Assembly: GCF_002005465.1 (NCBI RefSeq)
Contig: NZ_CP014691.1
Location: 310,001 to 374,000 of the forward strand
Source of the DNA: Neoasaia chiangmaiensis
GTDB taxonomy: Bacteria > Pseudomonadota > Alphaproteobacteria > Acetobacterales > Acetobacteraceae
Direction of reading: 5' to 3'
Length of the DNA: 64,000 nucleotides
Shown: piece after piece, positions 1 to 64,000 of the stretch
Numbering within the stretch: position 1 is the first letter of the stretch
Layout: each line of letters begins with the position of its first letter
Notes under the pieces: generated by a model
What the model saw: the letters and a program-made list of their open reading frames with translations, nothing else
Database searches by the model: none
Told to the model about the DNA's origin: nothing
Made by a program: the position numbers and the translations under genes

Positions 1-204
1 GTAAGGACAATTCTCGACCTGCCCAGCCTTCCGGCCACAGGAAGCTACCACACGCTCGGCGGGGCGATCCTGGCGCTGCTACGTCGTGTGCCTGCGGTTG
101 GCGACAAGGTCGTGTTCGGCGGCTGGCTGTTCGAGGTTCTGGAAATGGATCGCCGTCGCGTTCTCCGCGTGCGGGCCAGCCGTCAGATATTGGCCGCCAA
201 CTGA
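1..204 (+). CDS. C-terminal end of a CorC/HlyC-type CBS-domain protein (5' truncated)
   Basis: The first frame is open from base 1 to a TGA at 202-204 and encodes the last 67 residues of a protein whose start lies left of the window. The segment contains TLGGAILALLRRVPAVGD, then V-F-GGWLFEVLEMD-RRV-RVR. This is the pattern of the CorC_HlyC transporter-associated domain that ends the hemolysin/CorC/YfjD family of membrane proteins with CNNM and CBS domains. The family is linked to magnesium or cobalt efflux. A second, nearly complete member lies at 59774-61228. Family assignment is fairly safe; the substrate is unknown. Confidence 0.7.
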   Translation, partial: VRTILDLPSLPATGSYHTLGGAILALLRRVPAVGDKVVFGGWLFEVLEMDRRRVLRVRASRQILAAN

Positions 205-225
205 ACGGCGGGCCTCACTTCATCC

Positions 226-2184
226 TCAGTGGAATGTCACGTCCCGTCCCGCGATCGCCTGCTCCTCGGCGAAGCGTGGCCACTCCGCGCGAGCGAGGCG
301 TTGCAGGGATGGGGCGGGAAGGTCGAGCTTATCGGCGTAAATCCACAGATATGTGAGCGCGTGCTGCACGTAGTCCCGCGTTTCCTGGCTGGGAAGTGTC
401 TCCATGAACAGCAGCGGATCGGAAAGCGCGCCGTCCTTGGCGGCCTTCTCCCAATGCTGGATCGCGCCTGGTCCGGCATTGTAAGCGGCCAGGATGTGCA
501 CGAGATCCCCATGGTCGACCCGATCGTCATCATGCGTGGCGATCGAAGCCAGATACAGCACGTATAACTGCCCGATCTCCAGATTGACCGAAGGGTTGTG
601 CAGGCGCTGCACCATGTTGGGTGGAACGTTGATGACCGCTACGCCATGGGTGTCGAACGTCGGTTTGGGCCCTGTAACAAAGCTCGCGGTCAGAGGCCGG
701 ATCTGCATCAGACCATGTGCGCCGGCACTTGATGACGCTGCGGCGTCGAAATTGGATTCAAGACGCGTCAACGCGTAAACGAGAGCCGGATCGATCCGGA
801 AGCCGTGACGGGGCGACAAGCGCGGCACAGGAAAACCGGCGACATCGGCCGGCCGTCCGTCACGCGCCGCGAGGAGAGTCGCAATCTGTTCGGACAGGTC
901 GTGCAGCCCGGCTGCCGCCGCAACCAGTTGGACCGAATGGCATAATGCGGCATCTGCGGCGATGTCCGGCCAAAGGCGGCGAAGCAGTGCCTCCGCCCGA
1001 TCGGTCTCTCCCAGTTGCAGCAGCGCGAACAGGCGCCGTCCTTGCGGTGCGGCAGCTACCGCTTCGACGTCGATTTCGCCCATGACGGGAATGGGATCGT
1101 GTAACGCAATCTCATCGTCGGCTGTGAAGATGTTGCCGGATGTGCTGCGATGACGACCGAGCGCCTGCTGGGCCAGGATACCATAAAAGGTGCCTGTGGA
1201 AGACGAGGCACGATGCAGCCAGGCGGCGGCATTTCCCGGTGCGTCGAGGCGCCTCTGGCAGCGCGCTGCCCAGTAGGCAGCGCCGGCATGGATCGCCGGG
1301 GATGTCAGCGGCGCACGGGAAGCCATCTCAAAGAAGTGGGATGCCTCCTGGATACGATCGTCACGCCATGCCGCCAGTCCTGCAACATAGGCGGCGCGAC
1401 CGAGGCGCTGGCGGGATCTTGAGAAGGCTGTGGACGCCGTATCGAATGCAAGCCCGCTTTCGCCGGTCGTGAGAAGCGTCAGCGCCAGTTCGGTACGCAG
1501 AACACCGGCGTAAAGATCCGTCATGCCGGGTGTCGCATCGATTAGATGCAGGGCGCTCAAGACGCCCTTTCCACCCCATGACGCCCGTTCGGCCACTGTT
1601 CGATCCAGCAGAGGATTGCGCGCGATGAGATGCGACGACGGGTCTGATTCCGCCACCATCGGGGCTTCCGTCACGCCGGGGGACAGAGGGGTTGGGAAAC
1701 TTTGTGGCGCGACACTGCCGCGCGGACTGATGGCGATGAGTCTGGCCTGAATGGCCCCGGCATCCGCCAGGGATGAATAGGTCTTCAGCCAAGCGCGAAG
1801 CTGTGCCGGCTCGGGATGGTAACCGGGATTAAGATACCGGTCGGCCAGGATATCACCCAGAAGGGTGTCGTCTTTCAGTGTTTTGCTACGGGCGACTGCG
1901 GTGTCAAAGTCGCCCTGACGCTGCGCGCGCAGGATATCGCGCACGGCTGCGGCATCCGAAGCGGAGAGCGGCCGTGGCAACGCGACCGGATCGTGATGGC
2001 CGGGAGTGCGTGGCACGGCAAATGCCGTTTCCTCATTCTGGGCCGGATCGCGATCCGGCATCGGCTCGATGCTTTTGGAGCCTTGCGCTCGTAAAGGCGT
2101 CAATGTCGCGCCAAGGAGTATCGCACCGAGAAGAAGTGCTCGCGCACTGTTGCCGGGCGAAAATTGATGATGAGTCCCTCGCAT
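226..2184 (-). CDS. Soluble lytic murein transglycosylase (Slt family)
   Basis: Exported peptidoglycan-cleaving enzyme of about 652 residues. From ATG 2184 the N-terminus is basic and then hydrophobic (ALLLGAILLGATLTPLRAQG), a typical Sec signal peptide. A TTG at 2223 in the same frame would add 13 residues with no signal-like character, so the ATG is preferred. The middle is a long alpha-helical solenoid as in Slt70. The C-terminal SLT domain begins near residue 460 and contains the catalytic Glu in LTRLESNFD, followed by SSAGAHGLMQI and AYNAGPGAIQHW. These motifs define family 1 lytic transglycosylases, which make 1,6-anhydromuropeptides during wall turnover. The gene is monocistronic on the minus strand. 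Confidence 0.92.
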   Translation of the reverse strand: MRGTHHQFSPGNSARALLLGAILLGATLTPLRAQGSKSIEPMPDRDPAQNEETAFAVPRTPGHHDPVALPRPLSASDAAAVRDILRAQRQGDFDTAVARSKTLKDDTLLGDILADRYLNPGYHPEPAQLRAWLKTYSSLADAGAIQARLIAISPRGSVAPQSFPTPLSPGVTEAPMVAESDPSSHLIARNPLLDRTVAERASWGGKGVLSALHLIDATPGMTDLYAGVLRTELALTLLTTGESGLAFDTASTAFSRSRQRLGRAAYVAGLAAWRDDRIQEASHFFEMASRAPLTSPAIHAGAAYWAARCQRRLDAPGNAAAWLHRASSSTGTFYGILAQQALGRHRSTSGNIFTADDEIALHDPIPVMGEIDVEAVAAAPQGRRLFALLQLGETDRAEALLRRLWPDIAADAALCHSVQLVAAAAGLHDLSEQIATLLAARDGRPADVAGFPVPRLSPRHGFRIDPALVYALTRLESNFDAAASSSAGAHGLMQIRPLTASFVTGPKPTFDTHGVAVINVPPNMVQRLHNPSVNLEIGQLYVLYLASIATHDDDRVDHGDLVHILAAYNAGPGAIQHWEKAAKDGALSDPLLFMETLPSQETRDYVQHALTYLWIYADKLDLPAPSLQRLARAEWPRFAEEQAIAGRDVTFH

Positions 2185-2373
2185 GGTCCGAGGGGCAATA
2201 GCCTCTTGCGGGTCGGAAGGCAACCCGACTGTCTGATCGCACAGCAGAGGAGTTCGCTATCGTAAGGTTTTCCTGATGTTTTTACCAGAGGGGAAAGTCG
2301 GATTTTCACGAGAAATTCGCGGAACGATCGGCAGGATTTTCAATTTTCCGTCAGTGCCTTGATCGATTGCGTG

Positions 2374-3150
2374 TCAAACCGTGTCAGCCAGCGTGAGCAG
2401 GTCGCGCCAGGCGTCGCGTCTGGCGGTGGCACTGGCACGAATCTGGGAGGGATGGCGCATCGGGAGAAGCCGGATTTCCCCAAGACCGCGAATCGTCGTG
2501 GTCGCCCAGCGGCCACGCACGCGGGCGAGTTGGGTCGTCTCTCCCAGCAACATGCGCGTGGGCGTCGTGCCGAGGACGACGAGATGTTTCGGCGCACACA
2601 ATGCGATCGTGCGTTCCAGTATTGGCCGACACAGTTTGAGTTCGATAGGGGTGATGTCCCGGCCGCCAGGGGGGCGCCAGGGCAGGGCAGGCGTCTGCGA
2701 CATTCCTGTCCGGTCCAGATTGATGCTTGCAAGCATACGATCGAGAAGGATGCCGGTCGCACCCGCAAAAATATTGCCGCTTCGGTCCTCATCGGCATCC
2801 GGTACCTCCCCGATGAGCATGAGCTGTGCACCGGGCACATGAACCGGCCCGACGTAATGCGTGGCCATGCGCGCCAGTATGCAGTCCGGTAACTGGCTGG
2901 CGGCATGCTCGAGCGTTTTGAAATCGGGCGCGGTCTCGATGCTCAGACCGACCGACGCGGAAGAGGACGCCGGTGTTTTCCCAACGGATGCCCTGGGCCT
3001 CGATTCATGCGGTTGCTGAGCGGGAGCGGGAAGGGAGTCGAACCGATTGACCGCCTCTTCCGACAACGTGCAGTCGACACCCCAATCGCGATAGAGATGC
3101 AGCAGCGCCAGAATTTCGCTGTCGGGGATCGGCTGGGTCACCGGAGACAT
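2374..3150 (-). CDS. Uracil-DNA glycosylase, family 4/5-like
   Basis: A 258-residue protein. Residues 1-85 are a variable, Pro/Ser-rich leader common in alphaproteobacterial members. The core shows LMLIGEVPDADEDRSGNIFAG and then LLDRML, matching the GEAPG-x-DED-x-x-G-F-x-G motif of type 4 UDG. Later come PWRPPGGRD-TP and the HPSQIR motif, the expected position of the second active-site loop. It should remove uracil from DNA in base excision repair. Two differences are visible: the first motif has PD instead of PG, and no C-x2-C pair is present, so the usual four-cysteine Fe-S pattern is not obvious. It diverges from the TPR gene that starts 80 bases away. Confidence 0.82.
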   Translation of the reverse strand: MSPVTQPIPDSEILALLHLYRDWGVDCTLSEEAVNRFDSLPAPAQQPHESRPRASVGKTPASSSASVGLSIETAPDFKTLEHAASQLPDCILARMATHYVGPVHVPGAQLMLIGEVPDADEDRSGNIFAGATGILLDRMLASINLDRTGMSQTPALPWRPPGGRDITPIELKLCRPILERTIALCAPKHLVVLGTTPTRMLLGETTQLARVRGRWATTTIRGLGEIRLLPMRHPSQIRASATARRDAWRDLLTLADTV

Positions 3151-3229
3151 TCACTCGCCTTGTTCTGGCATGGATTTCGGCCCGAACTTGTTGGTTTGGC
3201 CTCTTGGGCGTAACAGTCTAGGTTACGTC

Positions 3230-5043
3230 ATGATGCAAACCAAGCTCTTCGCAATGCTCCGGTCGACATACGCCGACATGACGCCACGGCCCGGCCTGCG
3301 AAACGCTCTCGCCGCCATCGTTCTCGGCCTTCCTATGTGCGTCATGCCCAGGGCGGTCGCGGCGCCGGTGGTGCCTGAAGCAGCCCGGAACGTGAATTCA
3401 ACGCTGGACGGTGATCTGCTCGCAGGCATCGTGTTCACGCAGCGGCATGACGTCCATTACGCCGGCGGCGCTCTCTATGCCGCAGTGCATGACGGCATGA
3501 CGGATCCTGTGTTCATCAGCACGGCGCTCCATTTCGTGGCGATGGATGCCGGTGACAACGCTGCCGAGCGTGCGGTCGATCTTGCTTCAAAACTACAGGA
3601 CGACAACCTTGCGCGTCTGGTGCTTGGTAATCAGGCCATCTATCGGGACGACTGGTCCAAGGCGCTCGGCATCTTCCAGACTGACAGAACGCCCCCTTCT
3701 TTCCTGACGTTCCTCGCTCCCGTCCTGCAGGCATGGTGCCTTTTCGCGCAGGGCAAGGGGGCGCCGCGCTTGCCATCCTGCATAAGGCGCCGCATCAGGA
3801 TATCATGGGCAGTCTGGCGACCCTGCAGGAAGCGCGGCTTGCCGCCATACTGAATGACCAGAGCACACGAGGATTGTTTGACCATCTGGATCAATCGGCG
3901 GCGGCATTTCCCCCGATCATCCGATATATGATGGCAACCGATGAAGCAGCATGGCGCGTCCAAATGGGCGATCGAGCGGCTGCAACGCAAACACTGCGCA
4001 ATCTGGGCCAAACGCTGCCAGCATTCCAGCTTGTCGCCGCCCGCCTGAGTCCCGAAATCCTGTCTCGAAAGCCGGTTCACGTAAAAACGGAAATTGCCGC
4101 CTATTATACCGGTTTGGCAGCATTGCTCGCGGCAATCGACGATAATCATGCCGCGCATGACCTCGGCATGCGGCAGTTTCGCGTGATCGTTCTGCGTCAG
4201 GCGCTTCGCCTCGCACCTGACATGACGATCACCAAGCTGGTTCTCGCGGAAGAACTGCGTGACGGCAAACAACTGACGGCCGCACAGGCCGCCCTTGATG
4301 GAATCGACGCCAGCGATCCGCTGGCCCCAATCGCCGATCATACGCGCGCCAGTATCGCATTGCAGCGGAACGACCTGCCGGCGGCGCTTGCGGCACTGCG
4401 ACGTGTCGTCGTCGCCGATCCCGCGAATGCCGATGTGCTGGACGAACTCGGCACGGTGGAAGATCAATCGGGACTGGCAAGAGAGGCAGTGAAAAGCTTC
4501 ACGCAGGCGCTCGGTCATGTGAGTGTCATGCAGGCCACTACCTGGCCCATCCTGTTGGGGCGTGCGATCGCCTACGATCATCTGGGCGAAAGGAACCTGG
4601 CGCAGGCCGATCTGGATCGTGCGATTGCTTTGGCGCCCAAAGAGCCGCAGCTTCTCAACTATGCCGGTTACGCCGATGTGGAACATGGCGAACGGCCCGC
4701 ACAAGCCATCGAACTTCTTTCGAAGGCGGCGGCGCTGGCCCCGAACGACCCGGAAATACGGGACAGCTATGCATGGGCGCTGCTGAAGCAGAATGGCGAT
4801 CTTGATCGTGCCCTGCCGCTGCTGGTCAGCGCCGCCGGCGGTGCTCCCGGCGATGCGGAGATCGCCTATCATCTTGGTGTTGCCTACTGGTATCGTGGAC
4901 GACAGATCGAGGCCCGCGACCAGTGGAACCAGGCACTGGCTGACAAGCCGGAAGCCGCAACGCGTGCATTGATTGAAAAGGCCCTTCGGGAAGGGCCGTC
5001 CTTGACGCGCCTGCGTGATCGTCCCATTCCGGCACCACGATGA
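3230..5043 (+). pseudogene. Exported TPR-repeat protein, interrupted by a one-base frameshift
   Basis: The reading frame begins at ATG 3230 with a signal-peptide-like N-terminus (LAAIVLGLPMCVMPRAVAAP) and runs in frame 2 to about 3757, where it passes into frame 1 and continues to 5043. Frame 2 reads LQAWCLFAQGKG up to a run of five G (3757-3761). Adding one G gives an uninterrupted KGGAALAILHKA and then TPR-like helices to the end (for example LDELGTVEDQSGLAREAV and LNYAGYADVEHG). The intact product would be about 604 residues, a periplasmic or lipid-anchored TPR scaffold similar to proteins found upstream of ispE in related bacteria. The stop overlaps the ispE start (ATGA), so translation coupling is likely. 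The shift could be a sequencing error, a real mutation or slippage. Confidence 0.75.
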
Positions 5044-5933
5044 ACACGCTCGAAACATTCGCGCACGCGAAGATCAACCTGTTCCTGCACGTTACGGCGC
5101 GTCGCCCGAATGGCTATCATGAACTCGATAGTCTGGCGGTCTTCGCGGCAGCGGCGGACCGTCTGCGCCTCGTGCCCGCCATGGCAGAATCGGACGGAGC
5201 CCGGCTTTCGATCTCGGGTCCTTTTGGCGCTGGCCTGGAAGACGGTCCGGGAAATCTCGTCTCACGGGCGATCGACCTGTTGCGGAACGATGCCGGCGCA
5301 CGCGGCAGCAGGGTCTTCGGGATCGAACTGGACAAACGTCTGCCGGTCGCTTCGGGAATTGGCGGCGGTTCGGCGGACGCTGCCGCAGCGCTCCGACTGG
5401 CGGCCACGGCATGGGATATGGCGCATGTCGATCTCACGCCCTATGCGGAAAAGCTGGGGGCGGACGTGCCGGTCTGCCTTGCGCAGCGCCCGGCGCGCAT
5501 GCAGGGCATCGGCGAGGTTCTGACGCCCGGCCCGATCATGCCGCGCCTTTCCATGGTGCTGGCCAATCCCGGCATCGCCGTGCCGACGCCTGAGGTTTTC
5601 GGGCTGTGGAAGCAATCCGGCGCGGCCTTTCGCGACATCACCACGTTGCCAGCCGAGTGGCATGACCTGACCTCGGTCGTCGATACCCTTCGACACACGA
5701 CGAACGATCTTCAGTCTGTGGCGATCGCTCGTTATCCTATGATCGGAACCGTTATCGAGGCGCTTGGTGCGCAGCCGGGATGCGCATTGGCGCGGATGAG
5801 CGGTTCAGGCGCCACGTGTTTCGGGCTTTTCGCGACCCGGGATGCGGCGGAAACGGCGGCATTTCATCTGGCGCGCGAAGGGTGGTGGACGCATGCTGGC
5901 CCGCTGTATGATCCGGGTTGCGATCCTTCTTGA
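5040..5933 (+). CDS. ispE: 4-diphosphocytidyl-2-C-methyl-D-erythritol kinase
   Basis: GHMP-family kinase of 297 residues that phosphorylates CDP-methylerythritol in the non-mevalonate isoprenoid pathway, which supplies ubiquinone, undecaprenyl phosphate and hopanoids. The start AHAKINLFLHVTARRPNGYHEL is the IspE signature: catalytic Lys in AKINLFLHV, substrate-binding in GYHEL. The ATP loop is LPVASGIGGGSADAAAAL near residue 100. The C-terminal GHMP motif is ARMSGSGATCFGLF. Length is normal for the family. The ATG overlaps the stop of the preceding TPR frame by four bases. Confidence 0.96.
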   Translation: MNTLETFAHAKINLFLHVTARRPNGYHELDSLAVFAAAADRLRLVPAMAESDGARLSISGPFGAGLEDGPGNLVSRAIDLLRNDAGARGSRVFGIELDKRLPVASGIGGGSADAAAALRLAATAWDMAHVDLTPYAEKLGADVPVCLAQRPARMQGIGEVLTPGPIMPRLSMVLANPGIAVPTPEVFGLWKQSGAAFRDITTLPAEWHDLTSVVDTLRHTTNDLQSVAIARYPMIGTVIEALGAQPGCALARMSGSGATCFGLFATRDAAETAAFHLAREGWWTHAGPLYDPGCDPS

Positions 5934-6014
5934 CAGACAGGGGGCTCGCGTTCCCTCATCGTCCATCTTCAACCGGACGAACGACCTCCCCGTTCAGCAA
6001 GGAGACTGTTAGCC

Positions 6015-6410
6015 ATGTCCACGCCACGTATGCAGGTCCTGTTGAATGATGACGGCAAGAATGCCACGCTGCGCTTTCTGGAAGGCAGTGGGATCGATGG
6101 CGAAATAGAACTCTCGGTCGAACAGATCACGCAGTTGATCGCCAGTCTCGGCCGCACTCGACAGGCCATGGTTGGCAACTTGCCACCGCCGCCAATCGAA
6201 GGTGCGAAGTTCTCGCCTGTCTATCGTACGAACTGGGCGTTGCAGATCGACGCGCTGACCGAAGGGTCCATGCTGGCATTCCAGCATCCGGCCTTCGGGC
6301 CGATCGGTCTCGTTCTCGCGCCGCCAGACGCCGAGCAGGTCATAAAAGGTCTGCAACGGCACCGGGCAATGATTCATTCCACGCCGGACGCCGCGCGCAA
6401 GCCGAGCTGA
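6015..6410 (+). CDS. Conserved hypothetical protein, 131 aa
   Basis: No recognised domain. The protein is soluble, without signal peptide or membrane segment. It starts MSTPRMQVLLNDDGKNATLR and holds a Pro-rich turn (NLPPPPIEG) at about residue 57. The second half looks like an alternating beta-sheet pattern (NWALQIDALTEGSMLAFQHP, then FGPIGLVLAPPDAEQVIKGL). A Shine-Dalgarno-like AAGGAG lies at 5999-6004, upstream of the ATG, and base composition matches the neighbours, so it is probably a real gene. It lies 81 bases after ispE and may be cotranscribed. No function is assigned. Confidence 0.65.
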   Translation: MSTPRMQVLLNDDGKNATLRFLEGSGIDGEIELSVEQITQLIASLGRTRQAMVGNLPPPPIEGAKFSPVYRTNWALQIDALTEGSMLAFQHPAFGPIGLVLAPPDAEQVIKGLQRHRAMIHSTPDAARKPS

Positions 6411-6458
6411 ACGCTCAAGCCTCGGCAGGGATCGATATATTCACGTCGGATGCCGCAA

Positions 6459-7445
6459 CTATCGGCGATGCCGAAGAAGCAGGCCCGCCAGAATCGCACC
6501 GCCTGTAATCAGGCCCAGCCGCAGCGGGGCCGTCAACAGAAGCGGCGGTCGACCCTTGTCGCGATAGGGAACGGCCTCATAGGGGCCATGGGCAGCGAAG
6601 GCGCCGGGCAGGCTGTCCGTCAGCGTGTCGGACGTGGCGTCCAGCGGCACCTTATCGAATTGCCGCGAGAAACCGAATCGGGCCAGGAACCGATCTCTCA
6701 GCCCTGGCGCCAGAACGGCTGCGATGCTTGGTAATACGCCACCGGCTCCGACCCATAGCTCGCGGTGATGTCCGAAGATCGCATGGGAAATCGCGTTCGC
6801 CGCGACCTCAGGCTCGTAAATGCGCCCGACGGGTTTGAGGCTGTGGCCTGTGCGATTGCGGCTCCAGCCGAGGCGTGGCGTATTGATGGACGGCAGGTGC
6901 ACGACAGTGATGTCGATACGATCGCCGAGGCGGCGGATTTCAGGGCGAAGGCTGTCGCAGAAGGCCGTGATGGCCGCATGAGCGGCGACGTTGGCCGATT
7001 GCATCGGCAGGCCACGCAGCACCTGCGACATGCCGAGATTGACGATGGTGCCAGTCCCACGCCGTCGCATGCATTCCAGCGCCGCTTGCGTGCCATAGAC
7101 GCTGCCGAGATAGGTGACATTCGTCACACGTTGGATTGTCTCGGCATCAAGCGATATCGCCGGTCCGAAAGCGGCTTGCCCGGCTGCGTTGATCCATACC
7201 GTGATCGGCCCCAGTTCGCTTTCGACGCGGGCGGCGGCGGCCCGGAGAAGCTCTGCGTCAGAGACGTCCACCGGGATGGCGAGAAGACGGACATGCTTCT
7301 CGGCCAGTTCTGCCACGGCATCCGCCAGCCGTTCCTCGTTACGGCCGAGCAGGGCGATATCGAAACCCAGCGACGCCAGCATCCGCACTGTCGCGCGCCC
7401 GATTCCGGCGCCAGCACCGGTGACGACGGCGATTTGTTTGGTCAT
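6459..7445 (-). CDS. Short-chain dehydrogenase/reductase-fold protein lacking the catalytic Tyr and Lys
   Basis: 328 residues from ATG 7445. The Rossmann nucleotide site is intact: VVTGAGAGIGRATVR at residues 7-21, then VDVSDAELL and WINAAGQAAFG, so NADP(H) or NAD(H) binding is likely. The catalytic segment differs: where the family has Ser and then Y-x-x-x-K (usually QSAYCGAKHA), this protein reads LGMSQVLRGLPMQSANVAAH. Tyr is Asn and Lys is His. The C-terminus ends in a hydrophobic segment (GLITGGAILAGLLLRHRR), a possible membrane anchor. It lies 17 bases downstream of the YqaA-like gene, probably one operon. It may be a pseudoenzyme or use unusual chemistry. Confidence 0.8.
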   Translation of the reverse strand: MTKQIAVVTGAGAGIGRATVRMLASLGFDIALLGRNEERLADAVAELAEKHVRLLAIPVDVSDAELLRAAAARVESELGPITVWINAAGQAAFGPAISLDAETIQRVTNVTYLGSVYGTQAALECMRRRGTGTIVNLGMSQVLRGLPMQSANVAAHAAITAFCDSLRPEIRRLGDRIDITVVHLPSINTPRLGWSRNRTGHSLKPVGRIYEPEVAANAISHAIFGHHRELWVGAGGVLPSIAAVLAPGLRDRFLARFGFSRQFDKVPLDATSDTLTDSLPGAFAAHGPYEAVPYRDKGRPPLLLTAPLRLGLITGGAILAGLLLRHRR

Positions 7446-7462
7446 GGCTGTCTGCCCTCTCT

Positions 7463-8041
7463 TCAAAGATACTTCAACGCCGCAATACCCACGACGACGA
7501 GAATCAGGAACGCGGTCAGGACGAGTGTCAAGCGACGCTCGATGAATGCCTGTATCGGTTCGCCGAATATCCGCAATAATCCGGCGACCAGGAAGAAGCG
7601 CGCGCCCCGTGTCACGATGCTCGCGGCGATGAAGGGTAATAACGAAAAATGTGCCGCGCCGGCGGCGATGGTGACGATCTTGAAAGGGATCGGCGTCAGT
7701 CCCTTGATGAGGATGATCGCAATACCATACTGCACGAAGCGTGCCTGCAACGCCCGCAGCGTTGTTTCCGCGTGGTAGAAATGGACGATCGGCAGCGCGA
7801 CGTGCTGCAACAGGAAGGCGCCGATCATCCACCCGAGGACGCCCCCGGCAACGCTACCGATCGTGCAGATCGTCGCCAGCATCCATGCCCGGTCGCGTCG
7901 TGCGAGAACCATGGGGATCAGCAGAAGATCGACCGGCAAGGGAAAGAACGACGCTTCCGCGAATGCGATGCCGAAGAGCCAGAATGCCGCGTTCGGCGAC
8001 GCCGCCAGCCTCATGGTCCATTGATAAAGACGATCGAGCAA
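7463..8041 (-). CDS. YqaA/DedA-family inner-membrane protein
   Basis: About 192 residues with four to five hydrophobic helices. Motifs match YqaA-type SNARE-associated (VTT) proteins: FAEASFFPLPVDLLLIPMVL, then GSVAGGVLGWMIGAFL, then IILIKGLTPIPFKIVTIAAG and a Gly-Ala-Arg-Phe-Phe segment. The family is linked to lipid carrier transport and membrane homeostasis. Homologues begin close to RLYDWT; here a TTG at 8041 gives MLDRLYQWTMRLAASP, which fits best. The frame stays open to 8206 but that extension does not resemble the family and runs into the divergent gene. A downstream ATG at 8014 is the other option. The SDR gene follows on the same strand. Confidence 0.82.
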   Translation of the reverse strand: MLDRLYQWTMRLAASPNAAFWLFGIAFAEASFFPLPVDLLLIPMVLARRDRAWMLATICTIGSVAGGVLGWMIGAFLLQHVALPIVHFYHAETTLRALQARFVQYGIAIILIKGLTPIPFKIVTIAAGAAHFSLLPFIAASIVTRGARFFLVAGLLRIFGEPIQAFIERRLTLVLTAFLILVVVGIAALKYL

Positions 8042-8190
8042 GACGTATCCGCGTGGCGATTGATGAACGACAGGGAAGGGTGATCGCAGAAGGCGCTCTC
8101 TTCGGCAAGGGAGCGTCTTCGCGGGATTGTCATCGGGCGGCGAGAATTTCCGTGCCACTCTGTCGACGGTCAAGCGGGAGAATTCGTCGC

Positions 8191-8712
8191 ATGCGAAAGC
8201 GCGCAAGGATCATGGCATGGGTGGTGGCAGTAGCATCCGGATCGGTCACGGTGCCGGCCATGGCGCAGCATCTGGTCACGACACAAAAACTGGACTGGCG
8301 CACGGCGGAGAAACTCGCGGCACTTGCCGTGGAAGACTGCGCCGGCAAAGGCTGGTCCGTGACCGCGGCGGTCGTCGATCCGACCGGGCATGAACAGGTC
8401 GTCATCAAGGGCGATACGGTACCATTGCAATCGCTCTCCGTATCGTATCGGAAGGCCTATACGGCATATTCCTATGGGCAGGCGTTCGACAAGGATACGA
8501 CGAGCGCGTTGATCGACGCGCATCTCTCCGGCCCTCCCAACGGCGCCTTGAATACGATCCCGGAAGTGCTGTTCGTTCCGGGCGGCGTGACACTGCGCAA
8601 GGCCGACCGAACGGTGCTCGGCGGCATCGGCGTTTCAGGTGCGCCCGGCGGGGAAAAGGATGAGGCTTGTGCCATGGAAGCCGTCCGAAAGATGCAGCCG
8701 GAATTTCACTGA
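8191..8712 (+). CDS. Exported GlcG/HbpS-family heme-binding-like protein
   Basis: 173 residues with a clear signal peptide (MAWVVAVASGSVTVPAMAQ). The mature part has the GlcG/DUF336 pattern: L-x-W-x-x-AEKLAALAVEDCAGKG, AAVVDPTGHEQVVIKGD, a KAYTAYSYG segment, and the final GGIGVSGAPGGEKDEACA. Family members bind heme or small molecules, and many occur as orphan periplasmic proteins in Acetobacteraceae. Its ligand cannot be told from sequence. It diverges from the YqaA-like gene and converges on the histidine kinase gene, with 18 bases between stops. Confidence 0.85.
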   Translation: MRKRARIMAWVVAVASGSVTVPAMAQHLVTTQKLDWRTAEKLAALAVEDCAGKGWSVTAAVVDPTGHEQVVIKGDTVPLQSLSVSYRKAYTAYSYGQAFDKDTTSALIDAHLSGPPNGALNTIPEVLFVPGGVTLRKADRTVLGGIGVSGAPGGEKDEACAMEAVRKMQPEFH

Positions 8713-8730
8713 CCGGGCCGCGTTCTGTTC

Positions 8731-10230
8731 TCACACAAGCAGCGTGACGATAGCGCGCAGACCACCTTCGCGACGGTTCTCCAGCCGCACGTCACCGCCC
8801 TGCGCCCGGACAATGCTCCGCGCGATCGCCAGCCCGAGACCGGTGCCCCCGGTTTCGCGATTGCGGCTCTGCTCGGCGCGGACAAACGGTTCGAACATGC
8901 GTTCCAGATCCTCCGGCGGCAGGCCGGGGCCGCTATCCTCGATCACCACCTTCACCCATCGCTCATCCTTTGCGCCTCGTTTGACCGTATAGGGCGCGGC
9001 AAGAATGACATGGGCGCCCCCGCCATATTTGATGGCGTTCATCACCAGATTGGTCAGCGCGCGCTTGAGGGCGAGCGAACGCGCCTTGATGCGAACCGGA
9101 ACGGCTGGTGCATCGAAGCTGATCTGGTCGGCGAAGTCGGGCGCACCTTCGCTGGCCTCATCCGTGATGGTCTGCAACAGGGCGCTGAGTTCCAGCGACA
9201 CCAGTGGCTCGCGGGATGCGCTGTCCCGGCCGAAAGCCAGCGTGGCCGATACCATGTTCTCCATCTCGTCGAGATCCGCCAGAAACTTGTCCCGGAGTTC
9301 ATCATCCTCGATGAACTCCGCGCGCAGTTTCAGGCGCGTGATCGGCGTGCGCAGATCGTGGCCGATCGCCGTCAGCATCACTGTCCGATCCGTTACGAAA
9401 CGCCGGATGCGCGCGGCCATGGTGTTGAAAGCGATGGCCGCGCGGCTGATTTCGGTCGGTCCGTTTTCCGGCAGCGGCGGGGCATTGACGTCGCGCCCCA
9501 ACGACTCGGCAGCCTGAGCAAGCGTCGCAACAGGTGAGATCAGCCGCTGCGTGCCCCACAGGATCAGGGCGCCCCCACTGACGGTCATCAGTAGAAACGC
9601 GATGAGAAAGGTCGGCGAGTCGAACGGGCTGGCTCTTTGTTCCCTGAAAGTCACGATCAACCAGCATTTTTCATCCGGCAGGAGCAGGGATATGGCATAG
9701 AATCGGGACTGCGGCGGATGACCGATGATGATGCGGCGCGGGTAGAGCCGTGGCGGCAGCATTGCCACATGCAGGATTGGCGGCAGTTCCTCTGCAAGGT
9801 TCATGCGTGGATCATGAGGCGGCTCAAATCGGCGCCCTGCATCGGGATCGGGTCCGAAATCGGGACCTGGAGGTGGCGGCATTCCGTGGGGCATCATACC
9901 GGGCGGCGGCATGCCAGGCGCTCCGTCCATCGGGTGACGGGACAGGAAGGTACGGCGCGCCGCCTCAAGCACACGTAACGGCATGGGAATGTCGGTCCCA
10001 TGCAATTTCTGGTCGGGCCTGTCGGACAAGACGACTGTGAAATTTGATGGGATATGCAGTTCGTTCAGGGTCGCCGGGCGTGCGGCAGGCTCCGTCTCGG
10101 CAATTGTGCGATAGATAGAAAAGGCGTGATGCTGGTTTTCGCGCAGTTCCGTACGTCTGACGACATCCAGATGGTCCAGCGCATGGATGGTGAGCCCGGC
10201 CATCTGGACGATGCACAGGCCGACGATCAA
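8731..10230 (-). CDS. Sensor histidine kinase, EnvZ-like, with a Met/Pro/His-rich periplasmic loop
   Basis: Membrane sensor of about 500 residues. An N-terminal helix (IVGLCIVQMAGL) is followed by a periplasmic domain, a second helix (FLIAFLLMTVSGGALIL), a HAMP domain, HisKA with the phospho-acceptor His in IGHDLRTPITRL, and an HATPase with N box (NLVMNAIKYGGG) and G boxes (EDSGPGLPPEDLERMFEPF, GGTGLGLAIARS). The start is uncertain: TTG 10230 truncates the first helix, while a CTG at 10293, overlapping the regulator's stop and with GAGG upstream, would complete it (frame open, no ATG or GTG). The periplasmic part carries a run rich in Met, Pro and His (GMPPPGMMPHGMPPPPGP), suggesting metal or acid sensing. 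Confidence 0.9.
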   Translation of the reverse strand: MIVGLCIVQMAGLTIHALDHLDVVRRTELRENQHHAFSIYRTIAETEPAARPATLNELHIPSNFTVVLSDRPDQKLHGTDIPMPLRVLEAARRTFLSRHPMDGAPGMPPPGMMPHGMPPPPGPDFGPDPDAGRRFEPPHDPRMNLAEELPPILHVAMLPPRLYPRRIIIGHPPQSRFYAISLLLPDEKCWLIVTFREQRASPFDSPTFLIAFLLMTVSGGALILWGTQRLISPVATLAQAAESLGRDVNAPPLPENGPTEISRAAIAFNTMAARIRRFVTDRTVMLTAIGHDLRTPITRLKLRAEFIEDDELRDKFLADLDEMENMVSATLAFGRDSASREPLVSLELSALLQTITDEASEGAPDFADQISFDAPAVPVRIKARSLALKRALTNLVMNAIKYGGGAHVILAAPYTVKRGAKDERWVKVVIEDSGPGLPPEDLERMFEPFVRAEQSRNRETGGTGLGLAIARSIVRAQGGDVRLENRREGGLRAIVTLLV

Positions 10231-10289
10231 CAGCAGGCTGGTGCGCGCCCGTAGAGACCGCGGCAGGAGTTTTGCGGGCCAGGAGCGGG

Positions 10290-11009
10290 TCAGAGGCGTT
10301 CGACCTCGGCAGCCAGAACGTAACCACCGCCACGTACGGTCTTGATGACCTGCGCGTTACGGCCGTCGTCTTCCAGCTTGCGGCGAAGCCGACTGACCGC
10401 CACGTCGATCGCCCGATCGAAGGGGCCCGCCTGCCGGCCGCGTAGCAATTCGAGCAGCATGTCCCGGGTCAGAACGCGGTTGGCGCGGTCGAGAAGGGCG
10501 ACCAGCAGATCGTATTCGCCGCCGGTAAGCGGCACTTCCGCACCATCCGGATTGAGCAGGCGACGCCGGCTCGGTTCCAGACTCCAGCCGGCGAACCGGA
10601 TCAGACGCGTATCGGCTGCCTGACGTTTCTCGGCCGTTTCACTCGTGCGCCGCAGAACGGCCCTGATCCGCGCCAGCAATTCGCGAGGGTTGAACGGTTT
10701 GGCCACATAGTCATCCGCACCGAATTCCAGGCCGATGATGCGGTCGGTCTCGTCGCTCATCGCCGTCAGCATGATGATCGGCACGTTATCCTGGCTACGC
10801 AGCCAGCGCGCGATATCGAGCCCGCTTTCGCCCGGCAGCATCAGGTCGAGCACGACAAGCTGGTAATGGCCCGCCGACCAGGCGCGTCGTGCCTCCCGGC
10901 CATCGCGGGCGGACGTGACGCGAAAGTGGTTGCGTTCGAGGAAGCGCGACAGAAGCTCGCGAATCTCGCGGTCATCATCGACGATCAGCAGGTGCGGTAT
11001 CGGTTCCAT
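10290..11009 (-). CDS. OmpR-family response regulator
   Basis: 239 residues. The receiver domain (1-120) has acidic residues in LLIVDDDREIRE, the phospho-acceptor Asp in VVLDLMLPGESG, the switch Thr in IIMLTAMSDE and the conserved Lys in DDYVAKPFNPRELLAR. The C-terminal winged helix (about 140-235) shows LTGGEYDLLVALL and the recognition region RAIDVAVSRLRRKLEDD. It is the cognate partner of the kinase encoded directly downstream, whose frame abuts or overlaps its stop. Target genes are not evident; no neighbouring transporter suggests a regulon. Confidence 0.94.
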   Translation of the reverse strand: MEPIPHLLIVDDDREIRELLSRFLERNHFRVTSARDGREARRAWSAGHYQLVVLDLMLPGESGLDIARWLRSQDNVPIIMLTAMSDETDRIIGLEFGADDYVAKPFNPRELLARIRAVLRRTSETAEKRQAADTRLIRFAGWSLEPSRRRLLNPDGAEVPLTGGEYDLLVALLDRANRVLTRDMLLELLRGRQAGPFDRAIDVAVSRLRRKLEDDGRNAQVIKTVRGGGYVLAAEVERL

Positions 11010-11119
11010 GTTTGTAACAATGATCGCTTCGACAACGGCTGGCTAGATGGCGTTGCATTTGGTTGCAACTTGCCATGCAGTGACAAGAACTCCCTTACAG
11101 ACGAAGGTCGAACAGTGCG

Positions 11120-12166
11120 TCAGCTGAGCCATGATGGCGTCGGCAGCCCTTTCGAACGCAGGAAATCGGGGTTGAAGAGCTTGGACTGATATCGCGCGCC
11201 GCCGTCGCACAGGATCGTCACGATCGTATGGCCCGGCCCCAGGCGCCTGGCGACACGGATTGCGGCGGCGACATTGATACCGGCGGACCCGCCGACCGAA
11301 AGTCCCTCTTCCGATTGCAGGGAGAAAATCTGCGCCAGAGCTTCGGCATCGGGAATCCGCTCGGCATCGTCGATCATCACGCCATCGAGGTTGCCGGGAA
11401 CGCGCGACTGGCCGATGCCCTCGGTGATCGAATTACCCGAAATGCTGAGATCGCCGCTTTTGACCCAGCCATACAGTCCCGAACCTTCCGGATCGGCGAG
11501 CACGATCTCCGGCCGTTTGGCGTTTGCGCGGTGCGCGAGATCGCCGAGCCCCAGGGCCACGCCGGCCAGCGTGCCGCCTGTGCCGCAGGCGCATGTGAAC
11601 GAATCGATCTTGCCTTCGGTCTGGGTCCATATCTCGACGGCTGTCGTGTGCCGATGGCCTTCCCGGTTCGCAAGGTTGTCGAACTGGTTTGCCCAGACCG
11701 CGCCAGTTTCCTCGGCCAGCCGTTTCGAAACATGCACGTAATTGCCGGGGTCGCGAAAAGGTTTGGCCGGAACAAGGCGCAAATCCGCGCCGATCATCCG
11801 CAGGAAGTCGATTTTCTCCTGGCTCTGGGTCTCGGGCATGACGATGACGGTCCTGTAGCCGCGTGCGCTGGCAACGAGGGTGAGGCCGATACCCGTATTG
11901 CCAGCTGTGCCCTCCACGATCGTGCCACCCGGCTTGAGCACGCCGCGGTCCTCCGCGTCGGTGATGATTGCCAGGGCGGCGCGATCCTTGACGGAGCCAC
12001 CGGGGTTCATGAACTCCGCCTTGCCGAATATCTCGCATCCCGTGATCTCGGATGCGCGCTTCAGGCGAATAAGCGGCGTGCCGCCGATGGCGCCGGTCAT
12101 GCCGTCGGACGGGGAGGTCCAGCCGGCGATGGCGGGTGGGGTGGCATCGGGGTGCGGATGGGTCAT
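11120..12166 (-). CDS. PLP-dependent cysteine synthase (CysK-like)
   Basis: 348 residues of fold-type II PLP enzyme. It shows IGGTPLIRLKRASE, the PLP lysine in NPGGSVKDRAAL, the substrate loop EGTAGNTGIGLTLV (normally TSGNTGIG), and the phosphate loop CGTGGTLAGVALG. It should join O-acetylserine and sulfide to form cysteine. Size and motifs fit CysK-type enzymes of Alphaproteobacteria; a cystathionine beta-synthase-like role is less likely because no CBS domain follows. It diverges from a rhodanese gene, which would be consistent with sulfur metabolism. Confidence 0.88.
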   Translation of the reverse strand: MTHPHPDATPPAIAGWTSPSDGMTGAIGGTPLIRLKRASEITGCEIFGKAEFMNPGGSVKDRAALAIITDAEDRGVLKPGGTIVEGTAGNTGIGLTLVASARGYRTVIVMPETQSQEKIDFLRMIGADLRLVPAKPFRDPGNYVHVSKRLAEETGAVWANQFDNLANREGHRHTTAVEIWTQTEGKIDSFTCACGTGGTLAGVALGLGDLAHRANAKRPEIVLADPEGSGLYGWVKSGDLSISGNSITEGIGQSRVPGNLDGVMIDDAERIPDAEALAQIFSLQSEEGLSVGGSAGINVAAAIRVARRLGPGHTIVTILCDGGARYQSKLFNPDFLRSKGLPTPSWLS

Positions 12167-12242
12167 TCTGGAATTCCGTCCTATGCGTCTGCGATATGCA
12201 AGTCTAACGTCCGGTCACGAAAAACGGTCGAAAGGAAAGATC

Positions 12243-12641
12243 ATGGCTGAACGTATTTCCGCAAAAGAAGCATGGCACGCGCTGGAAACCAACCCGCAGG
12301 CGGTCCTGATCGACGTGCGCACGCCCGAGGAGTGGCGCGTCACGGGTGTGCCCGATCTCTCGGCAATGGCGCGGGACGTCGTTCTGCTGACCTGGAATCC
12401 GTATGATGCCGGGGCATTTGCCGCGGCCTTGCAGCGGCATGTTCCGGATCGGCAGACGCCTGTCTATTTCATCTGTCGCTCCGGTGCGCGGTCGCAGATG
12501 ACCGCCGATCTCGCCGAGCATCTGACATACGAGACGAGCGTCAACGTCGTGGAAGGCTTCGAGGGACCGCCGGACGATACCGGTCGACGCGGTACCGTTT
12601 GCGGATGGCAGGCCGAGAATCTGCCGATACGACAGGTGTAA
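12243..12641 (+). CDS. Single-domain rhodanese-like protein
   Basis: 132-residue cytosolic protein formed by one rhodanese domain: LIDVRTPEEWRVTGVPDLS near residue 20 and the active-site loop FICRSGARSQ near residue 78, with the catalytic Cys present. The C-terminus NVVEGFEGPPDDTGRRGTV is typical of a proteobacterial subfamily. It probably moves sulfane sulfur in the cytosol. ATG 12243 is preceded by GAAAGGAAAGATC, a reasonable ribosome site. It is divergent from the cysteine synthase gene 76 bases away. Confidence 0.88.
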   Translation: MAERISAKEAWHALETNPQAVLIDVRTPEEWRVTGVPDLSAMARDVVLLTWNPYDAGAFAAALQRHVPDRQTPVYFICRSGARSQMTADLAEHLTYETSVNVVEGFEGPPDDTGRRGTVCGWQAENLPIRQV

Positions 12642-12707
12642 CCGGGCGAGACGATACCACGTGCCGTGATAGCGAAAGATCGCGGATTGCCGCTGCCGAC
12701 CGGTAGG

Positions 12708-13661
12708 TTAATCGCCGCTGTCGGGTTCGCGATCCGCGTCGTAGAGAATCTGAAGCACGGCACACCAAGGGTAACGCGTATCGTAGATATGGCCGCTCGT
12801 ATCGGCCAACGCACCACGTGCATCCGTCGGCACATGCGTTAGCGTGACGGCATCGTCCACATTGCCGCCGACGATGCTGAGTTCGTGGCCGAACGGTGGT
12901 CCGTTCTGATTGACGGCCGTGACGATGCCGCAATGCGCCGGAAAGCCATAGCTGGTGGGCAGCATCGAGAACGTCACGGATTTGCTGTGGCCGCGCCCGA
13001 CGCATAGCAGGTCGCCCATTTGCGGCACATATGTCGCCGGGTCCTGAGCGCGTACACCGCTGGCCTGTCCGGACGCGGCGGCGTTGATGTATGTCGCGTG
13101 GTTCGGCGAATATGGGAAACGTTCATTGGCGCCGGCAATACGCATGACGTAGGAGATGAACGCGGCGGACCATGCATAATGCCCGTCATGCACCGGGTCG
13201 AAGCGCTGGCCGTCGGCGTCCTGCTTGCCGGTCCATGAGACTTCCGTCTCATACGGATCCTGCCCGATCCACCAGTATTCGCCGATGCGCTGCCACAGAC
13301 CCGGAATGCGCTCCGGCTTGAGTGCTGCATAAGCGGCGTCGGGACGCTGCTCCGGATCGTCGTCATCGACAGGGCTGCCAAACATCCGCCATTCTCGAAG
13401 CGCGATGGCGGCGGCGTCCTGTCGATTAAATGGCTCGAAATTCCGGGAAGCGAAGTCCGGCACGTGGCTGTCATAGCCGACCGGCCCTACACGCCCGCTC
13501 GCATATTGGGCCGTGGGCGTCTGGGCAGGCCGCGCAGAGGGGTGAGGCGTATCGGCACATCCGCCAAGAAACGCCGACACGCAGACCGTCGCAAGGCACC
13601 ACTGGGCAACATGGCGTCGAAACGCGGTATTTTTCCTCACCAAACACGCCTCGGCCACCAT
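12708..13661 (-). CDS. DUF2272-like exported lipoprotein
   Basis: 317 residues with an N-terminal lipoprotein signal: hydrophobic stretch CLATVCVSAFLGGCAD with a lipobox Cys at residue 35. The C-terminal two thirds resemble DUF2272, an NlpC/P60-like domain of unknown substrate. Landmarks are AWSAAFISYVMRIAGANERF, HATYINAA, GDLLCVGRGHSKS, AHCGIVTAVNQNG and GGNVDDAVTLTHV. The Cys-like and His positions are as expected of a papain-like amidase fold, but activity is an inference. Convergent with the rhodanese gene. Confidence 0.78.
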   Translation of the reverse strand: MVAEACLVRKNTAFRRHVAQWCLATVCVSAFLGGCADTPHPSARPAQTPTAQYASGRVGPVGYDSHVPDFASRNFEPFNRQDAAAIALREWRMFGSPVDDDDPEQRPDAAYAALKPERIPGLWQRIGEYWWIGQDPYETEVSWTGKQDADGQRFDPVHDGHYAWSAAFISYVMRIAGANERFPYSPNHATYINAAASGQASGVRAQDPATYVPQMGDLLCVGRGHSKSVTFSMLPTSYGFPAHCGIVTAVNQNGPPFGHELSIVGGNVDDAVTLTHVPTDARGALADTSGHIYDTRYPWCAVLQILYDADREPDSGD

Positions 13662-13745
13662 GCTGCTCGTTCCAGTCCCCTGATTTCCCGCAAGAATCGG
13701 GATGTGTCATTCAATGACGAGATAGGACCGAGCAACGCGCCGTGG

Positions 13746-14852
13746 TCAAGCCCGCGCCTGTTCCGGGAACAGGCCGGCCAGTCCTTCGGCCGTGGCGGCA
13801 CAGGGACCGCGCTCCGTCAGGAGACCGGTCACAAGCCGCGCGGGTGTGACGTCGAAGGCCGGATTGGCAGCTTGGGTGGTCTTGGGCGTTACGCGCAGTC
13901 TTGCCGGGCGATCCTGTTCATTGAGGCCATGAACGAACGTCACTTCCTCGGCGGAGCGCTCCTCGATCGGGATTTCCTGCATGCCATCCCGCACGCGCCA
14001 GTCGATCGTGGAGGAAGGAAGGGCAACCCAGAACGGCACATTGTTATCGTGCGCGGCCAATGCCTTGAGATAGGTGCCGATCTTGTTGGCGACATCGCCC
14101 TGCCGCGTGACGCGGTCGGTCCCGACAATCACGCAGTCAACATTGCCATGCTGCATAAGGTGGCCGCCGGCATTGTCGGCCACCAGCGTATGCGGCACGC
14201 CATGCGCCCCGAGTTCCCACGCCGTCAGCAGGGCGCCCTGATTGCGCGGGCGCGTTTCGTCGACCCAGACATGCACCGGTATCCCCAGATCGTGCGCCAT
14301 GTAGATCGGGGCCAGCGCGGTGCCCCAGTCCACCGTGGCGATCCAGCCGGCATTGCAATGCGTCAGCAGGTTCAGGCGCTCCTGGCCGGGACGACGCCCG
14401 TCCCAGAGTTCCTTGAACAGGGCAAGTCCATGACGACCGATGGCCTCGTTGACCTCCACGTCTTCGTCGCAGATCGCATCCGCTTCACGATAGGCGGCAT
14501 CTGCCCGTTCGCCAGGCGGAACGGGCTTCAGGTGCGCGACCATTCGCTCAATCGCCCATCGCAGGTTGATGGCCGTCGGACGCGTCTCCACCAGAGCGGC
14601 GGCGGCGGCATGCAAACCCTGATCGCTCGGGTCGCGATCCAGGGCGAATGCCAGGCCATAGGCCGCGACCGCACCGATCAGCGGTGCGCCACGCACCTGC
14701 ATCGAGCGGATGGCATGGGCGACGGCATCCATATCTTTCAGATCAAGGATATCGAGTTCCCAGGGTAATCTGGTCTGGTCGAAGATATGTACGAGACGAG
14801 GGTCGGCGGCGTCGCGCCAGACGCTGCGATAGGGCGTTCCGTTGATTTTCAT
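13746..14852 (-). CDS. mtnA: S-methyl-5-thioribose-1-phosphate isomerase
   Basis: 368 residues from ATG 14852 (MKINGTPYRSVW). The frame is open farther upstream, but homologues begin here. It isomerises methylthioribose-1-phosphate to the ribulose form in methionine salvage. Motifs: MQVRGAPLIGAVAAYGLA, catalytic Cys in LLTHCNAGWIATVDWGTAL, and the catalytic Asp in VIVGTDRVTRQGDVANKIGT. No other salvage genes adjoin it, so it may also serve other ribose-1-phosphate-type substrates. It diverges from the NUDIX gene with about 140 bases between. Confidence 0.95.
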   Translation of the reverse strand: MKINGTPYRSVWRDAADPRLVHIFDQTRLPWELDILDLKDMDAVAHAIRSMQVRGAPLIGAVAAYGLAFALDRDPSDQGLHAAAAALVETRPTAINLRWAIERMVAHLKPVPPGERADAAYREADAICDEDVEVNEAIGRHGLALFKELWDGRRPGQERLNLLTHCNAGWIATVDWGTALAPIYMAHDLGIPVHVWVDETRPRNQGALLTAWELGAHGVPHTLVADNAGGHLMQHGNVDCVIVGTDRVTRQGDVANKIGTYLKALAAHDNNVPFWVALPSSTIDWRVRDGMQEIPIEERSAEEVTFVHGLNEQDRPARLRVTPKTTQAANPAFDVTPARLVTGLLTERGPCAATAEGLAGLFPEQARA

Positions 14853-14992
14853 GCGGCCTGTCCGATCTGGGTTCCTGGGGGAATTCGAGAGGAGGATGTG
14901 GGACAAATCGTCGTGATGCTCAAGAGGCAGTTGCCATTGCCGTTATGCCGTCCTCCCGCTTATGTTGCGCCCTTACGACGGGGGGAGCGCCA

Positions 14993-15622
14993 ATGAGCGA
15001 GCCGGATTGGTTGATTTGTGCCCGTGAGGCTCAGGCAATCGCCCAGACCGGGCTTGCCTACTGCCGCGACGTATACGACCGGGAACGCTACGAGCAGCTT
15101 CGGGCGCTGGCCAGTCGGCTGATGGCTGGTTTCGTCAACGCGCCATCGGAGCGAATCGACGATTTCTTTAGGGCCGAACAGGGCTACGCCACGCCGAAAG
15201 TCGATGTTCGTACCGCCGTGTTCGACAATCGCGGACGCGTGCTTCTTGTGCGCGAGAAGATCGACGGCGATCGCTGGACGCTTCCGGGCGGCTGGGCCGA
15301 TGTCAATCTGACGCCGGGCGAGAATGCCCTGAAGGAATTGCGGGAGGAAAGCGGCTATATCGGTGAGATACGCAAGTTGGCCGCTGTATGGGATCGTGGG
15401 AAGCAGGGGCATCCCCCGGACCCGTTTTCATGCGTGAAGATGTTTTTCATTGCCGATATCGTGGGCGGTGAACCCATGACAAGCATCGAGACCTCGGCGA
15501 TCGGCTGGTTCGGGCGTCACGAACTGCCTAAGGCGTTATCCATGGGCCGCGTGCTGCCGCATCAACTGGCCAGAATGTTCGATCATCGCGCGCATCCCGA
15601 CCTGCCGACCGATTTCGACTGA
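14993..15622 (+). CDS. NUDIX hydrolase with N-terminal NUDIX-associated domain
   Basis: 209 residues from ATG 14993. Residues 1-60 match the helical domain seen before certain NUDIX domains (LICAREAQAIAQTGLAYC-x-D-x-YDRERYE). The NUDIX part has VDVRTAVFDNRGRVLLVREK, then WTLPGGWADVNLTPGENALK followed by ELREESGY, so the metal-binding Glu residues are present, with KE replacing the usual RE. The nearest characterised group includes CDP-choline or ADP-ribose pyrophosphatases. The stop overlaps the next ATG (TGATG), so it is translationally coupled to a glycosyltransferase. The substrate is an open question. Confidence 0.87.
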   Translation: MSEPDWLICAREAQAIAQTGLAYCRDVYDRERYEQLRALASRLMAGFVNAPSERIDDFFRAEQGYATPKVDVRTAVFDNRGRVLLVREKIDGDRWTLPGGWADVNLTPGENALKELREESGYIGEIRKLAAVWDRGKQGHPPDPFSCVKMFFIADIVGGEPMTSIETSAIGWFGRHELPKALSMGRVLPHQLARMFDHRAHPDLPTDFD

Positions 15623-16701
15623 TGCGTGTCCTGACAGTCCTGCCTCGGCGTGAGGGCTACGCCTTCGACCGCGCCGGTGCGATCGCCCTGCTGGTATCGC
15701 GCCTGGCGGACGCCGACGATGCTGTCCTGGGATGCCCCGTGGACGGAGACCCGCTGCCGGGCGGGCGGTTCGTCCCGATCGAAGAGGTGGGAGCCCCCTG
15801 GTCGTGGCTGTCGGAGAACATGCGTTATCAGGTGGCATGCCAGCGGGCGATACGTCGCCTTCGCCCGGATCTCATCGAGGTTCACAACAAGCCCGCCCTG
15901 GCTGCGGCGTTGTCGCGGCAGGCGAAGGTGCATCTCATCCTGCATAACGATCCTCAGGACATGCGTGGCGCACGCTCTCCGGGGCAGCGGGCAGACCTGC
16001 TCAAACGCGTCCGGGTGATTACGGTGTCCGACTGGGTGCGAAAACGTTATCTGGACGATCTGGACGACGCACCTGTGACCGTTATGCCCAACTGCCTCGA
16101 TCTGTCGGCGTTGCCGCCAAGACTGACACAGCGCAAGCCGACGGTACTTTTCGTCGGTCGCATGGTGGCGGACAAGGGGGCGGATGCCTTCGTTCGCGCC
16201 TGGGCTTCGGTCGCGGGGCATGCTCCGGACTGGAAGGCGGTGATGATCGGCGCGGACCGTTTTCGTTTCAATTCGCCACGGACGACATTCATCGACCGGG
16301 TCGAGGCGCAGGCGGACGCCGTGGGAATCATCCATACCGGCTATCAGACGCACGCCCAGGTGCTGGCCGCGATGGCGGAGGCTGCCATCGTCGTCGTGCC
16401 GAGCCGCTGGCCGGAACCGTTCGGTCTGACGGCTCTGGAAGCGATGGCCAGTGGTGCGGCGGTCATCTCGTCACCCTATGGCGGCCTGCCGGAGACGGTC
16501 GGGGATGCGGCGTTGCGCGCGCGACCTGACGTGGCGGGTGAACTCGAAAGCGCGATGCTGCGATTGATCGGCAACGACGCCGAACGTGAGGAACTCAGTC
16601 GTCTCGGCCTTGAGCGGGCACGCGGCTTCGACGTGCCGGCAGCACGCCAGCGGTTGATGACATTGCGACGGCAGACCGTGTCAGGCGATCTCGGAATTTG
16701 A
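15622..16701 (+). CDS. Glycosyltransferase family 4
   Basis: 359-residue GT-B glycosyltransferase. The N-terminal half includes LIEVHNKPALAAALS and LILHNDPQDMRG. The C-terminal nucleotide-sugar domain includes VLFVGRMVADKGADAFVRAW, VVVPSRWPEPFGLTALEAMA and SGAAVISSPYGGLPETVGD, which contains the E-x7-E signature of GT4. A role in envelope or surface polysaccharide assembly is the usual one; acceptor and donor are unknown. It is coupled to the NUDIX gene by TGATG and its last 21 bases overlap the convergent bioCD gene. Confidence 0.9.
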   Translation: MRVLTVLPRREGYAFDRAGAIALLVSRLADADDAVLGCPVDGDPLPGGRFVPIEEVGAPWSWLSENMRYQVACQRAIRRLRPDLIEVHNKPALAAALSRQAKVHLILHNDPQDMRGARSPGQRADLLKRVRVITVSDWVRKRYLDDLDDAPVTVMPNCLDLSALPPRLTQRKPTVLFVGRMVADKGADAFVRAWASVAGHAPDWKAVMIGADRFRFNSPRTTFIDRVEAQADAVGIIHTGYQTHAQVLAAMAEAAIVVVPSRWPEPFGLTALEAMASGAAVISSPYGGLPETVGDAALRARPDVAGELESAMLRLIGNDAEREELSRLGLERARGFDVPAARQRLMTLRRQTVSGDLGI

Positions 16702-18117
16702 CGTCGACAAGGTGGCATCGGGGCCGAAGATACTGTCAGGCGGCGGCATAAACTGCGCCCGTTCATCGATAACCTCGGCCGTCAGGGACGGTAAGAGCGG
16801 AATTTCCGCCAGAATCCGCACATGCCCGAAGCGTTCGATCATCGCCCGGTTGCCGGGATTGGGCGCGCCGTTCAGGACGACGCCTGCAATCGGGATTGCG
16901 CGGGCACGCAGGGCTTCGATGCTGAGCAGGGTGTGGTTGATGGTTCCCAGACCGCTGCGTGCGACCAGTACCACGGGCATGCCGTAAAGCGCGATGAGGT
17001 CGATCAGCATCCAGTCATCCGTCACGGGGACCAGCAATCCGCCGGCACCCTCGACCACGAGGGGCGTCGTGTCGCTGCACGATGGCAGCGAAAATCGCGC
17101 AGGATCGATAGTGATCCGTTCCATCTCCGCCGCTGCAAGCGGAGAAAGGGGAGCCTGCAAGGCATAGGCGGAGGGCGACATGCGGTTGTCCGAAAGCCTT
17201 GCCAGCGACCTGACTGTCGGTGCGTCGCCGTCTTCTTCCGCCAGACCGGTTTGCAGCGGTTTCCAGTAATTGGCGTGCCATGCGCGAACCAGGCAGGCGC
17301 TGGTCAACGTCTTGCCGACGCCGGTATCGGTGCCGGTAACGAATACGCCCTTGGGTATGTGGCGCTCGAAATCACCGAACGCAATCTTGTACGTGACTCC
17401 AGACATCGTGCTGTCGAACCGCCGGATCACGCGACGCAGGGCGATGCCCGCGGACCGGCTGTGGAGAGCCGGCGTGGTTGCGCCGATGTCGCGCAATTCG
17501 CGCAGGAAGGTCATTCCATCGGCGGGTGTATCCCTTAGGTCCACAACATCCCATTTGCCGTGACCGTTGACCGGCCAGTCCGAAGCCAGGGCATCCGGTT
17601 CAGGATACGTGGGAAAACCGCAGGGAACGCGCTCGGTGTCGCAGGCTTTACGCCACTCGTCGAAGCTGCCGCGTGCCAGCGTCGTGACCATCAGGCGACC
17701 GGCTGCGGAAAGCTGGCTTGCCAGACGCGCGAGACCGAGCGCCCTGTCAGTGAACCACTGGAGGCAGAGGCTTGAACAGATCAGGTCAAAGCGCCCGTCG
17801 GGTTTCGGTCGCTGCGCGTCCATCACCTCGAAGCGCACATTGGGCACATGGAGACGGCTCTGCGCGCGGCGGATCATGCCGGGTGCGATATCGGTTGCCA
17901 CGATTTCGGCATGGGGAAACAGCCGGACGAGTTCCGCTGTCAAGAAGCCCGTACCGCAGCCGAATTCCAGAATTCGTTTCGGCGACTTGCCGCAGAAAAT
18001 TCGCCGGATACGGTCTGCAAGTTCCATGGCACAACGCTTCTGGATACGTGCGGCGGTATCATAGCCGGACGCTTCGTCGAAACGCTGTGCGATGTCGGAC
18101 AGACCGGCTGCGTTCAC
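16681..18117 (-). CDS. bioCD: BioC-BioD fusion: malonyl-ACP O-methyltransferase and dethiobiotin synthase
   Basis: One unbroken frame of 478 residues. Residues 1-248 are a BioC-type SAM methyltransferase (ILEFGCGTGFLTAELV near 50; LICSSLCLQWF; C-terminal VTYKIAFG), which methylates malonyl-ACP to start pimeloyl synthesis. Residues 256-478 are BioD (P-loop VFVTGTDTGVGKT near 260; YWKPLQTG; VVEGAGGLLVPV), which closes the ureido ring of dethiobiotin. There is no stop and no Met at the junction (FERHIPKGVFVTG). GTG 18117 is chosen: it overlaps the bioH stop (GTGA) and has GGAG eight bases upstream. ATG 18135 is the alternative. Confidence 0.92.
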   Translation of the reverse strand: MNAAGLSDIAQRFDEASGYDTAARIQKRCAMELADRIRRIFCGKSPKRILEFGCGTGFLTAELVRLFPHAEIVATDIAPGMIRRAQSRLHVPNVRFEVMDAQRPKPDGRFDLICSSLCLQWFTDRALGLARLASQLSAAGRLMVTTLARGSFDEWRKACDTERVPCGFPTYPEPDALASDWPVNGHGKWDVVDLRDTPADGMTFLRELRDIGATTPALHSRSAGIALRRVIRRFDSTMSGVTYKIAFGDFERHIPKGVFVTGTDTGVGKTLTSACLVRAWHANYWKPLQTGLAEEDGDAPTVRSLARLSDNRMSPSAYALQAPLSPLAAAEMERITIDPARFSLPSCSDTTPLVVEGAGGLLVPVTDDWMLIDLIALYGMPVVLVARSGLGTINHTLLSIEALRARAIPIAGVVLNGAPNPGNRAMIERFGHVRILAEIPLLPSLTAEVIDERAQFMPPPDSIFGPDATLSTSNSEIA

Positions 18118-18749
18118 GATATCCGCTCCACACATTCCCGAATAAATGCGGCTGTGGAGCAGGGGCGTTCGATCGGCAGAAGATGACCGCCCGGCACGAC
18201 TGCGCCGAAACTCTCTTCCGGAAAGCTGGCGCGCGCGACGACCGGGGACAGAAGCGGATCGTCCGCGCCCGCCAGCCAGGCCAGTCGTGCGCTTCGACGT
18301 CTTGCGTCTTCGCGCCTGTCGTCGGTCAGCAGACGATCCAGCCCTTCGGCCAGACGCTCGACATTCGGTTCGCCGGTCCAGCCTTCCGTGGCGTGGATGC
18401 GCGCGCGAAAATCGGCGAGGACGCCAAGTGGTGCCTTGCCGATCTGCCGACGCATCCGTGTCAGGATCTTGCCCGGAACGCCGTCCGGAAAATCCTCGCT
18501 CTGTGCAAAGCGCGCAAACCCGTTCAGGGCGATGATTCCGGCGCAGTGGTCGGTGACATGGTCCAGAAGCCATAGCGAACCGGCGGAATGTCCGACAGCA
18601 ATATAGGGCTCATCGGGCAGATCGAGCTGGATCTCGCCGCCGAAATAACCGAAATCCAGACAAAGCGGATCATCCGGCTGCAACTCGTCCAGCAACGGCT
18701 GCCAGAACCGATGGTCGAAACCCCAGCCATGCACGAAAACATATCTCAC
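18114..18749 (-). CDS. bioH: BioH-like pimeloyl-ACP methyl ester esterase
   Basis: 211-residue alpha/beta hydrolase: VFVHGWGFDHRFW at the N-terminus, nucleophile Ser in VGHSAGSLWLL, Asp in WLAGADDPLLS, and His in VVPGGHLLPIE. It should remove the methyl ester from pimeloyl-ACP, ending the BioC-started cycle. It is shorter than E. coli BioH (about 256), and several unrelated esterases can fill this step, so the name rests on fold plus location. GTG start overlaps the bioF stop (GTGA), and its own stop overlaps bioCD in the same way. Confidence 0.82.
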   Translation of the reverse strand: MRYVFVHGWGFDHRFWQPLLDELQPDDPLCLDFGYFGGEIQLDLPDEPYIAVGHSAGSLWLLDHVTDHCAGIIALNGFARFAQSEDFPDGVPGKILTRMRRQIGKAPLGVLADFRARIHATEGWTGEPNVERLAEGLDRLLTDDRREDARRRSARLAWLAGADDPLLSPVVARASFPEESFGAVVPGGHLLPIERPCSTAAFIRECVERIS

Positions 18750-19939
18750 AAACTGACCTCTTTCGTCGCGGCAATCACTTCCCGCGCCAGAATATCGATA
18801 TCTTCCGGCTCATGTACCGCGCTCAGTGCAAGGCGCAACCGCGCCTCGTTCCGCGGCACGGTGGGTGGTCGGATCGCAATCGCAAGGATGCCGCGCGTGG
18901 CGAGCCGCTGTGCGATATCGACGGCCCTCTGCGCGTCGCCAAGGATGACGGGGATGATCTGCGTCGTCGAACGCCCCGTATCGAGGCCCGCATCGCGCAG
19001 CATCAGGCGAAGGCGCTCCGCCGAGGCTGCCAGTTTCGCGCGCTCGCCGTCCATTCCAGCAGCCAGTTCCAGAGCCGCATCCATCGCGCCGAGCATCGGA
19101 GGGGAAGGGGCGGTGCTATATACGAAGCCCGACGCGGTATTGATCAGATAATCGCAAAGTGCCTGTGACCCCGCAATATAGGCACCCATGCCGCCGAGCG
19201 CCTTGCTGAAGGTGCCCATCGCCAGATCCACCTGATGGCCGGCGGAAAGTCCCGCGCCGCCGGGGCCGAGAACACCCGTCGCATGCGCCTCGTCAAGATA
19301 GAGGAAAGCATCGTGCCGTGAGGCCAGGGCGCGCAGGGCGCCGACATCGGCCCGATCGCCGTCCATCGAGAAAACGCTCTCCGTCAGGATGAAGCGCAGG
19401 CCGGGCTTGTCGGCATGGTGTGTCAGAAGATCGTCGAGATGACCGAGATCGTTATGGCGGAAGCGAATCTGCCGTATCCCGGCGGCTTGGCAGCCATGAT
19501 GGAGGCTGGCGTGATTGAGCCGGTCCGTGAAGACAAGCGCGGGATGACCGGTCCGGCTTCTGGAAAGTTCGAACAGGGCAGGCAGCACGGCAGCGTTCGC
19601 CTGCCAACCGGACGCGAAGATCAGGGCCGCTTCCGTGCCTTTGAAGCGGGCGAGACGGGCTTCGACAGCCCCATGGAGATCGAGCGTCCCGCTCACGAGA
19701 CGCGATGCCCTTGAGCCCGTGCCATATCGTTGGGCCCAGTCTGCCGCCCGTGTCCGAAGCACCGGATGAAGGGACAGGCCGAGATAATCGTTGGACGAGA
19801 AGTCTCGTAAAACCTGGCCGTCACGATGCAGACGGCTGGTGTCGGCGACCGTGCGCGTAACCGGATTGAGGCGACGGCGAAGGGCGCGGTCACCAAGATC
19901 GTCGAGTGCCTGCTGGAAAAAAGGATCGAAGCGCGTCAT
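18746..19939 (-). CDS. bioF: 8-amino-7-oxononanoate synthase
   Basis: 397-residue PLP enzyme from ATG 19939, which is preceded by GACCTCCTC. It condenses pimeloyl-ACP with alanine. Motifs: FSSNDYLGLSLHP, TGSRASRLVSGTLDLHGAVE, LYLDEAHATGVLGPGGAG and the PLP lysine in MGTFSKALGGMGAYI. The frame is open upstream of the ATG, but the extension is not family-like. First gene of the bioF-bioH-bioCD chain, divergent from bioA across about 74 bases. Confidence 0.95.
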   Translation of the reverse strand: MTRFDPFFQQALDDLGDRALRRRLNPVTRTVADTSRLHRDGQVLRDFSSNDYLGLSLHPVLRTRAADWAQRYGTGSRASRLVSGTLDLHGAVEARLARFKGTEAALIFASGWQANAAVLPALFELSRSRTGHPALVFTDRLNHASLHHGCQAAGIRQIRFRHNDLGHLDDLLTHHADKPGLRFILTESVFSMDGDRADVGALRALASRHDAFLYLDEAHATGVLGPGGAGLSAGHQVDLAMGTFSKALGGMGAYIAGSQALCDYLINTASGFVYSTAPSPPMLGAMDAALELAAGMDGERAKLAASAERLRLMLRDAGLDTGRSTTQIIPVILGDAQRAVDIAQRLATRGILAIAIRPPTVPRNEARLRLALSAVHEPEDIDILAREVIAATKEVSL

Positions 19940-19962
19940 GAGGAGGTCGTCCCTGCCGGATC

Positions 19963-19976
19963 GACCGCGAACGGTC
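19963..19976. promoter_or_regulatory. Short inverted repeat in the bioF/bioA divergent promoter region
   Basis: GACCG-CGAA-CGGTC, a perfect 5-bp inverted repeat with a 4-base spacer, lies in the 74-base gap between the divergent bioF and bioA starts. It could be an operator for a biotin repressor or chance in GC-rich DNA. It is unlike the BioR box TTATCTATAA. Confidence 0.3.
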
Positions 19977-20013
19977 AACCGGTCTCCTGTTGTTCGTCTG
20001 GCGGAGAAAAGCA

Positions 20014-21267
20014 TTGTCCAGTCCCATGGCCGCTGAGGGCCTGTCCAATATCTGGCTGCCTTATACGCAGATGCGAACGGCGCCGATGCCGCAGACGGCG
20101 AAGCGAACGGAAGGCTCCGTCATCGAACTGGCCGATGGCCGGCGGCTGATCGACGGCATCGCCTCGTGGTGGACGGCCTGCCATGGCTATAACCATCCGC
20201 ACATCCACGATGCCGTATCGCGGCAACTGCGTGAAATGCCGCATGTCATGTTCGGCGGCCTCGTTCATGCTCCGGCACTCGATCTGGCGTCGCGGCTTGC
20301 GCGACTTCTGCCCGGCGATCTGGAGCGGGTCTTCTTCACCGATTCCGGTTCCGTGGCCGTCGAGGTGGCGATCAAGATGGCGGTGCAATACTGGATCAAC
20401 AAGGGGCAGCGGGGACGCACGCGCCTTCTGTCTTTTCGTGGCGGCTATCATGGCGATACGCTCGGCACCATGGCCATCTGCGATCCGGAGGAGGGCATGC
20501 ACGCGATGTTCGCGGGCGCGCTGCCGGAGCAGATCCTGGCAGACCTGCCCGACGACGATGCAAGTTTCACGGCCCTCGACAAGATCATCGCCGACCATCG
20601 CCACGAACTGGCGGCCATCGTTGTCGAACCACTGGTGCAGGGCGCTGGTGGCATGGTTTTTCACGCGCCGGAGACTCTGCGACGGCTCCGTACGCTGGCG
20701 GACAGGTACGGCCTGCTGCTGATCCTGGATGAGATATTCACGGGCTTTGGGCGCACCGGCAGCATGTTCGCCTGTGAGCAGGCCTCCATCGTTCCGGATA
20801 TCATCACGCTCTCCAAGGCCCTGACAGGCGGCACGATGGCGCTTGCCGCCACGGTGGCGCGGCGGCACGTCTTCGAGGCATTCTCCTCCGACGATCCCCG
20901 GCACGCGCTGATGCATGGTCCAACCTTCATGGCCAATCCGCTGGCCTGCGCGGCGGCCAATGCGTCGCTCGATCTCTTCGAGCGGGAGCCTCGCCTCGAC
21001 CAGGTCGCGACGATCGGCGACCAGATGCGGCATGAACTGGCGCCATGCCGAGCGTTGCCGTGTGTCCGCGACGTCAGGGTGATGGGGGCAATCGGCGTGG
21101 TGCAACTGACGGAGATCGAGAACCTCAATGCGCTGAAGGCGGCATTCCTGAAGGAAAACGTATGGGTCAGGCCATTTCGGGACATCGTTTACCTGACGCC
21201 GGCACTGACGATCTCCCGGGACGAACTGTCGCAATTGACGACGGCAATCCACCGTGTGTTGCGATAA
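20014..21267 (+). CDS. bioA: Adenosylmethionine-8-amino-7-oxononanoate aminotransferase
   Basis: About 417 residues. It transfers the amino group of SAM to KAPA to give DAPA. Motifs: LSNIWLPYTQM near the start, GIASWWTACHGYNHPH, VFFTDSGSVAVEVAIKMAVQ, FRGGYHGDTLGTMA, LILDEIFTGFGRTG and the PLP lysine in ITLSKALTGGTM. A TTG at 20014 has GGAG seven bases upstream (20003-20006) and is preferred; ATG 20026 in the same frame lacks a well-placed site. Divergent from the bioF-bioH-bioCD operon. Confidence 0.94.
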   Translation: MSSPMAAEGLSNIWLPYTQMRTAPMPQTAKRTEGSVIELADGRRLIDGIASWWTACHGYNHPHIHDAVSRQLREMPHVMFGGLVHAPALDLASRLARLLPGDLERVFFTDSGSVAVEVAIKMAVQYWINKGQRGRTRLLSFRGGYHGDTLGTMAICDPEEGMHAMFAGALPEQILADLPDDDASFTALDKIIADHRHELAAIVVEPLVQGAGGMVFHAPETLRRLRTLADRYGLLLILDEIFTGFGRTGSMFACEQASIVPDIITLSKALTGGTMALAATVARRHVFEAFSSDDPRHALMHGPTFMANPLACAAANASLDLFEREPRLDQVATIGDQMRHELAPCRALPCVRDVRVMGAIGVVQLTEIENLNALKAAFLKENVWVRPFRDIVYLTPALTISRDELSQLTTAIHRVLR

Positions 21268-21340
21268 GCCTTCCAACTGGTTGACGATCTTTAAGAAAAC
21301 CGATGCTGCAGCGAGCTGAATCAGTCGTTTTACTGGTGGG

Positions 21341-22831
21341 ATGCCGAAGCCAATTCTGCCGCCCCCACTTCGACGTCTTCTCTGTCATGGCCTGACGATC
21401 GCCTGCCTCGGCACGTCGATCGCGGGAACCACTTGGGCGGCATCGACGACACGCGACCCCGTCGCTTCATTGTCGCGCGGTGATGCGGCCCTCATCGGTG
21501 ATCTGGAACGCAGGACATTCGACTGGTTCTGGCAATCGGCCGATCCGGAAACCGGCCTCATCCCGGATCGGTTTCCGTCGAAGGGCGGGGCGGCGAGTAT
21601 CGCCAGCGTCGGCTTCGGATTGACGGCTTACGGCATCGGCACGGAGCGTGGTTACGTGTCCCGTCGGGAAGCAACGGCCCGCACGCTCAGGACATTACGG
21701 TTCCTCGCGTCGCGCCCTCAAAACGACGGGGTTGACGGGGCCAGCGGATATCACGGTTTCTATTATCATTTTCTCAACGCCCGGACCGGGACGCGCTTCG
21801 CCCACTGGTCCGAACTGTCCAGTGTCGATACCGCGCTGCTGATGAGCGGCGTTCTCTTCGCTCAATCGTATTTCGATCGTAAAAATGCTGACGAAGCGGA
21901 AATCCGTCGTCTCGCCGACATGCTTTATCGTCGCGTCGACTGGCCATGGATGCGTGCGCATGGACCGTGGCTGGACATGGGATGGACGCCATCCGGGCAT
22001 TTCATTCAGAGCGACTGGAAAGGATACAACGAAGGGCTGATCATTTATCTACAGGCGCTGGGTTCACCAAGCCATCCGTTGTCCGCATCCACATGGGCAG
22101 CATGGACCAAGACTTACGATACGCAGTGGGGCACATTCCAGGGCAGGACGCTCCTCAATTTCGCGCCGCTTTTCGGCCATCAATACAGCGAGTCCTGGGT
22201 TGATTTCCGGGGTATTCAGGACGACTGGGGCCGCACGCATCATGTGGATTATTTCCAGAACAGTCGTAACGCCGTCTATGCACAGCGTGCCTATGCGCAA
22301 GCCAATCCAAGTTCTTGGAAAGACTACGGCGCCAATATCTGGGGTCTGACCGCCTGCGATGGGCCGGGTGATGCGCAAGTCGCCGTTGACGGCCGGTCAC
22401 GGCATTTTCTGGCCTACAGTGCGCGCGGCGCCGGTCGTGACTACGTTCTGGACGACGGCACCATCGCACCGACAGCCGCAGGAGGGTCCATCGCATTCGC
22501 ACCGGAGATCGTCGTGCCTGCCTTGCAGGAGATGCGCAGGCGATATGGGGACAGAATTTACAACCAGTATGGATTTGTGGATGCCTTCAATCCGTCCTTT
22601 CGTCGTGACGGACATTATTGGGCAGACGACCAGCAGTTGGGTATCGACCAGGGGCCGATCCTTCTGATGACGGAGAACTGGCGAAGCGGTCTGGTGTGGA
22701 AGATCATGAAACGAAACCGCTACATCCGTGCCGGGTTGCAGCGGGCGGGTTTCGAGGGCGGCTGGCTTCAGAAGCCGGTCCCCGTTTCCACGGTGATGGC
22801 AAATGCGGAAACAGGGGAACGTCATGACTGA
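21341..22831 (+). CDS. Exported glycoside hydrolase, GH144/glucoamylase-like domain
   Basis: 496 residues with a signal peptide (LTIACLGTSIAGTTWAAS). The mature protein has the (alpha/alpha)6 pattern of the glucoamylase-like family that includes beta-1,2-glucanases: LERRTFDWFWQSADPETGLI, ASIASVGFGLTAYGIG, GFYYHFLNARTG, SSVDTALLMSGVLFA, WKGYNEGLIIYL, NIWGLTACDGP, YGFVDAFNP, and GIDQGPILLMTENWRSG. It probably acts in the periplasm on glucans such as osmoregulated cyclic glucans, but the linkage cannot be read from sequence. Confidence 0.85.
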   Translation: MPKPILPPPLRRLLCHGLTIACLGTSIAGTTWAASTTRDPVASLSRGDAALIGDLERRTFDWFWQSADPETGLIPDRFPSKGGAASIASVGFGLTAYGIGTERGYVSRREATARTLRTLRFLASRPQNDGVDGASGYHGFYYHFLNARTGTRFAHWSELSSVDTALLMSGVLFAQSYFDRKNADEAEIRRLADMLYRRVDWPWMRAHGPWLDMGWTPSGHFIQSDWKGYNEGLIIYLQALGSPSHPLSASTWAAWTKTYDTQWGTFQGRTLLNFAPLFGHQYSESWVDFRGIQDDWGRTHHVDYFQNSRNAVYAQRAYAQANPSSWKDYGANIWGLTACDGPGDAQVAVDGRSRHFLAYSARGAGRDYVLDDGTIAPTAAGGSIAFAPEIVVPALQEMRRRYGDRIYNQYGFVDAFNPSFRRDGHYWADDQQLGIDQGPILLMTENWRSGLVWKIMKRNRYIRAGLQRAGFEGGWLQKPVPVSTVMANAETGERHD

Positions 22832-22873
22832 GCGGACGGCGGCAGTTAGCGCCCGCTCGAGAAAGACGCGAAA

Positions 22874-22900
22874 CCCCTGTTGCGATGATGGCAACAGGGG
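22874..22900. terminator. 10-bp hairpin between convergent genes
   Basis: CCCCTGTTGC, 7-base loop, GCAACAGGGG between the stops of the GH144-like gene and the convergent small exported protein gene. A perfect GC-rich stem without a strong U tract; probable bidirectional terminator. Confidence 0.5.
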
Positions 22901-22923
22901 CCAATGCTACCGAGGAAGGTCGC

Positions 22924-23379
22924 TTACTGTTCCAGCGTCAGGGTAAGACCCTGCGCGCCAGCAGCAAGGCGCGCGCCACGGGTCACGCTCTGCAACTTGA
23001 GGCGAACACCATTGCTGTTGCTCAGCACGGCGCCGCCGAGCCCCTTGTCCAGGGTGGCCTCTCCGGAGAGCGCCCCATAGGTGCCGTCGAAATCATGCAG
23101 GTTCTTGAGGTTGTAGACGACGGCGCTGGCTTCCACCTTCGAATATCCGACCGCCGCGATATCCGCGCCATTCACCTTGAACTTGTAAGTATGGTGGCCG
23201 TACGTCAGACGGCCTTCACCCCAGGTGAATCCCACGCCGACATCGGCGGACTTCACGAGAAGCGTCAAATGGCCAACCGGCGTGCCCATCGCGTCTTCCG
23301 CACGGGCAGCACCGGTGCCAGCAAATGAGAGCGCGGTGACGGCGGCAATAGCGACGAAGCGGGAGTAAGAGAACGGCAT
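22924..23379 (-). CDS. Small exported protein of unknown function, 151 aa
   Basis: Signal peptide FVAIAAVTALSFAGTGAARA with cleavage near residue 27. The mature part is mostly beta pattern with a Gly-rich core: SADVGVGFTWGEGRLTYG, KFKVNGADIAAVGYSKVE, VYNLKNLHDFDGTYGALSGE and LSNSNGVRLKLQS. Similar small exported proteins, some with a lipobox, are widespread in Proteobacteria, but none has a function known to me. ATG 23379 has AGGTTGAG upstream. Transcribed alone. Confidence 0.75.
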   Translation of the reverse strand: MPFSYSRFVAIAAVTALSFAGTGAARAEDAMGTPVGHLTLLVKSADVGVGFTWGEGRLTYGHHTYKFKVNGADIAAVGYSKVEASAVVYNLKNLHDFDGTYGALSGEATLDKGLGGAVLSNSNGVRLKLQSVTRGARLAAGAQGLTLTLEQ

Positions 23380-23455
23380 TAACTCAACCTTTCAGATGAA
23401 TGCGAGATGACTGCCGCTTCCTAACGCCGAAATGCCGCCGTCGTTGCAGGAGAGA

Positions 23456-24442
23456 TCAGTCGCGTTGTGGCGGCGCCATGAAATCGGGATCGATCGGCTG
23501 AGGGACATGCCGCTTCAGGATGGCATCGATCTCCGTCTTGTCGCTATCGCTGAGGGACCACCCCAACGCGTCGTTCACACCATCGATCTGTTCCGGTTTG
23601 CGTGCGCCCCAGAGCGCAACTGTTGGTCCCTGATCCAGCACCCAGCGGATCGCCAGGGAGAGAACGCTCTTGCCATGTCTGTCGGCGATCTGCTTCAGGT
23701 CTTCGACAGCCGCCAGATAGTGGTCGAAATTCGGTTTCTGGAATTTCGGGTCGCTGCTGCGCAGATCGTCCGACGGGAATGTCGTCTCCCGCGTCATCTT
23801 GCCGGCCAGTAAGCCGCGACAGAGCGGACCGTAAGCCATCACCACCGCATCATGCGCTTTCGCATAAGGCAGGATTTCACGTTCCGTCGCACGCTCGAAA
23901 ATATTGTAAGGCGGCTGGATCGTGCTGAGAGGCGCGATTTCGCGAAAGATATCCATTTCCTGAACCGAGAAGTTGCTGACGCCCAGCGCGAGGATCTTGC
24001 CTTCCTTGTGCAGTTTCTCGAGTTCACGTGCCGTCTCCTCGATGGGGGTCTTCCCATCCGGCCAATGGACCTGTTCGAGATCTATATGGTCGGTTTTCAG
24101 GCGACGAAGCGAATCCTCAACCTCCTTCCGAACACGTGCGGCGCGACTGTCCCGATAGGGCTTGTGATCGTCCGTCCAGGCCAGACCGAGTTTGGTTGCC
24201 ACGATCGCCTTATCGCGTCTTCCCTCGAGGGCGCGTCCGATCACCTCCTCACTATGCCCAAAGCCATACACGGGCGCGGTGTCGATGAAGTTGATGCCCT
24301 CGTCCAAGGCACGGTGGACAGTCTTTATGGCGTTGTCGTCGTCCGGACCGCCCCACATCCATCCGCCGATCGCCCAGGTACCGAGCGCGATGCGGGAGAC
24401 GGGGCGCGATATGCCTTTGATCGAGATCGTGTCGGTACTCAA
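23456..24442 (-). CDS. Aldo/keto reductase
   Basis: 328-residue TIM-barrel NADPH oxidoreductase. The catalytic tetrad is visible: Asp and Tyr in NFIDTAPVYGFGHSEE, Lys in IVATKLGLAW, and His in LEQVHWPD. The C-terminus includes SLAIRWVLDQGPTVALWGAR, as in YajO- and YhdN-type reductases. TTG 24442 is chosen because AAGGAG lies six bases upstream; a GTG at 24469 is also in frame. Substrate unknown; 2-keto sugars and methylglyoxal are common for the family. Confidence 0.9.
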   Translation of the reverse strand: MSTDTISIKGISRPVSRIALGTWAIGGWMWGGPDDDNAIKTVHRALDEGINFIDTAPVYGFGHSEEVIGRALEGRRDKAIVATKLGLAWTDDHKPYRDSRAARVRKEVEDSLRRLKTDHIDLEQVHWPDGKTPIEETARELEKLHKEGKILALGVSNFSVQEMDIFREIAPLSTIQPPYNIFERATEREILPYAKAHDAVVMAYGPLCRGLLAGKMTRETTFPSDDLRSSDPKFQKPNFDHYLAAVEDLKQIADRHGKSVLSLAIRWVLDQGPTVALWGARKPEQIDGVNDALGWSLSDSDKTEIDAILKRHVPQPIDPDFMAPPQRD

Positions 24443-24575
24443 AGAGAACTCCTTTTCAGTATCTTGCACGGTGCATGAGCATCAAATGCCTGTAATGCGG
24501 ATCGGTTGCGTTCCGGCGGGGAGGAAGGCTTGCCATACGGTGCGCGCTGCCGCATGTGCACGGCTCATGCATGCT

Positions 24576-25898
24576 ATGAAAATCCAGCCTCCTATCGTCG
24601 ATCGACTTGGTCAGGCAGCGACGCTGGCCTTGCCACTGTTTCTGACGCACGGACGCGGTCTGGCCGAAGTGACGATGGATCTTCTCTCGGTCCTGTTCAT
24701 GATACGATGCGTCGTCAGGCAGGACTGGTGCTGGAGCCGCCAGTCGTGGTTCGTCGTATCTCTGGCATGGTGGGGATGGCAGGTGTTCTGTTCATTGCCG
24801 GTTACACCATTCGGCATTGGCGGCGTGCCAGCCTTTGGGCAGGCACTCCTGGCGATACGATTCCTGATGATGGCCGCCGCAATGCAGAACTGGACACTGC
24901 GCGATGCCGTCACGCGGCTATGGATGCGCAGGATTCTCGTGATTTGCGGATGCTATATCGCCATGCAGATCGTCGTTCAGGCGATCTTCGGTCATAATCT
25001 GTTCGGCGTGCCGCGTTTTCCAGACGGCACACTGACCGGCCCCTATGCGCATCCCCGCGCGGCGGCGCCGCTTTCCCGATTGCTGCTGCCCATCCTGATG
25101 CTTGCCTGTGCCGATGTGCTTCGCCGCACCGGCGGACATGGCTGGCGCAGCCTGGGCGGAATGGGCGCTGTGGTCGTCGCGGGCGTTGCGGTCATGGTGC
25201 TTGCGGGGCAGCGTATTCCTTTCGCATTGACCCTGCTTGGCCTGTTCATCTGCGCGGCCTTGTTCCGGCCGATGCGTCCCGCAGCGTTGCTTGCGGGACT
25301 TCTCCTGCCGGTGATCGTGACACTGGTGCGTGTTTTCTCACCGGGCAGTTTCCAGCATCTTGTCATCCTGGCGCATCGGCAACTCATGCATTTCGGGCAA
25401 TCGTCCTATGGCGCGATCTTCACGCGCGCCTGGGTCATGGCCGCCGACAATCCGATTACCGGGCTGGGCTATGATGCATTCCGGCATGGCTGCGGCAACC
25501 CGCGCTATTTTCACGGTCTGTCATGGCTGAACGCGACGCCCGATGGTGGCGGGGCGGCGATCTGCGTCCAGCATGCGCATAACCATTATCTTCAGGCGCT
25601 GACGAACGGCGGCGTTCCGGAGTTGATGCTGTTCGTCGCCATGGTCCTTGCCTGGCTCGCAACGATCCTGCCGCGCAACGCGCATGCGTCGGATCGGAAC
25701 AGTGCCTGGCGCATCGGGCTGTTCGCGGCCGTCTTCATTCAGGAATGGCCCATCGCATCCAGCAGCGATCTGCTCAACCTGCCTCTCGGTGGATGGGCGT
25801 TTCTGCTGCTTGGCGTGGCATTGGCCGAAACGAGGCCCCCTGTCACATGCGAGAAGACGCGCCTATATCCTGAGCCAAACACATCTTCCGTGACATAA
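24576..25898 (+). CDS. O-antigen ligase/polymerase-like membrane protein
   Basis: About 440 residues with ten or more hydrophobic segments (for example LALPLFLTHGRG, LLPILMLACADVL, VVVAGVAVMVLAG, FALTLLGLFICAALF). Near residue 310 a periplasmic loop carries GLGYDAFRHGC and the Wzy_C signature CVQHAHNHYLQALTNGGVPEL. This marks the WaaL/Wzy/PglL superfamily that moves lipid-linked glycans onto acceptors. No polysaccharide cluster is adjacent, so the substrate is unknown. ATG 24576 or ATG 24567 may be the start. The COG0523 gene follows after 9 bases. Confidence 0.82.
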   Translation: MKIQPPIVDRLGQAATLALPLFLTHGRGLAEVTMDLLSVLFMIRCVVRQDWCWSRQSWFVVSLAWWGWQVFCSLPVTPFGIGGVPAFGQALLAIRFLMMAAAMQNWTLRDAVTRLWMRRILVICGCYIAMQIVVQAIFGHNLFGVPRFPDGTLTGPYAHPRAAAPLSRLLLPILMLACADVLRRTGGHGWRSLGGMGAVVVAGVAVMVLAGQRIPFALTLLGLFICAALFRPMRPAALLAGLLLPVIVTLVRVFSPGSFQHLVILAHRQLMHFGQSSYGAIFTRAWVMAADNPITGLGYDAFRHGCGNPRYFHGLSWLNATPDGGGAAICVQHAHNHYLQALTNGGVPELMLFVAMVLAWLATILPRNAHASDRNSAWRIGLFAAVFIQEWPIASSSDLLNLPLGGWAFLLLGVALAETRPPVTCEKTRLYPEPNTSSVT

Positions 25899-25907
25899 GG
25901 ATCGTGC

Positions 25908-26879
25908 ATGTCCGAGACGACCACCAAAGCGCCGGTAACGGTGCTCACCGGCTTTCTGGGTGCCGGGAAAACCACGCTGCTCAATCATATCCTGTCGGCC
26001 GAACATGGGCGAAAATACGCCGTGCTGGTCAACGAGTTCGGTGAACTCGGCGTCGATGGCGATCTGGTCGTGGATGCGGACGAGGAGGTTTTCGAGACCA
26101 ATAACGGATGCATCTGCTGCACCGTGCGCGGCGACCTGATCCGCATTCTCGGTAGCCTTCTGCGTCGCCGGAACAAGTTCGACGGGATCATCGTGGAGAC
26201 TACCGGACTCGCCGATCCCGCGCCCGTGGCGCAGACTTTCTTCGTGGATGAAACGTTGCGTGAAAAAGCGCGGCTGGATGCTGTCGTGACCGTGGTGGAC
26301 GCGTACAATATCCTTCAGACGCTGGATGAAAGTCATGAGGCGGTCAATCAGATCGCCTTTGCGGACGTCATCGTGCTGAACAAGATCGATCTGGTCGATG
26401 CAGCAAGGATCGAGGAGATCCAGGCCCGAATTCGCAAGATCAATGCCAGCGTCCAGATCCATCCGGTCAACCGCGGCGATATCGCCATGAGCGATATCCT
26501 CGACCGTGGCGGTTTCGACCTGAAACGCGCCCTGGCGACGATGCCGGACTTTCTCGAAAACAGCGACCACAGCCATGAGGAGGGCGTCACTAGCATGTCG
26601 TTCTCGGTTAACGAGCCGCTTGACGAGGCACGTTTCCAGGCCTGGATCGGGGCGATCCTGCAGGAGCAGGGACCGGATATCCTTCGTTCGAAAGGCATTC
26701 TGAATTTCGAGGGACAGAAAGACCGCTTTGCCTTCCAGGCCGTCCATATGATGGCGGACGGCGATTATATCGGCCCGTGGAAGGACGATGAACCGCGCGT
26801 CTCGCGGCTCGTGTTCATCGGTCGAAATCTCAACCGGCCGCAGCTTCGCCGGGGCTTCGAAAGCTGCCGCGCAGCATGA
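25908..26879 (+). CDS. CobW/COG0523-family GTPase (metal chaperone type)
   Basis: 323-residue G3E GTPase. Walker A is VLTGFLGAGKTTLLNHIL at residue 14; the metal-binding CxCC is present in NNGCICCTVRGDLIR; Walker B-like IVETTGLADPAPVAQ and the base motif VLNKIDLVDA follow. The C-terminal CobW_C domain spans about 215-315. Characterised relatives insert or deliver Zn2+ (ZNG1/ZigA type) or Co2+ for cobalamin. There are no cob genes here and no His-rich tail, so Zn chaperoning is the likelier guess. Its stop overlaps the WD40 gene start (ATGA). Confidence 0.9.
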   Translation: MSETTTKAPVTVLTGFLGAGKTTLLNHILSAEHGRKYAVLVNEFGELGVDGDLVVDADEEVFETNNGCICCTVRGDLIRILGSLLRRRNKFDGIIVETTGLADPAPVAQTFFVDETLREKARLDAVVTVVDAYNILQTLDESHEAVNQIAFADVIVLNKIDLVDAARIEEIQARIRKINASVQIHPVNRGDIAMSDILDRGGFDLKRALATMPDFLENSDHSHEEGVTSMSFSVNEPLDEARFQAWIGAILQEQGPDILRSKGILNFEGQKDRFAFQAVHMMADGDYIGPWKDDEPRVSRLVFIGRNLNRPQLRRGFESCRAA

Positions 26880-27910
26880 GCGGGATTGTCGAACTCCTGG
26901 TCTCGCGCGGCGCGGAACGCCGTGTCGACGTGCCCATAAGCGCAGTCGCCTGTTCGCGTGACGGTCAGACCTTCGCTGTCGGAACCGTGGAGGGGGAAAT
27001 CTATCTGATTTCCGTCGCGGTTCTGCGACAACCGGAAGCATGGCAGCGCGTGGAAGCGCATGACGGCGCGGTACTTTCCCTCGTGGCCGATACAGGCAGT
27101 GGCGGTTTTCTGAGTGGTGGTGAGGACAACCGGCTTGTCCGCACGGCGGCTGACGGCGCGACGACCGAACTTCATAAGGGCCGGCGCTGGGTCGAGCACG
27201 TCGCAAGCACGTCGACGACCATTGCTTTCTCCGTCGGCAAACAACTGGAACTTCGCGACGCTTCCGGTGAAAAGACCCTGAAGGGGCTGGATCACCCTTC
27301 GTCGGTTACGGGTATCGTTTTCGATGCCAAGGGCAAGCGTGTCGCTGCATCGCACTATAACGGTGTTTCGATGTGGTATGTGCAGGCGAAGGTCGACAAC
27401 GTGCGCCCGCTTGAATGGAAAGGTAGCCATATTGGCCTTGCCATTCATCCCGGCGGGGAGGCGCTGGTCAGTTCCATGCAGGAGAACGATCTGCATGGCT
27501 GGCGTCTGTCAGATGGCCACAACATGCGGATGAGCGGCTATCCGCGACAGGTCGCGTCCATGGATTTCACGCGAAACGGTCGATGGCTCGCGACGTCGGG
27601 TGCGGACTCGGTTGTCATGTGGCCGTTCTTCGGCGGGGGACCGATGGGCAAACCGCCATCCGAGCTTGCAAGGTTGCCCGGTGTTTTCTGCTCGCGGGTC
27701 AAGGCCCATCCGAAGCACGACATGGTTGCGGCCGGTTTCGAAGACGGCACGGTGTTGCTGGCCGATACCGGATCGGAGCGCGTTCTGCCTGTCTGCATGG
27801 AAGGACGGGGCAAGATTACCGGGCTCACCTTCAGCCCGCAGGGCGGCTACATGGTTTTCGGCACCGAGGACGGCGCGATCGGGGCGATCGATCTGTCTTC
27901 CACGGGTTAA
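26876..27910 (+). CDS. WD40-repeat protein coupled to the COG0523 GTPase
   Basis: 344 residues, cytosolic, with seven or so beta-propeller blades: ISAVACSRDGQTFAVGTVEG, HDGAVLSLVADTGSGGFLSG, HPSSVTGIVFDAKGKRVAAS, VASMDFTRNGRWLATSGADS and KITGLTFSPQGGYMVFGTED. Such propellers scaffold protein contacts. The ATGA overlap with the GTPase suggests fixed stoichiometry and a shared task, perhaps binding a metal-enzyme client. Function otherwise unknown. Confidence 0.87.
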   Translation: MSGIVELLVSRGAERRVDVPISAVACSRDGQTFAVGTVEGEIYLISVAVLRQPEAWQRVEAHDGAVLSLVADTGSGGFLSGGEDNRLVRTAADGATTELHKGRRWVEHVASTSTTIAFSVGKQLELRDASGEKTLKGLDHPSSVTGIVFDAKGKRVAASHYNGVSMWYVQAKVDNVRPLEWKGSHIGLAIHPGGEALVSSMQENDLHGWRLSDGHNMRMSGYPRQVASMDFTRNGRWLATSGADSVVMWPFFGGGPMGKPPSELARLPGVFCSRVKAHPKHDMVAAGFEDGTVLLADTGSERVLPVCMEGRGKITGLTFSPQGGYMVFGTEDGAIGAIDLSSTG

Positions 27911-27916
27911 TGGCCA

Positions 27917-27944
27917 GACCCGGCGACAGGATTGTCGCCGGGTC
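27917..27944. terminator. 12-bp hairpin between convergent WD40 and aminopeptidase genes
   Basis: GACCCGGCGACA, loop GGAT, TGTCGCCGGGTC: a perfect GC-rich stem seven bases after the WD40 stop and 14 bases from the aminopeptidase stop. Probable terminator for both strands though no clear U tract follows. Confidence 0.6.
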
Positions 27945-27958
27945 CATGGAATTCTCAT

Positions 27959-30595
27959 TCAGTCTCCATGTGATGCCAGCCATTGCCGGGTCTGTGTCTG
28001 AATGCGTTCCGCGACGGCTGTTCGCGCACCAATAGCGTCCAGCGCGCGGGCCGTAGCAATCCGGGCGCCCGTGGTTTTCTGCGAAGCCGGATCGTTCTTC
28101 AGTTGCTCTGCGATTGCGGGATTCGACGTTGCGCGGGCGACGCCGGCCAAGAGCCCATCCTGCGACCATGGCGCGAGATGTGCGCGTATTTCGCTTTCGT
28201 GCTTCTTGACCAGTTGCCAGACCAGGTCCGGATTGCCGCTCTCTGCCGCAATCGCCGAGAGCGCCATGGCGATGCGCCCATCCGGAATGGCGCCGCTATA
28301 CGTCAGTTCCACATTACGTTCGATCAAGGCAGGGTCCGTTACGTGCGCGAGTGCGTTGAACAGACGCAGCTTCATCTCCGTGCTCTGCGCGTTCCGGACT
28401 TTTGTCGCCAGGAAGTCGTACGTGGCATCGTCGGCATGGCGTGCGGCAATCCCCGTGACGGGCGCTACCAGATTCGCGCGCAGGGATGCGGGATCGGTCT
28501 GCCAGGATTTGAAGCGCCGTTGTGCCTCGGCAATGACGGACGGGTCTTCCAGTTCCCCCAGTTCAGCGATCACGGACGGACGCAGCATGTCGTCCAGCAC
28601 GCTTTCGCCCGGCTTCGGGTCCCAGCCGAGCCGGTTCATGGTGGGGTTCAGAACGCGCCGCGCGAAATCCTGGAAAGCCGGGCGTGTGGCTTGATGACGC
28701 TCGGCATCGTTGATCGTATCGAGACGCTCGATAACATCCTCGAGTACGGCGATATCACGCTCGTTTTCGCCGGGCAGGGCGCTGGTGAGATCGAGATAGA
28801 CCGAAAGCGTTGCTTCTCCGGCTTCGAACAAGGCATATTGATCGCCAAGCAGGTTGGCTCGATCGACAGGTGCGAACGTGGCGAACGATTTCATCAGCGG
28901 TGCCAGGGCACGGGTATCGTAATGGACCCGATAATAACCGCTTTCGCCCAGATCGAACTTCAAAGGCGCCTCACATGACGGCACGGTCATCGTCGCAGGC
29001 TGTGCGCCAAGAACAAGCTTTCGGGTTTCCAGACCAGGGCCGCCGGCAATGACCGGCACGTTCCAGCGTAGTGCGCGAGGATGGGGATCGTGAATCGCGA
29101 AGCGGCTTTGCGTCAGCGTATAGACACCTTTGCCGCTCTGGCATGTAAGCGCGACATTGATCTGGGGAATGCCGGGCTGTTCGACGAAACTGCGTGCGAC
29201 GCGACCGACATCCTGCCCTGATGACCGAGCCAGGGCGTCCCACAGGTCCTGACTGGTCGTGTTGTTATAGGCGTGGGATTTCATGTAGATGCGCATGCCG
29301 TCCCGGAACGTATCCTCGCCGAGCCAGCCTTCGAGCATGCGGATGACGAGTTCACCCTTGCCATAGCTGATGCTGTCGAAAGCGGAGTTCGCTTCGCTGA
29401 CATTGTGGATGACCTGCTGGATGGGATGTGTCGTCGGCAAGGCATCCATCGCCATCGTGTGTTCGCGAGCGTCATGCTGACGCGGCCAGATGTCCCAGTC
29501 CGGATTCATCTTGTCGGTGGCCTTGATCTCCATCCAGCTCGCAAAGCCTTCGTTCAACCAGATGTTGTCCCACCAGCCCATCGTCACGAGATCGCCGGAC
29601 CATTGATGGGCCATCTCGTGCGCCACGACTTCATAGATGAGTTCGCGCGTGTGTGGCGTGCTGTTGTGCGGATCGAAAAGAAGGACGTTGTCGATATAGG
29701 TCAGGGCACCCCAGTTCTCCATTGCGCCAGCCTGGTAATTGCCGGGTATGGCGATCATGTCCATCTTCGGGAGCGGATATTTCGTGCCGAAATACGTGTT
29801 GTAGTAAGGCAGGATCTTTTCCGCGGCCCCGAGGGCGTATCTTCCCTGCTCCTGCAATCCGGTTGGCGCGTAAACGCCGATTGGCGTTCCATCTCCATTG
29901 CCGTGAACGGCTGACATGTCCCCTGCCACAAGCGCCAGCAGATAGGTCGACATGCGGGGCGTGGTCTGGAACGACACGCGCTTGGCGTCCGGTCCGGCTG
30001 CTGTCGTGGCTGTCACGGGCATGTTGCTGACAGCGACGTCTTTGGATGGCAGGGTGACGTTCAGCTGGAAGGTTGCCTTGAATGCCGGCTCGTCCCAGCC
30101 GGGAAACATCCGGCGCGCGTCTGCCACCTCGAATTGCGTGACGAGCATACGCCTTGGTTTGCCGTCGGGAGACTTATAATCGTCGATATAGATGCCATTC
30201 GGCGTTTCGATAATCGGTCCGGTATAGTCGATGGCCAGCGTGTGGTGGCCGGCAGGCACGGGCTGTGCGAATGTCAGCGTGGCAGTCTGCGCGTCATCGT
30301 CCTGCCTGATCGCGGCGACCATGCCGTTATCAAGTCTGGCGCTGGAAAGCTTGAGACCGGCCTGATTGAGCGTTACGCTTCTGGAGGGCGAAGCGACGTC
30401 CAGTGAAATCGTCTCCTTTCCGCGCAAGCTCAGACGGTTCAGGTCCGTCGTGATATCGATCATATAGGCTGTCGGGATAACATTTTTCGGAAGTTCGCCC
30501 GGTGCCGAAGCAAAAGAAAAAGGAGCCTCCGCGAAAGCCGACGCGGTAAAGGGAAGCCCGGCCATGAGCGTGGTGAGGGCCAATAATCGGCGCAT
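27959..30595 (-). CDS. Exported M1-family metallo-aminopeptidase
   Basis: 878 residues from ATG 30595, starting with a signal peptide (LLALTTLMAGLPFTASAFAE), so it acts in the periplasm or outside, unlike cytosolic PepN. The M1 signatures are present: GAMENWGAL for the substrate N-terminus, the zinc motif VAHEMAHQWSGDLV with the third ligand in LNEGFASWMEIKA. An ERAP1-like C-terminal helical domain follows. It should release N-terminal residues from peptides. The frame is open 34 codons farther upstream, but that part is not signal-like. Confidence 0.93.
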   Translation of the reverse strand: MRRLLALTTLMAGLPFTASAFAEAPFSFASAPGELPKNVIPTAYMIDITTDLNRLSLRGKETISLDVASPSRSVTLNQAGLKLSSARLDNGMVAAIRQDDDAQTATLTFAQPVPAGHHTLAIDYTGPIIETPNGIYIDDYKSPDGKPRRMLVTQFEVADARRMFPGWDEPAFKATFQLNVTLPSKDVAVSNMPVTATTAAGPDAKRVSFQTTPRMSTYLLALVAGDMSAVHGNGDGTPIGVYAPTGLQEQGRYALGAAEKILPYYNTYFGTKYPLPKMDMIAIPGNYQAGAMENWGALTYIDNVLLFDPHNSTPHTRELIYEVVAHEMAHQWSGDLVTMGWWDNIWLNEGFASWMEIKATDKMNPDWDIWPRQHDAREHTMAMDALPTTHPIQQVIHNVSEANSAFDSISYGKGELVIRMLEGWLGEDTFRDGMRIYMKSHAYNNTTSQDLWDALARSSGQDVGRVARSFVEQPGIPQINVALTCQSGKGVYTLTQSRFAIHDPHPRALRWNVPVIAGGPGLETRKLVLGAQPATMTVPSCEAPLKFDLGESGYYRVHYDTRALAPLMKSFATFAPVDRANLLGDQYALFEAGEATLSVYLDLTSALPGENERDIAVLEDVIERLDTINDAERHQATRPAFQDFARRVLNPTMNRLGWDPKPGESVLDDMLRPSVIAELGELEDPSVIAEAQRRFKSWQTDPASLRANLVAPVTGIAARHADDATYDFLATKVRNAQSTEMKLRLFNALAHVTDPALIERNVELTYSGAIPDGRIAMALSAIAAESGNPDLVWQLVKKHESEIRAHLAPWSQDGLLAGVARATSNPAIAEQLKNDPASQKTTGARIATARALDAIGARTAVAERIQTQTRQWLASHGD

Positions 30596-30699
30596 TCTGA
30601 ACAAATCCTTGTCTGGTCGGCGAGTCGGCCGCGCGTATATCGCGATGACCGCCTGATATTGATACGATGACATATCGATGGCATGAGGCAAAGGCACTC

Positions 30700-30905
30700 A
30701 GTCCGCCCGTAGGTATTTCCCGAAAAGGAAAATATTTACAAGTATTATACAATTTATATGAAGAATATGTATTTCATTTCATTATGAAAACGCGGGTTTG
30801 ATTACTGAATAATTGCGGTGGATAGATGTAATCGCGCTTGATCGAACGCCATTTCCTTACGTTCGACGGCTGTCTTTCTCATCCGGCAGGAGAACGGTGC
30901 CTCTC
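30700..30905. other. AT-rich intergenic segment
   Basis: About 200 bases between the aminopeptidase gene and the hpnR remains. Bases 30722-30812 are markedly AT-rich (long runs of A, T and TA steps) against a GC-rich background. I see no gene in it. It may hold the promoter of the former hpnR gene and the aminopeptidase gene. Confidence 0.4.
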
Positions 30906-31494
30906 ATGCGACTGCACGCGATTCATCCCGGCGCGCTCACATACAGAGATGGTCCTTCGGCTGGAACCGCTGGGCGCGAACTCGTCGCGGACGCCGCGCA
31001 TGCCACGGGTCATGGTGTTCGGATCGTTGACCTCCAGATCGAGACCCACCGGGACTTATGGCGGATGATGGAGGATTTCCAACCGTCTGAACATACGAGA
31101 CTATCGCCTGTTCGATATCCAGCATGTGGTCATGCCGGCATGCGTCCCACGTCACGAATTTTATGAGAAACCGGTCAAGGCGCAGCAGGTGCTGAACATG
31201 CAACACATGGGACTCGCCGCTCTAAAAGATGCGAGCGGCATTGCCGCACACCTGGCCGCCAAAGGTCAGACGAATTTCCCGAATATGCTGTGGAAGTTCA
31301 ATACCGTCTTCAATTCGAAGCTACAAATCGCTGATTACGCCCGCACACCCCATTACGAGATGGCAGTGCAGCCGGAGGCCATGACGCAGATTAAGCGGAA
31401 AAAACTTTATATCCATGCTCCGGCAGGACGACGCAGGCGTTCGATCGACGATGTGACGGAGAAATTTGTCGATGAGACCCGGGCGGCATCCTGA
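30906..31494 (+). pseudogene. hpnR: Remnant of a hopanoid C-3 methylase (radical SAM, HpnR)
   Basis: Two ends of one gene remain. The 5' part from ATG 30906 reads MRLHAIHPGALTYR, then in the next frame EMVLRLEPLG, then in the first frame RELVADAAHATGHGVRIVDL. This is the N-terminal B12-binding start of HpnR (LRLEPLG-x-ELVA-x-AAR-x-x-GHEVR-x-IDLQ-x-E) with two compensating frameshifts. After about 31080 the sequence jumps to the C-terminal part in another frame: IRDYRLFDIQHVVMPACVPR, VLNMQHMGLAAL, TNFPNMLWKFNTVFN. The roughly 300 residues between, including the CxxxCxxC radical SAM centre, are gone. The protein cannot be active. Confidence 0.7.
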
Positions 31495-31512
31495 TTCTCC
31501 GAGGTGTGATAC

Positions 31513-33753
31513 TCACCCAGGCCAGGACTTGAGCGACACGACATTGCCGCCCGATGGCTCGTCATTCGTTGCGGATGTCGAGGCTGAGTCCTGCAGGATG
31601 CCAACGATCCGTCGTATGAGATTATCGCGAGAGAAGGGCTTGCCGATCAGGTTCACACCGTCATCAAGACGACCGTGATGAACGATGGAATTCTCGGTGT
31701 AACCGGACATATAGAGCACCGGCACATCGGGGCGAAGAGCGGCAACCCGCTGCGCCAGATCACGTCCGCGCAGTTCGCCGGGCAGCATCACGTCGGTCAG
31801 AAGGAGGTCGATCTCCCCGATATGGGTGCCGAGGAGGCGCAATCCTTCCTCGCCGTCCGCGGCACTGATGACCTTGAAACCGAAATCTTTCAGAATGGCG
31901 ATCGTCACCTCGCGGACGGCGGCTTCGTCCTCCACGACCAGGATCGTCGCCGCAGATGACGGCATGACAACCGGCTCGATGGACTGCGTCGATGTCGCCT
32001 GCGCTTCTTCGATGGAACGGGGTAAATATAGTCTTACCGTCGTGCCGGCATCGACCTCGGAATAGATTTTGACGTGGCCGCCGCTTTGCTTGACGAAGCC
32101 GAAGACCATGGCCAGTCCGAGACCCGTTCCCTTGCCTTCGGCCTTGGTGGTGTAAAACGGTTCAAACACACGGCTGACGATTTCCGGTCGCATGCCGTGG
32201 CCGGTATCCGATACGGCGACCATCGTATAATCGCCGGGCGTCACCTCCGAATGCAAACGCGCATATTCTTCGTCCAGAACGACATTCGCGGTCTCGATCG
32301 TCAGACGACCGCCGTCAGGCATGGCATCACGGGCGTTCAATGCGAGGTTGAGCACGGCGTTTTCGAGCTGCGCGGCATCGGCCATTGCGGGCCAGAGACC
32401 GGCACGTTCGACATAGCGGATATCAATATGCTCGCCGAGTGTCCGGGTCAGCAAGGGCACGAGATCGGGCAAGGCTGTTGCAAGATCGATCGGCTTTGGC
32501 GACAGCGGTTGCTTCCGCGCGAAAGCCAGCAACTGTGCCGTCAGGGTCGCGCCGCGCCTGGCGGCCCATGAGGCGCGTTCGATCTTCTTTTGCAGATCGG
32601 GCGCGTTCGCCAGCTTGCTGTTCACGAGCTCCAGATTGCCCAGAACAACCGTCAAGAGGTTGTTGAAGTCGTGCGCGATACCGCCGGTCAACTGGCCTAT
32701 GGCTTGCATCTTCTGCGACTCCCGCAGAACAGCCTCGGCCTGGGCGCGTTTCGTCATGTCCGTCAGCGTCAGGATAAATCCGCCATCCGGCATTGGCGAA
32801 CGTCGGATCTCGACCTGGCTGCCGTCGCTGCAATGGCGGCTGTAGACGATGGACTCGTTTCGCTTGGGACGGGAGAGGCGCAATTGCGCTTCAGTTTCCA
32901 GAAATTCCCCTTCCGACTCAGCCAGGTAGTCGACAAGCGTCGTGTAGGATGTCCCATTCCGAACTAGGGCTTTGGGTAATTTCAGCAACGACTGGAAGCA
33001 GGCATTCCAGTTCACCAACTGCCGGCTTGGGGAAAAAACGCCGACGCCTTGCGTCAGGCTGTCGAGCGATGCCCGCAGCTGGGAGGCAACCTGACGCTGC
33101 TGTGCTTCGAGCACATAGGCATTCGACCACGCCCGGTTCAACATGCGCGCGGCCCAGACCAGCGCGATGGCGGCAAGGACTATACCGCTGATTACCAGCC
33201 AGCGCACCCGTATGGCGCGTGTGTCCGCCGTCTGCTGATGCTGTGCCAACACGATATTTTCGTGCTGCGTCATCTTGTCCAGTATGGCGACGATCGCAAC
33301 CGTATAGTTTCGCCCCGCATCCGTATTGACGGCGGTAAGGGCGGCATCCAGGCCGACTGTGCGTCTGAGCACGATCGTCTGCGCCAGTTCTTCCAGTTTT
33401 TTCTGCAGGATGGGGTCGAGTGCCGCAATGCTGTCGCGTTCGATGCTATCGTCGTTCGCCAGTCTCTGTAGCTTGCCCGCAAGGCGGGTTACGTGTGCGA
33501 TGGAAGAATTGTAGGGGGAGAGATAGGTGTCGCGGCCAGTCAGAAGATAGCCACGCTGTCCCGTCTCCGCATCGCGGAGCGCGATATTCAGATCCTTGAT
33601 CGTCAGCAGCACGTCATTGGCGCGCTGCGTCCATAATCGCGCCGAGCGCGCCATGTCGATCTGATTCCACGTGGCACCACCGACCAAAGCGAGGACCGCG
33701 ATCAACATGATGAGCACGGTCAGATTGGCGCGTGCGACAAGGTGTTTCGTCAT
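31513..33753 (-). CDS. CHASE3 hybrid sensor histidine kinase with C-terminal receiver
   Basis: About 746 residues. Order: TM helix (LTVLIMLIAVLALVGGATW), periplasmic CHASE3 domain (ALRDAETGQRGYLLTGRDTYL), second TM (WLVISGIVLAAIALVWAARM), a PAS-like region (LTQGVGVFSPSRQLVNWN), HisKA with phospho-His in GGIAHDFNNLLTVVLGNLEL, HATPase (NLALNARDAMPDGG; FEPFYTTKAEGKGTGLGLA), and a receiver (ILVVEDEAAVREV; LLLTDVMLPGELRG). ATG 33753 is preferred over ATG 33786. It has no adjacent regulator gene other than the LysR, so its output partner is unknown. Confidence 0.9.
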   Translation of the reverse strand: MTKHLVARANLTVLIMLIAVLALVGGATWNQIDMARSARLWTQRANDVLLTIKDLNIALRDAETGQRGYLLTGRDTYLSPYNSSIAHVTRLAGKLQRLANDDSIERDSIAALDPILQKKLEELAQTIVLRRTVGLDAALTAVNTDAGRNYTVAIVAILDKMTQHENIVLAQHQQTADTRAIRVRWLVISGIVLAAIALVWAARMLNRAWSNAYVLEAQQRQVASQLRASLDSLTQGVGVFSPSRQLVNWNACFQSLLKLPKALVRNGTSYTTLVDYLAESEGEFLETEAQLRLSRPKRNESIVYSRHCSDGSQVEIRRSPMPDGGFILTLTDMTKRAQAEAVLRESQKMQAIGQLTGGIAHDFNNLLTVVLGNLELVNSKLANAPDLQKKIERASWAARRGATLTAQLLAFARKQPLSPKPIDLATALPDLVPLLTRTLGEHIDIRYVERAGLWPAMADAAQLENAVLNLALNARDAMPDGGRLTIETANVVLDEEYARLHSEVTPGDYTMVAVSDTGHGMRPEIVSRVFEPFYTTKAEGKGTGLGLAMVFGFVKQSGGHVKIYSEVDAGTTVRLYLPRSIEEAQATSTQSIEPVVMPSSAATILVVEDEAAVREVTIAILKDFGFKVISAADGEEGLRLLGTHIGEIDLLLTDVMLPGELRGRDLAQRVAALRPDVPVLYMSGYTENSIVHHGRLDDGVNLIGKPFSRDNLIRRIVGILQDSASTSATNDEPSGGNVVSLKSWPG

Positions 33754-33828
33754 ACTACTCAGGGAACCTAGCAGAAATCCGAACATCGGATTCGGAATGA
33801 ACGTGTAATCGCATCCGCAGCGACATAT

Positions 33829-34728
33829 CTAGGACGCCTTATCGCACAACGACCGCAAAATGCGTTCAAAATTCGCCACCGGCCCCGAAGAAGGCCGATT
33901 GTGGAACGCCAGCGCGATCGTCGAGCGTGGCGCAGGTCCGACGATGGGGTGGAACGTCGCGCCTTCCGCATGGATCTGGTCGAGATATGCCGGCACGATA
34001 CTGACCCCCATACCGGCCGCCACCATCGGAACGGTGGCGGCAATCTGCGGCGCGGATTGTCCCAGTCGCGGCGTGAACCCTGCCTGTTGGCATGCGGCGA
34101 TGATGGCATCGTAGAACCCGGGGCCGAGTTCGCGCTCGAACAGGATGAAGGGCTCATCAGAAATATCGTTCAGATGCAGGCAGCGTCGTCGCCACTTGTC
34201 GTGGCCTTTGGGTAAGGCAATGACCGTGCGCTCCTGCATCAGCGGCACGACGACGATATTCGGATCCGGTGCGGGCGGCCTGATGATGGCGATGTCCACT
34301 CGTCTGTCATGCAGGGCCTCACAGAGGGCCGGGGTGTTGCTTTCCTCCAGCGTGATGACGATCTCGGGCCATTTTTCCCGAAAGGCGCGGATGGCATTCG
34401 GGATGATCGGCAATAACGAGACGGCGCCCGCCATGCCGACGCGCAGGCGTCCCTGCTCGCCCCGCGCGAGACCACGGGCGAGGGAGAGGAACTCCGCTTC
34501 CATGGCGAGTATCGTGCGCGCCTGTTCGATCAGGATGCGGCCCGCTTCGGTTGGCACGGCACCTTGTCTCGAACGGATGAAGAGCACCAGCCCAAGTTCT
34601 TTCTCGAATGCCCGTATCTGCTGACTGAGCGGTGGCTGTTCCATATGGAGTTGGAACGCCGCGTGCGTGAAGCTGCCCGCTTCAGCGATGGCAACGATGT
34701 ATCGGAGGCGGCGAAAATCCATATCCAT
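33829..34728 (-). CDS. LysR-family transcriptional regulator, divergent from pdc
   Basis: 299 residues. N-terminal winged helix-turn-helix: DFRRLRYIVAIAEAGSFTHA, then QLHMEQPPLSQQIRAFEKEL and PTEAGRILIEQART. A LysR effector-binding domain follows (VGMAGAVSLLPIIPNAIRAF; MLVAAGMGVSIVP-like PMVAAGMGVSIVPAYL). The start is either ATG 34728 or ATG 34722. The divergent arrangement with pdc is classical for LysR regulators, so control of pdc is a reasonable inference. Effector unknown. Confidence 0.88.
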   Translation of the reverse strand: MDMDFRRLRYIVAIAEAGSFTHAAFQLHMEQPPLSQQIRAFEKELGLVLFIRSRQGAVPTEAGRILIEQARTILAMEAEFLSLARGLARGEQGRLRVGMAGAVSLLPIIPNAIRAFREKWPEIVITLEESNTPALCEALHDRRVDIAIIRPPAPDPNIVVVPLMQERTVIALPKGHDKWRRRCLHLNDISDEPFILFERELGPGFYDAIIAACQQAGFTPRLGQSAPQIAATVPMVAAGMGVSIVPAYLDQIHAEGATFHPIVGPAPRSTIALAFHNRPSSGPVANFERILRSLCDKAS

Positions 34729-34761
34729 ATCCAATTCATATGGAAAACATCGAATCCATAT
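34719..34761. promoter_or_regulatory. Four CCATAT half-sites at the lysR/pdc divergent promoter
   Basis: CCATAT occurs at 34719-34724, 34725-34730 and 34756-34761, and its complement ATATGG at 34738-34743. ATATGGA-N10-TCCATAT (34738-34761) is a perfect 7-bp inverted repeat, a spacing that suits LysR dimers. The two left boxes lie at the LysR start codons. Probably operator DNA for autoregulation and pdc control. Confidence 0.5.
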
Positions 34762-34821
34762 ATTGGACATTCATGTAACCCATGGCCCATTGTCTTTGCA
34801 AGATCAGGAAAGGGATGAAAC

Positions 34822-36498
34822 ATGGCTTACACCGTCGGGATGTATCTGGCCGAAAGACTGGCGCAGATTGGCCTCAAGCATCATTTTGCGGTGGCAGGAG
34901 ATTACAATCTTGTCCTGCTGGACCAACTGCTCCTCAACAAGGACATGGAGCAGATTTATTGCTGTAACGAGCTTAATTGCGGGTTCAGTGCAGAGGGATA
35001 CGCTCGCGCCCAGGGTGCTGCGGCGGCTGTCGTCACGTTCAGTGTCGGCGCGATTTCCGCGATGAATGCGATCGGCGGCGCCTATGCCGAGAACCTGCCC
35101 GTTATTCTGATTTCCGGTGCGCCAAATTCGAACGATCACGGTAGTGGCCACGTGCTGCATCATACGATCGGAACAACGGACTATGGCTATCAGCTTGAGA
35201 TGGTACGTCACCTGACCTGCGCTGCGGAGAGTATTGTCTCGGCTGAGAATGCACCCGCCAAGATCGATCATGTCATCCGCACCGCCCTGCGTGAGCGCAA
35301 GCCAGCCTATCTGGAAATCGCCTGCAACGTCGCAGGCGCTGAGTGCGTGCGGCCTGGACCGGTATCCTCTCTGCTGCCGGAAACGCCCTCCGATCTGACA
35401 AGCCTGCAGGCGGCACTCGATGCCTCACTGGCCTGGCTGGCACCACGCGACCGGGTTGTCCTGCTGGTGGGCAGCAAGCTCAGAGCCGCTGATGCGCAGG
35501 CGGTTTCCGTCGAGTTGGCCGATCGCATGGGCTGCGCGGTGACCATCATGGCTGCCGCGAAAGGTTTCTTTCCCGAAGACCATCCCTGTTATCGCGGTTT
35601 GTATTGGGGCGAGGTCAGCTCTCCGGGTGTGCAGGAGCTGGTTGAAAGTGCCGATGGCATCATATGCCTCGCGCCTGTATTCAATGATTATTCGACGGTT
35701 GGATGGAACGCCTGGCCAAAGGGTGACAACGTTCTGCTTGCTGAGCCCGATCGCGTTACTGTTGCGGGTCGTAGCTATGAGGGCATTGCCCTGCGTGACT
35801 TCATCAAGGGCATGACGGCACGTGCGCTGTCGAAGCCTGTCACCGCTCAAGGCACAACGGCACCGCGTCTCGAACTTGCGCAGGCCAAGGGCGATGCGCC
35901 GCTGACCAATGACGAGATGACACGTCAGATTCAGGCGCTGCTCAACAGGGACACGACGTTGACCGCTGAAACCGGCGACTCATGGTTCAACGCGACACGC
36001 ATGAACCTGCCCGGTGGGGCGCGGGTCGAACTGGAAATGCAGTGGGGACATATCGGTTGGTCGGTTCCATCGGCATTCGGCAATGCCATGGGCTCGCAGG
36101 ATAGACGCCATGTCCTGATGGTCGGTGACGGATCCTTCCAACTGACCGCGCAGGAAGTCGCTCAGATGATCCGTTACGAGCTGCCGGTGATCATTTTTCT
36201 TGTAAACAATCGTGGCTACGTCATTGAAATTGCAATTCATGACGGCCCCTATAACTACATCAAGAACTGGGACTACGCCGGGCTGATCGCGGCATTCAAC
36301 GCTGGCGAGGGCCATGGGCTTGGGCTGCATGCGAAAACAGGAGACGAACTCCAGGACGCTATAGAGAAGGCGGTCGCAAACAAGCGCGGGCCGACATTGA
36401 TCGAATGCTCTATCGCACGCGATGATTGCACAAGCGAACTGGTGAACTGGGGTAAGCGGGTTGCGGCAACGAATTCACGCCGTCCGGCAGCTGATTGA
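34822..36498 (+). CDS. pdc: Pyruvate decarboxylase
   Basis: 558-residue ThDP enzyme that turns pyruvate into acetaldehyde and CO2 in the cytosol. The sequence closely follows the acetic-acid-bacterial type: [38 protein letters not shown], catalytic Glu and HH pair in [16 protein letters not shown], ThDP/Mg motif [12 protein letters not shown] ending in [11 protein letters not shown] strong AGGAAAGGG precedes the ATG. Bacterial pdc is rare outside Zymomonas and acetic acid bacteria. A divergent LysR gene and CCATAT boxes are just upstream. Confidence 0.97.
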
Positions 36499-36518
36499 GG
36501 AACGGTTAACTCAAGATC

Positions 36519-36551
36519 GCTGATCGCCAGGGAATAACTCCGGCGATCAGC
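36519..36551. terminator. 10-bp hairpin between pdc and the RlpA-like gene
   Basis: GCTGATCGCC, 13-base loop, GGCGATCAGC begins 20 bases after the pdc stop and includes the stop codon of the convergent RlpA-like gene. Perfect stem; no long U tract. Probable pdc terminator. Confidence 0.55.
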
Positions 36552-37248
36552 CGTGTATGCGATGATGACGCGTCGTCGTCGCGTTCTGGCGTCGTGTCGT
36601 AACGCGATGCACGGTTGCGTGTGCTGGCTCAGCTGCGGCGATAGCCTGTTCATTGGTATCTGCGGGCTCGGCCTCGGCCACTTCCATGGGTGCCTGTTCG
36701 GTATCGGTTGCGGGCGGAAGCGCGGCAATCTTCACGTGCGCCGTACCCGCAGAGAGCATGCCGATCTTCGCTGCCGCGGCATGGGAAAGATCGATGATCC
36801 GGCTGTTGAACGGGCCGCGGTCATTGATCGTCACGACGACGGAGCGGCCTGTGTCTTCCGACGTCACCAGTACTTTCGATCCCATTGGCAGGGTCGGGTG
36901 CGCAGCGGTCATGCCCTGGGAACTGAACGTGCTCCCGTCGCTGGTCCGATGGCCCAGAAAGCCGCGCCCATACCAGCTTGCAACCCCGTGTTCCGACCAG
37001 TTGATCGCATGCCGGCCGGCGTCCACGGCGTGGTGCATTCTTTCGGAAAGCGCCTTGCGTACCGACTCTGCCCAAGGCGTCTGCACCAGAGCCGGTCGCT
37101 CTTCAACCGATGCGTCTGTGGCCGCATAAGCACCATGGCTACTGACAGCCGATAGCAGAATTGCAAGCTGGCGAACGCGTTGTCGTGCCGGGCGGAAACC
37201 GGCGATGCGTCGTAGGGTTCGGATTTTCAAAGTCTTGGAAATCTGCAC
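36547..37248 (-). CDS. RlpA-like septal ring protein (DPBB domain)
   Basis: 233 residues. After an N-terminal hydrophobic segment (LAILLSAVSSHGAYAA) the double-psi beta-barrel domain is complete: GVASWYGRGFLGHRTSDG, the catalytic-type Asp in the family's later motif VVTINDRGPFNSRIIDLSHA and AAAKIGMLSAGTAHVKI. There is no lipobox and no SPOR domain, so it may not be anchored or recruited to septa like E. coli RlpA. The C-terminal 60 residues are low complexity, ending in a basic His/Arg-rich tail (TTRRQNATTTRHHRIHG). GTG 37248 is used. Confidence 0.85.
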   Translation of the reverse strand: MQISKTLKIRTLRRIAGFRPARQRVRQLAILLSAVSSHGAYAATDASVEERPALVQTPWAESVRKALSERMHHAVDAGRHAINWSEHGVASWYGRGFLGHRTSDGSTFSSQGMTAAHPTLPMGSKVLVTSEDTGRSVVVTINDRGPFNSRIIDLSHAAAAKIGMLSAGTAHVKIAALPPATDTEQAPMEVAEAEPADTNEQAIAAAEPAHATVHRVTTRRQNATTTRHHRIHG

Positions 37249-37482
37249 TTACGAACCAGCCTTATCGGGACGATACTCCAGATGGGTCCGTTCGCAATCA
37301 TACGATCCAACCCGACGAAATATCTTCGCTAACACAGTCTGCCGAAATTGTGAAATCCCGACGATCGAAGACCCGTATCTTACGTGCGACTATGGAGAGA
37401 ATAAGGCGAACTTGATCTGGTCTTCGTTTCATATTCGCAAATAGTAAATGGGATATACCAGATGATCTTTCATCCGGGGATT

Positions 37483-37517
37483 TTGAGTGCACGAGGCAGT
37501 AGACCTCGTGCACTCAA
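37483..37517. repeat. Perfect 14-bp inverted repeat downstream of glyS
   Basis: TTGAGTGCACGAGG, 7-base loop, CCTCGTGCACTCAA lies 12 bases past the glyS stop. Neither strand has a U tract after the stem, so it is not a textbook terminator. It may block 3' exonucleases or end transcription in another way. The remaining 280 bases up to the RlpA-like gene show no gene. Confidence 0.6.
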
Positions 37518-37528
37518 GTATTGACCCA

Positions 37529-39607
37529 TTATCCTTCGATCTGGCCAAAATCCGCAATCCGGCCCAGCGTCCTGGACATATGCGCGAGCAGATGCAGACG
37601 ATTGATGCGCCTTAGCGGGTCCGAATCGTTGACAGTGACCTTATCGAAGAAACTGTCCAGAGTAGGGCGAAGAGCAGCCACGGCACGCATCGCGTCAGTG
37701 AAACGTTCGTCATCAAGCGCGCGCTCCGAGGTTGCCGCGGCCTCATCCAATGCTGCGGACAACGTTCTTTCTTCGTCCTGCGTATAAAGCGACGGATCGG
37801 GCGCGCCATCATGTGGCCCGTCCTTCCTGTTTTCAATCCGCAGGATGTTGGCGGCACGTTTCCCGGCAGCCAGCAGATTTCGGCCGTCTTCCGTTTCGAC
37901 CATGGCCGCGAGGGCTGCCGTGCGGGTCAGAAGGCGGACAAGATCGCCGTCCAGTCCGCCCGCAAGCGTCGCCGAGAGCACATCATGCCGTTCGCCCTCG
38001 TTTCGCAACTGGACACGAAGCCGCTCGGCGACGAATGCCATCAATTCCTGTCGTTTGTCGTGCCCTGCTTTCTGGCCGATCTGGGCAGCGACGCGATCGA
38101 GAGCGGCGGCGAACAGCCGTTCCAGATCAAAGCGCAGGCCGTTGTCGCGTATCGTGCGGATCACGCCGAGAGCGGCCCGTCGCAGGCCGTAAGGATCACC
38201 CGAACCGCTTGGCGTCTCATCGATCAGGAAGAACGAGGCCAGAAGGTCGAGTCGATCCGCCAGGGCGACAGCGACCGAGACCGGGGCGCGCGGGATCTCG
38301 TCGTTCAGACCGCGCGGTTGATAATGTTCGGCGACAGCGCGCGCAACCGCGTCGCTTTCACCGTCGTGCCGGGCATAATAACCGCCCATGACGCCCTGAA
38401 GCTCCGGAAACTCACCGACCATTCCCGTTGTCAGATCGGCCTTGGCGAGGCGCCCAGCGCGCGTAGCGTCGGCGATCTCCGCATCCGACAGCCCCATGGC
38501 CATGGCAACCTCGCGGGCCAGGGCCTCGATACGCTCGACGCGCGCGCCTTGCGTGCCAAGTTTCGCATGGAATGTGACGGCGTTGAGCGCACCCACCCGA
38601 TCGATGAGCGCGATCTTGCGATCCAAATCCCAGAAATGCCGCGCATCCGCGAAGCGCGCACGCAGAACACGCTCGTTGCCCGCGATTGTCAGGGCGCCAC
38701 CGTCAGCAAACGTCATGTTGGCCACGAAAGCAAAATAGGGCGCTGCCTTTCCGGTGCGATCGCGTAGCGCGAAATAGCGCTGATTGATCCGCATCGATAC
38801 CTGCATCACCTCCGGCGGGAGATCCATGAAGGTGTCGTCGATGCGCCCCATCAGCGGCACAGGCCATTCGGTCAGTCCTGCAACTTCATCGACAAGTCCG
38901 GCGTCGGCAACGACGTCCAGATCGGCTTTTGCCGCCATATCCGCGATACCTGCGACGATACGCTCGGCGCGTTCATCCGCATCGACAAGGACATAGCGGC
39001 CCTTGAGCGTCTCCTGCCATTGACGGGCGGACGAGACCTCGAAAGGATCCGGCGCCATGAAACGGTGCCCGGTGGTAAGAACGCCGGAGGACAGACCGTG
39101 TGCATCGTCTCCGTCACGGGCAAGAGTGAAGGGCACCGGGGTGCCATCCAGAAGGCAGATGATGCCGCGAAGGGGGCGCACCCATGTAAAGTTGCTGCCA
39201 GCGCCCCAGCGCATGGATTTCGGCCAGGAAAAGCGCCAGAGAATATCGGGAACCACATCGGCCACGCGGTCGGCGGCCTTGACCGGTGGCACCACGCGAT
39301 TCAGAATCCAGGAGCCATTTTCCGCCACCAGTTCGTCGCGTGTGGCATCGTGCTTCCGCAGGAAGCCGGCCAGGGCCTGCTCCGGTGCGCTCTCACGTGG
39401 GCCACGCTCCGACCTGGTGCTGGCCGGAACTTCCATGTCGATCTCGACGCTGGCTGCGATCCGCCGAGGCCCCCAGAAAGCTTTTGCGTTGCGCGGATTC
39501 AGTCCCGACAGGGCCGTGGAGAGCTGGCTTACGAGCTCCCGGCCCGCCGCCGCCTGCATCCGGGCTGGAATTTCCTCACTATCGAGAACGAGCAGCAATT
39601 CAGCCAT
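37529..39607 (-). CDS. glyS: Glycine--tRNA ligase beta subunit
   Basis: 692 residues from ATG 39607 ([18 protein letters not shown]). The frame is open upstream but homologues start here. Motifs of the beta chain: [30 protein letters not shown], and the HD-like/anticodon-binding C-terminal region with [13 protein letters not shown] and [14 protein letters not shown]. It forms the alpha2beta2 GlyRS with the alpha chain encoded just upstream; the two genes overlap by eight bases. Confidence 0.96.
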
Positions 39608-40493
39608 GAGCGTTCTCCGCCGCACCCGCGAGCCAGGTTTCGCAGCACGCTTTCGCAAGTTGCCTTACGCGACCGATATACGATGCACGCTCGGAGACGG
39701 AGATCACGCCGCGGGCATCAAGCAGATTGAAGAGATGGCTGGCCTTGACGCACTGGTCATAGGCAGGTTGCGCGATGCCTGCTTCGGCCAGGCGCAGGGA
39801 CTCCTGCTCGGCGTCCTGGAAATGGCGCATCAGCATATCGGTATCGGCCAGTTCGAAATTGTGGCGGGAATAGTCACGCTCCGCACGGAGGAAGACGTCT
39901 CCATAGGTTGTGCCCTGACCATTGAAGTCGAGATCGTAAACGTTCTCGACGCCCTGGACATACATCGCCAGACGTTCCAGACCGTAGGTCAATTCGGTGG
40001 AGGGCACCGTCACAGCGATGCCGCCGACCTGCTGGAAGTATGTGAACTGCGTCACTTCCATACCGTCGCACCAGACTTCCCAGCCGAGGCCCCATGCGCC
40101 GATCGTGGGGTTTTCCCAGTCGTCCTCGACAAAGCGGATATCGTGTTTGTCCGTATCGATTCCGATCGCCCGGTAGCTGTCGAGAAGAAGCTTCTGGCTG
40201 TTCTCGGGGGTCGGCTTCAGCAACACCTGATATTGATAGTAGTGCTGAAGGCGGTTGGGATTCTCGCCGTATCGTCCGTCGGAGGGGCGACGGCACGGCT
40301 GAACATAGGCGGCCTTCCAGTTGTCGGGGCCGAGTGCGCGCAATGTCGTGTGTGGCGACAGCGTGCCCGCGCCGAGTTCAGTATCGTAAGGCTGGAGAAT
40401 GACGCAGCCCTGCTTTGCCCAGAATTCATGAAGACGAAGAATAAGTTCTTGGAAAGACGGCGGGCGGTCTTTCCGGGCGGTCGCAAGGGACAA
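39600..40493 (-). CDS. glyQ: Glycine--tRNA ligase alpha subunit
   Basis: 297-residue class II catalytic subunit. Motifs: [79 protein letters not shown] and [19 protein letters not shown]. It activates glycine and charges tRNA-Gly together with GlyS. First gene of the glyQS operon, divergent from the DUF2076 gene. Confidence 0.97.
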
Positions 40494-40677
40494 GGTCTTG
40501 AGGCTCCGGCGGTGAAACTGTCTGCGTCAGTCCTTACTACCGTAAGGCGCAAACCGAAAGGATCGCCGTGCGTTCAATGAAGGGAAACCATGTCGACAGC
40601 GTGATGTCTTGCGGCATTGCCGGCGGCGGGCCACATAGAGACGATCACCACGCTCCGATCCTGGAGGATTTTCGAAA

Positions 40678-41424
40678 ATGAATAACGAAGAACGTGACCT
40701 TATCTCCCGCTTCGTCGCACGCGTCGGCGGGGCGCCCAGTGGCGGCGCTTTCGGCTCGGCATCGCAGGCGCCGGCAAACCTGCCGCCGATCGATCCGGAG
40801 GCCGACCGCTTCATCGCTGAGAACTTCCAGAAATATCCGGAAGCTCGATACCGTGTCACGCAGATGGCGGTTGTTCAGGAAGCGGCGCTGGCAGAGGCCC
40901 AGAACCGAATTCGGCAGTTGCAGTTCCAGCTTCAGCAGGCCCAGAGCCAACTCGCGCAGACGCAACAGCGTCCCGGTGGTGGTGGCGGTCTGTTTGGCGG
41001 CCTGTTTGGCGGAGGTGCGCGACAGCAACAGCAGGCGGCCCCGCCTCCGGGCTGGGGACAGCCGCAGGGCGGTTATGCCGCACCGCCGCAACCGAACTAT
41101 CCGCCGGGCTATAATCCGGGCATGTTCCAGCGTCAGGGTTCCGGATTTCTGGGTTCGGCTCTGACAACCGCCACCGGTGTCGCAGGCGGTATGCTTGCCG
41201 CAAACGCGCTTGAAGGTCTGTTCAGCGGCCATCATGACGGCGGAATGGGCGGGGCCGGCGACTTTGGCGGTGGCGAAACCGTGATTAACAACTACGGCGA
41301 TGCTGGTGGTGCCGACCCGTTTGCCGGCGGTGGCACTGACGCTGGCGGCAACTACGATGCTGGCGATTTCGGCGGCGGCGATTTTGGTGGAGACGGCGGC
41401 GGCTGGGGTGACGACTCGTTCTGA
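40678..41424 (+). CDS. DUF2076-family protein
   Basis: 248 residues. The N-terminal 90 match DUF2076: MNNEERDLISRFVARVGG, DPEADRFIAENFQKYPEARY, VTQMAVVQEAALAEAQNRIR, with a Gln-rich coiled-coil (LQFQLQQAQSQ). Then a Gly-rich hydrophobic middle containing GLFGGLFGG and FLGSALTTATGVAGGMLAAN, and a Gly/Asp-rich disordered tail. There is no signal peptide. The family is widespread, with no settled function. GGAGG lies 13 bases before the ATG, and a strong terminator follows. Confidence 0.88.
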   Translation: MNNEERDLISRFVARVGGAPSGGAFGSASQAPANLPPIDPEADRFIAENFQKYPEARYRVTQMAVVQEAALAEAQNRIRQLQFQLQQAQSQLAQTQQRPGGGGGLFGGLFGGGARQQQQAAPPPGWGQPQGGYAAPPQPNYPPGYNPGMFQRQGSGFLGSALTTATGVAGGMLAANALEGLFSGHHDGGMGGAGDFGGGETVINNYGDAGGADPFAGGGTDAGGNYDAGDFGGGDFGGDGGGWGDDSF

Positions 41425-41450
41425 CCGCTCCTGAGGATTGTCTTAAAAGA

Positions 41451-41481
41451 AAAGCCCGGACTGTTGGTCCGGGCTTTTTTT
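41451..41481 (+). terminator. Intrinsic terminator of the DUF2076 gene
   Basis: AAAGCCCGGAC, loop TGTTG, GTCCGGGCTTT followed by TTTT. A canonical rho-independent terminator 26 bases after the DUF2076 stop; the A tract on the left lets it also serve the convergent small gene. Confidence 0.92.
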
Positions 41482-41502
41482 ATGATGCGGATGCCGATGA
41501 GG

Positions 41503-41658
41503 TCAGATTTGACCCATGACAATCAGAACGACCACGATCAACAATAAAAGACCCAGGCCTCCGGATGGATAGTAGCCCAGATCAGGCGCCAAGCCCCAAG
41601 TGGGCAGAGCGCCGATCAACAGAAGCAGAAGAACGACAATAAGGATAACGCGTAACAT
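41503..41658 (-). CDS. DUF3309-like small membrane protein, 51 aa
   Basis: A 51-codon gene. It reads MLRVILIVVLLLLLIGALPT, then W-G-L-x-P-D-L-G-YYPSGGLGLLLLIVVVLIVMGQI. Two hydrophobic helices flank a GALPTW...YYPSGG hairpin, the signature of the DUF3309 family of tiny inner-membrane proteins common in Alpha- and Betaproteobacteria. Reverse-strand AAGGAATATCTTGA precedes the ATG. Function unknown; related genes are often stress-induced. It lies between the DUF2076 terminator and the Rieske oxidoreductase gene. Confidence 0.85.
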   Translation of the reverse strand: MLRVILIVVLLLLLIGALPTWGLAPDLGYYPSGGLGLLLLIVVVLIVMGQI

Positions 41659-41842
41659 TCAAGATATTCCTTGATCTTGATAAGCGGACGTCGTGCCAAA
41701 CGCCTTCCTGCTTCACGTTGTTGCCTGTCAGATAAACAAAAAGTCACATGTGACATTTCTGCAACGAAATTGATACCACAACCGTGCTTGCCATAAGGCG
41801 TTGTTCAAAGACTGGAACCACGCGCAGGGAGAAGGCAGCCAC

Positions 41843-43360
41843 ATGCCCGAGATCGACATGTCATGGAAAGACGTCGCCGCATTTGATGAACTGGCGCAGG
41901 ACAAGCTGGTGCCGGTGTCGATCGGCGATACGCCGATTGTCCTTGTTCGAAAGGGAAATGCCGTTACCGCGCTCGGTGGCAAATGCCCTCATAAGGGCGC
42001 TCCTCTTGAGGGCGGAACGCTATGTGACCGGCCCGATGGGGAAACGGTTATCGTATGCCCATGGCATAAGGCCGTGTTTTCTGCGGCCAGCGGAAGGCTT
42101 CTGGAACCATTGGCGCTCGATCCGCTGCCAAATTATCCTGTCGAAATTCACGATGGACGGGTATTGGTTGGGCTGACACCCCGCGCATCAGACGCGCCGC
42201 CCCCGATGCGGGAAAGCGAAACTGTCGCCATCATTGGGGCTGGAGCAGGCGGTGTGACAGCTGCCGTGACTCTGCGTCAGCATGGGTTCGCCGGTCGGAT
42301 TCTGCTCATCGGTCCGGAACCGGAGCTGCCCTATGACCGAACGGCCCTCAGCAAGATGGTGTTGTCCAGCAAGCCGGAGGACCTCAAAATTCCGTCGTTG
42401 CGCCCCTCCGCTTTCTATGAAGAAAACAATATCGAGCGGATTGAGGACATCGTCACCAATCTGGACATTCCCGGGCGGACAATCCGCATGCGGGATAATG
42501 ACCCTGTTCAAGCTGACCACATACTTCTCGCAACCGGCTCAAAACCTGTCCAGCTCGACCTTCCCGGCAGCCACCTGAGAGGAGTCTCCGTCCTTCGCAC
42601 TGCACAGGATGCACGAGATATCGTGGAGGAGGCAGGACCAGGCAAAACCGCTGTGATTGTCGGTGACAGTTTCATCGCGCTTGAGGCGGCCGCGGCATTA
42701 CGCAGGCGGGGTGTCGGCGTTACGGTCGTCTCGCGCAATGACATACCGTTCGAGAGCAAGTTCGGACGCGAGATCGGCCAGCGTATGCGCGAGTTGCATG
42801 AGGAGAACGGTGTTGCCTTTGTGCCGGATTGCAACGTGACGGCATTGACGGGCATGGAGAAAGTCGAGCAGGTCCATCTGGATGATGGCACTGTGCTTAA
42901 CGCCGATTTCGTGCTGGCCGGGATCGGCGTCGGTCCGGTCTCGGATTATGTTTCGGACCACCACCGGGCGGATGATGGCGGGATTGAAGTCGACGAGCAT
43001 ATGCGGGTCGCACCGGGAGTCTATGCTGTTGGCGATATCGCCAGCTTTCCCCATGCTGACGGGCGGTTGCGTATCGAACACTGGCGTACCGCACAATGCC
43101 AGGCGCGCATCGCCGCCCGGGCGATGCTCGGCCTGCCGGTGGAGCCGTTGCCCACGCCTTGGTTCTGGACCCAGCAATACGATCAGAAGCTTGAATATGT
43201 CGGTTGGCCGGCGAAGTTCGACAGCATTGATTTCGAGGGAGATCTCGACCAGTTCGACTTCATGGCGAAACTGAAGAAGGACGGGCGGACGATCGGCATG
43301 ATAGGCTCCAGGCGGGCGCAAGCGATCGGCAAGGCATGTATCGACTTCGATGCGTCTTGA
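41843..43360 (+). CDS. FAD-dependent oxidoreductase with N-terminal Rieske domain (AIFL/NirB-type reductase)
   Basis: 505 residues from ATG 41843 (GGGAGAAGG upstream). Residues 1-105 are a Rieske [2Fe-2S] domain with both ligand pairs: GGKCPHKGAPLEGG and VCPWHKAVFSAASG. Residues 115-500 are a pyridine nucleotide-disulfide-type flavoprotein: VAIIGAGAGGVTAAVTLR for FAD, ILLATGSKPVQLDLPGS, a second GxGxxG-like VIVGDSFIALEAAAALRR for NAD(P)H, and GVYAVGDIASFPHADG. This is the AIFM3-like domain order. It should pass electrons from NAD(P)H to an unknown acceptor, perhaps through its own Rieske cluster. It stands alone. Confidence 0.9.
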   Translation: MPEIDMSWKDVAAFDELAQDKLVPVSIGDTPIVLVRKGNAVTALGGKCPHKGAPLEGGTLCDRPDGETVIVCPWHKAVFSAASGRLLEPLALDPLPNYPVEIHDGRVLVGLTPRASDAPPPMRESETVAIIGAGAGGVTAAVTLRQHGFAGRILLIGPEPELPYDRTALSKMVLSSKPEDLKIPSLRPSAFYEENNIERIEDIVTNLDIPGRTIRMRDNDPVQADHILLATGSKPVQLDLPGSHLRGVSVLRTAQDARDIVEEAGPGKTAVIVGDSFIALEAAAALRRRGVGVTVVSRNDIPFESKFGREIGQRMRELHEENGVAFVPDCNVTALTGMEKVEQVHLDDGTVLNADFVLAGIGVGPVSDYVSDHHRADDGGIEVDEHMRVAPGVYAVGDIASFPHADGRLRIEHWRTAQCQARIAARAMLGLPVEPLPTPWFWTQQYDQKLEYVGWPAKFDSIDFEGDLDQFDFMAKLKKDGRTIGMIGSRRAQAIGKACIDFDAS

Positions 43361-43453
43361 CAGCGTGCGGTCGTCCCGGCTTCCTGCGCGCAAATCGTTC
43401 GGGACGGCTTGAGCGCCCCGCATTCTCATCGTTGTCGAGCAGGAAACTGATTC

Positions 43454-45250
43454 ATGCACTTGTATCGTACCCACAGCTGTAGCGCGTTGCGCGCGAATGA
43501 CGCTGGCCAGACTGTACGTCTGTCGGGCTGGGTGCACAGCAAGCGCGATCATGGTGGGCTGCTTTTCATCGACCTGCGCGACCAGACCGGCATCACGCAG
43601 ATCGTCATCCCGGCTGGAACGGATATCCTGGAAACCGCCGACCGGCTGCGGGTCGAAAGCGTGATTACAGTGACGGGCGAGGTGGTCATCCGCGAGGACG
43701 GCCAGCGTAATCCGTACCTGCCGACAGGCGATATCGAACTGCGCGCGCAGGCGATCGACGTGCAATCGACCGCTGCCGTGCTGCCGTTCCAGGTCGCTGG
43801 ACATGAGAATTACCCTGAGGATCTCCGCCTTAAATATCGCTATCTGGATTTGCGGCGGGACAAGATGCATCGCAACATCATGTTGCGTTCGAGCGTCATC
43901 GCCAGCATGCGGCAGCGGATGATCGCGCATGGTTTCACGGAGTTCCAGACCCCGATACTGACGGCTTCATCCCCGGAAGGCGCGCGCGATTTCCTCGTGC
44001 CCGCTCGCCTGCATCCCGGCAAGTTTTATGCACTCCCCCAGGCGCCGCAGCAGTTCAAACAGCTGGCGATGGTCGCGGGGTTCGACCGCTATTTCCAGAT
44101 CGCGCCGTGTTTCCGCGATGAGGCGTCACGCGCCGATCGCAGTCCGGGTGAGTTCTATCAGCTCGATTTCGAAATGGCATTTGCGACGCAGGAAGACGTG
44201 TTCGCGGTGCTGGAAGACGTCCTGAGCGGCCTGTTCTCGGAATTCGGTAATGGTCGCGCCGTTACTGCGGCGCCGTTTCCGCGCGTTCCGTATGATGAGG
44301 CCATGCGCATCTATGGCTCGGACAAGCCGGATCTGCGCAATCCGCTCAAGATTACCGATGTGACGACAGCGTTTGCCGATTCCGGCTTCGGTCTCTTTGC
44401 GAAAATCGCGGCTTCTGGCGGTGAGGTCCGGGCCATACCGGCACCCGGAGCCGGCGATCGTCCGCGCGGCTTCTTCGACAAGCTGAATAACTGGGCGCGC
44501 GAGAGCGGTGCGGGCGGTCTTGGTTACATCGTCTTCGAGGCTGACGGTGGCAAAGGACCTATCGCGAAGAATCTGGAGCCTGAGCGTGTCGAGGCCATCC
44601 GCAACGCGTGCGGTTTGAATCCGGGTGATGCGGTCTTCTTCGCGGCGGGGCAGGGCGATGCCGTCGCCAAATTCTCGGGCCTCGTGCGCACACGGATCGC
44701 GCAGGAGCTTGACCTGATTGAGAAGAACGCATTCCGGTTCTGCTGGATTGTCGACTTCCCGATGTATGAGATTAACGAGGAAACCGGTCGTATCGACTTT
44801 TCCCACAATCCGTTCTCGATGCCGCAAGGCGGTCTGGAGGCACTCAACGGGCAGGACCCGCTTACCATCAAGGCGTTTCAGTATGATATCGTCTGTAATG
44901 GCATCGAACTCTCTTCCGGCGCGATCCGTAACCATCTGCCGGAAGTGATGATCCGCGCGTTCGAGATCGCAGGCTACGGCGAGGAGGAAGTCGAAGCGCG
45001 GTTTGGCGGAATGCTGAACGCTTTCCGCTACGGTGCACCGCCGCATGGCGGTTCGGCACCGGGTGTGGATCGCATCGTCATGCTGCTGGCTGACGAGCCG
45101 AATATCCGCGAGGTCATCCTGTTCCCGCTGAACCAGAGCGGCGAGGACCTGATGATGGAAGCGCCGGCATCTGTCGAACCGGCAAGACTGAAGGAGCTTT
45201 CTTTGGCGATCCTGCCCCCCAAGCCCAAGGCGACGACACAGAAGGACTAA
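43454..45250 (+). CDS. aspS: Aspartate--tRNA ligase
   Basis: 598-residue class IIb synthetase. N-terminal OB fold ([20 protein letters not shown]), motif 1 ([20 protein letters not shown]), flipping loop [11 protein letters not shown], motif 2 ([20 protein letters not shown]), a GAD insert, and motif 3 ([19 protein letters not shown]). The loop reads LPQAPQ where most bacterial AspRS have LPQSPQ. It may also charge tRNA-Asn if the strain lacks AsnRS. Six bases separate it from the eipB-like gene. Confidence 0.97.
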
Positions 45251-45256
45251 AAGCAG

Positions 45257-46057
45257 GTGCGCGCGGCGATACTGACGATGACGCTGGCATGTGTCGCGCC
45301 GACCGATGCCAATGCGGCGTCGATCGCCGCCCATGCCATCGATTACGATCTGGCGCTGGCGCAACTCGAGCACGGCGATACGGTCGATGCCACGGGGCAT
45401 ATGAGCTTTCGAATCGACGATCAGTGCGATTCATGGACGACGCAGCAGCGTTTGCAGATGCAAACCGTGAGGCGTGGCGGTGACGTTCAGAACACTGTCA
45501 CAGATTATGCGACCCTTGAGACAAAGGACGGTCGCCATATGGCATTCGAGACTGTCCAGAAGCTTGACGATCAGGTTCAAAGCCGCGTCGAGGGAGAAGC
45601 TGATCGCCGCGCCGATGGTCGCGTGGCTGTTCGCTATAAACTACCGGCGGCGCGGACTATCCTCCTGCCAGCAGGAACGCTTTTCCCTCTGGCGCATACC
45701 ATGGCGATCGTGGATGCAGCCCGGCTCCATAAAGAAAGTATCGCACCGCGTCTTTTTGACGGAACGTCACCGGACGATGCGTTCGACACCTACGTCACGC
45801 TTGAGGGATGGTCTTCCCGAAATGCCGACGCGCCGGCCCGAAGTCTTCAGGCTATGGGCGCGGCACAAACACACGTGGCATTCTTTGCCACAGGTCCCGC
45901 CGTGATGACGCCTGATTTCGAAATGGCGGCGCGCTATTTCGAAAATGGTGTGTCGGATCGGCTCTGGATGAATTTCGGCGACTTCGCCATGCGGGGCACG
46001 GTTGCGAAATTCATCCTGCTCCCCGTGCCAAGATGCTCATCACGGAAACATTTGTAA
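45257..46057 (+). CDS. EipB-type (DUF1849) periplasmic envelope protein
   Basis: 266 residues from GTG 45257. The signal peptide is AAILTMTLACVAPTDANA. The mature part follows DUF1849: YDLALAQLEHGDTVDATGHM, FRIDDQCDSWTTQQRL, AHTMAIVDAARLHKESIAPR, LFDGTSPDDAFDTYVTLEG and a final YFENGVSDRLWMNFGDF. Cys 57 and a Cys near 260 (LLPVPRC) correspond to the disulfide pair known in Brucella EipB, an envelope-integrity factor with a beta-spiral fold. It is probably cotranscribed with aspS. Confidence 0.86.
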   Translation: MRAAILTMTLACVAPTDANAASIAAHAIDYDLALAQLEHGDTVDATGHMSFRIDDQCDSWTTQQRLQMQTVRRGGDVQNTVTDYATLETKDGRHMAFETVQKLDDQVQSRVEGEADRRADGRVAVRYKLPAARTILLPAGTLFPLAHTMAIVDAARLHKESIAPRLFDGTSPDDAFDTYVTLEGWSSRNADAPARSLQAMGAAQTHVAFFATGPAVMTPDFEMAARYFENGVSDRLWMNFGDFAMRGTVAKFILLPVPRCSSRKHL

Positions 46058-46162
46058 CATAGGGCATTTTTTCGAGATCGATCAGCCGCACCACGGCCAT
46101 TCTCATACGTTTGATTGACCTGAGGAGCAGCACGAAGCAGTGCTCTCCCTGGGAACAGAACT

Positions 46163-46423
46163 ATGAGCAAATTTACGAAATTATGCGTTCTTGCTGCCTT
46201 GGTCAGTCTGCCGATGGCCTCACATCATGCGCAGGCACAGGTGGTTTACGGCCCGCCCCCCGGTGCCGTCATCGTTCCACGACCGCCACCACCGCCGATG
46301 CGGTATGAGATGGTGCCACCGCCACGGCGTGCGATGGTCTGGATTCGTGGACACTGGGACTGGCGATATCGGGGATATGTCTGGGTGCCTGGACACTGGC
46401 GTGCTATCGGCCGTTATCGATAA
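46163..46423 (+). CDS. Small exported protein with H-W/V-P-G-H-W motifs
   Basis: 86 residues: signal peptide (LCVLAALVSLPMASHHAQAQ), a Pro-rich linker (GPPPGAVIVPRPPPPPMRYE), and a C-terminal pair of repeats, MVWIRGHWDWRYRGYVWVPG followed by HW. Such VWVPGHW-type (YXWGXW/YXWQ) repeats occur in many small envelope proteins and in colicin V-like maturation factors; their function is unknown. It runs toward the convergent exonuclease gene with only four bases between the stops. Confidence 0.82.
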   Translation: MSKFTKLCVLAALVSLPMASHHAQAQVVYGPPPGAVIVPRPPPPPMRYEMVPPPRRAMVWIRGHWDWRYRGYVWVPGHWRAIGRYR

Positions 46424-46427
46424 AACA

Positions 46428-47198
46428 TCATCCGGCGATCGTGGTGACCAGCGGCACATGATCGGATGGCTGAGGCCGGGCGCGTTCATCGCGATCCGGC
46501 CTCACCGATTCCAGTCGTTCGGCCAGACGCGGCGACAGGAGCGCATGATCGATTCTGAGGCCGCTGTCCCTATCCCATGCGCCAGCCTGATAGTCCCAGA
46601 AAGTGAAAGCACGACCCTGAGGTTGCACCGCACGCTGTGCATCCGTCAGACCAAGCCAGCAAAGACGACGCCACGCTGCTCGACTGGCAGGGTGTATCAG
46701 CGCGTCCGATGCGGAGAGGGCACCGGGCCTGAAATCCTCATCGGTCGGACATACGTTGAAGTCGCCTGTTAAAACAACGTCCCGCTCGGCTTCCAGCAAT
46801 GCGCGCGCGCGACCATAGAGCGCTTCGAAGAAATCCAGCTTCGTCTGGAAACCTGCGGCGCTCCCCGAATTGCCATTGGGAAGATAGAGATTGCCGACAA
46901 TGATGCCATTCCAGTCGATCTCCACGTAACGCGCCGCTTCATGCGCAAAACCCGGTAGACGGCGGTTTGTCACGGTCAGTGGTTGTCGGGAGAGAATGGC
47001 AACACCGTTATAGGACTTCTGCCCCACCGCGACCGCGTGATAGCCGACTTCGGCGAAGCGGGCAGGAAACAGATGCTCCTCGCACTTGATCTCCTGGAGA
47101 CAGAGGATGTCGGGCTGATGACGATCGAGCCAGTCGACGACCAGCCCCTCTCGCTGGCGAACCGAATTGACGTTCCAGCTTGCGATTTTCAGTGACAT
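46428..47198 (-). CDS. xth: Exodeoxyribonuclease III (AP endonuclease)
   Basis: 256-residue EEP-family nuclease that cuts abasic sites and degrades DNA 3' ends. Motifs: KIASWNVNSVRQREGLVVDW, ILCLQEIKCEEHLFP, YNGVAILSRQPL, VGNLYLPNGNSG, VLTGDFNVCPTDEDF, TFWDYQAGAWDRDSGLRIDH and a final PSDHVPLVTTI. All metal and catalytic positions are present. The A-type Fe-S carrier gene lies three bases upstream, so they share an operon. Confidence 0.95.
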   Translation of the reverse strand: MSLKIASWNVNSVRQREGLVVDWLDRHQPDILCLQEIKCEEHLFPARFAEVGYHAVAVGQKSYNGVAILSRQPLTVTNRRLPGFAHEAARYVEIDWNGIIVGNLYLPNGNSGSAAGFQTKLDFFEALYGRARALLEAERDVVLTGDFNVCPTDEDFRPGALSASDALIHPASRAAWRRLCWLGLTDAQRAVQPQGRAFTFWDYQAGAWDRDSGLRIDHALLSPRLAERLESVRPDRDERARPQPSDHVPLVTTIAG

Positions 47199-47201
47199 GC
47201 C

Positions 47202-47570
47202 TCAGGCCAGTGAGAAGCTGGTGCCGCAACCGCAGGACGAGGAGGCATTCGGGTTGGTAACGGTGAAATGCGCGCCCATCAGCTTGTCGACAAACTCGAG
47301 TTCCGCGCCCTGAAGGAGATCGAGGCTTACTGGATCGACCCACACTTCCGCACCGTCCCGGCGGACGATGATATCATCGTCGCTACGCTCCCGGTCGAGT
47401 TTGAACTGATATTGAAAGCCGTTGCATCCGCCCGCCAGAACGGCGACGCGTAGCGCCAGGCCCTCCGTCGGCGATTGCTGGGAGATGATTTCCACGATTC
47501 GTGCCGCAGCGCTGGGCGACAGGGAAAAACCGTTTGGGGCAGGGGGCATGGTCTGGCTCATACTCTCCAT
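47202..47570 (-). CDS. A-type iron-sulfur cluster carrier (ErpA/IscA family)
   Basis: 122 residues. The three conserved cysteines are present: GGCNGFQYQFKLD, and SSSCGCGTSF at the C-terminus. LSPSAAARIVEIISQQ and YW-type WVDPVSLDLLQGAELEFVD complete the family pattern. It takes Fe-S clusters from the scaffold to apoproteins. ErpA is the likelier type in this position next to dgt and xth, as often seen in Alphaproteobacteria. Start ATG 47570 or ATG 47561. Confidence 0.93.
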   Translation of the reverse strand: MESMSQTMPPAPNGFSLSPSAAARIVEIISQQSPTEGLALRVAVLAGGCNGFQYQFKLDRERSDDDIIVRRDGAEVWVDPVSLDLLQGAELEFVDKLMGAHFTVTNPNASSSCGCGTSFSLA

Positions 47571-47611
47571 ATAATATGTCGCTCGACACTCTCAAAGGGA
47601 ACCGCGGGTAA

Positions 47612-48781
47612 ATGATCGGTCAGGATGTAGCGCCCTATGCGGTGCGCAAGGAACAGGGGCGGGGCCGTCTCTATGCGGAGCCCGAAGCGCCGACTCGCTC
47701 ACCCTGGCAGCGCGACCGCGACCGCGTGTTGCACTCCGCAGGCTTCAGAACCCTGCAATACAAGACGCAGGTGTTTATCAATCATGAGGGCGACTTTTTT
47801 CGCACACGCCTGACACATTCGCTGGAGGTCGCGCAGATCGCGCGCTCGATTGCGCGTCAACTCCGTCTGGACGAGGACCTGACCGAGGCCCTGGCGCTGG
47901 CACACGATCTTGGCCACACACCTTTCGGCCATGCGGGTGAGGACGCCCTGAAGCAGACGATGGAAGGCTGGGGCGGTTTCGATCACAATACCCAGTCGAT
48001 CCGGCTCGTGACGCTGCTGGAAGGGCGCTACAACGATTTCGACGGGCTCAACCTGACCTGGGAGACGCTGGAAGGGCTCGCGAAGCATAACGGTCCGGTG
48101 AAGGAGCCGTCGCCCTATCTCGCGGAATACGATGAGAAACACCATCTGGCGCTGCACAGCTTTGCTTCGGCGGAAGCCCAGGTAGCGGCCCTGTCGGATG
48201 ATATCGCCTATCATGGTCACGATCTTGACGACGGACTGCGGGCTGGCCTGCTGCATATGGAGGATATCGAAAGCCTTCCGCTTGTCGGTGATGCGCTGAA
48301 GCGCGCGCGCGCCGGCGCGAAGGCAACGGAAAAGTTCGACCGTGAGCGCCGCATCCGGCATGAAACCGTCCGGCAGGTCATCAATGCGCTGGCCTCCGAC
48401 CTCACGGATCAGACGCGTCGTAATCTCGAGGCACTCAAGCCGCGCAGCGCCGATGACGTCCGGAATGCGCCATATCCCGTCGTCTCGTTCAGTCTGGCCA
48501 TGCGAAGCGCGAATGCGGCGATCCGCGAATTTCTTTACGCTAAGATGTATCGCCACTGGCGGGTTCAGCGCATGACCCGCAAGGCGCGTCTGGCCACCGT
48601 CGAGATTTTCGATGTGCTGGCGAATGAGCCTGCCCTGTTGCCGGATGGCTGGCGGGTCCGCGCCATGTCGTGCGATGAAGTCACACGTCGTCGGATTGTT
48701 GCCGATTATATTGCCGGAATGACGGACCGTTTTGCGATGGAGGAACATCGACGGTTGACGGAACTCTCTGCGCTGGGCTGA
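47612..48781 (+). CDS. dgt: Deoxyguanosinetriphosphate triphosphohydrolase-like protein
   Basis: 389-residue HD-domain phosphohydrolase. It has the R-x-FR-like start FRTLQYKTQVFINHEGDFFR, the metal motif RLTHSLEVAQIARSIARQL, HD pair in LALAHDLGHTPFGHAGED, and SDDIAYHGHDLDDGLRAG. It hydrolyses dNTPs to nucleosides and triphosphate, helping set dNTP pools. Divergent from erpA and 16 bases before argS, the usual alphaproteobacterial order. Confidence 0.95.
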   Translation: MIGQDVAPYAVRKEQGRGRLYAEPEAPTRSPWQRDRDRVLHSAGFRTLQYKTQVFINHEGDFFRTRLTHSLEVAQIARSIARQLRLDEDLTEALALAHDLGHTPFGHAGEDALKQTMEGWGGFDHNTQSIRLVTLLEGRYNDFDGLNLTWETLEGLAKHNGPVKEPSPYLAEYDEKHHLALHSFASAEAQVAALSDDIAYHGHDLDDGLRAGLLHMEDIESLPLVGDALKRARAGAKATEKFDRERRIRHETVRQVINALASDLTDQTRRNLEALKPRSADDVRNAPYPVVSFSLAMRSANAAIREFLYAKMYRHWRVQRMTRKARLATVEIFDVLANEPALLPDGWRVRAMSCDEVTRRRIVADYIAGMTDRFAMEEHRRLTELSALG

Positions 48782-48797
48782 TAAGGCGTCGATCATC

Positions 48798-50618
48798 ATG
48801 CCAGGAACCAACACGTCCATGTCCGAGAACACCCCGACCACCGATTGCCTGTTCGCGCGCTACCAGGCGCAGGTGCGCGATGCATTGCGCGACGTGGTGC
48901 CCGGACTGCCGGACGAAGTCGCCGATCGTGTGGAGGTGACGCCCGCCCGCGATGCGGCACATGGCGACATGGCGACCAATGCTGCGCTGCTGGCGGCGAA
49001 ACCGGCCAGACGGAAGCCGATCGACATCGCGAAGGATCTGGCGGCGCGGCTTTTGTCTCTGCCGGGCGTCGTAAAGGCCGAGCCCGCGGGACCGGGGTTC
49101 GTCAATCTGACGCTGGAACCGCAGGTGCTCCAGTCGGTCGCACGCACGGTTCTGGAAAGCGGGGAACGCTTCGGTGATTCGCGCTGGGGCGCGGACCTTC
49201 GGGTCAATGTCGAGTATGTTTCCGCCAACCCGACCGGGCCGATGCATGTCGGCCACTGTCGCGGTGCCGTCGTGGGGGACGCGCTGGCGAATCTGCTCAT
49301 CAAGACCGGCCATCGGGTCACCAAGGAATACTACATCAACGATGCCGGCGCGCAGGTGACTGCCCTGACATGGGCGGTCTACTGGCGCTATCTACAGGCC
49401 ATCGGTACGTCGCTGGACGAAGATGCCTTTGCAGCCCTGACGCCGACGGGACTGCAATATGGCGGGGACTATCTGATCCCGATCGGACAGTCCCTTGCCG
49501 AAACGCATGGCGGGGCACTCGCTGAAGAGGGTTGCCCGGCCGACACGGCCATCTGGTTCGACCTGGTCAAGAACGAGACGTTGAAGCGGATGATGGCGGA
49601 GATCCGTGAGGATCTGGCATTGCTGGGCATTGAGCACGAGGTGTTTTCGAGTGAGGCCGCGGTTCTCGAAAGCGGAAAGGTCGACGCAGCGATCGAGGCG
49701 TTGAAAGACAAGGGTCTGCTCTACGAAGGCGTGCTGGAACCGCCGAAGGGCAAGACGCCGGAAGACTGGGAGCCACGTCCGCAGACACTGTTCCGCTCGA
49801 CCGAGTTTGGCGACGACGTCGACCGGGCACTGCGGAAATCCGACGGAAGCAATACCTACTTCGCCAACGATATCGGCTATCACGCCCAGAAAGCGCGCGA
49901 AGCGGATGTCCTGATCGATGTGCTCGGCGCGGATCACGGTGGTTATGTCTCCCGCATGCGTGCCGCCGTCAGCGCGCTGACCGACGGCAGGACCGGGTTC
50001 GAGGTCGTGATGTGTCAGATCGTGCGCATCGTCAAAGGCGGGGAGCCCGTGCGCATGTCCAAGCGCGCCGGCACTTTCGTGACGATGCGCGACCTTATCG
50101 AGGAGGTCGGGCGCGGTGCGGTCCGCTTCACGATGCTGACGCGCAAGGCTGATGCGCAGATGGAATTCGACCTGGATGCCGTTGTCGCGCAGACCCGCGA
50201 TAATCCCGTGTTCTATGTCCAGTACGCGCATGCCCGCTGCTGCTCGGTTTTGCGTGCGGCGCAGGAGATGTTCGGCGCGGCAAGCATTGAGCCGTCCGCT
50301 TTACTTGGCGCCGATCTTGCGCGGCTTGATTCCGATGTCGAACTGGCCCTGCTGCGCCGGATTTCGACATTCCCGCGTGTTGTCGAGGGCGCGGCGCAGG
50401 CTCGGGAGCCACACCGCATCGCGTATTTCTGCGGCGAACTGGCGGCCGACTTCCATGCCCTGTGGAATAAGGGACGCGAGGACACGACGTTGCGTTTTCT
50501 CCACGAGAACGATGCTGCCGGAAGTCTGGCCAAATTGGCATTGGTGGCCAGTGTCGCACAGGTGTTGCGCTGCGCGCTCGCCATACTGGGGGTTGAGCCG
50601 CTTGAGGAACTACGATGA
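48798..50618 (+). CDS. argS: Arginine--tRNA ligase
   Basis: 606-residue class Ia synthetase. An N-terminal additional domain (residues 15-110) is followed by VEYVSANPTGPMHVGHCRGA, in which the HIGH motif is HVGH, then RMSKRAGTFVTM for KMSK, and a DALR anticodon-binding domain at the end (YVQYAHARCCSVLRAA). The start is ATG 48798 with AAGG upstream; ATG 48819 is an internal option. Its stop overlaps the ATG of the SPOR-domain gene (ATGA). Confidence 0.96.
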   Translation: MPGTNTSMSENTPTTDCLFARYQAQVRDALRDVVPGLPDEVADRVEVTPARDAAHGDMATNAALLAAKPARRKPIDIAKDLAARLLSLPGVVKAEPAGPGFVNLTLEPQVLQSVARTVLESGERFGDSRWGADLRVNVEYVSANPTGPMHVGHCRGAVVGDALANLLIKTGHRVTKEYYINDAGAQVTALTWAVYWRYLQAIGTSLDEDAFAALTPTGLQYGGDYLIPIGQSLAETHGGALAEEGCPADTAIWFDLVKNETLKRMMAEIREDLALLGIEHEVFSSEAAVLESGKVDAAIEALKDKGLLYEGVLEPPKGKTPEDWEPRPQTLFRSTEFGDDVDRALRKSDGSNTYFANDIGYHAQKAREADVLIDVLGADHGGYVSRMRAAVSALTDGRTGFEVVMCQIVRIVKGGEPVRMSKRAGTFVTMRDLIEEVGRGAVRFTMLTRKADAQMEFDLDAVVAQTRDNPVFYVQYAHARCCSVLRAAQEMFGAASIEPSALLGADLARLDSDVELALLRRISTFPRVVEGAAQAREPHRIAYFCGELAADFHALWNKGREDTTLRFLHENDAAGSLAKLALVASVAQVLRCALAILGVEPLEELR

Positions 50619-51619
50619 GCGATAGTCAGGACTGGCGCGCCAGTCGCGACCGACCTGCCCGTGAGGGACGGTCGCGCGACGATGAGCTGCCGCGCCGCGA
50701 ATCCGCGCGATATGATGACTCCGGCACTCAGGGCGAACGACAGCCGACACGCGGCCGCGAGCGCATGAGCGCCGATTATGACGACGATCCGGCGCCGCCG
50801 CGCCGCCGTCCGAAAGCAGGCGGTCTCGCGGGGTTGCTGGGCTCCGATGAGCTGACGCGGCGGCTTGTCTATGGGGCGCTTGGCGTCGGCGGCGTGCTGG
50901 CGCTGGGGATCGGCGGGTGGTCGCTGCTGGGTGGTCATCAGAGTGGCATCCCGATCCTTGGACCGCCACCGGGTCCGGTGCGTGATCGCCCGGCCGATCC
51001 GGGTGGCATGCAGATCATGAGCGGCGACAGTGCCGACACGGATACGACAGGGCAGGGCGAAGCGCATCTCGCACCCGGTCCCGAGCAGCCGCAGCCGGAG
51101 GCGCTGGCGAAACAGTATGGTCAGCCAAGCTCCGCGCCCACATCCGCGCCGGAAACGCCAGCCCTTCAGAAACCGGCACCAAGGGCCAACGAGTCGAACG
51201 ACACGCCCGCACCGGCTTCGGAAGCGGGTAATGACGCGATGACATCTCCGGCCCCTGCCAAACCCGTAGCGCCGGCTGCACACGATCAGCCTTCTGTCAG
51301 CAAACCGACGCCGGAAGCGACCAAGCCATTACCGGACAAGGCGGCAAAAGCACCAGTGGCAGCAACGCCGGAAGGACACTTCGCCGTGCAACTGGCAGCC
51401 CTGGACAGCGATGCGGAAGCTCATCGGGAATGGGATCTGCTGAGCCGACAGGCGCCCGATCTGTTCAGCGATCGTGCCCCCCTGATCGAGCATACCCAGC
51501 AGAACGGCCATAATTATTATCGTCTGCGCATTGGTGCCTTTCCGACGGCGCAGGCGGCGCGTGCGTTCTGCATCAAGGCGCATGCCCGCACCATCGCGTG
51601 CACGCCAGCGCAGTTCTGA
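50615..51619 (+). CDS. SPOR-domain cell-envelope protein
   Basis: 334 residues. A charged cytosolic N-terminus (about 85 residues, rich in Arg/Asp) precedes one TM helix (LVYGALGVGGVLALGIGGWS), then a long Pro/Ala-rich periplasmic linker, then a SPOR domain at 250-334 (GHFAVQLAALDSDAEAHREW, NYYRLRIGAFPTAQAARAFC). SPOR binds denuded glycan at the division septum. Conserved gene between argS and scpA in Alphaproteobacteria; coupled to argS by ATGA. Confidence 0.9.
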   Translation: MSDSQDWRASRDRPAREGRSRDDELPRRESARYDDSGTQGERQPTRGRERMSADYDDDPAPPRRRPKAGGLAGLLGSDELTRRLVYGALGVGGVLALGIGGWSLLGGHQSGIPILGPPPGPVRDRPADPGGMQIMSGDSADTDTTGQGEAHLAPGPEQPQPEALAKQYGQPSSAPTSAPETPALQKPAPRANESNDTPAPASEAGNDAMTSPAPAKPVAPAAHDQPSVSKPTPEATKPLPDKAAKAPVAATPEGHFAVQLAALDSDAEAHREWDLLSRQAPDLFSDRAPLIEHTQQNGHNYYRLRIGAFPTAQAARAFCIKAHARTIACTPAQF

Positions 51620-51656
51620 TCGTCCGTTTGCCGTGCAGGAGATAAGACCCATCGCG

Positions 51657-52430
51657 ATGACGCCGGTCGTGCCAGCGGCGCCGCATCTCAGTCTGGACGG
51701 CTTTGAGGGTCCGCTCGACCTCCTGCTCGAACTGGCACGCGCGCAGAAGGTCGACCTGGCGCGAATCTCGATCCTTCGGCTGGTCGAGCAATATCTGGCG
51801 GTGGTCGAACGCGCGCGAAGCGTGAAGCTTGAACTGGCGGCAGATTGGCTCGTCATGGCGGCGTGGCTGGCCTGGCTTAAGTCACGCCTGCTGTTGCCAC
51901 CCGAGAATCCGCCAGACACGGAAGCTGAGGACGCGACCGAACTCTTGCACGCACGGCTGGCCGAACTCGACCGCATGCGTGCCGCCGCCCGCTGGCTGGG
52001 CGACCAGCCGCGTCTGGGAGACGACGTTCGTGGGCGGGGCATTGCGGAGGATTTGACGGAGATCGACCGCAGTGGGTTGCGCGTCGATGTCTCTTCGTTG
52101 ATCGGGGCGTATCTCGGGATCATGCGACGGCGTGGCCGCAAACGGCAATATACGCCGCCGCGTATCCGATACTGGACCGTCACCGATGCGGCAGCCGCGC
52201 TCCGCCGGTTGCTCAATACCAGTGAGATTGTGGGGTGGCACAGCCTGACGACGCTCGTGCCCGAGACGGAAGCAACACCGCCTGCGCGCCGCGCCGCGAT
52301 GGCGGGTGCTCTGGTCGCAAGTCTCGAGATGGCCAAGAATGGGGAACTTGAACTGCATCAGCAGGAGACATTTGCCGATATCATGCTGCGCCGTCCGGAT
52401 ATAAACCCGTTCGTCCCGGAGGACGCGTGA
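51657..52430 (+). CDS. scpA: Segregation and condensation protein A
   Basis: 257-residue kleisin partner of SMC. N-terminus LSLDGFEGPLDLLLELARAQ, then VDLARISILRLVEQYLAVVE, LAADWLVMAAWLAWLKSRLL and the C-terminal winged helix. ATG 51657 is used; a GTG at 51633 in the same frame is possible, and AGGAG lies at 51637-51641. Its TGA overlaps the scpB GTG. The nagZ gene often found before scpA in this order is absent. Confidence 0.93.
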   Translation: MTPVVPAAPHLSLDGFEGPLDLLLELARAQKVDLARISILRLVEQYLAVVERARSVKLELAADWLVMAAWLAWLKSRLLLPPENPPDTEAEDATELLHARLAELDRMRAAARWLGDQPRLGDDVRGRGIAEDLTEIDRSGLRVDVSSLIGAYLGIMRRRGRKRQYTPPRIRYWTVTDAAAALRRLLNTSEIVGWHSLTTLVPETEATPPARRAAMAGALVASLEMAKNGELELHQQETFADIMLRRPDINPFVPEDA

Positions 52431-53002
52431 CCGATCTGACCGACCTTGTCGAAGCCCTGATTTTCGCCAGTGCGGAACCTGTCGGCGAGAGCGCGCTGCG
52501 GAAGCTGATCGAAAGCCAGGGAGGCGATCCGTCGATCCTGCCGAGCGTGCTGGATGCGGTGGGGGAGCGCTATATCGGTCGTCCCATGGTTCTTGCCGAG
52601 GTGGCGAATGCCTGGCAGTTCCGCACCCGGTCGGAACTGGCCCCGGCATTGACGACGGTCATCGAAAGGCCCCGGCGCCTCAGCCGGGCTGCGATGGAGG
52701 CCTTGGCCGTCATCGCCTATCATCAACCCTGCACGCGCGCCGATATCGAAGGGATTCGGGGCGTGGCGCTGAGCCAGGGCGTACTCGACGCGCTGGTAGG
52801 CGACGGTCTCATCGTGCCGAAGGGGCGCAAGGAGATGCCCGGCCGGCCCGTCTTGTGGGGCACGTCATCGGGGTTCCTGAGCGCTTTCGGGCTGCGCGAC
52901 CTTCAGGCGCTGCCTCGCCGGGAAGAACTTCTTGTGGATCCCGGTGCTCTGGCTTTGACCGGCACCGCCGAAGAGGGTGTTTCCGAAGGGGACGCGTCGT
53001 GA
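52427..53002 (+). CDS. scpB: Segregation and condensation protein B
   Basis: 191 residues; two winged-helix domains. LVEALIFASAEPVGESALRK, AWQFRTRSELAPALT, LSRAAMEALAVIAYHQPCTR and ADIEGIRGV fit ScpB, followed by LGDGLI-type VGDGLIVPKGRKEMPGRPVL and LFALRDLQ-like FGLRDLQALPRREEL. It works with ScpA and SMC in chromosome organisation. GTG start overlaps the scpA stop. Confidence 0.94.
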   Translation: MTDLTDLVEALIFASAEPVGESALRKLIESQGGDPSILPSVLDAVGERYIGRPMVLAEVANAWQFRTRSELAPALTTVIERPRRLSRAAMEALAVIAYHQPCTRADIEGIRGVALSQGVLDALVGDGLIVPKGRKEMPGRPVLWGTSSGFLSAFGLRDLQALPRREELLVDPGALALTGTAEEGVSEGDAS

Positions 53003-53042
53003 TAGTCCTGCCAGCTTCCGCCGCCGCGTAAAGATTGGGTTC

Positions 53043-53639
53043 ATGTTCGATTTCAGTTGGTCCGAGATCGCCTTGATCGTCATCGTGGCGCTGGTCTTCA
53101 TCGGACCAAAGGATCTTCCGATCGCCCTGCGCAGCCTGAGCAAGGGAATCAAGACCATCCGAAAGATGGCCTCGGAGTTTCAGGGACATGTCGATGACAT
53201 GGTGCGCGAGGCCGATCTGGGCGAGGCGCGGGAGCATTTCCGGGATCTGAAGCGACTGAACCTGCGCGATCGCGTGGCGAAAGCCGTGGACGGCGACCAT
53301 GCCATCCGGGACAGCTTTGAGATGACGCCCAGGCCGCCATCGCTTTCGGCGCCACCCATGTCGCCGACAGAAACGCCAAACGCGGTCGCCGCCCCTCGGA
53401 ACGACATACCGGACCTCACCGGGCCGCGCATACTGCCACCCGCTGCGGGGCGCCGACTGGCACGGGAAAGGGCGCGGTGGTATCCGCCCCATATCGTGCC
53501 GCCGCCGATGGTGGGGCACGGGCGTCGACGTGTGGCGCTGGGCGTGACAAGCGAAGCGCCCTCTGTCGAAGTGCCCACTGCCGAAGCGGACACAGCCGAA
53601 CAAGAAATTCATGCCGGGAAACAATACGCTGGACGATAA
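53043..53639 (+). CDS. tatB: Sec-independent protein translocase subunit TatB
   Basis: 198 residues from ATG 53043. Short N-terminal helix FDFSWSEIALIVIVALVFIG with the conserved Glu 8 position, then the GPKDLP hinge and a long amphipathic helix (LPIALRSLSKGIKTIRKMAS). A Pro-rich tail follows. It is TatB rather than TatA by the FGPKDLP-like hinge and length. Only 40 bases separate it from scpB, leaving no room for a tatA gene. Its last 29 bases overlap tatC. Confidence 0.92.
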   Translation: MFDFSWSEIALIVIVALVFIGPKDLPIALRSLSKGIKTIRKMASEFQGHVDDMVREADLGEAREHFRDLKRLNLRDRVAKAVDGDHAIRDSFEMTPRPPSLSAPPMSPTETPNAVAAPRNDIPDLTGPRILPPAAGRRLARERARWYPPHIVPPPMVGHGRRRVALGVTSEAPSVEVPTAEADTAEQEIHAGKQYAGR

Positions 53640-54408
53640 CGCCATCGACGATCAGCCGATGCCGCTGCTCGATCATCTGGTCGAGCTACGCAGGCGCCTG
53701 ATCTGGTCCATCGCGACATTCGCTGTCGCCTTTCTGGTCTGTTACCATTTCGCCGGTCGGATTTATCTGTTTCTGGCGGAGCCTCTCGGCGCGATCATGC
53801 GTCAACAGGGGGAGCAGCCGCATCTGATCTACACGGCGCTTTACGAAGCGTTCTTCACCTATGTGCGCGTGGCGTTCTTTGGTGCGGCTTTTCTATCGTT
53901 CCCGATGATCGCGATCCAGGCGTGGATTTTCATAGCGCCCGGCCTGTATCGCAGCGAGAAGCGCGCTTTCGCACCCTTCCTGATTGCAACCCCGGTTCTG
54001 TTCGTGCTCGGTGCAGCGCTCGCCTACTACTTCATCTTCCCGATGGCGTGGCGCTTTTTCCTGTCTTTCCAGACGGGACCGACAGGCGCGAACGGCCTGC
54101 ATATCGAGTTGCAAGCGAAAGTGTCGGAATATCTGGCACTTGTCATGAAGCTCATCTTTGCATTCGGCATCGCATTCGAGTTGCCGGTCGTGCTGACGCT
54201 GCTGGCGCGGGTCGGGATCGTATCGTCGGCGCAGCTTCGATATTTCAGGCGCTATGCTTATGTAGGTGCCTTCGTGGTGGCTGCCGTTCTTGCGCCACCG
54301 GATGTCATCACGCAGGTGGGACTCGCGGTGCCGCTCATCGGTTTATATGAGATTTCGATTGTCACGGCCAAGCTTGTGGAGCCCCGCGCCGTTTCCGACG
54401 ATGAATAA
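53611..54408 (+). CDS. tatC: Sec-independent protein translocase subunit TatC
   Basis: 265 residues with six TM helices. The signal-peptide-binding N-terminus is complete: PLLDHLVELRRRLIWSIATF. Later motifs are ALYEAFFTYVRVAFFGAAFL and GIAFELPVVLTLLARVGIVS, with the conserved Glu in FAFGIAFELP. It recognises twin-arginine signals together with TatB. TatA must be encoded elsewhere. ATG 53611 is kept although the overlap with tatB is long. Confidence 0.95.
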   Translation: MPGNNTLDDNAIDDQPMPLLDHLVELRRRLIWSIATFAVAFLVCYHFAGRIYLFLAEPLGAIMRQQGEQPHLIYTALYEAFFTYVRVAFFGAAFLSFPMIAIQAWIFIAPGLYRSEKRAFAPFLIATPVLFVLGAALAYYFIFPMAWRFFLSFQTGPTGANGLHIELQAKVSEYLALVMKLIFAFGIAFELPVVLTLLARVGIVSSAQLRYFRRYAYVGAFVVAAVLAPPDVITQVGLAVPLIGLYEISIVTAKLVEPRAVSDDE

Positions 54409-54440
54409 CGATCGACAATTACTGACCCAGGATTTTTCCG

Positions 54441-55712
54441 ATGCATGATTTGCGCGCCCTACGCGCCGACCCGGACAGCTTTGACGCGGCACTGAGGCGC
54501 CGCGGCCTGTCGCCCGTGGCACACGCGGTCGTCTCGCGTGACGAAGCGCGGCGCGCAGCCCTGCAGGCGCTTCAGGAGCATCAGGCAAGGCGGAAGGTGC
54601 TGGCCAGGGAGATCGGTCAGGGAAAACGCCAGGGCCTCGATACCGGTAGCCTTGAAACGGAAGCGGTAGAGCTTCGCGACGATATCGCGCGGCTGGAAAC
54701 GCAAGCCGGTGCGATTGAACGCGAGATCGCCGATACGCTGGCCGGTCTGCCGAACCGTCTCGACGAGACAGTTCCGGACGGTTCGGACGAGGAGCAGAAT
54801 GTCACAGTCAGGACATTCGGTGCACCGAAGGAGTTCCCGTTTGCGGCAAGGCAGCATTTCGAGTTGGGCGAAGCGCTTGGTCTGATGGACTTCCCCACGG
54901 CATCGAAATTGTCGGGCGCACGTTTCACGGTCCTGCGGGGCGCGCTGGCGCGGCTGGAACGTGCGCTCGGGCAGTTCATGCTCGACATTCATACGACCGA
55001 ATTCGGCTACAGTGAGACGAGTGTTCCGCTTCTGGTCAACGATACGGCGATGTACGGAACGGACAAGCTGCCCAAGTTCGCGGAGGATTCCTTTCGGACC
55101 GAGGACGGACGCTGGCTGATTCCGACGGCCGAAGTGCCGCTGACGGCGAGCGTTGCCGGTGAGATCCTCGATGTGCGGACTTTGCCGATCCGCATGACGG
55201 CCCTGTCTGCCTGTTTCCGGTCGGAAGCCGGTTCGGCGGGCCGGGACGTGCGCGGGATGTTGCGACAGCATCAGTTCTCCAAGGTCGAACTCGTCTCGGT
55301 CACCAGGCCCGAAGAGAGCGATGCGGAGCATGAGCGCATGACCCGATGCGCGGAGACGGTTCTGGAACGCCTTGACATCCCTTATCGACGGCAACTGCTT
55401 TGTGCCGGAGATACCGGGTTCGGCGCGGCCAAAACATACGACCTTGAAGCCTGGCTGCCCGGTCAGCAGGCATGGCGCGAGATATCGTCATGTTCCAACA
55501 CGCGTGATTTTCAGGCGCGTCGCATGAACGCGCGCTTCCGCACGGAGGATGGCCCTGTGTTCGTTCATACGCTGAACGGTTCGGGTCTTGCCGTCGGTCG
55601 CACGCTGATCGCGGTGCTGGAAAACTATCAGACCGAAGCCGGGACGATTATCGTGCCGCCCGCGCTGCTCTCCTACATGGGTGGCACGGCGGTGATCGAG
55701 GCGAGCCGCTGA
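54441..55712 (+). CDS. serS: Serine--tRNA ligase
   Basis: 423-residue class IIa synthetase. N-terminal coiled-coil arm (residues 30-100), then motif region [35 protein letters not shown], motif 2 [20 protein letters not shown] and [10 protein letters not shown], and motif 3 [20 protein letters not shown]. Usual last member of the tat cluster in Alphaproteobacteria; tatC ends 32 bases upstream. Confidence 0.97.
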
Positions 55713-55833
55713 TCCCGGACGGACAAACAGGCGAGTTGCGCCTGCCTGTCAGATGCGGATACGGTCACGCCGCATGAAACGGGAGTGCGGCGGACATGCA
55801 TGACGAGATGCGACGTCACCTTGAGGCACGGTC

Positions 55834-56628
55834 GTGAGTCGCTGGGCGGACGGTCGGCCGCGCGACTGGGCGAAAATTGCGTTCCTTGCAGCGTCGACCG
55901 ACGTCGCAAGAGCATGCCGGGACAACCTGATCCGGCATTACGGCAACGTCCCGCTTCATGAAGCTCATGTGGCGGTGTGCCTCGGCGGCGACGGTTTCCT
56001 GCTTGAATCGATGCATCGCGTTCTGGACCTCGATATCCCTGCTTACGGATTGAACTGCGGCTCGGTCGGGTTTCTGATGAACCCGGTCTCCGAGATGGAC
56101 CTGCCGGAGCGATTGTCGCGGGCACAGGAAACACAGTTGCACCCGTTACGCATGGTAGCGCACGATCACGCGGGCGGCGTGCATGAGGCCTTGGCGTTCA
56201 ACGATGTCTTTCTCTTTCGGCAAACGCGTCAGGCCGCGAAGATCCGCATTGAGGTCGATGGACGTGTTCGCTTGCAGGAACTCATCTGTGATGGCGTGAT
56301 TGTCGCGACGCCCGCCGGTTCGACGGCCTATAACCTGTCGGCGCATGGGCCGATCGTGCCGCTGACGGCCAATATCCTTCCGTTAACGCCGATATCGGCG
56401 TTTCGTCCCCGTCGGTGGAGAGGCGCCTTGCTACCGTCCAATGCCGCGGTTCATTTCACTTTGCTGGAAAGCGAGAAGCGCCCGGCGGCAGCGGTCGCGG
56501 ATTTCACGGAAGTCCGCCATGTGACGAGCGTGTCCGTGAAGGAAGACAAGTCACTTCGCACGACACTGTTGTTCGATCCCGATCATGGGTTGTCCGAACG
56601 CATCATTGCCGAGCAGTTTTCCGGCTGA
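55834..56628 (+). CDS. nadK: NAD kinase
   Basis: 264 residues from GTG 55834. It phosphorylates NAD+ to NADP+. GGDG motif: [20 protein letters not shown]; then [15 protein letters not shown], the Asp in the family's [14 protein letters not shown], and [18 protein letters not shown]. Typical alphaproteobacterial length and order. A hairpin-like sequence (CAGGCG-N5-CGCCTG with an outer GACA/TGTC stem, 55722-55750) lies after serS and may separate the transcripts. Confidence 0.93.
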
Positions 56629-56659
56629 ACATCCGCACAACTGGAACCGTATTATTGTC

Positions 56660-57115
56660 ATGACACGCTTTTTTATTCTCGTGGCGATGGCCACGGGCAT
56701 CTCATCCGCTTTTGCGGCGACTGACGGTCGCAGCGTCTATGATGGTAATTGCAGTGCATGCCACCAGAATGATGCAAGTGGGTCTCCGGGCCAATATCCG
56801 CAATTGAAGGGGCGTGTGGACAAGATTGCCGGCAGCGCCGATGGCAGGACATATCTTGCGCATGTTCTGCTGAATGGCTTGCATGGCTCGATTGAGGCGG
56901 CGGGAAATAATTATGCTGGCCTTATGCCGTCCTTCAATTCCTTGTCCGACGATCAGATCGCCGCCGTCCTGACATATGTCAGCGCCTTGGGCGATACGAA
57001 GCCCGCGCCGGATTTCACGGCGGATGATATTCGTGAACTTCGTGCGACGCATAAGAAAAACAAGGACATTTTGGCGGAACGACACGCACTGGAATCGGCG
57101 CACGCCATCCCCTGA
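56660..57115 (+). CDS. Small periplasmic class I cytochrome c
   Basis: 151 residues: signal peptide (RFFILVAMATGISSAFAA), one heme motif CSACH in GNCSACHQNDASGSPGQYP, and an axial Met in the later segment NYAGLMPSFNSLSDDQIAAV. It ends in a charged helix (HKKNKDILAERHALESAHAI). It faces the bc1 operon on the other strand with 9 bases between stops and could accept electrons from cytochrome c1. Alternatively it serves a periplasmic dehydrogenase. Confidence 0.85.
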   Translation: MTRFFILVAMATGISSAFAATDGRSVYDGNCSACHQNDASGSPGQYPQLKGRVDKIAGSADGRTYLAHVLLNGLHGSIEAAGNNYAGLMPSFNSLSDDQIAAVLTYVSALGDTKPAPDFTADDIRELRATHKKNKDILAERHALESAHAIP

Positions 57116-57124
57116 TGTGACTAC

Positions 57125-57814
57125 TCAGAACTTGCGACGTCGCCATACGCGCGTTTTCAATGCGAACATCAGCCCCGTCATGATCGCGAGGTAGACGAGC
57201 ACTGCCACACCGACACGATGCCGTGTCGCGAGATGCGGCCGGGCAATCCAGTCCAGAAAGGCGGCAATATCCTGTGCCATCCGTGGCACGCTTGCCGGCG
57301 TGCCGTCACGGTAGGTGACCTGCCCTGGGTGCCATGGTGATGGCATGCCGATATGCTTGTGCGACATCGCCGTGTTGTAGAATGAACCAGCCGGAAGTTT
57401 CAGGTCGGGTGGCACCGATGCATAAGACTGCAACATATGCGCAATCCACGCTGAGCCGCCGCGTTGGGTAAGTGCACGTCGGGAGAAATCGGGCGGTATA
57501 TCGCCATGATTGGCCAGGCGCGCCATTGCATCGTTGGGATAAGGTGAGTCGATCGTGTCCTCCGGTGTCGCGGGACGCGTTTTGGGGTCGCCATCCTCAT
57601 CCACACCGTCAGGAACCTGATGCTGGGCGGCATAGGCCTTGATGTCACCGACAGGCAAGCCGAGATCTGCCAGATCCGCATATCGAACCTGCTTCAGGCT
57701 ATGGCAGGTTCCGCAAACCTGACGATAAACGATGAATCCCCGTTGTGCAGCCGTATCGGCATGTGCCGCGCCAAGCGAGGCCGCCAGAAAAAGGGCAGAA
57801 ACAATGGTCTTCAT
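57125..57814 (-). CDS. petC: Cytochrome c1 of the bc1 complex
   Basis: 229 residues from ATG 57814, with signal peptide VSALFLAASLGAAHAD. Heme motif QVCGTCHSLKQVRYADLADL, the axial Met in HKHIGMPSPW, and a C-terminal anchor helix (VGVAVLVYLAIMTGLMFALK). Homologues start at this Met, and its ATG overlaps the cytochrome b stop (ATGA). It passes electrons from the Rieske protein to soluble cytochrome c. Confidence 0.94.
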   Translation of the reverse strand: MKTIVSALFLAASLGAAHADTAAQRGFIVYRQVCGTCHSLKQVRYADLADLGLPVGDIKAYAAQHQVPDGVDEDGDPKTRPATPEDTIDSPYPNDAMARLANHGDIPPDFSRRALTQRGGSAWIAHMLQSYASVPPDLKLPAGSFYNTAMSHKHIGMPSPWHPGQVTYRDGTPASVPRMAQDIAAFLDWIARPHLATRHRVGVAVLVYLAIMTGLMFALKTRVWRRRKF

Positions 57815-59004
57815 AAACAATGGGTGTCCTGAATACTGGACATCGCGTTCGGGTTTTCGATCCTGGGCAGTAAGGGGAGAACGAGCAGAAAATAGGCATA
57901 CCAATAAATGGTTGCCGCGCGGCTGATCCACAGCCAGCCCTCGGTTAAAGGGCGCGATCCGGCGAGACCCAAAAGAATGAAGGCAAGAAAGGCACCACGC
58001 AGCGCCCACCGCATCCGGGGCCGATGACGCGCCGAGCGGATCGGCGATCGATCGAGCCAGGGCGTGAAGAATAGCAAAAGCACGCTGCCCGAGGCGAGAA
58101 GCAGACCGCCCAGCTTCGAAGGGACTGCCCGCAAAATGGCGTAAAATGGCGAGAAATACCACTCCGGCATGATGTCTCGCGGTGTCACGAGGGGGTTGGC
58201 CTCGACGTAGTTGCTCGCAAGCGTCAATATATCGGGCAGGAAGAAGATCAACCCGGCGTAAATCATGAGAAACAGACACAGGCCGAGCCCGTCTTTCGTC
58301 GTATAATAGGGATGAAAGGGCAGGGTGGCTTCCGGGCGACGCGGCTCGATACCGGCGGGATTGTTGGGGCCGACAACATGCAGTGTTGCCACGTGCAGGG
58401 TAACGATGCCGATAATGGCAAATGCCGTAACGAAGTGAAGAATGAAAAACCGGTGAAGGGCAACGTCGCCCAGGCTGCTATCCCCAAGCAGCCAATTGGA
58501 CAAAGGCGTTCCTACGAGGGGAAGGGCTTTCAGCGCATTGATGACAACGGTTGCGCCCCAGAATGACATCTGTCCCCAAGGCAGGATATAGCCGGCGAAT
58601 GCTGCCAGCATCACGAGGATCAGCAGACATAACCCGGTGATCCAGACCAGTTCGCGAGGTGCCTTGTAAGACCCGTAATAAAGGCTGCGTGCAATATGGA
58701 TATAGAGAGCGGCAAACAGCATGGAGACGCCGCCTATGTGCAGGGAACGGATAAACCACCCCGATGCAATCGCGCGGTCGATCTTTTCGACGCTACTAAA
58801 AGCCGATGTAATCGTAGGCGTGTAGTTGATGGCAAGAAAGATGCCGCTCACAACCAGGAAAACCAACGCAATCGTCAGGAAAGCACCGAAATTCCATAGG
58901 TAATTGAGATTTCGCGGCATCGCGAAATCCAGGTATTGACGCCGGAAGGAAGCGGCGATCGGGAAGCGGGAGGCCAGCCAGCCAGTCTGGGAACGATTGG
59001 ACAT
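57811..59004 (-). CDS. petB: Cytochrome b of the bc1 complex
   Basis: 397 residues, eight or so TM helices. Heme b ligands lie in helix II (RSLHIGGVSMLFAALYIHIA) and helix IV (ALHRFFILHFVTAFAIIGI). Helix III reads AFAGYILPWGQMSFWGATVV and the Qo motif PEWYFSPFYAILRAVP is complete. It oxidises ubiquinol at the Qo site. Middle gene of petABC; 3 bases after petA. Confidence 0.97.
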   Translation of the reverse strand: MSNRSQTGWLASRFPIAASFRRQYLDFAMPRNLNYLWNFGAFLTIALVFLVVSGIFLAINYTPTITSAFSSVEKIDRAIASGWFIRSLHIGGVSMLFAALYIHIARSLYYGSYKAPRELVWITGLCLLILVMLAAFAGYILPWGQMSFWGATVVINALKALPLVGTPLSNWLLGDSSLGDVALHRFFILHFVTAFAIIGIVTLHVATLHVVGPNNPAGIEPRRPEATLPFHPYYTTKDGLGLCLFLMIYAGLIFFLPDILTLASNYVEANPLVTPRDIMPEWYFSPFYAILRAVPSKLGGLLLASGSVLLLFFTPWLDRSPIRSARHRPRMRWALRGAFLAFILLGLAGSRPLTEGWLWISRAATIYWYAYFLLVLPLLPRIENPNAMSSIQDTHCL

Positions 59005-59007
59005 CGA

Positions 59008-59682
59008 TCAGATCTGCTGGATGTCGTTGATATCGAAAGTCGGGTCTCCCTTGCTCAGGCCGATGCGCAACGTATTGGCGGAGAGCATTGTCACCGGAGG
59101 GACAGGGAGGTTGTAAGGCGCTGGGGCATCGGAAAACGCACGTCCCGCGATATCGAAGTGCGAGCCATGGCATGGACAGACATAACCGCCCGCAAGATCG
59201 GTCGCCGAGGGCGCATTGTAGTTCGGCACGCAACCGAGATGCGTGCAGATGCCGATATAGACGCCGATTTCCGGAACGACCGACCGGTGCCAGTTGGTCG
59301 CATCGCGCGGTTGCTGCAATACTCGGGAAGCCGGATCGCGCAGGTCCCGATCGGCACCCGGGGCCTGGAGCGACGCGAGCGCCTCAGGGGTTCGGCGCTG
59401 GACGAACACAGGCCAGTTACGCCACTGCACGACTTTCTGCTGGCCGGGACGGAGCATGGAAATGTCGACGTCCACGACGTCGCTCTCGTCGAATGCGCTG
59501 GCGCGCGTGCCGTTGAGGCTGTCGAGAAAGGGATAGGCCAACGCGCAGACGCCGGCGCAACCAGCGCCGAAAGTCAGTTTCGTCAGGACATCCCGGCGTT
59601 TGGTATCGATGTCATCATCGATAATCCTATCGCCGGTCGTGTCCTTGCCCACTGAAATGGGCGGATTCTCGGGTTCCTGCAT
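59008..59682 (-). CDS. petA: Rieske iron-sulfur subunit of the bc1 complex
   Basis: 224 residues. The N-terminus carries a twin-Arg-like region (DTKRRDVLTKLTFGAGCAG) and a TM anchor, so export by Tat is expected. The cluster ligands are in CTHLGCVPNYNAP and GGYVCPCHGSHFDIAGR, with the disulfide cysteines of the classical pattern. Stop is 3 bases before petB. It moves electrons from ubiquinol to cytochrome c1 and starts the petABC operon. Confidence 0.95.
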   Translation of the reverse strand: MQEPENPPISVGKDTTGDRIIDDDIDTKRRDVLTKLTFGAGCAGVCALAYPFLDSLNGTRASAFDESDVVDVDISMLRPGQQKVVQWRNWPVFVQRRTPEALASLQAPGADRDLRDPASRVLQQPRDATNWHRSVVPEIGVYIGICTHLGCVPNYNAPSATDLAGGYVCPCHGSHFDIAGRAFSDAPAPYNLPVPPVTMLSANTLRIGLSKGDPTFDINDIQQI

Positions 59683-59773
59683 GTGGTCCTGTGCTTAACC
59701 GGCGTTCCGATAATCATTCCGCCTCGCTGCCATTGAGTCAATCAATCACCACGCCGTGACGCAGGCGGCGTGA

Positions 59774-61228
59774 TTGTCCGATGGACAAAGCGATGAATTC
59801 AACTCGCGCCGCCCTGGATCGGCTGGTGTCCATGCCTGCTTTTCCGCTAGTATAGCGAATGATGACATCATTGATTTTACAACGGTATTCCGGGCCGTGA
59901 TTCTTCTCCTCATCGGCGCATTCGCCATGGTAGCGGCGATTGTCGTCTCCATTCTGATCTCGTTGTCGGAAATCTCCTTTGCGGCTGCGCGGGACACGCG
60001 GCTCCGTGCGCGCGCCGAGGCTGGCGACAGCCGGGCCGCGGCGTTCCTGAAGTTGCGGCGCAACAGCGGGCAGGTGATCACCGTTCTTCAAATATGTCTG
60101 AATGCTGTCGGCGTGGCAGGCGGCATCATCAGCAGTGAACTCCTGACGCCAGCTTTCACGCTCGCCCTGCGCGAAGCGGGATTGCCGCTTTCAACGGCGG
60201 CGCATGTGGCGGCGGTCGTGTCCTTCATTCTTGTGACCGGCCTTTTCGTACTTTTCGCGGACCTGCTCCCCAAGCGCATAGCGCTCAATGCGCCGGACAG
60301 GGTAGCAATACTTGTCGGTTGGTTTCCGGAGCTGGCGCTGAAGGTGCTTTTTCCTGCGGTCTGGGTTTTCTCCAAAATATCGGACTGGCTCCTGAAAATC
60401 ATGCATATTCCTGCGGCGTCCGCCGTGGAGCCGGTAACGCCTGAGGACCTCGCAGCGATTCTGGCGGCTGGTACGGCCTCAGGCGTGTTGCTGGAGCAGG
60501 AGCATCACGTCATCCAGAACGTATTGGGTCTTCAGGACCGTTCCGTGACATCGGCAATGACGCCCCGTGATGAGATCGTTTTTCTCGATATTCAGGAAAG
60601 TCCGGAAACGCAGCGCGACAAGGTGGAGGTGCGACCTTATTCGCGATACCCCTTATGCGATGGCGGTCTGGACCATGTTATCGGTTCCATACGGGCAGAA
60701 GACGTTCTTGTCGCGGTGGTTGGCAATGCGAGCGATGGGGACAGTCAGGGTGCGAGCGGGAATCCGCTATTCCGTCGGCGCCGGGATGTCCTGTCGTTGC
60801 CCGAAACGCTCAATCTGTGGGACACGCTGGCGCAATTCGATACGCATAGCGCCGGATTTGCCTTGATCGTCAATGAATATGGACTGGTGGTCGGTCTGAT
60901 TACTTTCAAGGATATCATGGGCGCGCTGATGGATGGCCTGGCCAATCCCTTCGAAGAGCAGGCGATTGTCCGCCGCGATGAAAATTCGTGGCTCATCGAT
61001 GGTGCAGCGCCCATCGGCGATGTTTTTCGTGAATTGCAAATCGACCATATCGCCGAGCGAGACCAGTTCGACACAATCGGGGGGTTCGTCATGCACCGTC
61101 TGCGCCGCATGGCCCGAAAGGCCGATAAAGTGGACGCCGCGGGTTACCGCTTCGAGGTGGTGGATGTCGAAGGCTTCCGCGTCAACCAGCTTCTGGTCTC
61201 ACGGCTCAATCAGAATCGCCCGGTCTAG
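59774..61228 (+). CDS. CorC/YtfL-type membrane protein with CNNM, CBS and CorC_HlyC domains
   Basis: Up to 484 residues. Four hydrophobic helices (VILLLIGAFAMVAAIVVSIL; VITVLQICLNAVGVAGGII; AAVVSFILVTGLFVLFADLL; VLFPAVWVFSKISDWLLK) form the CNNM domain. A CBS pair follows (SAMTPRDEIVFLD; ALIVNEYGLVVGLITFKDIM) and a CorC_HlyC end (FDTIGGFVMHRLRRMARKAD). The family is linked to divalent metal or polyamine efflux. The start is unclear: TTG 59774 opens the frame and GTG 59897 would begin near the first helix, but neither has a good ribosome site. Confidence 0.87.
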   Translation: MSDGQSDEFNSRRPGSAGVHACFSASIANDDIIDFTTVFRAVILLLIGAFAMVAAIVVSILISLSEISFAAARDTRLRARAEAGDSRAAAFLKLRRNSGQVITVLQICLNAVGVAGGIISSELLTPAFTLALREAGLPLSTAAHVAAVVSFILVTGLFVLFADLLPKRIALNAPDRVAILVGWFPELALKVLFPAVWVFSKISDWLLKIMHIPAASAVEPVTPEDLAAILAAGTASGVLLEQEHHVIQNVLGLQDRSVTSAMTPRDEIVFLDIQESPETQRDKVEVRPYSRYPLCDGGLDHVIGSIRAEDVLVAVVGNASDGDSQGASGNPLFRRRRDVLSLPETLNLWDTLAQFDTHSAGFALIVNEYGLVVGLITFKDIMGALMDGLANPFEEQAIVRRDENSWLIDGAAPIGDVFRELQIDHIAERDQFDTIGGFVMHRLRRMARKADKVDAAGYRFEVVDVEGFRVNQLLVSRLNQNRPV

Positions 61229-61246
61229 GATCGCTTTCCTGTTTTA

Positions 61247-61435
61247 TCATGCGTCTATGTTGCTAGGCAGCATTTCCCACATAAGCCAGGATGCAACGGC
61301 AATCCACAGTCCCAGCCAGACGAAAAACAGGCTGAATGGTGCATATTGCGCTGATTGCTGCCAGCTGAACGTCGTTCCACCAACGGCGAGCCAGCAGCCA
61401 AGAATCAGGCCATAACCCAGGAAGCGCATCCACAT
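61247..61435 (-). CDS. Small two-helix membrane protein, 62 aa
   Basis: 62 residues reading FLGYGLILGCWLAVGGTTFS, then FSLFFVWLGLWIAVASWLMW: two membrane helices joined by a short polar loop. Reverse-strand GGAG lies 9 bases before the ATG (61445-61448), which supports it as a real gene. No family recognised. It faces the CorC/YtfL-type gene across 18 bases. About 295 bases upstream of it, up to the IS630 remains, show nothing I can name. Confidence 0.55.
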   Translation of the reverse strand: MWMRFLGYGLILGCWLAVGGTTFSWQQSAQYAPFSLFFVWLGLWIAVASWLMWEMLPSNIDA

Positions 61436-61730
61436 CAGACCAATCTCCAGCCCTGTTATTGGTCGTCAACGCGGATCCGGTCTCGGGCGTTGCGTATTGG
61501 TCATCGGCATTCTTCTGCAATCGAGGGGGCTTGCCGAACCCAAGCATTGGACGTGATGCATTTATTGCCGCGCCAATGGGACGCAAATCTCAGCCACCTC
61601 GCCTGTCTGCGAAGGAAGAAGGTCGTGGAATAAGCTGTTGATAGGCATAGCAGGTCTTTCTGCATCCTCAGTTATCTCACACTATCAACTGTCCCTGTGT
61701 AGTTCCGCCTTGATCGAGCTTTATATTTGA

Positions 61731-62033
61731 CGGCGATGGCGGAAGCAGGCGCATTCGCTGGACGTGAAGACGAAGAGTGTGGCGTCCATGGCGCTCTACA
61801 AGGCAGTGATATTTCGCTCGAATCTTGCAAGCAGCGCGGTCTTTCGTTTCGAAGAGACCATGTCGATGAAATTGATGTTCGGGCTGTATGGCGGGCGGAA
61901 CATCATGCCTGCTCGATAGCCTTCTGTGCCATCGGAAACTTGTGAGCTGGAAGATTGTGCCGTTCCTGGAGCCGTCATGCGCGAAGGAATCGGTTATGCT
62001 GGCGATAAAGGCATTATGCGTCTCCAGCAAAGA
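61731..62033 (-). mobile_element. Decayed 3' end of an IS630-family transposase
   Basis: On the minus strand three short pieces in different frames line up with an IS630-type DDE transposase C-terminus: ERHNLPAHKFPMAQKAIEQA, then FRPPYSPNINFIDMVSSK, then, after a TAG at the usual Trp codon, SAMDATLFVFTSSECACFRH. The family pattern is DNLPAHK, LPPYSPDLNPIEM-x-FSK, and W-x-x-I...FTPxECANF. The catalytic Asp of DNLPAHK is His here. At least two frameshifts and a stop mean it is dead. Neither end nor terminal repeats were found. Confidence 0.7.
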
Positions 62034-62060
62034 AGACTCTCGATGGTGAATTATCCATAG

Positions 62061-62843
62061 TTACTGCTGCCCAGCAGGTTCGATCAAAACGGTGGCATGG
62101 CGATATGTGCGAAAGCCCTGTTTGCTTTGTAATGATACATCGATAATGACAGTCCTGGATTTATCAGAACCATGTATTTCTGGATGCACGATCTGGCGGG
62201 GCGCCGTTATCTTCAACGCCGACTTGACGAGTGGATCGGCCTGCGCAAAGTCCGGATCATCCATTTGTGTAACAGATAAATGCGGAGCAATGGCCTTTAA
62301 AAGCACAGGTGGCATATTGACGATAAGGCCTAGTTCATCGACGCTATGAAACGGCTCCTGTGGTGGCGCGTAATCCAAACCTGCAGCAAGGTAGTGCCTC
62401 TTTATTTCATCAGGCGGGATTGATCGATTTCCCCCTCGCCATATGACGATTTCTTCGGCAAGCGCGTGGGCTTGTTCCGATCTCGCACCACATAATCGAA
62501 GCACTTCTTCAAGAAGGGCACGCGACGCCGTGTTTGGATTAATCAAGCCCGCTTCGGAAGTGATAGTGATGTTTTCCGACATGCCCTGTAATTGTCGCGA
62601 ATAATCCTTTCCGTATGACCAACGTTCCGGCCCACTTACGGATGCGTGAAATATCCCCTCCCAGATCGCGCCGTCAGCCCGTGCCTGCATCTGAGCGGCC
62701 CTTAGAGCCATATCGGCAACACGAACCTGTTGATCTGCTGACGCAATGAGGACCGATAGTACGAACGATATAAGAATCAGGGTCCACAGGACGATCAGCA
62801 ACGCAAAACCCTGATCAGTCTTTACGTCACCCTGCGATTTCAC
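62061..62843 (-). CDS. gspK: Type II secretion minor pseudopilin GspK
   Basis: 260 residues from GTG 62843. A class III-type N-terminus with a positive leader and a hydrophobic helix (DQGFALLIVLWTLILISFVL), without the usual Glu 5, as is typical of GspK. Then SSEAGLINPNT-like ITSEAGLINPNTASRALLEE, and AAGLDYAPPQEPFHSVDELG with the SAM-like fold of GspK. It caps the pseudopilus. GTGA overlap couples it to gspD. Confidence 0.9.
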   Translation of the reverse strand: MKSQGDVKTDQGFALLIVLWTLILISFVLSVLIASADQQVRVADMALRAAQMQARADGAIWEGIFHASVSGPERWSYGKDYSRQLQGMSENITITSEAGLINPNTASRALLEEVLRLCGARSEQAHALAEEIVIWRGGNRSIPPDEIKRHYLAAGLDYAPPQEPFHSVDELGLIVNMPPVLLKAIAPHLSVTQMDDPDFAQADPLVKSALKITAPRQIVHPEIHGSDKSRTVIIDVSLQSKQGFRTYRHATVLIEPAGQQ

Positions 62844-64000
62844 GGACCCAGCCCCACCTTTTCACGAATAAGACGCTGTGGGTCCGGGCTGCCGCTTTCG
62901 CGCATGTTATGAAGTTCATCCGGAACATTTGCGGCATTTGGGTGCGTTTCCCGCAAATCCTCCATTAGAGACACAGCATCATGTTGATCGTGAATCACGT
63001 GTGGCGTGATCAGAATCAGCAATTCGGTTCTTTGGTGGTTGTTGGTCTGGTTGCCTGCAAGAATTCCAAGGATTGGTATATTTTTCAGCCACGGAATACC
63101 ACTATTGCCGCGGCTCGATGAATCCGTAATCAAACCGGCCAGCCCGACGGTCTGCCCATCCTGTACGACCACACGTGACGTGACGGAACGATCGTCAAAT
63201 GTTGGGTTAATAGTGCTGGTTGATGTCGGATTGACTGAACTGACCTCCTGTTCAATATCGAGCGTCACCAATCCATTATCGTTGACTCGCGGCGTGACCT
63301 GCATGATTACGCCCGTTGGCTGGTAATTGAACTGGTTGTAAATAGACGTTCCGATGGTGCTGGATTGCGACCCCGTTTGAACCGGCACGAGTTGGCCTAC
63401 TTGCAAACGTGCTGGTCTGTTATCCAGGACCATCAACTGTGGCGAGGATAGGACATGTACCGTTGTCACGCTCTGCAGCGCGTCGATTGCAAATGGCGCG
63501 CCGCCGCCACTGGCACCCCCGATGATAAACCCTGGCAATGTGTGACTAAAGGCTGACGTCGCGAGCGTGCCAACTGTAATCTGTTGATTGTTATTGCTTA
63601 AAACGCCGTTGATACCGCCAGATTTGAAAAAGAACTGTGTTCCATATTGGAGCGCATCGTTCAGCTGAACTTCGGCGATGACTGCGTCGATACGAACCTG
63701 CAAAGGCATGATATCGATTTTTCGCAGCATCTGCGCGACGTTGTCGCTCTCCTGTTCCGTCGCATACACCAAAACAGCGTCATGTTGACCGTTCGAGATG
63801 ATACGCATTTCATTGGCATGCCCCGAAGCGCCATTGGCCGTGCTATCCAGACCGCCCAGTAAAGGGTTCGCGGTCGCGGCATTCGCAGCGGTTGCGCCGC
63901 CGGCAGTTGACGGCGCGCCGCCGAGTAATGGTGAAGAAGCGCCGTTCATTCCCAGGAAATTGCTGCTGTTGCCGCCCGATAGGTTATTGCCAACAGCGCC
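62840..64000 (-). CDS. gspD: Type II secretion secretin GspD (5' truncated by the window edge)
   Basis: The frame is open to base 64000, so the start lies beyond. The visible 386 residues begin with an Ala/Gly/Asn-rich linker, then an N3 domain end (ISNGQHDAVLVYATEQESDN, IDIMPLQVRIDAVIAEVQLN) and the secretin core: VTTVHVLSSPQLMVLDNRPA, GQLVPVQTGS, PTGVIMQVTPRVNDNGLVTL, VVVQDGQTVGLAGLITDSSS, GIPWLKNIPILGILAG and a final TELLILITPHVI. The outer-membrane channel of the type II system; the operon continues to the right. Confidence 0.95.
   Translation of the reverse strand, partial: GAVGNNLSGGNSSNFLGMNGASSPLLGGAPSTAGGATAANAATANPLLGGLDSTANGASGHANEMRIISNGQHDAVLVYATEQESDNVAQMLRKIDIMPLQVRIDAVIAEVQLNDALQYGTQFFFKSGGINGVLSNNNQQITVGTLATSAFSHTLPGFIIGGASGGGAPFAIDALQSVTTVHVLSSPQLMVLDNRPARLQVGQLVPVQTGSQSSTIGTSIYNQFNYQPTGVIMQVTPRVNDNGLVTLDIEQEVSSVNPTSTSTINPTFDDRSVTSRVVVQDGQTVGLAGLITDSSSRGNSGIPWLKNIPILGILAGNQTNNHQRTELLILITPHVIHDQHDAVSLMEDLRETHPNAANVPDELHNMRESGSPDPQRLIREKVGLGP

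Follow-up and report, generated by a model that had tools for sequence, protein, structure and literature searches.

The segment from 30906 to 31494 of the window (the whole stretch of 64,000 nucleotides analysed here, G000:C1:310001-374000, with a G+C content of 60.7%) holds, from an ATG to a TGA, the two separated ends of hpnR, the gene of the hopanoid C-3 methylase. Comparison with intact relatives makes it very probable that this is an hpnR pseudogene, which has lost its middle by deletion and whose ends are drifting unconstrained. The remnant, which was not found named in the literature searched, is laid out as follows.

30906..31085, plus strand: 5' remnant of hpnR, codons 1-61 of the intact gene (TIGR04367 profile positions 1-62)
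30945..30980, plus strand: out-of-frame stretch (approximate limits), bounded by indels that amount to net -2 and -1 when set against G022 hpnR
31083..31085, plus strand: deletion junction with CCG microhomology, from the codon listing of both flanks in relatives
31084..31494, plus strand: 3' remnant of hpnR, codons about 376-511 plus the stop (profile to position 489), read in the +1 frame relative to the 5' remnant

Homology to hpnR was found at both ends, and thus the identity of the gene and its limits stand as the first-pass annotation had given them. TIGR04367, the NCBIfam model of HpnR (490 positions, curated cut-off 650 bits), matched in a whole-genome search 30906-31088 at profile positions 1-62 (E 1.1e-9, 38.3 bits) and, separately, 31069-31422 at positions 370-489 (E 1.7e-39, 136.2 bits); as isolated proteins the N and C pieces reached E values of 6.8e-11 and 6.7e-40, and this family was the sole NCBIfam match of each piece at E <= 1. 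A match of the N piece to WS_DGAT_cat (Pfam; E 0.0076) lay below the cut-off and was taken as chance, and a search of the genome for the PF13282 (DUF4070) family gave no match, a result on which nothing here rests. Among 30 family proteins compared by BLASTP the closest to both pieces was the HpnR of genome G022 (locus L023), which shares 59% identity with the N piece (61 residues) and 67% with the C piece (140 residues). The remnant is therefore like HpnR in that both ends align clearly, the G022 protein being the nearest intact relative found, but it differs from it in that about 315 codons including the radical SAM motif are gone, the frame is broken and the score falls below the cut-off; neither a full-length match above 650 bits nor one continuous frame of about 510 codons, as expected of a functional HpnR, was found.

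Relative to L023, 944 nt are missing, corresponding to bases 184-1127 or codons 62-376 (about 315 codons), in good agreement with the internal loss of some 300 codons that had been estimated from the letters alone. The DNA alignment to L023 breaks at base 183 and restarts at 1130 (1128 by codon listing). Across the join the window reads GAT TTC CAA CCG followed directly by T CTG AAC, and the G022 gene has CAA CCG CAC GCG to the left of the break and CGC CGC TTG AAT on the right side, the position of the join floating anywhere within the common CCG. Since 944 is not a multiple of three the frame shifts at the join, and translation from the old start stops at 31166, after 86 codons. The absent codons 62-376 include those of a CxxxCxxC motif (C195/C199/C202) that is invariant in ten intact proteins and that we take to be the radical SAM [4Fe-4S] cluster motif of HpnR; the deleted part as a whole presumably comprises the radical SAM core together with a portion of the cobalamin-binding N-terminal region. 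The CCG repeat at the join is short, only 3 nt, and we infer that slippage or illegitimate recombination removed the 944 nt in a single event. The course of events would thus start from a working hpnR, most likely inherited in a clade including G022, from which the middle 944 nt would have been removed, probably by one deletion between short CCG repeats; this would have cost the gene its radical SAM core and thrown its 3' part out of frame, and both remaining ends would then have drifted without constraint.

The N piece also carries small indels, to which the first-pass annotation made no reference. Its DNA alignment to L023 contains three single-base gaps, and the DNA and protein alignments together place approximately codons 13-25 out of frame, after which the frame is restored. 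If the source is the assembly CP014691, described as built from PacBio reads only, at 59x, with 3.40 Mb in one contig and 61.5% G+C (PMC5399254), these single-base indels could be sequencing errors. The relative order of the small N-terminal indels and the 944-nt deletion is likewise something we infer, and it is quite possible, if somewhat doubtful, that frameshifts or point mutations inactivated hpnR first and that the 944-nt deletion was a later, secondary erosion. The separate small indels of the N piece and its substantial decay would suit such a sequence of events, as would the frameshifted hpnR copies of two other lineages (G276 and G129, see below), but the order of events is unreadable from one sequence, and inactivation before the deletion would be a sub-version of the pseudogene reading and not an alternative to it.

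That the two ends have escaped selection was apparent from both residue counts and branch lengths. We called a residue near-invariant if 98% or more of a set of 75 distinct intact HpnR proteins share it, the set being obtained by merging 90 loci (L004-L027, L084-L149); each intact row was counted against the rows less than 85% identical to it, and rows L028-L033 and 14 Paraburkholderia loci were left out of the count and kept in the tree. By this measure 14 of 72 near-invariant residues are changed in the C piece, including the non-conservative L405P, L398R and E404K, and 11 of 34 in the N piece (5 of 26 not counting the shifted codons), against at most 4 (C) and 2 (N) in any of the 75 intact proteins. 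In the HpnR tree (95 rows, 184 columns), whose bootstrap had not settled and in which the placement of long rows is unsure, the remnant groups with G022 as its sister (100/90), and its end branch measures 0.62 versus 0.055, that is, 11 times as long. The GlyS control tree gave end branches of 0.28 for the genome of the window and 0.12 for G022, a ratio of 2.3, and a faster genome-wide rate would accordingly explain only part of the length of the hpnR branch.

These measures bear on whether the organism does have the middle of hpnR and assembly simply collapsed it. Only long reads, it is true, went into the likely source assembly (PMC5399254), but a collapse would leave the ends conserved, whereas 14/72 and 11/34 near-invariant residues are changed; an end branch 11 times that of the sister gene is not what a collapsed intact gene would show, and the break points, as judged by the G022 gene, have only CCG in common. 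We therefore regard an assembly error as extremely unlikely. Only marginally less remote is that the C-terminal open frame has been kept as a small protein in a new role. This frame is open over its whole length (31084-31491, with a GTG at 31126, giving 122-136 codons), and its third-position differences to relatives still exceed those at first and second positions, although divergence before the loss would give the same pattern. On the other side stand the changed near-invariant residues just listed for the C piece and its lack of any Pfam match at E <= 1. Moreover, when neutral drift was simulated up to 12 changes at near-invariant residues, which took about 0.086 substitutions per site, the C frame stayed free of stops in 35% of 3000 runs; indels were not simulated, so that the share with a fully open frame would be lower than 35%.

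For the same reason, since 35% of neutral runs keep it open, the open C frame says little about age. The first-pass annotation had taken it as a sign that the event was recent; as evidence this is weak, and recency itself runs against the changed residues of both pieces, the long end branch and the indels of the N piece. Recency of the loss is thus not supported, and in hpnR of the window we appear to see a pseudogene that has been decaying for some time.

The genome around the window is a single contig of 3,407,860 bases, 99.99% complete, and is the one genome of its genus in our sample. Searching it with TIGR04367 returned no intact HpnR elsewhere, the three hits being the two pieces and HpnJ; the intact paralogue that had to be looked for was thus not found. 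The third hit, at G000:C1:303921-304823 with 67 bits, had been a possible paralogue and was rejected, as it scores 824.6 bits as HpnJ against a cut-off of 577.6. It belongs to a cluster just upstream of the window in which each gene exceeds the cut-off of its family.

G000:C1 about 302774-308770 (L164 10774-16770): hpnK-hpnJ-hpnI-hpnH, assigned by family cut-offs

HpnH was recovered also by a separate genome search, and shc, encoding squalene-hopene cyclase, scored over its cut-off at 2.53 Mb, apart from the hpnH-hpnK cluster. Among the hopanoid genes tested (shc, hpnH, hpnI, hpnJ, hpnK and hpnR) only the C-3 methylase is lost. Because the backbone genes are intact, hpnR is broken and no second copy was found, the membrane hopanoids of this organism are predicted, from its gene content, to be devoid of C-3 methyl groups. 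In Table 2 of a published survey the one Neoasaia genome listed has Shc and HpnH and has neither HpnP nor HpnR (PMC12583986), and this row agrees with the loss of HpnR in our genome.

The surroundings of the remnant were compared with those of intact hpnR genes, the neighbours in the window being the following.

27959..30613, minus strand: aminopeptidase N family gene (pepN), TIGR02412 best match, below cut-off
31513..33786, minus strand: hybrid histidine kinase, best matches histidine kinase models, below cut-offs ('hybrid' is our reading)
33829..34770, minus strand: LysR-family regulator, best matches LysR-type models, below cut-offs
34822..36498, plus strand: thiamine-diphosphate decarboxylase, pyruvate decarboxylase-like, TIGR03393 best match, below cut-off; the specificity for pyruvate is our assumption

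Genome G078 (L167) carries pepN, kinase, LysR and decarboxylase genes in the order and on the strands of the window (27959-36498). An AT-rich spacer occupies in G078 the place where the window holds the hpnR remnant, and no hpnR remnant was found when looked for between its pepN and kinase genes; this genome is also without an HpnR hit over the cut-off, among the matches listed. Either hpnR was wholly lost in G078 or the lineage of the window acquired it by insertion at this site. Among 18 hpnR loci fetched (16 intact, 2 degraded) no match to pepN lay beside hpnR. In the Tanticharoenia locus L040 the decarboxylase has a 62.6% match, upstream of hpnR by about 2 kb; the kinase has matches of 26-41% several kb from hpnR in L042 and L043, and two other genes of the window have weak matches (23-36%) in L042, L051, L052 and L054. 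The hpnR neighbourhoods of Acetobacter, Gluconacetobacter, Komagataeibacter and Novacetimonas are partly common (families F1, F3, F4, F6 and F8, 13 loci); these five families were not seen at the hpnR loci of G022, Tanticharoenia or G294, and the genes of the window gave no match to them. A DNA search with 30600-31700 of the window against 20 genomes found short matches in 2 of the 19 others, both at the kinase end. Thus, among the genomes compared, hpnR at this site was not seen intact in place.

As for the origin of the gene, the nearest sampled genome by GlyS is G022, at 76% (257 of 299 genomes, the window's own included, were matched at E <= 1e-150), and the same genome holds the nearest HpnR. 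Vertical descent with the G022 clade is on both accounts the simplest reading, and hpnR was most likely inherited in this way, although the matter is not fully settled: in the GlyS tree the window, G022, G078 and G036 form an open fork. What counts against descent with G022 is PepN: at E <= 1e-100 it has no match in that genome, and its closest match, at 70%, is in G278, of the genus Gluconobacter (a genus name taken from an HpnR identical to L134). The G022 hpnR itself (L037 3983-10504) lies between two transposase-like genes at some distance, of the rve and DDE_3 families, the first of which is separated from hpnR by a GntR-aminotransferase gene; such flanks would fit some mobility of the gene. 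A cellulose synthase operon lies near the G022 hpnR, on a 177-kb contig.

Looking beyond the window, an HpnR match over the cut-off was obtained in 34 of 299 family genomes, among the matches listed; in one of the 34, G252, HpnR is cut by the contig end, and partial matches in another two genomes, G220 (where the contig ends) and G040, represent fragments. Besides its intact hpnR, G013 bears two short HpnR-like fragments, at C1:1189401-1189646 (profile 226-307) and 1267150-1267347 (profile 394-458). A scan of the genome contigs with an alignment of intact proteins supplied the named loci, the best 80 of 261; with the C piece alone such a scan turned up no relative. In at least two other genomes of the family sample, G276 and G129, hpnR is clearly degraded. 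The hpnR of G276 (L049, about 7328-8547) resembles that of the window in having an internal deletion over the CxxxCxxC codons, in addition to frameshifts. Its deletion, however, spans 315 nt (L011 bases 571-885), with other break points and in another lineage, genus g42, which holds HpnR proteins identical to those of named Gluconacetobacter loci; its decay looks younger, since outside the deletion its DNA still shares 89-90% identity with the intact L011. The hpnR of G129 (genus g53; L050, about 7574-9124) is likewise broken, into pieces in three frames with 3 TGA codons in the first, but differs from ours in having many small gaps and no single large deletion. With the window included, at least three decays of hpnR, in different genera, are seen within the 299-genome sample; weaker remnants would have escaped this count.

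In the same Table 2, Shc and HpnR hits number 78 and 58, respectively, for Acetobacter, against 68 and 13 for Gluconobacter (PMC12583986). According to that survey, 4 of 12 hpnR-bearing species made no 3-methylhopanoids in culture, among them Gluconobacter oxydans and Gluconacetobacter diazotrophicus (PMC12583986). The patchy presence and use of hpnR is already known, and to this the remnant adds direct evidence of loss; as judged from the genomes compared, the window is one case of a patchy, repeated loss of the gene. The finding fits the patchiness known from genome surveys and overturns nothing. It does provide a natural strain in which, as its genes predict, the hopanoid backbone is retained and the C-3 methylase gone, and which would be useful for membrane studies.

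As the remnant shows, this lineage, now scored as lacking hpnR, once had the gene, its absence here representing a loss and not the ancestral state. It is tempting to speculate, albeit tentatively, that acetic acid bacteria could well have lost C-3 methylation repeatedly, in independent events, frequently through erosion of hpnR alone with the remainder of the hopanoid pathway left intact, and that 3-methylhopanoids are dispensable in particular lifestyles. Were this true, the remnant would be one of several fossils making such losses datable and countable. When found in rocks, 3-methylhopanes are taken as signs of certain aerobic bacteria, and repeated loss would make them weaker as a lineage marker.
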